A stretch of DNA of 45,413 nucleotides, taken from a virus. Location of the stretch: the IMG/VR virus record IMGVR_UViG_3300010885_008157, positions 1 through 45,413 of that record. The stretch is one strand, 5' to 3'. A program made the translations under genes and the position numbers. The notes beneath the pieces are model-generated. The model searched no databases and was not told the DNA's origin. It worked only from the letters and a program-made list of their open reading frames with translations. Below, piece after piece: positions 1-45,413 of the stretch (the first letter of the stretch is position 1; every line of letters starts with the position of its first letter).

Positions 1-9
1 CGCAAGCAA

Positions 10-531
10 TCAGTACGCGCATGTATCTCTCCCGCTTTTGTAGATGCTATCGACAAGGGCACATGCCTCGCCAAAGGGCATAGTGTTGAGGATTTGAAGG
101 TTAGGGTGCATTGCTTTATATGCGGCTATGTTCTGGGATGACGGCAACGCCTTGGCTAGGGAATAGATTTTACCGTTATCGACAAAGCTGATCTTCTTCA
201 TCAGCCCCTTAACCTGTTTCTCAAGCTGCCAACGGTCCAAAAGGTCATCAATCAAGCAATCCAGATCAACTGGGTAGGTGATGATGGTCGAACCCTCTAC
301 GCAGAGATGGTCCTTAAAGACACGGTCCGGGAGGCTTGCTGCATAGGCGTGGGCCTTGTCCACTTCCGCATAGGTCTTTCCCATAGTCGGGTAATACTCG
401 TTAGCACCACCCATACCTCGATTGGCGGCAAGGAAGGCTTTCTTTCCATCGACGTATACGTCAGCACTGAAACAGGTGGTTTCCTCTGACATAGCCTTAT
501 TGATTTTGACGTTCTTGATAGAGAGCTTCAT
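10..531 (-). CDS. Hypothetical phage protein, 173 aa
   Basis: Soluble protein with no signal peptide or membrane segment. Residues 1-35 look like beta strands and the rest is mixed. I recognise no catalytic motif or family. The start is supported by an AAGGA-type ribosome binding site about 8 nt upstream on the minus strand. It is followed upstream by the small minus-strand gene at 543-719, 11 nt away, so the two probably share a leftward transcript starting in the repeat-rich region after 720. The function is unknown. Confidence 0.7.
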   Translation of the reverse strand: MKLSIKNVKINKAMSEETTCFSADVYVDGKKAFLAANRGMGGANEYYPTMGKTYAEVDKAHAYAASLPDRVFKDHLCVEGSTIITYPVDLDCLIDDLLDRWQLEKQVKGLMKKISFVDNGKIYSLAKALPSSQNIAAYKAMHPNLQILNTMPFGEACALVDSIYKSGRDTCAY

Positions 532-542
532 CGGTCCAGTCC

Positions 543-719
543 TTATGCTGCGTCTTGGTTAGAAGTCACACCGCAAGCCTTAAAGAAGCGTTGAGAATCA
601 AATCGTGGGTTGTGTTTGATGGCCACGGAGGCAATGGCAATAGCTGCCTGTAACCGGGAATGCGGGTCCATGATGGCACTGATTGCAGCGGCAATGTCCT
701 CGAAGTGCTTTTTAGTCAT
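543..719 (-). CDS. Small conserved phage protein, 58 aa
   Basis: This short gene begins MTKKHFEDIAAAI and ends with NPRFDSQRFFKACG. That pattern (N-terminal HFxxIA, C-terminal NPRFDxxRFxxACG) is a very common small phage protein of unknown function, recalled from family knowledge rather than a search. The start is well supported by AGGGGA six nt upstream. It lies 11 nt upstream of the 10-531 gene on the same strand and is the first leftward gene after the non-coding repeat region. Confidence 0.8.
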   Translation of the reverse strand: MTKKHFEDIAAAISAIMDPHSRLQAAIAIASVAIKHNPRFDSQRFFKACGVTSNQDAA

Positions 720-740
720 TTGATTTCCCCTATGGAATAT

Positions 741-848
741 TGGTCCACTCAGTCACCCTAGTCGGACAAAATGTCTGTGTCAAGTCCTTGGTCCACTCTC
801 GGTCCATTGGTCCATTGGTCCATTGGTCCATCCGGGTTTCTGGTCCGC
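741..848. repeat. Short GGTCCAYT repeats, tandem at 801-832
   Basis: The octamer GGTCCATT or GGTCCAYT occurs near 741 and 790, and then four times head to tail at about 801-832, with a degenerate copy (GGTCCGCC) at 842. Single inverted copies recur near 1145. They lie just upstream of the leftward gene at 543-719 and beside the 19-bp iteron array, so they are plausible protein-binding sites. No function is shown by the sequence itself. Confidence 0.6.
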
Positions 849-867
849 CCTTGAATTTTTGGAAAAA

Positions 868-1069
868 CTCATTTCGGTTTCAATAACCCATTTTGGGCAC
901 TCAAACCCATTATAATGCACAAACACTCATATTGAGTACAACCGCTCATATTGGGTACATAAACCCATAATGGTGCCAGCAACCCATAATGGTGCCAGCA
1001 ACCCATAATGGTGCCGGTAACCCATAATAGTGCCGGCCCTGGATATTGGTAGCAAAAACCTATTTTGGG
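868..1069. repeat. Iteron array A: 19-bp phased CYCA-N3-TGRG dyads
   Basis: Eleven dyad units start at 868, 887, 906, 926, 945, 964, 983, 1002, 1021, 1040 and 1059, a 19-bp period with a single 20-bp step. The clearest are CCCATTTTGGG (887), CTCATATTGAG (926), CTCATATTGGG (945) and three copies of CCCATAATGGT (964, 983, 1002). The outer and last units are degenerate. Three central units also share the linker GCCRGYAA. Dyad iterons of about 18-19 bp are typical of initiator-binding arrays such as the lambda O sites. Alternatives are an operator cluster or a stoperator array. There is no coding potential across 720-1255. Confidence 0.85.
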
Positions 1070-1076
1070 GCTGCTG

Positions 1077-1131
1077 TTAACCTGTTCGCTTCGCGAACAT
1101 TAACGTTTCGTTCGCTAGGTGAACAGGTTAA
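1077..1131. repeat. 11-bp perfect inverted repeat with inner hairpin
   Basis: TTAACCTGTTC at 1077-1087 is matched perfectly by GAACAGGTTAA at 1121-1131, with a 33-nt spacer. A second palindrome, GTTCGC-TTC-GCGAAC at 1084-1098, overlaps the left arm. It sits directly after the iteron array and about 125 nt before the 1256 gene. It could be an operator, a cruciform or an RNA structure in the leader. It has no T tract, so it is not a simple terminator. Confidence 0.6.
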
Positions 1132-1157
1132 TAATCGCCCTGGAATGGACCAAACCG

Positions 1158-1168
1158 CTCATAATGGG
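1158..1168. promoter_or_regulatory. Isolated CTCATAATGGG dyad upstream of the 1256 gene
   Basis: This is one further match to the dyad that makes up array A. It is located 88 nt before the first codon of the next rightward gene, where an operator would be expected. A small hairpin, GTCGGA-CTAA-TCCGAC at 1223-1238, follows between it and the ribosome binding site. A regulatory role is inferred from position only. Confidence 0.45.
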
Positions 1169-1255
1169 TTTTGAGCTTGGAATTCGTTTGGCTGCAATGC
1201 GGCGCATATATACAAAGAGCGAGTCGGACTAATCCGACAAGAAAGGGGAATCGTT

Positions 1256-2716
1256 ATGGCATTGTTTCAAGTTATAGAATCAGGAACGGGAACCGTGCTT
1301 GCGGAATTCGAGACGCAAGCCCTAGCTCAAATGGATGTAGCCGTGAGGACTGTGGCGGGGGCACAAGTCTATTTTAAAAGAGCTCCTGACATGCAATGGC
1401 GAGAGCGCGAAATGCTACGCTTTATGTCGGAACAATATGAACCGCTAGTTTGGTCAAATGAAATATGGTGGATAAATCGCGAAAATACTTTGCGAGAACA
1501 TTTTGCACATAGGGCCAGCACAATACATGGTTTGGTTGCATATACTGAATCAGCGGAAAAAGGTGAACAGGATAGACAGAGTGTGTCTAAACCGGGGGTC
1601 TATCTTACACGATATTTTTCGACGGTTTTGACTCCGTCAGAGATCGCGCATTGGTCTCGACTCCATTGCATGTCGAAAACCGACTCCGTCGATTTGAAAT
1701 TCGCGACTAGCGTGGAAGATATTGTTCGAGTCTATCGCGATGGACCCGACTCTTGCATGTCTGGCCCTGTATCGGATTATGACTCCAAGATTCATCCCGT
1801 ATCGGTTTATGGCGACTCTGATTTGTCGGTTGCATATGTAGAAGCGGAGTCGGAATATCACGATAAAGATATTGCGAGTCGCGCATTGGTTTGGACCGAT
1901 CGAAAGGTTTACGGTCGCGTTTATCCTACACCCGAGCGATATAATGACTCGCGGCGCGAAATGGCGCGAATTGAGAATAACAAGCTTGTCAAAGCTCTAG
2001 AGTCTGCAGGATATCGCCCCGGCTCATTTAATGGTGCAAAGATTAAAGCAATCTTGCATCGTAGAAGTGAGGAGTCTTATGTCATGCCATATTTAGACGG
2101 TTCTTACGGAGTCAATCTTGTCGGCGACTCTTTCATCCTAGGGCGCGATGCAAGCTTTGAAGCCCAAACGACTGATGGAGTCATACATTTAGAAGCACGG
2201 TTTACATGTGATAGGTGTGAAGAGTCTGCGGACCCTGATGATGCAAGCTCTGTTAGAGTCGCGCGCTATTCGACGGAGTCATGGTGCGAGTCTTGCGTCT
2301 CAAATCATACCTTTTACTGTCATGGCCATGAAGAGTTCTATTCCGACGACGTTGAATCCGTTTCTGATTCATGCGGAAACGATTATTCTATATACTATGC
2401 GTCAGATAATATGTTCCGTTGCGACAATTCAGGGGATTGGTTTGATAACAGCGAAGCACAAGAAGTATATGTGCGCGGGAATAATACAGAAACATGGAGT
2501 CGTGACGCAATATCAGAGGAAGCCTTTTGCTGCTATGGTTCCGGCTCATATTATGCGACTCGCTGGCATAGTAGCGTTGAAATTGACGGGAACGTTTATG
2601 AGCAATCCTATGCTTTGTCTGATTTGCTTCTTTCGACTCGTCTAAAAGAGATGGAACAGGAAGAAGCTTATAAAGATATCGCGAAATTCAATATCGTTAT
2701 GGAAGGTTCGATCTAA
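1256..2716 (+). CDS. Cys-rich phage protein of unknown function, 486 aa
   Basis: The start is supported by AAAGGGGAA about 6 nt upstream. The N-terminal 300 residues show no motif I can name beyond a DGPDSCMSG segment near residue 165 that I associate with phage hypothetical proteins. Residues about 318-430 are rich in Cys and His, with several CxxC-type pairs (CDRCEES, CESCVSN, CHGHEEF), suggesting one or more zinc-binding modules. The stop overlaps the start of the next gene (TAATG), so the two are translationally coupled. The DNA is unusually rich in GAGTC/GACTC and its codon use differs from the structural genes. The function is unknown. Confidence 0.75.
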   Translation: MALFQVIESGTGTVLAEFETQALAQMDVAVRTVAGAQVYFKRAPDMQWREREMLRFMSEQYEPLVWSNEIWWINRENTLREHFAHRASTIHGLVAYTESAEKGEQDRQSVSKPGVYLTRYFSTVLTPSEIAHWSRLHCMSKTDSVDLKFATSVEDIVRVYRDGPDSCMSGPVSDYDSKIHPVSVYGDSDLSVAYVEAESEYHDKDIASRALVWTDRKVYGRVYPTPERYNDSRREMARIENNKLVKALESAGYRPGSFNGAKIKAILHRRSEESYVMPYLDGSYGVNLVGDSFILGRDASFEAQTTDGVIHLEARFTCDRCEESADPDDASSVRVARYSTESWCESCVSNHTFYCHGHEEFYSDDVESVSDSCGNDYSIYYASDNMFRCDNSGDWFDNSEAQEVYVRGNNTETWSRDAISEEAFCCYGSGSYYATRWHSSVEIDGNVYEQSYALSDLLLSTRLKEMEQEEAYKDIAKFNIVMEGSI

Positions 2717-3687
2717 TGACAAAAACAATGCAAAGAAACGCTAAGGCAAGCGAGTCGGCTAATACGGAATCGCTGTTTTATATGCTTCAAACCATGCGCC
2801 CCGCCGGATCGAAAGCGGAAGAAGCTTTTATTGATCGCTGGATTAAACCGCTTGGAACGGAAACAGATGGATACGGGAATCAGGTTATTCGCATAGGGGA
2901 TTCCCCTGTCATGTTTTCGAGTCATACAGATACCGTCCATCGCAATGAAGGTTCGCAAAGAATCAAGATCGCGAATGGATGGATTGCTTTGCATCCTAAA
3001 GAGCGGCGCGCGTCATGCCTTGGCGCAGATTGCACGGCGGGAGTCTGGATCATGCGAGAGATGATTCTAGCAGGGAAGCCGGGGCTTTATGTATTCCACA
3101 GAGAGGAAGAAATAGGGGGATACGGGAGTCAATGGATCGCGGAAAACAATCCAAGCCTGTTAGACGGAATCCTTGCTTGCATTGCGCTGGATAGAAAGGG
3201 AATCGACTCCGTGATCACGCATCAATACGGCGGAAGATGCGCGTCTGATTCCTTTGCTGTTTCGATGGCCAAGCAATTGAAAGGTTATAAGGCTGACGAC
3301 TCCGGCTCATTTACAGACTCCGCGTCTTACACTCATTTAATCCCGGAATGCACGAATCTTTCTGTCGGATATGAGTCGGCCCACACAGATGCAGAGCGTT
3401 TGAATTTGTTTCACCTGGTAAGCTTGCGGGATCAATTGTTGCGCTTTGATATATCGCGAGTCGATATTCGACGCGAACCCGTCGCTAAGGTGACGGCCTT
3501 GTCACGTAGCAATGGGGCTTGGAATGTGTGGGATGATATGGAGTCGCAATGGGATAGACGCGACAATAGAGCGGCGCGGAATGTGACGGAGTTCTGTCGG
3601 CTCTATCCTGACGAAGTCGCTGATTTGCTGGCGCAATATGGTATCGGACTAGGTGACTTATACGAGTCGACTCCGTGGCTTGATTGA
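2716..3687 (+). CDS. M20/M28-type zinc metallopeptidase-like protein, 323 aa
   Basis: The order of metal-ligand motifs matches the co-catalytic metallopeptidase fold (MH clan, M20/M28). They are HTDTVH (H70, D72), GADCTAG (D105), HREEEIGG (E131/E132), ALDRKG (D159) and SAHTDAE (H223). A peptidase or deacylase acting on peptide or amide bonds is therefore likely, but the substrate cannot be told. Such genes occur in some phages, but their role in infection is unclear to me. It is coupled to the upstream Cys-rich gene and shares its GAGTC/GACTC-rich base composition. The residues after about 250 are outside the recognisable core. Confidence 0.75.
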   Translation: MTKTMQRNAKASESANTESLFYMLQTMRPAGSKAEEAFIDRWIKPLGTETDGYGNQVIRIGDSPVMFSSHTDTVHRNEGSQRIKIANGWIALHPKERRASCLGADCTAGVWIMREMILAGKPGLYVFHREEEIGGYGSQWIAENNPSLLDGILACIALDRKGIDSVITHQYGGRCASDSFAVSMAKQLKGYKADDSGSFTDSASYTHLIPECTNLSVGYESAHTDAERLNLFHLVSLRDQLLRFDISRVDIRREPVAKVTALSRSNGAWNVWDDMESQWDRRDNRAARNVTEFCRLYPDEVADLLAQYGIGLGDLYESTPWLD

Positions 3688-3699
3688 TAGGGGAAACAA

Positions 3700-3918
3700 A
3701 TGAAAGTCTACAATTTCAATCTGCAGCTAGGTGAAATGTTCCACAATGCGGAATATATCGGAATCGTCGCGGAAAGCTTGCCGGAAGCGGTCGCGATCTT
3801 GCTGGGGCGCAAAGGTGATAGAGTAGAGTTTCACGGTTTTGAGTTTCTTGGCTTTTACGATCCTTACGACATGACAGCTAGTGAAGAAGATCAAAGGAAG
3901 GCTTGGCAGGAAGCCTAG
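3700..3918 (+). CDS. Hypothetical small protein, 72 aa
   Basis: The start has a clear AGGGGA ribosome binding site 6 nt upstream, and the gene lies 12 nt after the metallopeptidase gene. The product is soluble and acidic at its C-terminus. The pattern (YNFNLQLGEMFHNAEYIGIVAES) suggests a small alpha/beta fold. The family is not recognised. It is the last gene before a rho-independent terminator and so the end of the 1256-3918 transcript. Confidence 0.65.
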   Translation: MKVYNFNLQLGEMFHNAEYIGIVAESLPEAVAILLGRKGDRVEFHGFEFLGFYDPYDMTASEEDQRKAWQEA

Positions 3919-3943
3919 TTAAGGCAAGGCGCATAGCAGGGAC

Positions 3944-3979
3944 AAAGAAGGGAAGGGGCGACTCTTCCCTTTCTTTTTG
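3944..3979 (+). terminator. Rho-independent terminator after the 1256-3918 block
   Basis: The stem AAGGGAAG (3948-3955) pairs with CTTCCCTT (3964-3971) around an 8-nt loop. It extends by an AAAG/CTTT helix with one bulge and is followed by TTCTTTTTG. It separates the metallopeptidase block from the small terminase gene. Confidence 0.75.
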
Positions 3980-3989
3980 TCTATAAAAG

Positions 3990-4020
3990 CTTATAATGGG
4001 TAAAGATAAGCCGTTATGGG
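3990..4020. promoter_or_regulatory. Two dyad-like sites in the small terminase leader
   Basis: CTTATAATGGG at 3990-4000 and GCCGTTATGGG at 4010-4020 match the CYCA-N3-TGRG dyad mainly in the right half and are 20 bp apart, like the spacing in array A. They lie upstream of the small terminase gene, so the same DNA-binding factor may act here. Both copies are imperfect. Confidence 0.4.
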
Positions 4021-4108
4021 TTCGAGCCGTTCTAGGGCACACTACGCGGCAAAGATTGCGGGAAGCTACCTAGGTAGCGGGATATCAATTGAAGGCAAGG
4101 GAAACCCC

Positions 4109-4726
4109 ATGGCAAGGGATAAGACCGCAAAGGAATACAGGACGCGCGCACCTAGTGGGCAGGATATGACGAAAGAGCTACAAGCGAGACTCCCCGCTAT
4201 CAAGGCAAAGGTGAAGGATAGAACCGACAAGCTTCTTATGGGACGCCCTACCACGTACAAGCCAGAGATAGGGGAAAGACTCTGTGAGCTTATGGCAGAG
4301 GGAAACAGTCTCACGGAAGCTTGCGACAAGCTTGGTATCTTGAGGGGGACGGTTCACGGATGGGGGGAAAGAAACCCAGACTTTGCTGCGACCCTCGCAC
4401 GCGCGCGTGAAGCTTTGGCCGAACATGCTTTCTCTGAAGCCTATGCGATACCACGTAAGTTATTGGCATTGTACGACAAAGACCCCGAATTGAAGCTAGA
4501 CCCTGCTAGGGTTCAAGCTGCTAGGCTCGCAACCGATACGCTCAAATGGTATAGCGAACGCCTCAAGCCCCGCACGTTTGGCGAGAAGAAGATTGAGCAA
4601 TCCGTTACAGTTACTAACAATACGTTAACGATCGACTCACGTGAGCTCTCACAGGATCAAAGGGATGCATTGCGCGGCGCATTGCTAGCGGCCAAGAACC
4701 TTCCCGTGACCATTGACCACGACTAG
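4109..4726 (+). CDS. terS: Terminase small subunit (TerS), 205 aa
   Basis: The sequence has the layout of phage small terminases. A basic N-terminus is followed by GRPTTYKPEIGERLCELMAE and a helix-turn-helix (SLTEACDKLGILRGTVHGW, about residues 65-85). Then comes a long helical region (LDPARVQAARLATDTLKWY) and a C-terminal tail that may contact the large subunit. It would bind the packaging site on concatemeric DNA. I chose the ATG at 4109, with GAAGGCAAGGG upstream. An in-frame ATG at 4016 would add 31 residues but has a poor ribosome binding site. It is unusual in lying more than 6 kb from the large subunit gene. Confidence 0.8.
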   Translation: MARDKTAKEYRTRAPSGQDMTKELQARLPAIKAKVKDRTDKLLMGRPTTYKPEIGERLCELMAEGNSLTEACDKLGILRGTVHGWGERNPDFAATLARAREALAEHAFSEAYAIPRKLLALYDKDPELKLDPARVQAARLATDTLKWYSERLKPRTFGEKKIEQSVTVTNNTLTIDSRELSQDQRDALRGALLAAKNLPVTIDHD

Positions 4727-4783
4727 CGTTCTATCGTTGCGGAGCGGAAACTACACACATTAGACAATGCTAATATACCAGCG

Positions 4784-4997
4784 CCCAATATGAGCACCTG
4801 TCCCTACACTAGGTGATCCTACCTAACCAGGGCATATGCCCACTCTGGGTGCCCACTATGAGCTATCGCCCAGATCGGGTGCCCACAATGGGTGATCGCC
4901 CAACCTGGGTGCCCACAATGGGTCGCCGCTACCAGTCCGCCAGGGCTGTGCCCAATATGAGCGCTCGCCTGGTTCAGGTACCCCTGCTCAAAATGGG
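4784..4997. repeat. Iteron array B: dyads in a 13/17-bp (30-bp) alternation
   Basis: The same CYCA-N3-TGRG dyad occurs at 4784, 4803 (degenerate), 4822 (CCTAACCAGGG), 4839, 4852, 4869, 4882, 4899, 4912, 4951, 4968 (CCTGGTTCAGG) and 4987. The first three are spaced 19 bp. From 4839 to 4912 the spacing alternates 13 and 17 bp, giving three 30-bp double units. Good examples are CCCACTCTGGG, CCCACAATGGG (twice) and CCCAACCTGGG. No gene covers 4727-5669, and the open frames here are low-complexity by-products of the repeats. Confidence 0.85.
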
Positions 4998-5060
4998 CAG
5001 TCCGGTCCACAGAAACGCCCCCTGGGTTTTAGGCTCCCCTGCCTTCCCACGAGATTTAGG

Positions 5061-5129
5061 TACTATCCAAATTCCATCATTGAAATCCAAATTCCATTTT
5101 CCCCAACAATTTTCCCAAAAAAATTCTGA
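5061..5129. other. AT-rich segment with 13-bp direct repeats, candidate unwinding element
   Basis: ATCCAAATTCCAT occurs at 5065-5077 and again at 5085-5097, 20 bp apart. It lies inside a locally AT-rich stretch that runs up to 5129, where it contains an A7 run. AT-rich 13-mers next to a DnaA box are the classic form of a bacterial duplex-unwinding element. That role here is inferred from arrangement only. Confidence 0.5.
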
Positions 5130-5141
5130 ACCTGTGCAAAC

Positions 5142-5150
5142 TTATCCACA
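5142..5150 (+). promoter_or_regulatory. Consensus DnaA box TTATCCACA
   Basis: This is an exact match to the 9-bp DnaA-binding consensus in non-coding DNA, 12 nt after the AT-rich segment. The phage also encodes a DnaA domain IV-like protein at 10260-10607, so either the host DnaA or the phage protein could bind here. Only one perfect copy lies in non-coding DNA in this window. Confidence 0.6.
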
Positions 5151-5161
5151 GCCCCCCGTAG

Positions 5162-5212
5162 GGTATCCCACTGGCTAGGGAGTACTACCAAGAGAAGACG
5201 GTATCCCACTGG
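5162..5212. repeat. Direct repeat GGTATCCCACTGG, 38 bp apart
   Basis: Exact 13-bp copies lie at 5162-5174 and 5200-5212. The 38-bp distance is twice the 19-bp period of the neighbouring dyad arrays. Both are in non-coding DNA between the DnaA box and array C. The function is unknown. Confidence 0.5.
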
Positions 5213-5260
5213 TCCTTTGGTCCCTCCATAGTCCCTTACCTCCCCTATGGGAAATACGTA

Positions 5261-5309
5261 CCCACAATGGGTTGTAGTGCTCAATCTGGGTAACGGTGCT
5301 CAATCTAAG
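5261..5309. repeat. Iteron array C: three dyads at 19-bp spacing
   Basis: CCCACAATGGG (5261), CTCAATCTGGG (5280) and CTCAATCTAAG (5299) continue the dyad family with the exact 19-bp period. They are followed by AGGGATCAT-NN-ATG at about 5312 and again at about 5353, just before the parS palindrome. Confidence 0.75.
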
Positions 5310-5369
5310 TTAGGGATCATAGATGGTACTTTACCCCTCTGTATCCTGCATAAGGGATCATCCATGAAC

Positions 5370-5385
5370 TGTTTCACGTGAAACA
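5370..5385. promoter_or_regulatory. parS: Perfect parS site TGTTTCACGTGAAACA (ParB binding site)
   Basis: This 16-bp perfect palindrome matches the chromosomal parS consensus (TGTTNCACGTGAAACA) bound by ParB/Spo0J in most bacterial phyla. It is in non-coding DNA next to the iterons and the DnaA box. No ParA or ParB gene lies in this window, so the ligand would be the host ParB or a phage ParB encoded outside it. A chance occurrence of this exact 16-mer in 45 kb is very unlikely. What it does for the phage is inference. Confidence 0.85.
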
Positions 5386-5437
5386 TGCCTAGAACACCCT
5401 ACGTTGCCCTGGCCAGAAGCGTGGTCCAGACAAAGAA

Positions 5438-5468
5438 AAACCACCGAGGATTGCTCCAACGGTGGTTT
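5438..5468 (-). terminator. Hairpin terminator of the leftward operon (copy 1)
   Basis: The stem AAACCACCG (5438-5446) pairs perfectly with CGGTGGTTT (5460-5468). On the minus strand the hairpin ends in a T run (the AAAAA before the stem). The loop on the minus strand reads TTGGAGCAATCCT. It would end the minus-strand operon that finishes at 5670. Confidence 0.7.
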
Positions 5469-5531
5469 CTGGCAACGGAGGCTGAATTCCATTTGCCGGA
5501 TAACTCTATCACACCTATGCGCCCGGTCAAG

Positions 5532-5566
5532 AAAAAGCCGCCAAAGGATTACTCCCCTGACGGCTT
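5532..5566 (-). terminator. Hairpin terminator of the leftward operon (copy 2)
   Basis: The stem AAGCCG (5535-5540) pairs with CGGCTT (5561-5566) and extends inward with one mismatch. On the minus strand it is followed by a T run. The minus-strand loop contains GGAGTAATCC, nearly identical to GGAGCAATCC in copy 1. Being nearest to the operon it would act first, with copy 1 as a back-up. The 5567-5669 stretch between it and the last gene shows nothing else I can name. Confidence 0.65.
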
Positions 5567-5669
5567 CTCTTGTTGAACTGCCCGATCAACCCAAAGAGGA
5601 TAGCATTCTAGCAGCCTCTCCACAACTCAATCAACCAACCCAGAACCCCACCCATCCCATCATGTGCAC

Positions 5670-5957
5670 TCATAGGTATGGGTCCTCCATAACATCAGGA
5701 CGCCACTTGCCCTGACCATGCTTTTCCTCAAACCAAGTTGCATAACGCTTCAAGCGCCGCGCCGCCGACTCAACAAACAGCACCTGGTCCGCCAACCTAG
5801 CCGCTTCCTTGATCACGATCTCTAGTTCAGCCGCTACACTCTCCCTAGCCATAAGGAGGCGCTCTGCCGCCTGTAGCTTTTCGTGCTCCTTCAGGTACTC
5901 GGCTTGACACATGCCAAGCTGTATCTTGAGGCGTATAATCTCTTCGCTTTTAGTCAT
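5670..5957 (-). CDS. Coiled-coil hypothetical protein, 95 aa
   Basis: The start MTKSEEIIRLKIQL has AAAGGAAA about 6 nt upstream. A longer in-frame start at 5999 is weaker and would run through a repeat. The sequence is almost entirely helical and rich in Glu, Lys, Arg and Leu, so a coiled coil from about residue 3 to 75 is likely. It is the last gene of the leftward operon before the paired terminators. Family and function are not recognised. Confidence 0.65.
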   Translation of the reverse strand: MTKSEEIIRLKIQLGMCQAEYLKEHEKLQAAERLLMARESVAAELEIVIKEAARLADQVLFVESAARRLKRYATWFEEKHGQGKWRPDVMEDPYL

Positions 5958-5979
5958 GATATTTCCTTTGGCTAGGCCA

Positions 5980-6015
5980 CTGTAAGACAGTCTAGGCACT
6001 GTAAGGCAGTCTAGG
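5980..6015. repeat. Two copies of CTGTAAGNCAGTCTAGG, 19 bp apart
   Basis: CTGTAAGACAGTCTAGG (5980-5996) and CTGTAAGGCAGTCTAGG (5999-6015) lie between two leftward genes. A third copy is at 26813-26829. CTG and CAG form a small inner dyad around TAAGN. They may be protein-binding sites or RNA hairpins in the mRNA. The function is unknown. Confidence 0.6.
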
Positions 6016-6058
6016 CAGCGTCCTTAGGTGGAGTTGGTAAAGCCATCCAATGGGTAGC

Positions 6059-6229
6059 TTAAACTTGATAAGCACAACACCCGCACCCGTTTGTATGTGG
6101 ATAAATGTCAGCGTTTACACACCAGACCTCCTTTCCGTCCCACACCAAAAAAATTGGCTGGCCGTCCATCCACGTTTCTTTGCCATAGGAGCATTTAGGA
6201 GCAGTCTCAATTGGTTGCCATTCAGTCAT
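6059..6229 (-). CDS. DUF551-like small phage protein, 56 aa
   Basis: The product starts MTEWQPIETAPKCSYG, the W-x-P-I-x-x-A-P opening of DUF551-type phage proteins, and ends in a Cys-rich CGCCAYQV. The start overlaps the stop of the upstream gene (ATGA, 6226-6229), and GGAG lies 7 nt before it. It may be a diverged duplicate of its upstream neighbour. The gene lacks the usual C-terminal MPLP segment. The function is unknown. Confidence 0.65.
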   Translation of the reverse strand: MTEWQPIETAPKCSYGKETWMDGQPIFLVWDGKEVWCVNADIYPHTNGCGCCAYQV

Positions 6230-6495
6230 TTTGTCTTCTCCGGTGTCTTAGGTGGGGCCGGTAGCGGCATGTAGTGGGTGAACATAGCCAAGAGCATCTC
6301 ACCGTTGCGGACATCATGGGTGTGGTAGTCGTGGTACCCATCCAAAATCCCCTTCCTCTTCATCAGGAAGACAACCTCGGTGACCCAGCCCCAGTCAGGC
6401 TCTCCGCTCATATCGTCGTTGTAGTCATACCAATACCCAGCGATGATGTGGGTCCCGTCCTTGGGTGCCACATCTATAGATTTCCATTTAGACAT
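6226..6495 (-). CDS. DUF551-like phage protein, 89 aa
   Basis: It begins MSKWKSIDVAPKDGTHII and ends FTHYMPLPAPPKTP. The combination of W-x-x-I-x-x-A-P-K-D-G and T/H-x-M-P-L-P-x-P-P matches the DUF551 family of small phage and prophage proteins, whose function is not known to me. It sits in the middle of the leftward operon and is coupled by a 4-nt overlap to the smaller DUF551-like gene downstream. Confidence 0.75.
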   Translation of the reverse strand: MSKWKSIDVAPKDGTHIIAGYWYDYNDDMSGEPDWGWVTEVVFLMKRKGILDGYHDYHTHDVRNGEMLLAMFTHYMPLPAPPKTPEKTK

Positions 6496-6503
6496 TTTGT
6501 CCT

Positions 6504-6728
6504 CTATTCGATTATCTTTAGCTCCGCCGTCGATGGCGTCCTGATAGACATAGTGATCTTTCTCATCATAGAGAAAGTTAGCTCTTTGGTCTTCTCGTCC
6601 TCAGCAACTTCTGTAAACCTAGCCAAGGTTACAAATGCTAGGGCACGTTGAGCCACCGGGTCAATGAAAACTGATGGGTCAGCATCATCTAAATACGACA
6701 CGTTGTCATCATCATCGTTCTCATTCAT
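6504..6728 (-). CDS. Acidic hypothetical protein, 74 aa
   Basis: I chose the start MNENDDDDN at 6728. It overlaps the stop of the upstream gene by 8 nt and has GGAAG 7 nt before it. A longer in-frame start at 6755 would run further into that gene. The N-terminus is strongly acidic, and the C-terminal half is helical (ALAFVTLARFTEVAEDEKTK). The family is not recognised. Confidence 0.6.
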   Translation of the reverse strand: MNENDDDDNVSYLDDADPSVFIDPVAQRALAFVTLARFTEVAEDEKTKELTFSMMRKITMSIRTPSTAELKIIE

Positions 6729-6942
6729 GCGGAGCTTCCGTTCTTGGAGGTTCACGGTGAAATGCCAGATGCCTGTCCTTCAAAAGATCCTCTATCGTCC
6801 TCTCCTGCTCCAGCAAGACCAAGTTTAACGCTATAAGCTCCTCCGCCATGCGAAACTCAGTGTCAGACCCACTCCACTTGATACGGAATGCGCTGACCAA
6901 TTCGGTGATGATCTTTTCGTGTGGGTGCAACCCAGCCATCAA
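6721..6942 (-). CDS. Helical hypothetical protein, 73 aa
   Basis: The product is predicted to be all helical (EKIITELVSAFRIKW, LIALNLVLLEQERTIEDLL) with a charged C-terminus. It starts at an ATGA overlap (6939-6942) with the phosphoesterase gene upstream and overlaps the next gene by 8 nt, so it is tightly coupled in the operon. Its function is not recognised. Confidence 0.6.
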   Translation of the reverse strand: MMAGLHPHEKIITELVSAFRIKWSGSDTEFRMAEELIALNLVLLEQERTIEDLLKDRHLAFHREPPRTEAPHE

Positions 6943-7937
6943 GCATACAGCGCTTCAAGCTGAGACATCGATGTGAACGTGTGTGAGACAATGTGTCCTG
7001 CCCGCAGTTCTAGTTCATAGATGCCATAGCTCCAACCCGTAGTTGCCGTTCCAGCATATTTGGCTACATACCCACTTGGCATAGCTGATCCTAAGTTCAT
7101 GATCTCAATTGAATTGTTGGCACCAATCTTTGGTGTTTTACGGAATGTAAAACGGTGTGTATGACCAAACACTATGCTGTGGGTGGCATGATTGGCGATC
7201 TGGTTCTCAGACTGCTGGCCTCCATATGGCCTGCCCATGATGTTCATCGGGACATGGATAAACCCAACCCCATCAATCATCAGCCATTGGCCATAAGGGT
7301 GAAGCCTCCACCGATGCCTGGCGCATAGGTCGTCGAACTGAGCCCATAAAGTTCCAACAGTTTCCGGCGTTTTGTTCTCAAAGCGTTGGATTCTGTCCTC
7401 GTGGTTGCCGCAGACCAGTTCCAAAGGGATGACTAGGTCGGATGTTTCCTTGTAGAAAGCGGCCATTGCCTCTTCGCAAGATCGAAGGTCCTCCTGAAAA
7501 GAAGGGCGTTGCGCATAACCCAGACTTCCACGCTCCTCGTGAGCCGATACAGAATTCCAAGACGCAAAGTCTCCGATCTGGACAATGCGGTCAGGCATTC
7601 TGGCTAGGCAATGACGACCAATCCACTTAAACCGATCCTTTGGGATATTCGGCTCATCATGCGTGTCGCCTATAGCTATAACACGAGTAGACCGACCTTC
7701 TTTTGCCGGGATAATCCGGGTTCGAATAGGAGGTGCGTTCCGCCGGTCAAGCTTTAATGCCGCAATCTCGTCTTCCAAGAGCTTTGACGTTCGGAGTAGG
7801 TCTGGAACTCGGATCGTTGTCCCCCGCTTGATAGCAGAGCGGATGGTGCTTTCGTTTCGACCGATGTGGGTCGCTACGCGGGTAACCGTACCCATTTGCA
7901 GAACCAGTGTTTGCAACTCAGCAGGGCTTAGTAACAT
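6939..7937 (-). CDS. Calcineurin-like metallophosphoesterase with N-terminal HTH, 332 aa
   Basis: The metallophosphoesterase motifs appear in order: GDTHD (about residue 90), GDFASW (122), GNHEDR (177), a later His in FIHVP and FGHTHR (258). These bind the two catalytic metals. Residues 1-50 look like a small helix-turn-helix (VTRVATHIGRNESTIRSAI), which suggests DNA binding or recruitment. It would hydrolyse a phosphomonoester or phosphodiester, and the substrate is unknown. I chose the ATG at 7937, with GGAGG 8 nt upstream, over the one at 7964. A DNA repair nuclease or nucleotide phosphatase role is possible. Confidence 0.85.
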   Translation of the reverse strand: MLLSPAELQTLVLQMGTVTRVATHIGRNESTIRSAIKRGTTIRVPDLLRTSKLLEDEIAALKLDRRNAPPIRTRIIPAKEGRSTRVIAIGDTHDEPNIPKDRFKWIGRHCLARMPDRIVQIGDFASWNSVSAHEERGSLGYAQRPSFQEDLRSCEEAMAAFYKETSDLVIPLELVCGNHEDRIQRFENKTPETVGTLWAQFDDLCARHRWRLHPYGQWLMIDGVGFIHVPMNIMGRPYGGQQSENQIANHATHSIVFGHTHRFTFRKTPKIGANNSIEIMNLGSAMPSGYVAKYAGTATTGWSYGIYELELRAGHIVSHTFTSMSQLEALYA

Positions 7938-8040
7938 CACATAGCCTCCATCGTCTGGCAGCAAGCATACTGTTATTTTATGTCCGCCGTGTGTCTAAGG
8001 ATGGGCCTTGCCAAAGAAATGTCTCTGGCAAGGCATTGGG

Positions 8041-8148
8041 TTATTTGCGAAGCCACGTCCCTATCGCAAACAGGACAAGGCAGATCATGGCTACAGCTAG
8101 CATCCATGCAGCCAAGATTATCGGAGCAAAGATCAGAAACTCAATCAC
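8041..8148 (-). CDS. Tiny membrane protein, GTG start, 35 aa
   Basis: A GTG-initiated frame encodes one hydrophobic helix (IEFLIFAPIILAAWMLAVAM) and ends FAIGTWLRK. The GTG overlaps the stop of the upstream gene by 8 nt (GTGATTGA), the same coupling geometry seen at 8268-8275 and 6721-6728. GAGGA lies about 9 nt upstream. The positive end would stay in the cytoplasm. It could be a small holin-like or regulatory membrane peptide. It may also be spurious because it is so short. Confidence 0.45.
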   Translation of the reverse strand: MIEFLIFAPIILAAWMLAVAMICLVLFAIGTWLRK

Positions 8149-8275
8149 GGAAGAAATCCTCGTAAAGCATTTTGCAAACCGCAAACATAGCGGCCCAAAG
8201 CAAGACAATTGCAGGGATGCCTACAAAGAACAATCCAAGAATTGTTCCAACAAACTTCGGTATAGTTTCATCCAT
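8141..8275 (-). CDS. Small membrane protein, 44 aa
   Basis: The start MDETIPKFVGTILGLFF at 8275 overlaps the stop of the upstream gene by 8 nt. The middle (about residues 8-30) is one transmembrane helix, followed by a charged tail YEDFFRD. Together with the next tiny membrane gene it forms a pair in the leftward operon. A holin-like role is possible but not supported beyond size and hydrophobicity. Confidence 0.55.
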   Translation of the reverse strand: MDETIPKFVGTILGLFFVGIPAIVLLWAAMFAVCKMLYEDFFRD

Positions 8276-8480
8276 TTTCTTTCTCCACCAATTGATTGCG
8301 CAGTTCGTTACGCTGGCTTCGGGTGTTGTGCAGTTTTTCTTGCAGATGCCTTGCCTTCTCCACAGAGTTGGCAAGACGACGTTCTAAGTACTCAATGTAA
8401 GCAGCGGCTTTGAGTGACGCCTGACAACCATCCTCTGCAGCCAGTTTGCGCAGGACAGCCTTGTGGTCAGTTGGTGTCAT
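8268..8480 (-). CDS. Coiled-coil hypothetical protein, 70 aa
   Basis: Residues about 25-70 (YLERRLANSVEKARHLQEKL and onward) form a strongly charged coiled-coil helix. It starts at an ATGA overlap with the upstream gene and ends in the 8-nt overlap with the small membrane gene. The function is not recognised. Confidence 0.6.
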   Translation of the reverse strand: MTPTDHKAVLRKLAAEDGCQASLKAAAYIEYLERRLANSVEKARHLQEKLHNTRSQRNELRNQLVEKENG

Positions 8481-8842
8481 GGCGTCCCCTCATTTTTAAA
8501 CACCTCAGCCTGTGTCTTGCCAACGCGGCTGGCTGGGGTTGAGCATGTGTCACGGATAGCCTGTACGGCTTCTGGGGCTAGGTGCTCATAGCCAAGCGCG
8601 GTGACTTTTTCCCCGGCACCGGCAGAATGCTTCTCGGCCAGTACCCAAGCAAACGCTGCCTGCACTGCCCGCATCTCCTGCACTGTCATTTCGCCAAGGT
8701 GCAGCCGCAGCGTTTGCGCGTCAGCCTTCAATGCCGCCCGCAGCCGCTCGATGTCGTCGGCGGCGGCACTCGCCACTTCAGGCCAATTGCAATTATTCCA
8801 ACATATCAAGTCGCGCAGCCGCGCCACGATGTCGTCAGTCAT
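8477..8842 (-). CDS. Hypothetical helical protein, 121 aa
   Basis: The start MTDDIVARLRDL at 8842 has GGGGAGAAG upstream and overlaps the preceding gene by 8 nt. An in-frame ATG at 8911 is less likely. The N-terminus (IVARLRDLICW, AADDIERLRAALK) resembles the short IVxRLR...AADxIExLR pattern common in small phage proteins. The rest is unrecognised. It is coupled downstream by an ATGA. Confidence 0.65.
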   Translation of the reverse strand: MTDDIVARLRDLICWNNCNWPEVASAAADDIERLRAALKADAQTLRLHLGEMTVQEMRAVQAAFAWVLAEKHSAGAGEKVTALGYEHLAPEAVQAIRDTCSTPASRVGKTQAEVFKNEGTP

Positions 8843-9146
8843 TGGTCTTCTCCCCTTCAAGCGCGGCGCGGGCGGTATATCTACAACCCGCACCTTGACG
8901 ATGCCGCTCAAGGCAACACGAACCGCCGCAATCTACAGCGTAAGTTTCCAGTGCCGCCCGTAGCCGCTCGATCTCTACGCCAGCCTCATGCAACGATACC
9001 TCGATGCAGTCCGTGCGCCGATAGATCGTCTCGTCGCCCGGAAACCGAACGCCGTAGATGTGGTGGCCAAAGCTGTCATCCAGCCAGTCGGCCATCCTAA
9101 TCTTGCCCGTGATGGGATGCCGTGCCAGTGCGTGGTAGTTGCTCAC
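8835..9146 (-). CDS. Hypothetical protein, 103 aa
   Basis: It starts MSNYHALARHPITGKIRMAD at an ATGA overlap with the HNH gene upstream. The C-terminal part has a helix IERLRAALE and then a Cys-rich segment (CGGSCCLERHRQGAGC). The helix resembles the one in the next gene, so part of the sequence may be duplicated. No known domain is recognised. Confidence 0.6.
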   Translation of the reverse strand: MSNYHALARHPITGKIRMADWLDDSFGHHIYGVRFPGDETIYRRTDCIEVSLHEAGVEIERLRAALETYAVDCGGSCCLERHRQGAGCRYTARAALEGEKTND

Positions 9147-9658
9147 AGCCCTTCTCCTATATTTGCAAAATCTCCAAAGTGCTCTTTAGCCGCCGCCTCA
9201 TATGCCGCAGCCGCTTCTTCCTTTGTAGAAAACCCACCAAGCCAGATTTTAGAGCGACCTTTCTTAATCTGAGCAGTCCATCGTTTATCCCCCTTATGCC
9301 AATGGACGCCTTTGATGCCAGATGTGTTGTGTTTAGGGCGGCGACTGTTGCCTTGATTTTCAACCGAATTAGCAACCCGCAGATTGGCAATGCGGTTATT
9401 GGTTATGTCACCATCAATGTGATCCAAGATGCCTTGCGGGTCACAACCGTAAACCATTTTATATGCAATGCGATGAGCTAGATACCGTTTTCCGCTGATG
9501 CACATTAGAACATAACCGGATGCGCCTAATGCACCTGCTGGCGTATTGACGCGGGCTTTGAACCCACGATCTTTTTTCCAAACAAATTGACCCGTTTCCA
9601 CATCATAGCTGAGAAGATCATTTAATTCGTCCATAGACGGCAATGGCAAGATTTTCAT
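9143..9658 (-). CDS. HNH homing endonuclease with AP2 domain, 171 aa
   Basis: The N-terminal half carries an HNH_3-type nuclease core (LAHRIAYKMVYG, ILDHIDGDITNNRIANLR). The C-terminal half is an AP2/ERF-type DNA-binding domain (GIKGVHWHKGDKRWTAQI, IWLGGFSTKEEAAAAYEAAA). This is a typical free-standing phage homing endonuclease, which cuts a cognate allele and spreads by repair. I chose the ATG at 9658, which overlaps the upstream stop (ATGA); a start at 9700 would run inside the upstream gene. Both ends are coupled to neighbours, so the element is well integrated in the operon. Confidence 0.9.
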   Translation of the reverse strand: MKILPLPSMDELNDLLSYDVETGQFVWKKDRGFKARVNTPAGALGASGYVLMCISGKRYLAHRIAYKMVYGCDPQGILDHIDGDITNNRIANLRVANSVENQGNSRRPKHNTSGIKGVHWHKGDKRWTAQIKKGRSKIWLGGFSTKEEAAAAYEAAAKEHFGDFANIGEGL

Positions 9659-9993
9659 AAGCCTTGTCCTTCTTCGCAGTCGATCTCGACCCTGATGCAA
9701 GCAAGGCGAGTGAGGCTAGAGTTGGCGTCAGCGGTTTCTCTGTCTCCCCACCCTGAAAAGCCGTTTGCATACACATTTACCCAAACCGTTCGTTGGATGC
9801 GCGGCTTCACTTCAATCAAGTCGCCACAGCTATCGGCGCATGTGATGCGTCCATCAAAGAGCCATGTGCAAGAACGCCAACCATAGTTCATTTTAATTGA
9901 GCCGTGGACGGGGTGCATCCCACCCCCATCCGTTGCATAGATGCGAACCTCGCGACCGTCACGGGTGCGGTATGTCTTGTCCATGCTGATCAT
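9655..9993 (-). CDS. Small phage protein (KTYRTRDGREVRIYA family), 112 aa
   Basis: The N-terminus (KTYRTRDGREVRIYATDGGG...PVHGSIK) is nearly identical to the gene at 10030-10263, so the two are tandem paralogues. The opening matches a frequent small phage family with YRTRDGxxVRIYATD and PVHGA, function unknown. The C-terminal 45 residues are unique to this copy. GGGGG lies 7-8 nt before the ATG at 9993. It is coupled downstream to the HNH gene by ATGA. Confidence 0.7.
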   Translation of the reverse strand: MISMDKTYRTRDGREVRIYATDGGGMHPVHGSIKMNYGWRSCTWLFDGRITCADSCGDLIEVKPRIQRTVWVNVYANGFSGWGDRETADANSSLTRLACIRVEIDCEEGQGL

Positions 9994-10029
9994 CTCATAC
10001 CCCCTAAATGTAACCCTTTTCCTAAAGGC

Positions 10030-10263
10030 TCAAAACCACACTGCCCGCTTGATGGACGCTTCAACCGGGTCACACGTCCCCTCAATTAGGTCAAGCAGCC
10101 CCTCAGGGTGCATCCAACAGCCTGTTCTCCTCCAAGAGTGGCAATCCCAGCCTTCTGTGCTTTTAATCGCCCCATGCACAGGATGGGAACCACCGCCATC
10201 CACCGCATAAATGCGAACTTCGCGACCGTCGCGCGTGCGGTATGTCTTGCTGATGTCGATCAT
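10030..10263 (-). CDS. Small phage protein (KTYRTRDGREVRIYA family), 77 aa
   Basis: This is the shorter of two tandem paralogues, starting MIDISKTYRTRDGREVRIYA. It shares about 30 N-terminal residues with its neighbour and then diverges (GWDCHSWRRTGCWMHPEGLL). It begins at an ATGA overlap with the DnaA-like gene upstream. The function is unknown. Duplication of this small fold is common in phage early operons. Confidence 0.7.
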   Translation of the reverse strand: MIDISKTYRTRDGREVRIYAVDGGGSHPVHGAIKSTEGWDCHSWRRTGCWMHPEGLLDLIEGTCDPVEASIKRAVWF

Positions 10264-10607
10264 ATTTCGCTCCTTGCTTTTTTCTCATGCCAGCGTTTTT
10301 TGGCGTATTCCCGTTTGCGTTTAGTCACCGGAGACTCCTCACCCTTTCTAGCGCACTCAAAGATGCAGATGCCGTGGTAAACCGTTGTGTGCTCCCTACC
10401 TCCTGACCAGTTTCCTAGCTGGGATAGCGATGCGGTAGTTTCTTGACGCGCCCTCCACCAAGCCAAATTTCTTGCCTGACAAAAGATGCGTCCACGGTCA
10501 CGGCCATCAAACTGCTCAACGGTCATTGAATATTTTGCGCAAACCTCTTGCTTGATTTTCGCAAACTTGGTCATCTTTGGCCCGGCCTTCTTGGTGGCAG
10601 TCACCAT
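10260..10607 (-). CDS. DnaA domain IV-like DNA-binding protein, 115 aa
   Basis: Residues about 20-85 match the C-terminal DNA-binding domain of DnaA. They show CAKYSMTVEQFDGRDRGR, then helices ARNLAWWRARQETTASLSQL, and the signature GGREHTTVYHG (residues 69-79). In DnaA this domain reads the DnaA box by a helix-turn-helix, with the R/D-H-x-T contacts in the signature. There is no AAA+ part, so the protein cannot load helicase by itself. It could occupy DnaA boxes such as the one at 5142 to compete with host DnaA or mark a phage origin. It overlaps both neighbours in the operon. Confidence 0.8.
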   Translation of the reverse strand: MVTATKKAGPKMTKFAKIKQEVCAKYSMTVEQFDGRDRGRIFCQARNLAWWRARQETTASLSQLGNWSGGREHTTVYHGICIFECARKGEESPVTKRKREYAKKRWHEKKARSEI

Positions 10608-10819
10608 AGCAGAGCGTTTCTTGCGATTTTCCTTGCTTCAGAGTCTTCTTCTTGCTCGGCAATCAGCTTTAAAGAGACATAGAGCTGGTCAAACGCATTG
10701 TAGTACATGGTGCGCTTTCTGTTAGCCGCCGCCAACAGCTCTACAAGCTCACAAAGCACATCCTTTTTTATCGGAACTGTAGTCCACGGATCGTTGTCTA
10801 GTTTTGGTAGCTCAACCAT
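10601..10819 (-). CDS. Hypothetical protein, first gene of leftward operon, 72 aa
   Basis: This is the most upstream gene of the leftward operon, starting 77 nt from the divergent HicA-like gene. The product is helical (LCELVELLAAANRKRTMYYNA). It overlaps the DnaA-like gene by 7 nt. The ribosome binding site is weak (GGGGGC). The family is not recognised. Confidence 0.6.
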   Translation of the reverse strand: MVELPKLDNDPWTTVPIKKDVLCELVELLAAANRKRTMYYNAFDQLYVSLKLIAEQEEDSEARKIARNALLW

Positions 10820-10835
10820 TGACGCCCCCAGTCGG

Positions 10836-10863
10836 TTGTGATTTAACTATCTGACCGTATAGC
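10836..10863 (+). promoter_or_regulatory. Sigma70-like promoter for the terminase transcript
   Basis: TTGTGA at 10836-10841 and TATAGC at 10858-10863 are separated by 16 bp, in the short gap between the divergent operons. The -35 box is the same as in the promoter after the tRNA genes (13394). Predicted by eye only. Confidence 0.5.
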
Positions 10864-10895
10864 CGGTACTACACATCTGTCAACAGGAAAATTCT

Positions 10896-11105
10896 ATGAA
10901 AGTTGATTCAATTATCAAGCGAGTTATGGCCGATATCCCCGTTCCCTATGAAATCGTAAAGAAAACAGACCACTACTTCCTTTTGGTTCCGGGTTTTGAT
11001 CGTATATGTATCGCAGGAAACCATGATCGCTCTGCGGCAAGAAACGTAAAGCACACAGTTAAAAGTATTCAGCGCGTGATCAAAGAATTGGACTGCAAAA
11101 AATGA
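10896..11105 (+). CDS. HicA-like small phage protein, 69 aa
   Basis: The product has a HicA-like outline: an N-terminal helix, then strands (YEIVKKTDHYFLLVPG, RICIAGNHDR) and a C-terminal helix (VKHTVKSIQRVIKEL). The catalytic His of HicA toxins is not clearly placed, and no HicB partner is present, so a toxin role is doubtful. AGGAAA precedes the ATG. The stop overlaps the TerL start (ATGA), which ties it to packaging or to the same transcript. Confidence 0.6.
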   Translation: MKVDSIIKRVMADIPVPYEIVKKTDHYFLLVPGFDRICIAGNHDRSAARNVKHTVKSIQRVIKELDCKK

Positions 11106-13204
11106 GCAAGCTTATCATTGACGGTCGTGAAATCAGTATTGACGATCAGTTGCGTGACCTAGATCGCTCTGACTGCGAAGATGACTTGTACACATTCTTG
11201 AAAAACGCTTGGAAATACATCGACTCCTCTGAGTTTACAGACGGCTGGCCTATCCAGGCAGTGGCTGATCACTTGCAATCTGTTGCTGACGGGGACATCA
11301 AGCGCCTTATCATCAACATTCCGCCTCGTTGCGCCAAGTCATCGCTGACTTCTGTTGCCTTCCCAGCTTGGGTTTGGGCTCAGCCGTGGTCTGGTCACAC
11401 CTCTGGGCCGGGTATCCAGTTCCTCCACGCCTCATATGCCCAGCAGCTTTCCCTTCGCGACAGCGTGAAGTGCCGCAGACTGATCGAATCACCTTGGTAC
11501 CAGTCTATGTGGGGCGACAGGTTCCGTCTGACCGGGGACCAGAACACCAAAACCCGCTTTGATAACGACAAGGGAGGGTCTCGGTTGTCCACCTCTGTTG
11601 GCTCGGCCCTGACGGGTGAGGGCGGCAACATCATTGTGGTCGATGATCCGAACGCTGCACAGGAAGCTTTCTCTGAGGCATCCATCTATAACACGATTGA
11701 GTGGTGGGACTCGGCTCTCTCCACCCGTCTCAACGACCCAAAGCACGGTTCTTTTGTTGTCATCCAGCAGAGGCTGAGTGAAGAGGACCTGACCGGGCAT
11801 ATTTTGTCCAAAGACATGGGCGAGTGGACCCACCTATGTCTCCCAATGCGTTACGAGTGGAGGCGTCACTCATACTCTTCCCTTGGTTGGCATGACCCTC
11901 GTGGCTTGGATGAGGACGGTGAGCCCCTTATTGAGGTCAATGAGGACGGTGAGCGCGTTCCGGTTGACATTGATGCCGAGATAGAACTGGACAAACGGGA
12001 GGGGACGCTGCTCTGGCCCGAGCGTTTTGGTGAGCGGGAAGTCTCAATTCTTGAGCGGCAGCTTGGACCGTGGGCATCTGCTGGACAGTTGCAGCAAAGG
12101 CCCGAGCCAAAGGGCGGCGGTATCATTAAAAGGGACTGGTGGCAGCCTTGGGATGCTACAAACTACCCAAACATGGACATGATTATTGCCTGTGTGGACA
12201 CGGCGTACACTAAAAAGACAGAAAACGACCCGTCAGCCATGACTGTGTGGGGAATTTTCAGCCAAGACGTGACCGTTCAGTCCCCAAACCATGCTGGTGG
12301 ACGCCACGGAGGGTTAATTTCGTATGAGCGGCCATATACGGAGACAAACCCACGGGTAATGCTCATGTATGCGTGGCAAGGGCGGTACGAATTGCATGAT
12401 CTGGTAAATAAAGTCTCTGAAACGTGCAAAAAAATGAAGGTGGATACGCTTCTGATTGAAAATAAAGCCGCAGGACATTCTGTCGCGCAAGAAATCAAGC
12501 GCATGTACGGGTTTGAGCGGTTTAGCGTGCAGATGTTTGACCCCAAAAGCCAAGATAAGCTGGCTAGGCTATATTCTGTACAGCATTTGTTTGCTGAAGG
12601 GCTGGTTTACGCTCCCAATAAGGCTTGGGCGGAGATGGTCATTCAACAGATTGGGCAGTTTCCCAAAGGCAAACATGATGACCTTTGCCTTATAGGGAAT
12701 ACGCGCATCTTGATGGCAGACGGGGACGAGAAATTGCTTCAAGAAGTCGCCGTTGGAGATATGGTGAGAACTCCCAATGGAACCCAGCGCGTATCTGCAT
12801 CTTCATTGACCGGGATTAAGCCAATTTGGCGCTTAGACTACAGTGGCGGGTCAATAGAAGGAACTGCATTCCACCCGGTCTTTGCCAACGGGAAATGGAG
12901 AGAGCTTGCGTCTTTATCTTTACACGATGTGCTTGCTTCATTGGATACGGGTCTAGGCACGTGTGTGGTAGAAGCCGTCAAGTTCACCCATATTATGCAG
13001 CCAGTCTACAACCTGACAGTTGAGGGAGAAGGTTGCTATTACGCCAACGGTATCTTGGTTCATAACTGCGACACGGTCAGTATGGCCATGAGGCACCTTC
13101 GCGATACCGGCGTCATCCTTCGTCCGACTGAATGGCAGGCCGAGCTTGAGGACAGCTTGCAGTTCAGGGGCGCAAACAAGAGCACTCCGCTTTACCCTGC
13201 GTAG
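11102..13204 (+). CDS. terL: Terminase large subunit (TerL) with intein, 700 aa precursor
   Basis: The ATPase domain has NIPPRCAKSSL near residue 72, a Walker A variant with Ala-Lys-Ser instead of Gly-Lys-Ser/Thr, and Walker B IIVVDDPN near 177. The RNase H-like nuclease domain has ACVDTAYT (about 362), LLIENKAAG (about 450) and the final KHDDL/CDTV acidic motif. It would translocate DNA into the prohead and cut the concatemer. A 127-residue intein (residues 529-655) lies exactly inside the last nuclease motif, so a mature protein of 573 residues needs splicing. Frame and catalytic flanks are intact. It follows the HicA-like gene by ATGA overlap. Confidence 0.95.
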   Translation: MSKLIIDGREISIDDQLRDLDRSDCEDDLYTFLKNAWKYIDSSEFTDGWPIQAVADHLQSVADGDIKRLIINIPPRCAKSSLTSVAFPAWVWAQPWSGHTSGPGIQFLHASYAQQLSLRDSVKCRRLIESPWYQSMWGDRFRLTGDQNTKTRFDNDKGGSRLSTSVGSALTGEGGNIIVVDDPNAAQEAFSEASIYNTIEWWDSALSTRLNDPKHGSFVVIQQRLSEEDLTGHILSKDMGEWTHLCLPMRYEWRRHSYSSLGWHDPRGLDEDGEPLIEVNEDGERVPVDIDAEIELDKREGTLLWPERFGEREVSILERQLGPWASAGQLQQRPEPKGGGIIKRDWWQPWDATNYPNMDMIIACVDTAYTKKTENDPSAMTVWGIFSQDVTVQSPNHAGGRHGGLISYERPYTETNPRVMLMYAWQGRYELHDLVNKVSETCKKMKVDTLLIENKAAGHSVAQEIKRMYGFERFSVQMFDPKSQDKLARLYSVQHLFAEGLVYAPNKAWAEMVIQQIGQFPKGKHDDLCLIGNTRILMADGDEKLLQEVAVGDMVRTPNGTQRVSASSLTGIKPIWRLDYSGGSIEGTAFHPVFANGKWRELASLSLHDVLASLDTGLGTCVVEAVKFTHIMQPVYNLTVEGEGCYYANGILVHNCDTVSMAMRHLRDTGVILRPTEWQAELEDSLQFRGANKSTPLYPA
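12686..13066 (+). mobile_element. Mini-intein in the TerL nuclease motif, 127 aa
   Basis: The insert has the Hint/intein blocks. Block A starts with Cys (CLIGNTRILMADGD, then VAVGDMV), block B is GTAFHPV, block F is VYNLTVEGEGCYYANGILVHN, and block G ends His-Asn followed by extein Cys. All splicing residues are present: Cys1, the block B His (GTxxHP), the terminal His-Asn and Cys+1. At 127 residues there is no room for a homing endonuclease, so it is a mini-intein. It splits KHDDL from CDTVSM, disabling the nuclease until splicing. Confidence 0.93.
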
Positions 13205-13227
13205 AGTTACTGCTACACATTTGTTAT

Positions 13228-13304
13228 CGGGGCGTAGCGCAGTTTGGTAGCGCATCTGCTTTGGGAGCAGAGGGTCAGAGGTTCAAATCCTCTCGCCCCG
13301 ACCA
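13228..13304 (+). tRNA. tRNA-Pro (UGG)
   Basis: The 77-nt sequence folds as a full cloverleaf. The acceptor stem CGGGGCG pairs with CGCCCCG, the T-loop is GTTCAAATC, and the anticodon stem TCTGC/GCAGA encloses TTTGGGA, giving anticodon TGG at 13262-13264. ACCA is encoded at the 3' end. It lies just after TerL, probably in the same transcript. Confidence 0.96.
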
Positions 13305-13315
13305 CTTTAAAACAC

Positions 13316-13391
13316 TCGGGAGTGGCGCAATTGGTGGCGCAGGGGACTTTGAATCCCAAGGTTGAAGGTTCGAGCCCTTCCTCCCGAACCA
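13316..13391 (+). tRNA. tRNA-Gln (UUG)
   Basis: The 76-nt cloverleaf has acceptor stem TCGGGAG/CTCCCGA with the weak U1-A72 pair typical of tRNA-Gln. The anticodon loop CTTTGAA gives anticodon TTG. The T-loop is GTTCGAGCC, and ACCA is encoded. It lies 11 nt after tRNA-Pro. Confidence 0.95.
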
Positions 13392-13393
13392 TT

Positions 13394-13423
13394 TTGTGAT
13401 AAATAATTTAGATATGCTATACT
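13394..13423 (+). promoter_or_regulatory. Sigma70-like extended -10 promoter for the head operon
   Basis: TTGTGA (13394-13399) and TATACT (13418-13423) are 18 bp apart, with TG one base before the -10 (TGCTATACT). Transcription would start near 13430 and include a GC-rich leader before the head genes. Confidence 0.6.
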
Positions 13424-13430
13424 GGACTGG

Positions 13431-13510
13431 CCGCCGTTCGCCCGTGGCAGGCTAAGTCTGTCCGTTCGGTACGGGAATGGCTTGGGGGTCTCCACCGCCG
13501 CCAAACGGGC
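13431..13510 (+). ncRNA. Possible structured leader RNA of the head operon
   Basis: This GC-rich stretch between the promoter and the first head gene has GCCCGT (13440-13445) able to pair with ACGGGC (13505-13510). A CCGT-TCGGT-ACGG hairpin (about 13462-13474) lies inside. It has no start codon of its own. It could be a leader that controls translation. The helices are short, so the fold is uncertain. Confidence 0.3.
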
Positions 13511-13528
13511 TGTTATTTGAGGGGAATC

Positions 13529-13741
13529 ATGTCTCAAGTTCTTGCAAACGCTATCGTGGATACCTTGAAGCCGCCAACCCCCTTGGCCCTTGGCCTTTTT
13601 AAGGTCGAAGTTTGGGGCGTTGAGCCCTACGACTATGTCCGCACATATGAAATCAAGTCAAAGAACGACAATTTGGCAGCGCAGGAAGGTATTAACCGCT
13701 TCGTTGCTGAGATGGAAACACGCACCCAAGCCGAGGTCTAA
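13529..13741 (+). CDS. Hypothetical small protein upstream of the portal, 70 aa
   Basis: The start MSQVLANAIVDTL has AGGGGA 4 nt upstream. The product has a short beta segment (KVEVWGVEPYDYVRTYEIK) and a C-terminal helix (AAQEGINRFVAEMETRTQ). Small proteins of this type often lie just before portal genes of such phages. The family is not named here. It is separated from the portal gene by only 3 nt. Confidence 0.65.
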   Translation: MSQVLANAIVDTLKPPTPLALGLFKVEVWGVEPYDYVRTYEIKSKNDNLAAQEGINRFVAEMETRTQAEV

Positions 13742-13744
13742 GAT

Positions 13745-16081
13745 ATGCCAATGACACCCGGACTAGGGATGAGCCTTCGCCAGCCCGCACCAGAAGAAGA
13801 AATTCTGGATGATTCGGATGTAATCATTGAGATTGAGGAAGACGGCGCTGACAGGCCCGAGATGGATATGGATGGCAACATCCTCCAGATTGAGCACCCT
13901 GACGGCTCCCTAACGATCTCTCTTGATGGCAGACCCATTGGCCAGGCCAAAAAAGAGAGGGACGAGGGGGATTGGTTCCGCAACCTCGTTGACGACATCA
14001 GCGACAGTGAACTCAACCGGATTTCCTCAGACATCATCCGTGGCGTGGACGACGACATCCGCAGCCGTGAGGACTGGATTGAGGACCGCGCTCAGGGGAT
14101 CAAGCTCCTTGGGCTGAAGATTGAAATTCCGGGTCTTTCCGGGGCAACTGACGGCGCTCCAATTGACGGCATGAGCAAAGTCCGCCATCCACTGCTTTTG
14201 GAAGCGGTTCTGCGGTTTCAGGCTAACGCCCGCTCTGAAATGCTCCCGACTGACGGCCCGGTTAAAATCCGCAACGACAGCACGCACGGGTCTTTGGAGC
14301 AGGACCAGAGGGCTACGGCGCTTGAGCGCGACCTGAACCATTACCTGACCAGCATTGCGACTGAGTACTACCCGGACTCAGACCGTATGTTGCTGATGCT
14401 CGGTTTTGGCGGAACGGCCTTCAAGAAGGTCTATTTTTGCCCACTGCGTAACCGTCCGGTCTCCGAAACCGTTGATGCCAATGATCTGATTGTTAACAAC
14501 GCGGCAACAGACCTCAGTAACGCCAAGCGGGTTACCCACCGCACCTACATGCGCCCATCAACGGTCAAGCGCCTGCAAATTCTGGGTGTTTACCGTGACA
14601 CCGAGCTGTCTACGCCACGGACAAGCACCTATGACGCAGTGCAGCGTGAGAAGGCATCCCAGCAGGGTATTGACATCGATTCCTTCAATCCTGAAGACCG
14701 GGATCGCGAAATCTATGAGTGCTACTGCGAACTCGATATCCCCGGCTTTGAGCACACTTGGAAGGGCAAGGAAAGCGGCCTTGAGATTCCTTATCGTGTG
14801 ACAATTGATGTCAGCAGCAAGCAAATCCTCTCGATTGTCCGTAATTTCGATGAGGACGATCAGGAGCTTCCAACCGCCCGCCAGAACTTTGTGAAGTACA
14901 CCTTTGTCCCCGGCATGGGGTTCTATGACATCGGCCTGCTCCACATTCTGGGCAATACGACAAACGCGATCACAGCCGCATGGCGCGAGCTTCTGGACGC
15001 TGGGATGTACAACAACTTCCCCGGCTTCCTGATGGCGGACACGGGTGCGCGTCAAAACACCAACATCTTCCGGGTTCCTCCTGGCGGGGGTGCCTTGGTG
15101 AAGACTGGTGGGATGCCAATCACTCAGGCTGTGATGCCACTGCCTTACAAGGAGCCTTCTGGTGCCTTGATGAACTTGGTCAATCAAATGGCCGAGACGG
15201 GTATGCGCGTGGGCGGTACGTCTGAGGTCATGGTGACCGAGGGCAAGCCTGACGCACCTGTCGGTACAACCCTAGCCATGATTGAGCAGGCCACTAAAAT
15301 CCTCAATTCTGTTCACAAGCGGATGCACAGTTCTCAGTCTGGGGAGTTCAAGCTCCTGACCCGGTGCTTTAAGGAGCACCCAGAGAGCTTCTGGCAAAGG
15401 AACCGTCGCCCAGCCTACCCTTGGGACGAGCAGCAATTCCTTGCGGCGTTGGAAGACTGCGATCTTGTTCCGCAGGCCGACCCGAACACCTCTTCTCAGT
15501 CCCAGCGCCTTATGAAGGTAGCGGCTCTGAAGCAATTGGCGGCAATGAACCCCGCGCTTTATGACCCAGTTGCGGTCGATTCGGCAGCCCTGCAAGCCCT
15601 TGGCTGGTCTAACCCGCAGCAATTCATGGTTCCTGTCTCCGCCCAGAAGGAGCCGCCGCCAGAGCTGCTTCAGGCTCAGGCAAAGATGAAGAACGAGGCC
15701 ATCGAAGCTGAGGCCCGCATGTTGGATTCACAGACCCGTGCCAAGGAAACGGATGCCAAAATCCAAATGGATCAGGCCCGCTTGATGATGGAAACTGGCC
15801 AGAACGACCCCAACCAGCCTCCAGACCCTGCCAAGATTATGGAATTCCAGCTTCGTACTGCTGAAATCCAGCAGCGCAGTCAGGACGCCCAGCTTGATGC
15901 AGTGAACCGTAAGCGTGACCGCGAGAGCCGTGAGCGCCTTGCTGCCATGAAGATGGCCGGAGAACTGGCCGAAAACCCACAGGGTCTTGGAATCGTATCC
16001 CAGATCGTTGATCCCGAAATGCTGAAGCGCCTTGAAGGCAATGAGCCCTCGCTAAACGGCAACCAGACAGGAGAGTTGTGA
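13745..16081 (+). CDS. Portal protein, 778 aa
   Basis: Length, position after TerL and sequence fit the large P22-type portal family. An acidic N-terminus is followed by the clip/stem core with GFGGTAFKKVYF, a long region FVKYTFVPGMGFYDIGLLHI and NNFPGFLMADTGA. Then come EVMVTEGKPDAPVGTTLAMI and a C-terminal helical barrel of Gln, Lys and Glu-rich helices (residues about 640-760). Twelve copies would form the ring at the unique vertex through which DNA is packaged and ejected. The stop codon overlaps the next start by one base. Confidence 0.93.
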   Translation: MPMTPGLGMSLRQPAPEEEILDDSDVIIEIEEDGADRPEMDMDGNILQIEHPDGSLTISLDGRPIGQAKKERDEGDWFRNLVDDISDSELNRISSDIIRGVDDDIRSREDWIEDRAQGIKLLGLKIEIPGLSGATDGAPIDGMSKVRHPLLLEAVLRFQANARSEMLPTDGPVKIRNDSTHGSLEQDQRATALERDLNHYLTSIATEYYPDSDRMLLMLGFGGTAFKKVYFCPLRNRPVSETVDANDLIVNNAATDLSNAKRVTHRTYMRPSTVKRLQILGVYRDTELSTPRTSTYDAVQREKASQQGIDIDSFNPEDRDREIYECYCELDIPGFEHTWKGKESGLEIPYRVTIDVSSKQILSIVRNFDEDDQELPTARQNFVKYTFVPGMGFYDIGLLHILGNTTNAITAAWRELLDAGMYNNFPGFLMADTGARQNTNIFRVPPGGGALVKTGGMPITQAVMPLPYKEPSGALMNLVNQMAETGMRVGGTSEVMVTEGKPDAPVGTTLAMIEQATKILNSVHKRMHSSQSGEFKLLTRCFKEHPESFWQRNRRPAYPWDEQQFLAALEDCDLVPQADPNTSSQSQRLMKVAALKQLAAMNPALYDPVAVDSAALQALGWSNPQQFMVPVSAQKEPPPELLQAQAKMKNEAIEAEARMLDSQTRAKETDAKIQMDQARLMMETGQNDPNQPPDPAKIMEFQLRTAEIQQRSQDAQLDAVNRKRDRESRERLAAMKMAGELAENPQGLGIVSQIVDPEMLKRLEGNEPSLNGNQTGEL

Positions 16082-17034
16082 TGGCCTCGATTGCAGATCA
16101 AGTCTTTGAATACCTTGTCAGCAACGGGGTAGACCCTGAAACTGCAAAGATGCAAGCTGACCGGGTAGAACGCACCCAGTCTCGGCAAGCGGCGACGACA
16201 CCAACGATTCTCGGTGGTGCGGGATCGTTTGCGGGAGCAGTTCCCAAGGCACTTCAACTGGCTCGGGACATGTACAGCGGGTACCGTGGCCTGAGTGGTG
16301 CAGAACGGTTGGCTGGCACTGAGCAGCGTCTTCTTCCTGCCCCCGGTCGCTCGGGTCTCCCAGCAGAAATCAGCCCATCAGGCGTTCCGGCTACTGGCTC
16401 CAACCCTATGCCAGTTAGCACGTCTGCCGCACGCAACGAGCTCATGGGCGAGCCCCGCCTTGTTGGCTCACAGGCCGCTGGCGAAAGTCCGGCTTTTGGC
16501 GCTTCGTTCCGTCCAAACCTGACAAACCCACCACGCACCAACGGAACGTCTGTTCTCCCTATGGCAATGTCGGTTCTCGGTATGCCTAGTGAAGAGGCCC
16601 AGCCAGAGCCTCGCGGGATGTCCCCCGAAGACCTTTTTGACATGCGCCGGGAAGCTATTTCACCGGAAGACCTTATCGGTGGAGAGAGCATTCGCTCGCC
16701 AGTTAACGTGCCACTGCCGCCGCCTCGGCCAAGGAGCCTTGACCGCGCTCCGGCTGATGTTCCGCTGCCACCACCGCGTCCGAGGAGCCTTGACCGTGCT
16801 GCACCACCCCGTCAGGCCGCGCCTCAAGAAATGACGCTGCGTCAACTTTGGGAAGCTGCAAACGAATCGGGGTCGGCAAGTGACTTCTTCCGGGCTGACC
16901 AAGCCATGCAGGCTGCCATGAAGAATTCTCAGGGTGCTCCTGAGGAGCGTAAAGCCGGTGGCGCTGTTGGCGGCAAGGAAGATTCTGTCCGCAAGGCTTT
17001 GGAAATCATTCACCACCTGATTTCTAATCGTTAG
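16081..17034 (+). CDS. Pro-rich virion-associated protein, 317 aa
   Basis: The start ATG at 16081 shares its A with the portal stop (TGATG), and GGAGA is upstream. The N-terminus has a helix (DQVFEYLVSNGVDPETAKMQ), and the middle is disordered. Residues about 205-240 hold two copies of VPLPPPRPRSLDRA. The C-terminus has a helical segment and the tail RKAGGAVGGKEDSVRKALEI. The xxGGxV-helix ending recurs in other virion proteins of this phage. It is probably a minor head or ejection protein. The exact role is unknown. Confidence 0.65.
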   Translation: MASIADQVFEYLVSNGVDPETAKMQADRVERTQSRQAATTPTILGGAGSFAGAVPKALQLARDMYSGYRGLSGAERLAGTEQRLLPAPGRSGLPAEISPSGVPATGSNPMPVSTSAARNELMGEPRLVGSQAAGESPAFGASFRPNLTNPPRTNGTSVLPMAMSVLGMPSEEAQPEPRGMSPEDLFDMRREAISPEDLIGGESIRSPVNVPLPPPRPRSLDRAPADVPLPPPRPRSLDRAAPPRQAAPQEMTLRQLWEAANESGSASDFFRADQAMQAAMKNSQGAPEERKAGGAVGGKEDSVRKALEIIHHLISNR

Positions 17035-17042
17035 GATTTGCC

Positions 17043-19136
17043 ATGGCACAAAGTCGCTCTGTTAGAAATGCCCTGCATGTCGCTAGGCGTATGTATGCAA
17101 CGGACGGCTTTGTGGAACCGTCTATTTCGGCATCCCGGTGGACGGACCCGGAAGAGGTAGAGGCTCCAAAGGGGGCTCTAGAGGAAAAAGCTCGCTTCAT
17201 CCAGAACATCCTGCCTAGCTGGAGCGACTACACCACCAACCTCTCCAAGCAGACCGAGGGTGCGCAAGACATGCGTAACCTTGGTTTGCAGAACATGAAG
17301 TCTGGAAACGTAGGGCAAGCTGTCCTTGGCGGTGCCCAGACGGTTCTTGGCACGGCCCTGCCAGCCTTGGCTCCGGTCGGCGCAGTCTTTGACACGGCGG
17401 TACAGACAGCCAAGCGGATTAGCCCACATGTTGGCCATGCTGTTGAGGTTGCCACTATGGTCAACCCTGACACCCCTTTCATTGGGGCATCAAAGCTTAT
17501 GGGGCTGAGTCGCAACGTTAGCGATCTTGCTCCTGTCGCTGCAATGGCTGGTATCGCATCAAGCGCCCCTCGTGCCGCAGAGAATGCTGTAAGCCTAGCC
17601 AGAGATGTGATGGCACCTCAGCGCAACCTTTCGCCACTTGGCCTTTATAGCCATGGTGCAGAGACTGCCGCCGCCCTTCCGCAAGCAAAGGGAACCCCGG
17701 AACAGTTTCGTGCCATGCTTGAACGGCAGGGCGTTAAGCCTGCGGAGTTTGAAAACTCTGGGTTTGATACTGCGTTTGCTGGTCGCCCGAGCGTCACCCG
17801 CGATGAGATTGCGCAGCACTTCTCAAGGTACACGCCGCAGATTGAAGAGAGGGTTCTTTCTGGAGGGGACGCCAGATACATGAGGCATACTCTTCCGGGT
17901 AGTGAGAACTACCGTGAAGTTCTGCTAAAGTACTCGGCTCCTGACTTTGCAGCCGAGCGCGCTGCGCAGCTTCGGGACGTAAACAAGGAGATGGTCAGCC
18001 TCAAAAAGGCCAGCCGGGGCGTGTCTACCCCTGAATACGAAAGCAAGATGAGCGATCTTGTTAACCGTATGGATGAAATTAACGCCAAGTACCCAAAGAC
18101 TGACAATTTGGAGACATACAAGTCATCCCATTGGAAGGAAGACCCTAACGTCCTTGCTCACCTTCGCATGTCGGATCGCGTTGGCCCCAACGGTGAGAAG
18201 ATTTTGCACATTGAAGAAGCACAATCTGATTGGGGACAATCTGTCCGCAAGGAGGGATTTAGAGACCCTGAGGTAGAGGCCAAAAAAGTTAACCTTGTTC
18301 AGGAAATTGATAAAGTTAAAGAAGCTCGCAGCAAAGCGCTCAATGAGGCTGCTAATGCTCGTCAAGGCAAATATACTGATTTAGATATAGCGGCAGGAAG
18401 GGAAGAGGTTGCTAAAATCTTTGCGGATTTTAACCAAAACCTAAAACCGCTAGAGGAGGCACTTGATTCGCTGCCTAAGTCTGAAAACAATATACGTGGA
18501 CCATACGTCAGCAGGACTCAAGACTGGACAGACCTAGCCATGAAGCGTGTCCTCAAGGAGGCTGCTGAGGGTGGGTATGACAGGGTCATCTGGACGCCCG
18601 GAGCAGAACAGTCGAAGAGGTACAATCTGAGACAATACGTCGATGAGCTTGAATACTCCAAAAACGACAACGGCACATATAACGTAACCCCGTTCAAAAA
18701 CGGCGAGCCTATGACGGGCATTACCCGTCCAGAAATTCCAGAAAGGAAGCTGGAATCTCTTTTTGGACGTGATGTCGCAAATAAAATGAAAAACCAAGAG
18801 GGTACTGTAAGCGGAAACGCTCTGTCCCTATCTGGTGACGACTTGGCTGTCGGCGGCGAGGGCATGAAGTCGTACTACGACCAGATGCTGCCAAAACGGC
18901 TTCAGGAGCTTCTAAAGAAGCACGATAAGTCGGTCAAGGTTGGGATGACTGACGTTATGCTGCCTGATGTTTTTGGAAACCCATCAACAGCAGCCCCCGG
19001 TTTTTTTCTTACTCCGCAAGCGCGTGAGAGCATCCTCCGTGGCCAGCATGTATTTGCAAGTGGTGGTTCTGTTGTTAACCGCGCACTTGTGTTAACATCC
19101 AAGAAGGCTTTACGCCGCCGGGGACGCCCGGAATAA
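17043..19136 (+). CDS. Large polyvalent-type phage protein, 697 aa
   Basis: Residues about 1-220 are Ala/Gly-rich with helical segments, as in internal virion proteins. From about 280 the sequence shows the pattern NYREVLLKYS, SHWKEDPNVLAHLRMSDRV, ILHIEEAQSDWGQ and, later, WTDLAMKRVLKEAAEGGYD, IWTPGAEQSKRYN. This is a well-known domain of large phage polyvalent proteins with conserved E-x-Q-S-D-W, function not established. The C-terminus ends FASGGSVVNRALVLTSKKA. AGGA lies 7 nt before the start. It is probably carried in the virion and delivered with DNA. Confidence 0.75.
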   Translation: MAQSRSVRNALHVARRMYATDGFVEPSISASRWTDPEEVEAPKGALEEKARFIQNILPSWSDYTTNLSKQTEGAQDMRNLGLQNMKSGNVGQAVLGGAQTVLGTALPALAPVGAVFDTAVQTAKRISPHVGHAVEVATMVNPDTPFIGASKLMGLSRNVSDLAPVAAMAGIASSAPRAAENAVSLARDVMAPQRNLSPLGLYSHGAETAAALPQAKGTPEQFRAMLERQGVKPAEFENSGFDTAFAGRPSVTRDEIAQHFSRYTPQIEERVLSGGDARYMRHTLPGSENYREVLLKYSAPDFAAERAAQLRDVNKEMVSLKKASRGVSTPEYESKMSDLVNRMDEINAKYPKTDNLETYKSSHWKEDPNVLAHLRMSDRVGPNGEKILHIEEAQSDWGQSVRKEGFRDPEVEAKKVNLVQEIDKVKEARSKALNEAANARQGKYTDLDIAAGREEVAKIFADFNQNLKPLEEALDSLPKSENNIRGPYVSRTQDWTDLAMKRVLKEAAEGGYDRVIWTPGAEQSKRYNLRQYVDELEYSKNDNGTYNVTPFKNGEPMTGITRPEIPERKLESLFGRDVANKMKNQEGTVSGNALSLSGDDLAVGGEGMKSYYDQMLPKRLQELLKKHDKSVKVGMTDVMLPDVFGNPSTAAPGFFLTPQARESILRGQHVFASGGSVVNRALVLTSKKALRRRGRPE

Positions 19137-19151
19137 CTCCTAGGAGCAGAC

Positions 19152-26878: not shown

Positions 26879-27124
26879 ATGGCAAAAACTCCCGCTTGGC
26901 AACGGTCTGCCGGGAAGTCAAAATCTGGCGGCCTCAATGAGGTCGGTCGTCGGTCTCTCAGGGCCGAGGGGCACGACATTAAGAGACCCCAGCCAGAAGG
27001 CGGCTCGCGTAAAGACAATTTTTGTAGTAGGATGACCGGGCTCAAGCGTAAGCTCACTGGCTCGGCAAAGGCCGCTGATCCAGACAGTCGGGTAAATAAA
27101 GCCCTTCGAAAGTGGGATTGTTAA
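26879..27124 (+). CDS. Small conserved phage protein, 81 aa
   Basis: GGAGG precedes the ATG. The pattern AWQRSAGKSKSGGLNEVGR, RPQPEGGSRKDNFCSRM, DPDSRVNKALRKWDC matches a family of short basic proteins found in large environmental phages and their relatives. I recall it as a DUF of unknown function, without certainty on its number. It lies 1 nt before the next small gene. Confidence 0.7.
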   Translation: MAKTPAWQRSAGKSKSGGLNEVGRRSLRAEGHDIKRPQPEGGSRKDNFCSRMTGLKRKLTGSAKAADPDSRVNKALRKWDC

Positions 27125-27125
27125 A

Positions 27126-27284
27126 ATGGACAAGCCTTTTTGGGAAACCAAAGCGCCCAGGGATGCGGAGAAGAAGCATTTGAGCCGCAAGCAGACCCAG
27201 TCTGCAAAAGCGATGGCTCGTGCTGCTGGACGCCCTTATCCAAATCTCGTTGATAACGTCCGCGCATCCAAAAAGGGAAAATAA
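27126..27284 (+). CDS. Small conserved phage protein, 52 aa
   Basis: The frame MDKPFWETKAPRDAEKKHLS ends in ARAAGRPYPNLVDNVRASKK. The segment AGRPYPNLVDN is typical of a tiny phage protein often paired with the gene before it. The ribosome binding site is weak (GTGGGA). The stop is 1 nt before the next start, so the three genes are probably translated together. The function is unknown. Confidence 0.7.
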   Translation: MDKPFWETKAPRDAEKKHLSRKQTQSAKAMARAAGRPYPNLVDNVRASKKGK

Positions 27285-27285
27285 G

Positions 27286-28152
27286 ATGCAGCCCATTACA
27301 ATCACTGCCGGTCCCCTCGCCGCCGCATCCGTCACCGCTATTTGCCTTGCTCAGACGCCAGCCGCTGCCGGTAACCTATTGCTCAATGGGGCCACGGCCA
27401 CATACGGGTTTGCTGGAACCGCTGCAATTTCGGGAAATGTCTTGACGGTGTCTGCCGTTACTAGCGGGGTACTCAGCCCTGGAATGGCCGTTTCTGGTGC
27501 TGCCATTACCTCTGGGACAACCGTCATAGGCTTTGGCACGGGCACAGGGGGCATTGGAACTTATATCCTCAATGTCGCTCAAACATTTTCCTCTGCAACG
27601 ATCTATGGCAATGCAGTTGCAACGCTTGATAATCCACGTCGCGTCCTGATCACGGCTGCTGCCAATGAGAGCGCAAAGACATTCACGATCACCGGCATTG
27701 GTGCGAACGGAAACATAGTGTCTGAGGTCATCACTGGCCCGAATATTGGAACGGCTCAGTCCGTCCTCGACTACAAGACGGTGACCTCGATCACGATCAG
27801 CGCCGCCGCTGCGGGCGCGATCACGGTCGGCACGTCGGGTGTGGGCGGGTCTCGCTGGGTCTCCTTTGACGCCTTCGCGCCCAGCTTTATCTCCCTCCAG
27901 TGCAATGTCACCGGCACGATCAACTACACCGTGCAGACGACGCTGAACGACCCCTACGACCCAATCACGCCGGTCGCTCCCGCGAGTGTGGTGTGGGTTA
28001 ACAGCTCTGACAGCGCGGTCGTCGGCGCGACGGCCAACCAGCAGAGCAACTTCCTGTTCTGCCCCGTCTACGCCCGCATTCTGATCAATAGCAGCACCGG
28101 CAACGGCAGCGTCGCGACGACCTTCCTCCAGAGCAGCTCGGTGCCCTTCTAA
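27286..28152 (+). CDS. Virion structural protein, 288 aa
   Basis: The start MQPITITAGPLAAASVTAIC at 27286 lies 1 nt after the upstream stop. The protein is Thr/Ala/Gly-rich and beta-rich, with a repeat-like stretch (LLNGATATYGFAGTAAISGN) and a clear C-terminal domain (WVSFDAFAPSFISLQCNVTG...TINYTVQTTLND). It resembles phage proteins between head and tail genes. Its stop overlaps the next start (TAATGG). Base composition becomes clearly GC-richer in its second half. Confidence 0.6.
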   Translation: MQPITITAGPLAAASVTAICLAQTPAAAGNLLLNGATATYGFAGTAAISGNVLTVSAVTSGVLSPGMAVSGAAITSGTTVIGFGTGTGGIGTYILNVAQTFSSATIYGNAVATLDNPRRVLITAAANESAKTFTITGIGANGNIVSEVITGPNIGTAQSVLDYKTVTSITISAAAAGAITVGTSGVGGSRWVSFDAFAPSFISLQCNVTGTINYTVQTTLNDPYDPITPVAPASVVWVNSSDSAVVGATANQQSNFLFCPVYARILINSSTGNGSVATTFLQSSSVPF

Positions 28153-28340
28153 TGGCTGGCCTCTCCATAGGAAACGGCTTAAGCATTGGGAACGGCCTGT
28201 CGGTCGGCTCCGGCTTTTCCCGTGGCGGTGGTTTTTACTTTCGCGGTTTTGGCGGTGGCGGCCCTACGGGCAACGGCCTCGTCTGGGGCGCGGGCAACTA
28301 CTTCGTCTGGGACACCGGCAACTTCTTGACTTGGGGCTAA
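28152..28340 (+). CDS. Glycine-rich repeat protein, 62 aa
   Basis: The N-terminus has tandem LSIGNGLSIGNGLSVGSG units. It is followed by a Gly/Phe stretch (SRGGGFYFRGFGGGG) and then GNYFVWDTGNFLTWG. It overlaps the upstream gene by 1 nt. Gly-rich tips of this type are seen in phage fibre or receptor-binding accessory proteins. The role is unproven. Confidence 0.6.
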   Translation: MAGLSIGNGLSIGNGLSVGSGFSRGGGFYFRGFGGGGPTGNGLVWGAGNYFVWDTGNFLTWG

Positions 28341-28343
28341 CAC

Positions 28344-29681
28344 ATGACGGACATCAACCTTAAAACCCTCACGCCCGACACGTCGCTGCCGACGACGGGG
28401 TTCCTCTTCGGTGCGGACAGTCAGGCGTCTACCAACCCGTCCGTCTACTCGACGCAGACTGTCGCCACGACGCTGCTGGGGTCCACGTCGCTGACGGGTG
28501 ACACGCTGACGGCGAGCGCGCCTGTGCTGGACTTGGCCCAAACTTGGAACAATGGCGCGGTTACGTTTACGGGCTACAGGTTCAGTATTACGGACACAAC
28601 GTCGGGCGGTGGCTCGCTGTTAATGGATATTCGAAGCGGAGGGACAAGCTTTTTTTCTATAGGAAAATTTCACTCATCCATATATACGGGCTTTTTATTT
28701 GGTGCGAGTTCCCCCGGCGGAACTGGCGATGTGTTTATAGGCGCTGGTCAGCTTGCTCTGCGTAGCATTCATATATTTGGTTGGTCTGCCAATAGCACCG
28801 TCAGCACTTCAAACACCGCGCTAGACACTTTTCTCACCCGCAAGGGAGCCGCCAACCTCCGTTTTGGTGCCGCAGACGCAGCCGCGCCCGTAGCTCAGAC
28901 GCTCTCCGTTCAGTCTGTTGTAGCGGGAACAGCGGGCAATGTCGCCGGTCAGCCCTTCACGATCACCGGCTCGCAGGGCGTTGGCTCGGGCGCTGGTGGC
29001 AGCATCATCTTCCAAGTGGCCCCGGCGGGATCGACCGCCACGTTCACGGTCACGTTTACGAACGGCTCCGCAACGATCAACGGCACCGGCTTGCCCACGA
29101 CGGCGGGGACTGCGGTTGCCTTCACGACCACTGGCGCGCTGCCGACCAACTTCGCAATCAACACCACGTACTTTGTGCTGGCGGGATCAACCTCGACAGC
29201 TATCACCGTGGCTGCGACGGCGGGCGGCACGGCCATTGTTGCGGGCAGCGCGGGGTCCGGCACGCAGACGCTGACGCAGGCGGTGGCGCAGAATGCGTTG
29301 GCGAATGCGCTGACAATTGACAGCACGAGGCTGGCGACATTTGGGGGCAACATAACCGTTGCGGGGTATATCAGAGCAGCGACAAGCGATACAGGCTTCG
29401 CGTGGAACGGCAGCAACCCGTATTTGTTCAGCGGCGGGACACAGATCGGCGTTTCAAGCGCTCTCGTCTGGTTCAGCGGCACCACTTCGTCTTTCCCTGC
29501 TCTCAAGCGGTCAACAACCACCCTTCAGGCAGTCCTTGCCAATGACACCGGCTTTACCAACATTCAGGGTAAACTGACCACCGACACTAACGCCACAACT
29601 GGAGTAGTCACACCGGACAAGTATCTTGTTCTGTATGACGCCGCTGGCACAGCATATAAAGTTGCATGCCAAGCCGTATAA
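28344..29681 (+). CDS. Tail fibre-like protein, 445 aa
   Basis: The N-terminus (MTDINLKTLTPDTSLPTTGF) is an attachment-type segment, followed by low-complexity Thr/Ser/Gly beta-rich repeats. A module at about residues 235-310 (FTVTFTNGSATINGTGLPTT...FVLAGSTSTAITVAATAGG) is an adhesin-like fold repeatedly seen in phage fibres. The C-terminus ends ATTGVVTPDKYLVLYDAAGT. It probably makes part of the receptor-binding fibre. Its GC content and codons change near 28610-28800, which suggests mosaic origin. Confidence 0.7.
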   Translation: MTDINLKTLTPDTSLPTTGFLFGADSQASTNPSVYSTQTVATTLLGSTSLTGDTLTASAPVLDLAQTWNNGAVTFTGYRFSITDTTSGGGSLLMDIRSGGTSFFSIGKFHSSIYTGFLFGASSPGGTGDVFIGAGQLALRSIHIFGWSANSTVSTSNTALDTFLTRKGAANLRFGAADAAAPVAQTLSVQSVVAGTAGNVAGQPFTITGSQGVGSGAGGSIIFQVAPAGSTATFTVTFTNGSATINGTGLPTTAGTAVAFTTTGALPTNFAINTTYFVLAGSTSTAITVAATAGGTAIVAGSAGSGTQTLTQAVAQNALANALTIDSTRLATFGGNITVAGYIRAATSDTGFAWNGSNPYLFSGGTQIGVSSALVWFSGTTSSFPALKRSTTTLQAVLANDTGFTNIQGKLTTDTNATTGVVTPDKYLVLYDAAGTAYKVACQAV

Positions 29682-29692
29682 AGGGGAAACAC

Positions 29693-29869
29693 ATGATTAC
29701 GCTCAATCTCACCAACGAAGAAGCCAACGCGCTGGGCGCACTGCTGGACGCAGCCGTCAAGGCGACCGGCATTCAGGGGGCCAAGGCCGCCGTTGTGCTT
29801 TTTGAAAAGCTTGAACAAGCCGCAAAGCGCGCCGCCGAAGCTACCCCCAACGTGGAGCCGACAGAATGA
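29693..29869 (+). CDS. Small helical protein, 58 aa
   Basis: The start MITLNLTNEEANALGALLDA at 29693 has GGGGAA upstream. The two-helix product (VKATGIQGAKAAVVLFEKLE) is a common small phage protein near tail fibre genes. It overlaps the next gene by ATGA. The function is unknown. Confidence 0.65.
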   Translation: MITLNLTNEEANALGALLDAAVKATGIQGAKAAVVLFEKLEQAAKRAAEATPNVEPTE

Positions 29870-30195
29870 CCATTTCTTATCAGTGGGCCGTGACCGCTAT
29901 GACGGCGTATCCGCAGCACGCGGGCGAGACGGATGTCGTCTTCCAAATCGCGTGGGTGTGCTCGGCAACGGACGGCACGTACAACTCCGCCGTTTACGGC
30001 TCTGTTAGCGCGACTTATGTTGCCGGTGCGCCCTTCACCCCGTACAACGAGCTGACGCTCGCTCAGGTCAACGGCTGGGTTGCCGACGCATTGGGGCCGG
30101 AGGGCATTGCCAAGGCTCAGGCCGACTGCGACGCGGCCATTGCCGCCCAGCGGGACACGAGTCTGCCCGTCACGCTGCCCTTGCCTTGGAACTAA
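29866..30195 (+). CDS. Tail-region protein (DUF7936-like), 109 aa, with in-frame extension
   Basis: The pattern YQWAVTAMTAYPQHAGETDV, VCSATDGTYNSAVYGSVSA, FTPYNELTLAQVNGWV resembles a small tail-associated family (DUF7936-type) found next to fibre genes. The reading frame closes with TAA at 30193-30195, but an in-frame stretch without stops continues to TAG at 30241 and encodes SKPAPEPVPPVEEPI, a plausible natural C-terminus. Either the TAA is a recent mutation or it is read through at low level. Confidence 0.7.
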   Translation: MTISYQWAVTAMTAYPQHAGETDVVFQIAWVCSATDGTYNSAVYGSVSATYVAGAPFTPYNELTLAQVNGWVADALGPEGIAKAQADCDAAIAAQRDTSLPVTLPLPWN

Positions 30196-30264
30196 TCCAA
30201 GCCCGCGCCGGAACCTGTGCCGCCGGTTGAAGAGCCGATCTAGTTTCCAAAAGTCGAGGTTCAC

Positions 30265-31005
30265 ATGGCAACGAGCGGCACCTTTTACGTGTACGAGCAT
30301 TGGCGGTTAGACCGCGATGAATGCTTTTACGTGGGTAAGGGTCGGGCCGGTCGTGCGTATTCCATAAAAAACCGAAACCGCCACCATCAGGCCATCGTTG
30401 CCAAGCTGTCGCGTATTGGCTCGGCATTTGAGGTCAAAATGGTGGCGACGGGGTTAGCAGAAGCCGATGCGTTTGCGTTAGAGATTGAGCGTATCAGTTT
30501 TTGGCGGGAAGCTGGCGCTGACTTAGCAAACGTTACAGACGGCGGGGAGGGTGTTACCGGGTTGAGGATGTCTGATGCCTCTAAACAAAAAATGTCAGAC
30601 AAGAAAATGGGCGTTAAAAGAGGCCCGCATTCAGCTGAACATAGGTTAAGAATTGGTTTAGCTCAGCGTGGTAAAAAATTCTCGCCCGAGCACATTGAGA
30701 AGCTATCTAAAGCCAGAAGGGCGAGGGTAACTTCTCCTGAGACAAAAGAAAAAATGTCGCAATCAATGACTAGGTTCTATAGGGAAAATCCTGAAGCATG
30801 TCAGGCTGTTTCTGACGCGCATAAAGGTCGGCGGCATTCAGAAGCTACTAAGAAATTAATATCTGAAAAATCAAAAAATAAAGTAATATCAAAAGAACAG
30901 CGTGCAAAAATCTCCCAAACCCTGACAGGAAGAAAGCAATCTAAAGAAACCATTGAAAAAAGAGTTGCCTCTATAGCCAAAAAAAGATTGGAGTCGGCAA
31001 AATGA
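30265..31005 (+). CDS. GIY-YIG homing endonuclease with NUMOD3 repeats, 246 aa
   Basis: The N-terminal domain carries the GIY-YIG signature in variant form (GTFYVYEHW ... CFYVGKGRAGRAY) and the catalytic Glu in LEIERISFW. Residues about 110-240 hold repeated NUMOD3-like DNA-binding motifs (GVKRGPHSAEHRLRIG, GRRHSEATKKLISEK, GRKQSKETIEKRVAS). It is a free-standing homing endonuclease. The gene is AT-richer than its neighbours. Its stop overlaps the next start by ATGA, and its first residues (MATSGTF) resemble those of the next gene (MTTSGTY). Confidence 0.88.
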   Translation: MATSGTFYVYEHWRLDRDECFYVGKGRAGRAYSIKNRNRHHQAIVAKLSRIGSAFEVKMVATGLAEADAFALEIERISFWREAGADLANVTDGGEGVTGLRMSDASKQKMSDKKMGVKRGPHSAEHRLRIGLAQRGKKFSPEHIEKLSKARRARVTSPETKEKMSQSMTRFYRENPEACQAVSDAHKGRRHSEATKKLISEKSKNKVISKEQRAKISQTLTGRKQSKETIEKRVASIAKKRLESAK

Positions 31006-31694
31006 CAACGTCGGGAACGTATAATTTTTCGCCGTCATTGGGAGAAATTTTACTCTATTCTTACAACCTAATCGGCTTACGGAATACGTCGCTGCTTGCC
31101 GAGCACATGGAGGCCGCTCGTATGGCTTCCAATATGCTGTGTGCTAGCTGGGCGAATCGCGGAGTCAATTTGTGGAAAGTTGATCTGGTAACGACGACGC
31201 TAACTACTGGCCAGGCCACTTATCCAGTTGATTCCAAAACCGTTGTGATGCTGGACGCCTATGTCACTACGACACAGAGTGGCAAAAACATTAACCGTAT
31301 TATCCTTCCGGTATCCCGTACCGAATATGCGTCTTACCCGAACAAAGAGCAGGAAGGCTTCCCGACTGTATTCTGGTTTGACAGGCTTCTGTCTCCAACC
31401 GTAACGCTTTGGCCGGTTCCCAACACTGATAATGGGCCGACAACGCTAAGTTATTACCGTGTTACCCAGATGCAGGATTCGGAACTGAGCAACGGTACAA
31501 CGGTCGATATTCCGTATTTGTTCTATGAAGCCTTCGCTTATGGATTGGCTGCTCGCCTAGCCATCATTTGGGCTCCAGATAAGGTCGCCCTCCTGAAGCC
31601 TCTAGCCGACGAAGCGTACCAAATCGCAGCTGACCAGAACATCGAAACCGCGCAACAATACATTTCCCCGATGATTTCTGGCTACTTCAGGTAA
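31002..31694 (+). CDS. Neck protein (head-tail adaptor, P22 gp4-like), 230 aa
   Basis: The opening FSPSLGEILLYSYNLIGLRN followed by helix HMEAARMASNMLCASWANRG resembles podovirus adaptor proteins such as P22 gp4. A central beta part has WPVPNTDN and a YYRVTQMQD segment. The C-terminal helices (YLFYEAFAYGLAARLAIIWA) are typical of the dodecameric adaptor ring. It would attach the tail to the portal. It is coupled to the GIY-YIG gene by ATGA overlap. Confidence 0.7.
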   Translation: MTTSGTYNFSPSLGEILLYSYNLIGLRNTSLLAEHMEAARMASNMLCASWANRGVNLWKVDLVTTTLTTGQATYPVDSKTVVMLDAYVTTTQSGKNINRIILPVSRTEYASYPNKEQEGFPTVFWFDRLLSPTVTLWPVPNTDNGPTTLSYYRVTQMQDSELSNGTTVDIPYLFYEAFAYGLAARLAIIWAPDKVALLKPLADEAYQIAADQNIETAQQYISPMISGYFR

Positions 31695-31703
31695 GGGATC
31701 AAC

Positions 31704-32435
31704 ATGGGGTACGCATCCCGTTCGGGCCGAGCCAAAACAGACGCCAAGAACCCACGGGCGTTTGGCGTATGCGAAAGATGTTCCCTGTGGTATAATCACG
31801 ACACTTTGTCCTGGCAGATGGACTGGGCTGGCGCATCCCTGATCAACAAGCGCCTGCTGGTTTGCCGCACTTGCTACGATGAGCCACAGCAGCAACTTCG
31901 TGCAATTGTCGTTCCGGCTGATCCCGTGCCGATTCAGAACCCCCGCGTCGAGCCGTACACTTGGGACCAGACCGACACCCGTCAGGTTTCCGGGGCGAAC
32001 ACTGTTAACCCAACGACCGGCATCCCAGTCCCGCGTGGTGATACCCGCGTCACGACCGCTGCAAGTGCTGCTACGACCAACAGCCGTGTTACCCAGCAGA
32101 CCGGCGAGGCTCCCGGCGGCAAGAACCAGCTTCCCGGAACCGACCCCAATGCTGTCAGCTATCGGACGATTACCAACGTCTTCAATACCGGCGGTTTTAT
32201 CTACCTGACTGTGGTCAATACGAGTGGATTCATCACTGGCCAGCGTGTCATTGTGGGTGGGGTGCTGGGTGTCACTGCGGCCAATAACTCATGGGTCATC
32301 ACAGTTATAGACCTGACCACCATTAAGCTGGATGGCTCGGCATTCTCGGGGTCATACACCTCTGGTGGTTACCTGATTAATGATCCAAGCGTTCCATATG
32401 GCTTCACTGAGGTTCCTGCGACTGGGCCACTCTAA
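31704..32435 (+). CDS. Zn-ribbon-containing virion protein, 243 aa
   Basis: The N-terminus is basic, then CERCSLWYNHDTLSWQ and CRTC at about residues 23 and 55 form a four-Cys zinc ribbon. The middle is disordered (TTGIPVPRGDTRVTT), and a C-terminal beta domain (ITNVFNTGGFIYLTVVNTSG, VGGVLGVTAANNSWVITVID) looks like a carbohydrate-binding or fibre-type module. It lies between the adaptor and fibre genes. I associate this layout with unnamed structural proteins of similar phages. Confidence 0.6.
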   Translation: MGYASRSGRAKTDAKNPRAFGVCERCSLWYNHDTLSWQMDWAGASLINKRLLVCRTCYDEPQQQLRAIVVPADPVPIQNPRVEPYTWDQTDTRQVSGANTVNPTTGIPVPRGDTRVTTAASAATTNSRVTQQTGEAPGGKNQLPGTDPNAVSYRTITNVFNTGGFIYLTVVNTSGFITGQRVIVGGVLGVTAANNSWVITVIDLTTIKLDGSAFSGSYTSGGYLINDPSVPYGFTEVPATGPL

Positions 32436-32533
32436 TCCCTGGCCAGGCATATAAGGTCAACCCAGGCAGTTAAAGGGATGAAAATCTCTGAGATTAGGGT
32501 ATAGTACGTTCAAACCGTTGACGAGGTAGAACC

Positions 32534-32950
32534 GTGGCCGCGATCCAAATCCCAAATTTGCCCGTTGCCATTTCCGTTACTGGCACAGAGCAGCTTGAGG
32601 CTGTCCAGTCTGGAACTTCTGTCCGCGTCACCTCCCAGCAGATCGCCAGTCTGGCTCCCGCTGGAACCGTTACGACCGTGTCTGTTGTGACCGCTAATGG
32701 TATATCCGGGTCAGTCGCAGACCCAACATCAACACCAGCCATTACCTTGACCTTGGGTGCCATCACACCGACCAGCGTCACCACGAGTGGTTTGGATGTG
32801 AACTCGGACAGCATCCGCATCCGTACCGCTAAAACACCAGCCTCGGCATCGGCTACCGGAATTCAAGGCCAGATCGCGTGGGACGCCAGTTATCTCTACG
32901 TGTGCATCGCGACAAACACATGGAAACGCTCTGCAATCACAACCTGGTGA
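32534..32950 (+). CDS. Fibre-type structural protein, GTG start, 138 aa
   Basis: The start is GTG at 32534, with GAGGTAG upstream. The protein is Thr/Ser/Ala-rich (IPNLPVAISVTGTEQLEAVQ, VTTVSVVTANGISGSVADP) and ends with a short module IQGQIAWDASYLYVCIATNT typical of phage fibre C-termini. The frame continues after the TGA stop into about 55 codons of well-formed protein. Confidence 0.65.
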   Translation: MAAIQIPNLPVAISVTGTEQLEAVQSGTSVRVTSQQIASLAPAGTVTTVSVVTANGISGSVADPTSTPAITLTLGAITPTSVTTSGLDVNSDSIRIRTAKTPASASATGIQGQIAWDASYLYVCIATNTWKRSAITTW

Positions 32951-33118
32951 GGCGGCAATGAAGTTTGGTTTAGTGCAAACATTTTGCTCGTTTCTCATCG
33001 TCCAGACCCAAATGGAAACTGTTGGCACCACTCTGATTTGTACGTCAAAAAAACCCAGAAAGTCATCAGGCATGAAAACGGATGGCCTCCACTTGAAGAG
33101 AAATTTAGAGCATATTAA
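32951..33118 (+). pseudogene. Frameshifted or readthrough small gene after the 32534 gene
   Basis: In the frame directly after the TGA at 32948 the sequence encodes EVWFSANILLVSHRPDPNG, then NCWHHSDLYVKKTQKVIRHE and NGWPPLEEKFRAY, ending at TAA 33116-33118. It reads like a natural protein but has no ATG or GTG start in frame. An ATG with a good ribosome binding site (GAGGCGGCA, ATG at 32958) lies one base out of frame. One missing base after that ATG would restore MEVWFSANILL. The alternatives are a frameshift mutation, a sequencing error, or TGA readthrough. Confidence 0.5.
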
Positions 33119-33156
33119 AACAGAGATGCACCCAGATGATAAAAGGGCCGGATAGC

Positions 33157-33411
33157 ATGGAATCCCAATCTTTTTTCAACATTTCGGTCGGAATCGCCGG
33201 GACACTTGGAGGCTGGTGCCTCAAAACAATTTGGGATGCGGTCAAGGACCTTCAGAAAGCCGATAAAGAACTAGCTGAAAAGGTAGCCTCGATTGAGGTT
33301 TTGGTTGCCGGTAAATACATAACTCGTGAAGAATTTAGTACTGTTGTTGCTATGTTGTTTACAAAACTTGATAACATCAAAGATGCGATGATCTCCCATA
33401 AGGGGCAGTAA
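33157..33411 (+). CDS. Membrane-anchored coiled-coil protein, holin/XhlA-like, 84 aa
   Basis: I chose the ATG at 33157 over 33136, with AAGGG about 10 nt upstream. The N-terminus SFFNISVGIAGTLGGWCLKT is a transmembrane helix, followed by a helix (KDLQKADKELAEKVASIEVL) and TREEF plus KLDNIKDAM. The layout (TM, coiled coil, KYITREEF) matches a common phage family near lysis genes, sometimes compared with XhlA. Holin function is possible but not shown. Confidence 0.55.
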   Translation: MESQSFFNISVGIAGTLGGWCLKTIWDAVKDLQKADKELAEKVASIEVLVAGKYITREEFSTVVAMLFTKLDNIKDAMISHKGQ

Positions 33412-33413
33412 TA

Positions 33414-34268
33414 ATGGCCGACGATATTGTCTCACTCACTGGCGAGGGACTAAAGTTTGGGCGATTCCCAGCCAATGGTGAGCTTTTGGTCGGCAACGGC
33501 GGCGGCTTCAACCTATCTACCCTGACCAGCGGCAGCGGCGTTACAATAGCCAACTCATCCGGCGGCATCACCATCAGCGCTACAGGGTCCGGCGGGACCG
33601 TTACAAACGTAACCGCTACAGCTCCTATCACGTCTACGGGTGGAGCGACTCCAGACATTGCTTTGACGACCCCGGTAGCTGTCCAGTACGGTGGGACTGG
33701 CCTTGCCACGATCACATCCAACAACCTCATGGTTGGCAACGGAACTGGGGCTGTCAGCCTTATTGCGCCGGGGTCTAACGGGAACGTCCTAACCAGCAAT
33801 GGGACGGCTTGGACCAGCGCAGCGTCAACACCTGTTGTGTGGACAACCGTTAAAAAGACGGCAGACCAAACTGTCTCATCTGGAACAACATACGTTGACG
33901 ACAACGCTCTTTTCTTTTCGATGCTGGCAAACACCACATACGCGATCCGGGGTGTGTGCTTTATGTCGTATGCGACGGGTGGATTGGCCCTTCACTGCAA
34001 CGGCCCCGCCAGCCCCACTCGCATTCTTGGTCAAAGCACCTCATTCGCTGTCGCTGCAATTACTGCTTATTCGGGCGCTACATACAGCCCATCCAGCGTT
34101 TTGGCTGGTATTGGAACTGGTGCGACTAGCCAAATAGTTATTAGCTTTAATATTGAGGTCGTTAATGCCGGGAACGCCGGTACGTTTGTCATGAGATTGG
34201 GCCAAGCTGGCTCCGGCGGCTCGGTGGTGTGCCAAAAGGGCTCTTTTATTGAATACGCAACCTTCTAG
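33414..34268 (+). CDS. Tail fibre-like protein with repeat GNGTGA-type modules, 284 aa
   Basis: Residues about 30-140 contain beta-helical fibre repeats (GELLVGNGGGFNLSTLTSGS, VQYGGTGLATITSNNLMVGN, IAPGSNGNVLTSNGTAWTSA). These are a widespread phage tail fibre repeat. A globular C-terminal domain (TVKKTADQTVSSGTTYVDDN to the end) probably forms the receptor-binding head. It starts 2 nt after the upstream stop and has GGGGCAG upstream. Confidence 0.75.
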   Translation: MADDIVSLTGEGLKFGRFPANGELLVGNGGGFNLSTLTSGSGVTIANSSGGITISATGSGGTVTNVTATAPITSTGGATPDIALTTPVAVQYGGTGLATITSNNLMVGNGTGAVSLIAPGSNGNVLTSNGTAWTSAASTPVVWTTVKKTADQTVSSGTTYVDDNALFFSMLANTTYAIRGVCFMSYATGGLALHCNGPASPTRILGQSTSFAVAAITAYSGATYSPSSVLAGIGTGATSQIVISFNIEVVNAGNAGTFVMRLGQAGSGGSVVCQKGSFIEYATF

Positions 34269-34279
34269 GGAGTTCAGCA

Positions 34280-35002
34280 ATGAAGATGTCTCAGGACGGT
34301 ATCAACAAACTTCTCAAGCCTTCCGAGGGCTGCAAGCTGAAGGCATATAAGTGCCCGGCTGGGGTATGGACCATTGGTTACGGGCATACCATTGCGGCAG
34401 GATACCCTGTCGTAGAGGAAGGGATGACAATTTCGCAGAGCCGTGCGGAAGAAATTCTCAAGTCTGATTTGGTTAAGTACGAGACCGCTGTCCAGCGAAT
34501 GGTCAAGGTTCCTCTAAGCCAAGATCAATTCGATGTTTTGGTCAGCCTGTCCTACAATATTGGCCCAGCGGCGCTGAAGGGGAGCACCCTTCTCAAGAAG
34601 CTTAACGCTGGTAACTTTGATGCCGTGCCAGGGGAGCTACTCAAGTGGACCCGTGGTGGTGGCAAGGTTCTCCCCGGTCTTGTCCGCCGTCGTCAAGCCG
34701 AGGTGGCGTACTGGAATGATCCCGATGATGACGAGCAGGATGCCCGAAAGACGCCGGATGCCGTGAAAGCCCGGACCATGGCGCAGAGCAAGCAGGGTAA
34801 CGCCGCGCTTTTGGCGAGCGGTCTGGCGGCCTTTGGTGCCGTTAAGGATGTGGCGGGCCAAGTCAATGAGGCGTCTGACGCAACGACCAAGGTGGTTTCG
34901 TTGGTGCAGAATACCAATTTCTTGATCATGCTGGCCGTCATACTTATTGGCTCGGCCATCTGGTACTGGCGCAAGCAGAACATGGAGCGGGACGGTGCTT
35001 AG
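34280..35002 (+). CDS. Endolysin: GH24 lysozyme with C-terminal membrane helix, 240 aa
   Basis: The N-terminal 155 residues match GH24 muramidases (SEGCKLKAYKCPAGVWTIGY, VSLSYNIGPAALKGSTLL, RRRQAEVAYW). Glu16 is the catalytic acid and Thr31 is in place, while the usual middle Asp is Cys25, as in several related lysozymes. It cuts the glycan strands of peptidoglycan. A hydrophobic helix near the C-terminus (NFLIMLAVILIGSAIWYW, about 212-229) is unusual for GH24 and may anchor it. GGGAG lies 8 nt upstream. The i-spanin gene overlaps its end. Confidence 0.9.
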   Translation: MKMSQDGINKLLKPSEGCKLKAYKCPAGVWTIGYGHTIAAGYPVVEEGMTISQSRAEEILKSDLVKYETAVQRMVKVPLSQDQFDVLVSLSYNIGPAALKGSTLLKKLNAGNFDAVPGELLKWTRGGGKVLPGLVRRRQAEVAYWNDPDDDEQDARKTPDAVKARTMAQSKQGNAALLASGLAAFGAVKDVAGQVNEASDATTKVVSLVQNTNFLIMLAVILIGSAIWYWRKQNMERDGA

Positions 35003-35228
35003 TCTCCTCCTGACCCCAGTTGGTCGTTATGTCGTTGGTGCCGCCATCACTCTTGTCATTTTGAGTGGTATCTATTGGAAAATCAGGGCTGACGCAGTTT
35101 CTGGGGTAGAGGCTGCGGCTCAGTCTGACGTTCTTCGGAGGACTGAAAATGCGCTTAAAGCTTCTGATGCTCTCGACCTTACTCCTGACCGGCTGCGCCA
35201 GCACGATAAGCACGAGCGCGACGAATAG
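34995..35228 (+). CDS. i-spanin (Rz-like inner membrane spanin), GTG start, 77 aa
   Basis: The start is GTG at 34995, with GGAGCGGG upstream, overlapping the lysozyme stop. The N-terminal helix GRYVVGAAITLVILSGIYWK is a membrane anchor with a short cytoplasmic tail, followed by a charged helical periplasmic part (VLRRTENALKASDALDL). The o-spanin gene starts inside it in another frame. Together they would bridge the inner and outer membranes and fuse them in the last step of lysis of a Gram-negative host. Confidence 0.8.
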   Translation: MLSLLLTPVGRYVVGAAITLVILSGIYWKIRADAVSGVEAAAQSDVLRRTENALKASDALDLTPDRLRQHDKHERDE

Positions 35229-35343
35229 ATCGGCCTGTATCGTCTGGAAGGACATTAGCTGGTCCAAAAAGGACACCGACCAGACTATTCTGGAGGTCAA
35301 GGAAAATAATGCCCGTCGCGATGGATGGTGCAACACACGCTGA
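35149..35343 (+). CDS. o-spanin (Rz1-like lipoprotein), 64 aa
   Basis: The product starts MRLKLLMLSTLLLTGCAST, a lipoprotein signal peptide with lipobox LTGC, so Cys16 would be lipid-modified and held in the outer membrane. The mature part (CIVWKDISWSKKDTDQTILE) resembles a common Rz1 sequence with ISWSxxDTxxT. GGAGG precedes the ATG. The first 80 nt overlap the i-spanin gene out of frame, the classic Rz/Rz1 embedded arrangement. Confidence 0.85.
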   Translation: MRLKLLMLSTLLLTGCASTISTSATNRSACIVWKDISWSKKDTDQTILEVKENNARRDGWCNTR

Positions 35344-35377
35344 ATGGTGCTAAAGTAGAAATATTGAGGAGTTTTCC

Positions 35378-36172
35378 ATGACCGCTGGGCTTTCATATAG
35401 TGGGGCTGTGGCTGGGACAACCAGTTACGTCCAGCAGATTGCCACGATGGCCGTTGTGGAATCTACCGACCCTGCGTTTCAGGTCGTGCTGCCTTCCATG
35501 ATCAGCTACGCTGAAAACCGTTTGTACCGTGACATTGACTTTATGTTCACGTCCACGTCCTTGCATGGCACCACGTTCGTCCTGACCCCTGGAAACAGGA
35601 ACCTTTCGTTCAACATCAACCTGTCCTCCAACAGCAACGCCTCTGAGGGCACTTTTGTTGTCAGCGAGCAGATCAACCTGTTGACGAATGCTGCCGGTAA
35701 TGCCGCCACCACCACTGACCCCGATGCCTGTGTACGTGTGCCGCTGTTGCCAACGACAAAAGAGTTCCTTGACGCGGTGTATGGGTCGTCGCTGACAGCC
35801 AATCTGGCTAGGCCAAAATACTTCGTGCCGTTCAATGAGACCCTGTTCTTCGTCGGGCCGGTGCCGGATCAGGCTTATCCGGTGGAAGTTGTGGGCACCT
35901 ATCGTCCCAACAGCCTGTCTTCGTCAAACCAGACGACATTTATCAGCCTGTATCTGCCTGATCTGTTTATTATGGCTTCGATGATCTACATCAGCGCGTA
36001 CCAGAGGAACTGGGGTCGGCAGTCGGACGATCCGCAAATGGCTGTGTCATACGAGTCTCAGTACCAAGCCCTGCTGAAAAGCGCCGTTGTTGAAGAGGCG
36101 AGAAAGAAGTTTACCTCGTCTGGCTGGTCTTCGCAGTCCCCGGCCACGGTCGCAACACCATCGAGGGGCTAA
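35378..36172 (+). CDS. Head-tail adaptor or tail tube protein, 264 aa
   Basis: The N-terminus has YVQQIATMAVVESTDPAFQV, then LPSMISYAENRLYRDIDFMF, a pattern found in podovirus adaptor proteins (SU10-type). The middle beta domain is followed by FVPFNETLFFVGPVPDQAYP and a C-terminal helix (YESQYQALLKSAVVEEARKK). It would join the portal/adaptor to the nozzle encoded next. GAGGAG lies upstream, and the spacing to the next gene is 3 nt. Confidence 0.7.
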   Translation: MTAGLSYSGAVAGTTSYVQQIATMAVVESTDPAFQVVLPSMISYAENRLYRDIDFMFTSTSLHGTTFVLTPGNRNLSFNINLSSNSNASEGTFVVSEQINLLTNAAGNAATTTDPDACVRVPLLPTTKEFLDAVYGSSLTANLARPKYFVPFNETLFFVGPVPDQAYPVEVVGTYRPNSLSSSNQTTFISLYLPDLFIMASMIYISAYQRNWGRQSDDPQMAVSYESQYQALLKSAVVEEARKKFTSSGWSSQSPATVATPSRG

Positions 36173-36175
36173 GAC

Positions 36176-38269
36176 ATGCCTCACGGTTCTCTGAAAATCC
36201 TTCCCGGTGTAGATCAGAACAAGACTCCGACTCTCAACGAGGCCGCAATCTCCTTTAGCCAGTTGATTCGGTTTATCCCTGACCGAACCCTTGGTGGCCT
36301 TGTCCAAAAGCTGGGTGGTTGGACCCGTTACTTTACTGCCCCCATTGGATCAGTTGTCCGCTGTCTGTGGGCGTGGGAGGACACCAACTCCGCGTCTCAC
36401 CTTGCGGTCGGGGCCGAGGGCAGCGCCAGCGGGTCTCTTCAGGTTATCTCTAGCGGCGTCTCCACAAACATTACGCCGCAGAAAAGCACGTTCAATGTTG
36501 CTGTCAGCGTAAGCACAACCATAAACACTAATATCGTTACGATTACAGATACCGGACGAAATGTCAGCGCCTACGATGTTGTGGACATCCAAACTCAGAT
36601 CAGTGTTGGTGGCCTGATCCTGTTCGGCCAGTACCAGTGCTATCCACTTGGGGCGAATACCTACACCATCCGCACGTTCAATGTCCTTGGTCAGCCCGCC
36701 CTAGCCACATCCACTGTGGTAACTGGTGGCGCGGTTACTCAATTTGTAACGACTTTTCCAGCGATACCCTCAAACGTTGTCACAGCTACCCTGAATAACC
36801 ACGGGTATGTCCCAGGCGACACATTCCCTGTTTTGATCGCGTCTCCAGTCGGCGGAATAACCCTTCAGGGAAACTACATCGTCGATACTGTTACGACGAA
36901 CACCTTTACATTTGGTGCCCAAACCACTGCGTCGTCAGCGGCTACCGCCTTTATGAACAGCGGCAATGCCCGTTACGTTTATTACCGTGGAACCGGGGCT
37001 CTCCCGGCGGGAACGGGGTATGGCGTTGGCGGGTACGGCAGAGGTGGTTACGGCACTGGCTCGGCCCCTGTCATCGTACCGGGAACCCCTATAACAACCG
37101 CTGACTGGACATTGGACAACTGGGGTGAAGACCTAGTCGCCTGCCCTCTTAATGGGCCCATCTACATCTGGTCGCCAACGGGCGGATCGCCTAGGGCGTC
37201 GATCATCCCAGAAGCCCCATCGGTCAATGACGGCGCTTTCGTTGCCATGCCACAGCGCCAGATTATCGCTTGGGGATCGACGTACACAGGCATCAAAGAC
37301 CCGCTGTTTATTCGGTGGTGTGATGTTAACGACTATTCGGCTTGGATCGCGTTAGTCACCAATCAGGCTGGTTCGTACCGAATCCCAAAAGGGTCTCGGA
37401 TCGTTCAGTGTATTCAGGCTGGCCAGCAGGGTCTTGTTTGGACAGACCTTGGCGTTTGGGCGATGCAATATTCTGGCCCTCCCTACGTTTATCAGTTCAA
37501 CGAGCTTGGGACCGGGTGTGGTCTGATTGGCCGCAAGGCCGCAACTTCAATGGGCGGCGTCGTTTACTGGATGGGGCAAAGCCAGTTCTACCGCATGGCG
37601 GGTAGCGGCATTGAACCAATCCGGTGCCCGGTTTGGGACGTTGTGTTCCAAGACTTGGACACCACAAATCACGATAAGATCAGGGTGGCTGCCAACAGCC
37701 GCTTTGGCGAGATTTCGTGGTTTTACCCCACCAACAGCAACGGCGGGGAGATCAACGCTTACGTCAAGTACAACGTTAACCTTGACCAATGGGACTACGG
37801 GTCGCTGTCTCGCACAGCTTGGATCAACGAGTCAGTTCTCGGGCCTCCCATCGGTGCTGGTATCTTGCCGGGTGGAACAGGGAACTACATCATCCAGCAT
37901 GAGACCTCGTCTGACGCAGTAGACGCTTCTGGCCAGGCCGTCGCGATGAATTCATCTTTCCAGACGGGCTACTTTGTCCTGACGGAAGCTGAATACAAAA
38001 TGTTCGTTGACCAAATATGGCCAGACATGAAGTGGGGCTATTTTGGCGGGACGCAGGGTGCTAACGTGCTCCTTACGTTCTATGTGGCGGACTATCCGGG
38101 CCAGGCCCCAACTGCTTATGGCCCATATACAATGACGCAGGCCACGACTTACATCACGCCACGTTTCCGGGGCCGCCTTGTGTCCATCAAGGTCGAAAGC
38201 GACGACATTGGGTCATTTTGGCGGCTTGGGAATACCCGTTATCGTTATCAAGCGGATGGCAAATACTAA
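36176..38269 (+). CDS. Tail nozzle/stabilisation protein (P22 gp10-like), 697 aa
   Basis: The N-terminus (HGSLKILPGVDQNKTPTLNE, then LGGLVQKLGGWTRYF and CLWAWED) and the ITPQKST motif match the large beta-rich tail hub or nozzle of podoviruses. The long beta-propeller-like body includes WIALVTNQAGSYRIPKGSRI and GCGLIGRKAATSMGGVVYWM. It would close the tail tube after packaging and open during ejection. It is one of the longest structural genes here and is coupled to the next by TAATG. Confidence 0.8.
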   Translation: MPHGSLKILPGVDQNKTPTLNEAAISFSQLIRFIPDRTLGGLVQKLGGWTRYFTAPIGSVVRCLWAWEDTNSASHLAVGAEGSASGSLQVISSGVSTNITPQKSTFNVAVSVSTTINTNIVTITDTGRNVSAYDVVDIQTQISVGGLILFGQYQCYPLGANTYTIRTFNVLGQPALATSTVVTGGAVTQFVTTFPAIPSNVVTATLNNHGYVPGDTFPVLIASPVGGITLQGNYIVDTVTTNTFTFGAQTTASSAATAFMNSGNARYVYYRGTGALPAGTGYGVGGYGRGGYGTGSAPVIVPGTPITTADWTLDNWGEDLVACPLNGPIYIWSPTGGSPRASIIPEAPSVNDGAFVAMPQRQIIAWGSTYTGIKDPLFIRWCDVNDYSAWIALVTNQAGSYRIPKGSRIVQCIQAGQQGLVWTDLGVWAMQYSGPPYVYQFNELGTGCGLIGRKAATSMGGVVYWMGQSQFYRMAGSGIEPIRCPVWDVVFQDLDTTNHDKIRVAANSRFGEISWFYPTNSNGGEINAYVKYNVNLDQWDYGSLSRTAWINESVLGPPIGAGILPGGTGNYIIQHETSSDAVDASGQAVAMNSSFQTGYFVLTEAEYKMFVDQIWPDMKWGYFGGTQGANVLLTFYVADYPGQAPTAYGPYTMTQATTYITPRFRGRLVSIKVESDDIGSFWRLGNTRYRYQADGKY

Positions 38270-38622
38270 TGGCAAGTCTTGACGACATTTTGACCGTCCA
38301 GAAGAACGGGGTTGTTGCGGTAAACAACCTGTCCCAGACCACTGTCCGTGGAATGGGCACGTTAACTTCCGCGACAGTCACGACATCCACACTGATCTTC
38401 ACTGGACCCGGTTATCTTGTGAATTTTTCGGTTGTGGTTGCTGGCTCGGCATCTGGCCTGATTTACAATTTTGCCTCGACGACCTCTCCGTTGGCAGCAA
38501 ATGCTCTTTGTGCTGTCCCAACCACAATAGGCGTTTATAAGGCAGGCCAAGCGTTCACTAGCGGACTGGTTGTCGTTCCCGGCACTGGCCAGTCGATCAA
38601 CGTCACCTACGCAACGGGTTAA
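38269..38622 (+). CDS. Small fibre-type structural protein, 117 aa
   Basis: The start is the ATG that overlaps the nozzle stop (TAATGG) at 38269. The product is Thr/Val/Ala-rich (VQKNGVVAVNNLSQTTVRGM, ATVTTSTLIFTGPGYLVNFS) and predicted to be beta. Small proteins of this composition sit at the tail tip in related phages. The specific role is unknown. Confidence 0.6.
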   Translation: MASLDDILTVQKNGVVAVNNLSQTTVRGMGTLTSATVTTSTLIFTGPGYLVNFSVVVAGSASGLIYNFASTTSPLAANALCAVPTTIGVYKAGQAFTSGLVVVPGTGQSINVTYATG

Positions 38623-38625
38623 GCC

Positions 38626-39186
38626 ATGCCATTGAAAAAGGGTTCTTCTCAATCGGTTGTCGGCTCTAACATAAGCGAATTGGTTCACTCTGGCCGACCG
38701 CAGAATCAGGCCATAGCCATCGCCCTGTCTGAGGCAAGGAAGACCCGAGCCAAGAAGATGGATGGTGGATCGTTCACCAAGACGACCACGTCCTCTGGCG
38801 TGAAGCCGCATGTTGGCCCCATTCACTCCCCGGTTGCCGGTCGAACTGACCACCTCCCAATGCACGTCCCGTCTGGCTCTTATGTGATCCCGGCTGATAT
38901 TGTCGGGGCCATGGGAGAGGGGAACACGATGGCCGGGTTTAAATATCTGGATAAGATGTTTAACAGTGCTCCGGGCGTTCGTGCGTTTGCTGCTGGTGGT
39001 GGGACTGGAGAACTGGTTCCCATCGTGGCGGCGGGCGGGGAATATGTTATCACCCCGTCTGCGGTCGAACATGTTGGCTCTGGTGACATGGATCGTGGGC
39101 ATAAGGCACTCGATTTGTTTGTAACCAAAATGAGGGCTAAAACGGTTAAGACGCTGAAGGGGCTACCTCCACCGAAGAAGGATTAA
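38626..39186 (+). CDS. Virion-associated protein with [12 protein letters not shown] opening, 186 aa
   Basis: The N-terminus [20 protein letters not shown] followed by [18 protein letters not shown] is a short conserved phage element (many proteins begin MPLKxGxSxxVIxxNI). The rest has [20 protein letters not shown] and a Gly-rich [20 protein letters not shown]. The C-terminus is basic. It probably belongs to the virion, and may be an internal protein. It starts 3 nt after the upstream stop. Confidence 0.65.
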
Positions 39187-39197
39187 AGGGGAAATAT

Positions 39198-39689
39198 ATG
39201 TTTGAAGACTTGGATGTGCGGGCCGGTATCCCGGATGATATTCACCAGCTTATGGAACTGGCTATGGATGCCAGCCAAGAATTAGCCTTCGTTGACTACG
39301 ACCCCAAGAAAATACTTTCTGAAATCTGGGCCGCGCTACATCAAGAAAATGGGATTGTCGGCGTCATCGGTGAGGTTGGCAAACAAATTGAAGGCGCAGT
39401 CCTACTCAGGACCGGAGCTATGTGGTATAGTTCAGAAGATGTTCTGGAAGAGAAAGGGATTTTTATCCATTCTGACTTTCGGAGCATCAAAGGTGGAAGA
39501 GCACGCCGTTTATGTGAGTTTTCGAAGCGCGTTTCTGACCAACTGGGTATGCCCCTGATCCTCGGTATTCTTTCAGATGATCGCCTTGAGGCAAAAGCCA
39601 GATTGTACGAACGCCAATTTGGCAAACCATCTGGGGTATTTTTCCTGTATGGGGCCAAGCCGGGAACTGGTCGGGTAAAGGAAAACTGA
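39198..39689 (+). CDS. GNAT-type acetyltransferase-like protein, 163 aa
   Basis: The layout fits a GNAT fold. The N-terminal strand and helix (LDVRAGIPDDIHQLMELAMD) are followed by VGVIGEVGKQIEGAVLLRTG, by EEKGIFIHSDFRSIKGGRAR with the acetyl-CoA loop position, and by helix AKARLYERQFGKPSG. A GNAT gene in the same place is known in several tail operons of phages. The substrate is unknown, and it may modify a host or virion protein. AGGGGAA lies upstream. Confidence 0.7.
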   Translation: MFEDLDVRAGIPDDIHQLMELAMDASQELAFVDYDPKKILSEIWAALHQENGIVGVIGEVGKQIEGAVLLRTGAMWYSSEDVLEEKGIFIHSDFRSIKGGRARRLCEFSKRVSDQLGMPLILGILSDDRLEAKARLYERQFGKPSGVFFLYGAKPGTGRVKEN

Positions 39690-39690
39690 T

Positions 39691-42600
39691 ATGTGTGGTG
39701 GCGGCACTCAAACTACGACGCAGCAAGTCAGTATCCCGCCAGAGGTTATGGCGAGGTACAACTCTGTAAATGCTCGCGCCGAAGGTGTCGCTACCCAGCC
39801 CTTTCAGGCTTACACGGGTGAGTTTGTTGCCCCTCTGAATGAAGTCCAACAACAGGGCATTCAGGCAACCGGCCAAGCCTCCCAATCGGCCCAGCCATAC
39901 TACCAAATGGGCACCGGCCTCTCGCTTGCTGGAACGCAGGGCGTTGGTCGGCTGACATCTGATCAGATTAACCAGTATATGAACCCCTATATCCAAGGGG
40001 TTGTTGACCCGACCCTTCGGGCTCTCCAGCAGCAACAGGGCCAGCAACTTTCACAACAGCAGGCAGAAGCCATCAAGGGCGGTGCGTTCGGTGGCGAACG
40101 TTCTGGCATCCAGCGTGCGATGCTTCAGGGCCAACAAAACTTGGCTACTGGCCAGGCAATTGCGCCTCTGTATGCTCAGGGGTATCAGCAGGCTGTCCAG
40201 ACGGCAGCGGGTCAGCAGGGCGTTCAGGCTCAAGACCTTGCCCGACTCCTGCAAGGTGGCCAGCAGATCGCTAGTCTCGGCACAGGCGCTCAGGGCGCTG
40301 CTCTTCAAGGCGCTCAGGCTCAGATTGCAGCGGGTACGCTTGGCCAACAGACTGCTCAGGCTCAAAAGACAGCTGAATACCAACAGTTCCTCCAAGAGCG
40401 TGGGTTCCCGTATCAGCAAGCCCAATTCCTCGCCAATATCGCGATGGGTACTGGTGCCCTGTCTGGATCGACCACCACAACAGAATCCCCGGCTGGGTTT
40501 TTCTCGGACAAGCGCCTGAAGGAGAATCTCAAGGTTGTCGGTGAAACCAACGATGGTCAACCGATTTACCGTTACAATTACAAGGGTGAGGAAAAGACCC
40601 AGCTTGGCCTGTTGGCGCAAGAGGTCGAGAAGGACCACCCAGAAGCAGTCGGCGAATCACAAGGATACAAGACCGTTGATTATAAGAAGGCTACTGATGA
40701 TTCTGTCCGTCATAGCCGTGCTTATGGTGGCGGTCTGGATGTGAACGCTTTTGGCGGCGCGGTTACTGGACCGGGCAGCTATGCCAGCGGTGGCCTTGTT
40801 GATAGTGCTGACCTGTCTGCCATTTTGGCACAGCAGAAGAACTTCTTTGGCCCCTATGGCAAGGGCTTGGCTGGCGAGGGCGCAATTGGTGGTGCCTCGG
40901 GTATTCCAGCGGCCAGTCTGGCTGTTCCAAAGCTCGCAACAGCGTCAGGCATCCCACAGCAACAGCGCTCTGGTCTGTCCCAAGCGGCGGATACGGGTGC
41001 GCAAATTGCAAATCTTTATAAGGCCGGTAAGGAAGCGACTGTCGGCGGCAAGGGAGAAAAGGGTCTCTTTGGCAGCGACGGGAAAGTGGGCGATGGGTAC
41101 CTGAAGGACTTGTCTGGCTTCTTTAGTGAGGCGGGCAAAGCCTACGGTGGTGGTGTTGTCCCGCGTGGATATGCTTCCGGCGGCGAGATCAATCCCTACG
41201 CCCTCAGTGCCGACCCGATGGCTGACGTTATCCAAGACGGCACCCAGAAAGCCCCGGAGCTTGCAAAGCCTGGCCAGGCCCCTGGGGTTAAGAGTCCGAT
41301 GAGCGACGTTAAAGACGCGGCTGGTGCTGCGAGTGGCGTGGCATCAGCCATTACTGCCATGATGGCCATGTTCTCGGACGAGCGGATTAAGGACAATAAG
41401 GAAAAGGTCGGTGAGCTCTTCGATGGGCAGCCGGTCTATCGCTATGATTTCGGTGACGGCAGAACCCAGATTGGCCTGATGGCCCAGAACGTAGAGAAAG
41501 ATCATCCCGAGGCCGTCCACGAGACCTCAAACGGCGTTAAGATGGTCAACTACGATGTTGCGACCCGCGATGCGGCCAATGACCGTCACGGATATTCCTT
41601 CGGTGGAATGCCTCGCCAAGGGTATGCCACGAGGGGCGGTGTCCCTGACATGTCGGATGAGGAATATGCCATCCGTACTATCGCTGCTGAAGCGGGCGGG
41701 CCTGAAGACGCTCAGGCAATCGCGCACGTCATTAACAATCGCCGTCAAGCTGGCCGCTGGGGCGACACCTATCGCGATGTCGTGACGGCACCCAAGCAGT
41801 TCGAGCCGTGGAATGATCCTGCGGGCCAAAACTATCCTCTGAACTTCACACCAGACTCTCCCCGGATGAGGTTTGCCTCTGAGGCTCTCAATGCCGTTAA
41901 GGGCGGGGCTGAGGACATTACAGGTGGAGCGCAGCACTTCTATGCTCCAAGGGCGCAAGAAGCCCTAGCCAAACAGCGTGGGGACCGGGGCGTCGTCCCA
42001 AGCTGGATGCCGAGGGATGCTGATTACACAGACTTCGGGCCAACCCGTATTGTTCGCGGCGTTGACTCCGGTGCGCCAAGTGGTGTTCGTGCCTATGCGG
42101 GAGATCGGCCACAGGGCGAAGCTCAAAAGTCAATCGGCGCTGCATTGAAGGCCGGGACTGGCCCGGAAGCAGATACGTTCCTTGGTGGTATTAAGGCTGC
42201 GCTGCCGACACAAAAGGACGCTTCTGGCAAGGAATCCACGAACTGGGAGAAGGTTCTGATCCCGCTGCTGTCAGGCGTTGGCTCGGCATTGGCGTCCACC
42301 CGTAATACACTCGGCGGCGCTCTTGGTGAGGGCGTTCTCGGTGGTATCTCCGGGTATCAAAGTGTCTCTAATATGCAGGCTGATATTCCAAAGAAGCAGG
42401 CTGAAACCTCTCTTATCCAGTCTGAAGTGCCACGCACCGAAATGCAGACTGAAGGCATCAAGGCTGGCCTGTATGAGCGTCGTTGGGTTCCTAACCGTGG
42501 GTACCAAATCCTCGACAAGCCAAACAACAGGTTCTTTTACGTTACAGACGCAAACATGAATCCAATTGGCGGTACTGGCTTCGAAAAAATTTGGAAGTCG

Positions 42601-43500
42601 GTTCCGTTGGCTCCGGGGTCAGCCCCGCCCCCAGCAGACAAGGCCACGGGTGCCGAGCCAGCTAGAGAAACTAAGGTCTCGACTGGTGCTGCAGGCCCAA
42701 CAATTGGTCAAACTTTTGAGACGGACATCACCAAGCTCATTCCTGCACCAAAGTCGGTGACGGAGTGGACCCCCGTAACCAAGATTCCAACAGGTTATGA
42801 GCCAGCGGGCCACTTGGATATCAATATGAACCCAGAAAACGCCAAAAAGTATGGCGATGAAGGGATCAAGACCTTGGAGGCCCAAAACGCGAAGGCCGAG
42901 GCCGCTGGAAAGCAGCGTATCGAGTTGGAAGGGATGTCCGCCAACCTCGACAAGTTGCCGCAAAACAGCTTTGAGGGGACAACTGGCCCTGGTGCTGAGA
43001 CGCGGTTGAAATTTGCTAATGGGCTCAATACCGCAGCGTCCATCATCGGAACCAAGCCGCTCTTCGACCCCAATCAGATTGCTGCGCAAGAGCAGATCAA
43101 GAAGGGCACGTTCCGGTTTGGTGCTGCGCTTGCTAACTCTATCGGCACCCGCGAGCCAGGGTTTATCGTCGCGCAGTCCGTTGCCGCCAGCCCGTCAATT
43201 GAAAATTCAGAGAAGGGCTTCCGCATTCTTGTAGCGGGCCTTCGTGAATCTGCTCAGTACGACGAGGACAAGGCTAAGTTCTACGATGCCCATCAGCGGC
43301 AGTTTGGCCACCTAAGCGGGGCCAAGGAAGCCTTTGAGAAAGTTAATAAGCCAGAACTTTATGCCCAGCGTGCGGTCATATCGGCAGTTGACCCGGTCGT
43401 CCTGCAAGACCTGAAGAGGTACGGCCCTGCGCAAATGCGCCCCGTCATCGACAAGGCTTACGGGACAGGCATTACCAACATCCTGATTGGGGGTCGCTAA
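39691..43500 (+). CDS. Giant virion protein: two S74-type chaperone domains and SleB-type hydrolase, 1269 aa
   Basis: Residues 1-265 are Gln/Ala-rich helices. At 272 and again at 562 there are S74-type (chaperone of endosialidase) domains. The first has FFSDKRLKENLKVVGE and LGLLAQEVEKDHPEAV, the second MFSDERIKDNKEKVGE and IGLMAQNVEKDHPEAV, both with the catalytic-type Ser and the later conserved region. Residues about 650-790 form a SleB/Hydrolase_2 wall hydrolase (YAIRTIAAEAGGPEDAQAIA, HVINNRRQAGRW, GGAQHFYAP). The C-terminal 470 residues are helical. It is probably ejected into the cell, degrading peptidoglycan on the way. Internal S74 domains are unusual, as they normally sit at the C-terminus. 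Confidence 0.85.
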   Translation: MCGGGTQTTTQQVSIPPEVMARYNSVNARAEGVATQPFQAYTGEFVAPLNEVQQQGIQATGQASQSAQPYYQMGTGLSLAGTQGVGRLTSDQINQYMNPYIQGVVDPTLRALQQQQGQQLSQQQAEAIKGGAFGGERSGIQRAMLQGQQNLATGQAIAPLYAQGYQQAVQTAAGQQGVQAQDLARLLQGGQQIASLGTGAQGAALQGAQAQIAAGTLGQQTAQAQKTAEYQQFLQERGFPYQQAQFLANIAMGTGALSGSTTTTESPAGFFSDKRLKENLKVVGETNDGQPIYRYNYKGEEKTQLGLLAQEVEKDHPEAVGESQGYKTVDYKKATDDSVRHSRAYGGGLDVNAFGGAVTGPGSYASGGLVDSADLSAILAQQKNFFGPYGKGLAGEGAIGGASGIPAASLAVPKLATASGIPQQQRSGLSQAADTGAQIANLYKAGKEATVGGKGEKGLFGSDGKVGDGYLKDLSGFFSEAGKAYGGGVVPRGYASGGEINPYALSADPMADVIQDGTQKAPELAKPGQAPGVKSPMSDVKDAAGAASGVASAITAMMAMFSDERIKDNKEKVGELFDGQPVYRYDFGDGRTQIGLMAQNVEKDHPEAVHETSNGVKMVNYDVATRDAANDRHGYSFGGMPRQGYATRGGVPDMSDEEYAIRTIAAEAGGPEDAQAIAHVINNRRQAGRWGDTYRDVVTAPKQFEPWNDPAGQNYPLNFTPDSPRMRFASEALNAVKGGAEDITGGAQHFYAPRAQEALAKQRGDRGVVPSWMPRDADYTDFGPTRIVRGVDSGAPSGVRAYAGDRPQGEAQKSIGAALKAGTGPEADTFLGGIKAALPTQKDASGKESTNWEKVLIPLLSGVGSALASTRNTLGGALGEGVLGGISGYQSVSNMQADIPKKQAETSLIQSEVPRTEMQTEGIKAGLYERRWVPNRGYQILDKPNNRFFYVTDANMNPIGGTGFEKIWKSVPLAPGSAPPPADKATGAEPARETKVSTGAAGPTIGQTFETDITKLIPAPKSVTEWTPVTKIPTGYEPAGHLDINMNPENAKKYGDEGIKTLEAQNAKAEAAGKQRIELEGMSANLDKLPQNSFEGTTGPGAETRLKFANGLNTAASIIGTKPLFDPNQIAAQEQIKKGTFRFGAALANSIGTREPGFIVAQSVAASPSIENSEKGFRILVAGLRESAQYDEDKAKFYDAHQRQFGHLSGAKEAFEKVNKPELYAQRAVISAVDPVVLQDLKRYGPAQMRPVIDKAYGTGITNILIGGR

Positions 43501-45380
43501 TGGCTGAGTACGAAAAACTCCCAGAAGGGTATAACCTTGACACCCGCATTGGCGAGGCTCGGTCAGCCGCAAACGCTGCGAATGCCGCTGAGTTTGAGAA
43601 GCTTCCACAGGGCTATCGCCTGCCGGGAACGCCAGAATCTCCGCGTGAGAAAGACTGGGGTAGCGCCAGCTGGCCGGAGGTTGCTGAGTCTGGGTTGAAG
43701 AACGCCCCGCAGAGCGCCATCAATGCCATCACCGCCATACCTAACGCGATCTACAATTGGCGGGAAACTGGTGAGGGGCTTAAGCAAGTTGGCACCGGCA
43801 TCGTATCAAAGGTGCGCGGCTCTACACCAGGGCAGGACCCTGAGCAAAAAGCCAAGGATGAGGCTGCGGTAAATGCTATTATTGCGCCTTATACATCATG
43901 GGCTGGATTCAAAAAGTCTCTTGCGACCGACCCATTTGAGGTGCTGTCCACTGCCGCGCTCCCACTGTCGGGTGGCGCGTCCGTTCTCAGCAAAACGGGT
44001 ACAGCACTGAAGGGCGCTGGTGCGGCAGGAAAGGTTGCTGGTACCGTTCTTGACTGGGCCGGTAAGGCTGTGGCTGCGCCGACCTACTTTATGGACCCGT
44101 TAAAGGGGGTCATGAAGGGCGCGAGCCTTGCAACGGAGAACATCGTAAAGCCGATTGCAGAAAAGACAGTCAGCTACGCCTCTGACCTGTCCCCGACCGC
44201 GATGTCAAAATCTTATGAAGCTGGACGCTCTGCTGATCCAAAAATCAAAAGTGCGTTCAACGACTATGCTAAAGGAAACGGTGATCCGGTTGCGTTCTCC
44301 CGTTCAGTGCAGGACGCAATTGATAAGATCAGGTCCGCCAAGATTGAAGAGTGGAAGACCGATAAGAACAAGCTTGCCCAGCTAAACGCCGATGTTGATT
44401 TTTCTCCGATATATGCAGCTATTAATGAAGAGCGTAGGCGTATTGGACCATCGGTTGGTGGTGTCGGGCCATCTGTTGGCAAGGCGCACGAAGTGTTGGA
44501 TTTGGTTGAAGATCAGCTTAGGTTTCGTGAATCACTTCCGCCTGGCGACCCCCTCCGCACCGTTGCGGGCGTCGATCAGCTTAAGCAGTCCCTCTATAAG
44601 GACTCAAAAGCTGCTTCTGGGGCGGCTGCCGATGCCTACAATCGCGCATGGGCAGGGACACGCCAGTCCTTGTTTGATGCCGCTCCCGACTACATCAAGT
44701 CGATGGATGATTATCAAGCCATCAATGAGAACCTCGACAACATCCGCAAGACACTTGGCGCGGGCAGAAATGTCGCCGCTAACGCGGAAATGGCAAAGTT
44801 TATTCGTCAGCAAGACTCCGCATCTGGCAACCAGCTTATCAGCCAGCTTGGGGAGATCGACCCGACTATCCCGTACAAGGTGGCCGGTGCAACTTTCCAT
44901 GAATCCCTAGGCAAATCGTCGAACTGGGACAGGGCACTTACGCTGTCGCAACTGGCCGCTGCGGGCGCGGCGTTCTATCATGGACAGCCACATTTGGCGC
45001 TTGGCGCTTTGGGCAGCGCTCTTGGCACGGCGGCTGTTAATTCGCCAACAGCTGTTCGGGCTGCAACCTATGGCTCCGGTGAGCTCGCCGGGTCAAAGTT
45101 GGGTGCAGCTGGTCGCGGCGCTGGAACGGCATATGAAGCTGGCCGTAAAATTGGCACCGGACCCCTGTTGAGCTTAGAGGGGCAACGTGAAGATGTTCGT
45201 GAGGGGCGCACAGCCCGAGCCAGTGGCGGTCGCACCATTGGCCACGACGAAATCTCTGATAGACTTGTCCGTATGGCTGATCAGGTTCGGAAGCAAGTCA
45301 GCACCCACACCGAGAAGCTTCTCGATACGCCCGATGATCATATCGCCAAGGCTTTGGAAATCGCCAACCGCGACATTTGA
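43500..45380 (+). CDS. Large internal/ejection protein, 626 aa
   Basis: It starts MAEYEKLPEGYNLDTRIGEA at the base of the previous stop (TAATGG). It has duplicated YEKLPEGY/FEKLPQGY motifs and is followed by Ala/Gly-rich helices with membrane-like patches (ALPLSGGASVLSKTGTALKG, AAGAAFYHGQPHLALGALGS). The C-terminus carries ASGGRTIGHDEISDRLVRMA and LLDTPDDHIAKALEIANRDI, an ending shared by many phage internal proteins. It probably enters the cell with DNA. Confidence 0.65.
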   Translation: MAEYEKLPEGYNLDTRIGEARSAANAANAAEFEKLPQGYRLPGTPESPREKDWGSASWPEVAESGLKNAPQSAINAITAIPNAIYNWRETGEGLKQVGTGIVSKVRGSTPGQDPEQKAKDEAAVNAIIAPYTSWAGFKKSLATDPFEVLSTAALPLSGGASVLSKTGTALKGAGAAGKVAGTVLDWAGKAVAAPTYFMDPLKGVMKGASLATENIVKPIAEKTVSYASDLSPTAMSKSYEAGRSADPKIKSAFNDYAKGNGDPVAFSRSVQDAIDKIRSAKIEEWKTDKNKLAQLNADVDFSPIYAAINEERRRIGPSVGGVGPSVGKAHEVLDLVEDQLRFRESLPPGDPLRTVAGVDQLKQSLYKDSKAASGAAADAYNRAWAGTRQSLFDAAPDYIKSMDDYQAINENLDNIRKTLGAGRNVAANAEMAKFIRQQDSASGNQLISQLGEIDPTIPYKVAGATFHESLGKSSNWDRALTLSQLAAAGAAFYHGQPHLALGALGSALGTAAVNSPTAVRAATYGSGELAGSKLGAAGRGAGTAYEAGRKIGTGPLLSLEGQREDVREGRTARASGGRTIGHDEISDRLVRMADQVRKQVSTHTEKLLDTPDDHIAKALEIANRDI

Positions 45381-45390
45381 GGACTGACAC

Positions 45391-45413
45391 ATGACCACCA
45401 ATAAGGGCTTAAA
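45391..45413 (+). CDS. Start of a further gene, cut by the window end
   Basis: An ATG at 45391 begins MTTNKGLK and continues beyond the window. GAGGACTG lies about 7 nt upstream. Nothing can be said about the product. Confidence 0.5.

Follow-up and report, generated by a model that had tools for sequence, protein, structure and literature searches.

A row of short inverted repeats in this viral DNA, set at a nearly constant 19-bp step, raises the question of what it binds and what such binding would do for the phage. The window analyzed here is a whole stretch of 45,413 bases, an IMG/VR virus record classed as linear with terminase and portal genes. The sequence-only reading had claimed eleven 19-bp-phased copies of the dyad CYCA-N3-TGRG, and a second array of the same dyad about 4 kb away with 19-bp or 13/17-bp spacing. 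That second array is present at 4784-5309, and a further single copy lies between the two.

868-1069, unstranded: array 1, ten CYCA-N3-TGRG dyads at 19-bp steps in slots from 868 to 1059, with a non-dyad at 1040
1158-1168, unstranded: single perfect dyad near the rightward promoter, kept in the relatives L007, L004, L028 and L029
4784-4997, unstranded: array 2a, nine dyads (4784, 4839, 4852, 4869, 4882, 4899, 4912, 4951 and 4987), partly at 13/17-bp steps
5261-5309, unstranded: array 2b, three dyads (5261, 5280 and 5299) at 19-bp steps, the third matching 7/8

Array 1 is real. Scored out of 8, its slots match the dyad at 868 (6), 887 (8), 906 (6), 926 (8), 945 (8), 964 (7), 983 (7), 1002 (7), 1021 (6) and 1059 (7), three of the ten dyads being perfect. 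The claim of eleven thus stands for ten slots; the one at 1040 is not a dyad (4, or 5 after a 1-bp shift), and the step from 906 to 926 is 20 bp, the sole one other than 19. The longest chain of sites scoring at least 6/8 at 18-20-bp steps comprises nine in array 1, and the same statistic did not exceed 3 in 5000 dinucleotide shuffles of the segment or 2 in 280-bp windows across 5601-45413. At a threshold of at least 7/8, positions 801-1250 hold 8 sites versus 0.8 expected (maximum 4 in 500 shuffles) and positions 4731-5340 hold 12 versus 1.6 (maximum 5 in 500 shuffles). Within 962-1034 the entire 19-bp unit is repeated in tandem almost perfectly (3.8 copies, 94%), so the four sites there are not independent; array 2 likewise contains a 30-bp repeat alongside its 13/17-bp steps. 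We scanned the window with a leave-one-out position weight matrix, from which the window's own sites were excluded, at a threshold of about one chance match. All 15 matches fell in array 1, in array 2 or at 1158; the equal motif density in shuffled or coding sequence that would have made the arrays unremarkable was not observed. The phasing does not place the sites on one helical face, as had been proposed: 19 bp corresponds to 1.81 turns, or 291 degrees per step, so that successive sites lie on different faces.

The 77 distinct sites from eight phages define a 13-bp palindrome, RCYCANWNTGRGY, that is, R-CYCA-N-W-N-TGRG-Y. Motif positions 1-11 served for site selection, whereas the flanking R/Y and the central W did not; these carry 0.73 bit (R), 0.50 bit (Y) and 0.61 bit (W). 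Spacers between the same sites carry at most 0.26 bit. A satellite or VNTR was rejected, as the whole unit including the spacer is not repeated, save in the 962-1034 block and the 30-bp repeat of array 2. Because the palindrome is kept and the spacers are free, the dyad is a putative protein site and not a satellite. The earlier proposal of a DNA-binding protein that occupies the arrays is thus well supported, the spacing also being kept across phages, and the best explanation is that the dyads are predicted sites of one sequence-specific dimeric protein. A further 19-bp tandem repeat in the window (CTAGGCACTGTAAGACAGT, 2.4 copies at 5972-6017) is unrelated in sequence.

The arrays lie among the following elements.

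755-783, minus strand: leftward promoter P_L, TTGACA-N17-TAGGGT, with a GACA-N3-TGTC palindrome in the spacer, an arrangement common to relatives
801-831, unstranded: 8-bp tandem repeat GGTCCATT, upstream of P_L
1084-1124, unstranded: palindrome pair GTTCGC-N3-GCGAAC / GTTCGC-N3-GTGAAC
1207-1212, plus strand: TATATA, -10-like element of the presumed rightward promoter P_R, a consensus match only
1256-2716, plus strand: gene for a 486-aa protein of no known family, saturated with GANTC
2716-3687, plus strand: gene for a Zn-peptidase-like protein, saturated with GANTC
4016-4726, plus strand: terminase small subunit gene (terS) with an Sf6-type HTH; its start may be at about 4106
5370-5385, unstranded: exact chromosomal-type parS, TGTTTCACGTGAAACA, beyond array 2

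Read rightward, the conserved order is a leftward operon, P_L, short tandem repeats, array 1, the GTTCGC/GCGAAC palindrome pair, the single dyad, P_R, the 486-aa protein and peptidase genes, terS, array 2, parS and an oppositely directed gene cluster, array 2 occupying the gap between convergent genes. P_L and P_R were assigned by eye and with a looser pattern; a generic promoter scan of 500-1400 returned one site versus 1.7 expected and missed P_L. The tandem repeats upstream of P_L keep their place while their sequence varies (GGTCCATT, CCAA, TGACCAAT, CGACCGAC, GGTCGGTCA). The GTTCGC-N3-G(C/T)GAAC pair, 25-28 bp apart in the gap between array 1 and P_R, is found in the window, L004, L028, L029, L055 and L030, with one copy of this type in L007 and L050, and is likely a second operator. 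Between array 1 and these palindromes, L050 and L055 carry an A+T-rich ATTACCGG-type repeat block that was not seen in the window. Ahead of terS, a dyad-like match (3990; 11020 in L007) overlaps TATAAT and could simply be a -10 element. The predicted structure of the 486-aa protein (pLDDT 88.2, pTM 0.44) had no match in the PDB at E <= 0.001. An Rfam search returned two tRNAs only; tRNA-Pro(TGG) and tRNA-Gln(TTG) genes lie at 13228-13391 of the window, between terL and the portal gene.

Relatives were collected from IMG/VR by searches with TerS, the peptidase and the 486-aa protein and by pattern scans. Arrays were found in eight related phages beyond the window, which share the layout: L007 (one contig with L003), L004, L028 (with L048; G10), L029, L050, L055, G7 (L054, a 59,664-base contig) and L297. 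In all five relatives with both ends of the segment visible, arrays stand at both ends. Among the motif pairs of G7 spaced 11-44 bp apart, the spacing is 19 bp twelve times, 38 bp ten times and 33 bp once, with none other. This phage lacks the two-gene operon, and the place between the arrays is taken by an AAA+ operon that is unrelated and lies on the opposite strand; its TerS is 30% identical, and both arrays and parS are nevertheless retained. Arrays recur, then, in relatives with diverged or replaced terminases and early genes. Among the best 80 of 329 primase relatives, eight loci have arrays, those of L055, L029 and L004 as judged in one of two rounds; L302, L303 and L305 have a phased dyad pair downstream of terS, and L030/L274 has degenerate copies and one strong site. 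A second clade with an unrelated terS (L049, L227, L228, L229 and L231) carries the same dyads, which span the 3' end of terS together with the gap that precedes terL, with at least three phased sites in 5 of 17 loci. Within this clade the arrays vary between phages whose TerL proteins are 99% identical.

We tentatively favor an operator or architectural array that controls the early segment and perhaps ties its two ends together. Two arrays about 4 kb apart bracket the early operon and terS, and this layout is kept while the enclosed genes change. Paired phased arrays that outlast gene swaps inside them suggest a control device on which selection acts more strongly than on its cargo. Dimers of one protein would bind cooperatively along the arrays, and the rightward early operon would be controlled by whether the promoter-proximal site is occupied; protein bridges (looping or handcuffing) would join arrays 1 and 2 into a single nucleoprotein domain by which the segment is silenced or timed. 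The cooperative repressor suggested by the sequence-only reading is possible and comes close to this explanation. As in phage operator arrays generally, which have palindromes at or near promoters, a dyad lies at P_R in five phages (the window, L007, L004, L028 and L029). Its center is 23-25 bp upstream of TATAAT, the -35 position, in L004, L028 and L029, whereas the window and L007 have it 44 bp ahead of their TATATA, roughly one array period further upstream; the position relative to the -10 element thus differs by 19-21 bp between the two groups. Since P_R has no clear -35 element, the promoter-proximal site could equally serve an activator. Several points argue against the operator reading. 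P_L is 85-290 bp away from array 1 and the single P_R site follows the array by about 90 bp or more, so the array covers no core promoter; the convergent gap of array 2 has no evident promoter; and no convincing gene tracks the dyads in the comparison of 4 with 5 genomes.

That comparison covered 4 dyad-bearing and 5 dyad-free genomes and sought genes present in at least 3 of the former and at most 1 of the latter; only shadow ORFs and fragments tracked the dyads. Comparing genes across 9 and 26 loci gave, as the only correlates, shadow ORFs across the arrays and the 486-aa protein/peptidase pair, which is present in 6 of 9 dyad loci and 1 of 26 others and absent from G7. Two specific candidates were rejected. 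TerS is an unlikely binder, because the motif is constant although TerS has diverged to 30% identity in G7, and the same dyads are present in the clade whose terS is unrelated. The small HTH protein encoded between the methylase and O genes (2426-2719 in L007) has orthologs in dyad-bearing and dyad-free phages alike, with an ERTLYRW-like recognition helix kept whether dyads are present or absent, and therefore does not track them.

The failure of any phage gene to track the dyads counts toward a rival reading, in which they dock a host-encoded DNA-binding protein and the phage borrows this host factor to control or position its genome, as with parS-ParB and GANTC-CcrM. The two clades with unrelated TerS proteins share the motif, at 19- and 14-bp steps, and it is unchanged where the phages' own DNA-binding proteins have diverged. 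The neighboring parS also points this way, the exact TGTTTCACGTGAAACA 16-mer occurring in 134 of 190 alphaproteobacterial genomes. The phage host is probably an alphaproteobacterium, but a dyad pair was found in none of 385 alphaproteobacterial genomes, nor in any of 142 with a looser pattern, where pairs only were counted and the hosts are inferred. Arrays were likewise not found in the nearest named phages of the second clade (phiM5, MW202496 and MW202711). Docking of a host protein is accordingly possible but doubtful. In bacterial genome contigs, 37 dyad stretches were satellites as judged from excerpts, and no free-spacer arrays were seen. L052 from IMG/VR and L184, an Oscillospiraceae MAG, both of length 20,082, carry the same 19-bp satellite; they are probably one sequence, possibly a misclassified bacterial contig.

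Two kinds of neighboring element accompany the arrays. TGTTTCACGTGAAACA is common across IMG/VR (at least 120 stretches), and its 14-mer core is also present in L007, L028 and G7. Where at least 1200 bp beyond terS could be seen (31 primase-relative loci), 26 of 27 parS copies fall in the first 2.5 kb downstream of that gene; they occupy 11 loci, 1-5 copies in each, and L286 is among the relatives with parS in this place. GANTC (CcrM) sites reach 16-19 per kb in the segment between the arrays, compared with about 2 elsewhere. Against codon- and residue-preserving shuffles of the 486-aa protein and peptidase genes, observed versus expected counts were 48/25.7 in the window, 44/24.3 in L007, 38/20.3 in L004, 34/18.0 in L028 and 23/15.0 in L029 (one gene), and the unrelated operon between the arrays of G7 has 18 versus 9.4. 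L050 shows a weak excess (22/16.0) and L030 none (17/15.5), nor was any found in terL, the portal gene or other control genes. Over the 3.5 kb upstream of terS, GANTC density is at least twice that of the rest in 30 of 42 loci and not in the other 12. Of 7 records, 6 encode a GcrA-family protein (for example, L019 at 12505-12939, minus strand), the window fragment not being among them; phage GcrA homologs were described for phiCbK (PMC3556154). These elements would fit a control island wired to the host cell cycle, in which the arrays clamp the GANTC-saturated early segment, host ParB sits on parS, and the phage GcrA-family protein reads methylation, so that early transcription and genome positioning would follow the methylation and segregation state of the host. 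We consider the full scheme unlikely. Together with the arrays, the parS and the GANTC-saturated operon make a coupling of phage early expression to ParABS and CcrM/GcrA testable.

If the arrays instead bound a replication initiator, array 1 (or 2) would be an origin. This is consistent with phased palindromes in a divergent intergenic gap, with positions 849-971 being among the lowest-G+C stretches of the window, with the A+T-rich ATTACCGG-type block adjoining array 1 in L050 and L055, and with an O-like winged-helix protein in the lineage (HTH_36 and the O-like PHROGs 270 and 391 in L007 and G7). The lineage also encodes a helicase and a primase, whereas the window fragment has no replication genes. 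This O-like protein, however, has palindromes of its own. The gap between the O and helicase genes contains a perfect 15-bp palindrome with a 3-bp center in 13 of 23 loci, versus 0.03-0.10 per locus expected from shuffles, such as GGGTCTATTAGACCC in L055, L274 and L306, GGTCCAATTTGGACC in L278 and GTGACTCACAGTCAC in L298. These palindromes differ in L273, L278, L297 and L055 despite the same dyads, and the dyad arrays stand kilobases away from the O-like gene, at two places. Only in L029, 1 of the 23 loci, does the O palindrome match the dyad 8/8, so that a relation in fold or origin between O sites and dyads is possible; their shared geometry likewise makes a related winged-helix binder possible. 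The GC skew sign change at array 2 is expected from the convergent genes and gives no clear origin signature, and the DnaA box at 5142 is within chance (8 boxes with at most one mismatch versus 7.4 expected) and absent from L028. The lambda-O-like initiator array put forward earlier is mostly refuted on these sequence comparisons, as is the phage O-like initiator as the dyad binder, and an origin at either array seems quite unlikely. In L055, L274, L278, L298, L029 and others, two to three palindromic iterons sit immediately past the O-like gene and are candidates for lambda-like origins. This uncultured lineage thus has a candidate O/iteron origin module of the lambda type, whose iterons vary from phage to phage.

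The exact parS adjoining one of two arrays invites a comparison with centromeres, in which the dyads would be partition arrays akin to parS-L/parS-R of extrachromosomal mycobacteriophages, alongside the host-type parS. Phages of the RedRock type have two arrays of eight repeats (PMC7157519), and dyad-free sister phages here carry up to five parS at the place of array 2; L071 and L098 have five each, with other repeats in place of the dyads. Searches for ParB_N (0 of 9 records), AAA_31 (0 of 7) and Phage_integrase (0 of 9), several of the records being fragments, found none, and a dyad at a promoter is unexpected for a centromere; partition arrays are improbable. Packaging, with dyads marking the cutting places of terminase and the segment between the arrays possibly a long terminal repeat, is very improbable: array 2 does start 1 to about 60 bp past terS in the window, L007, L004, L028 and G7, and in the unrelated L049 clade, too, dyads lie at the end of terS before terL, but one motif serves the unrelated TerS proteins of two clades, 11-13 sites per array plus a promoter site are atypical, and no terminal repeat was seen.

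We found no account of these arrays in the literature searched, which included few subscription papers, and a nucleotide search of INPHARED with positions 600-5600 gave no match. The motif, the paired phased layout and the accompanying elements are absent from searchable papers, while operator and iteron arrays are known kinds. One parallel for an operator or architectural array is lambda OL/OR, where two clusters of three 17-bp palindromic operators a few kb apart are bound by cooperative, looping CI dimers. The paired palindromic clusters a few kb apart are alike, as would be the cooperative dimers; unlike lambda, each cluster here has 10-12 sites at 19- or 13/17-bp steps, and no CI-like protein was identified. 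The lambda ori iterons resemble the dyads as a row of 18-bp imperfect palindromes with C-rich arms, and an O-like winged-helix protein is encoded here too (in L007 and G7, outside the window fragment). The four lambda iterons, however, lie inside the O gene at 20-24-bp steps, while the dyads lie kilobases from the O-like gene, which other palindromes adjoin, and their sequence does not follow the O protein, coinciding with its site only in L029. The iterons of P1 and the F plasmid are direct repeats with a period of about 19-21 bp adjoining a rep gene; the periodicity is similar, but the repeats here are palindromes with no rep gene beside them.

Among mycobacteriophages, the L5 stoperators of cluster A are many copies of a short site, located in promoter regions and in small gaps between genes (PMC9283540). 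They share with the dyads the many copies of one short site in one phage genome, but they are asymmetric 13-mers, genome-wide and bound by a monomer, whereas the dyad is a palindrome found nearly exclusively in two phased arrays. Stoperators of the L5 type were rejected on this palindromic symmetry and on the confinement of 15 of 15 matches to two arrays and one promoter region. RedRock parS-L/parS-R (PMC7157519) are also two arrays of eight repeats each, yet these are 8-bp direct repeats bound by a phage ParB and accompanied by a phage ParA, neither family of which was found here. The element at 5370 is, by comparison, an exact copy of the alphaproteobacterial 16-mer that typifies chromosomal parS.
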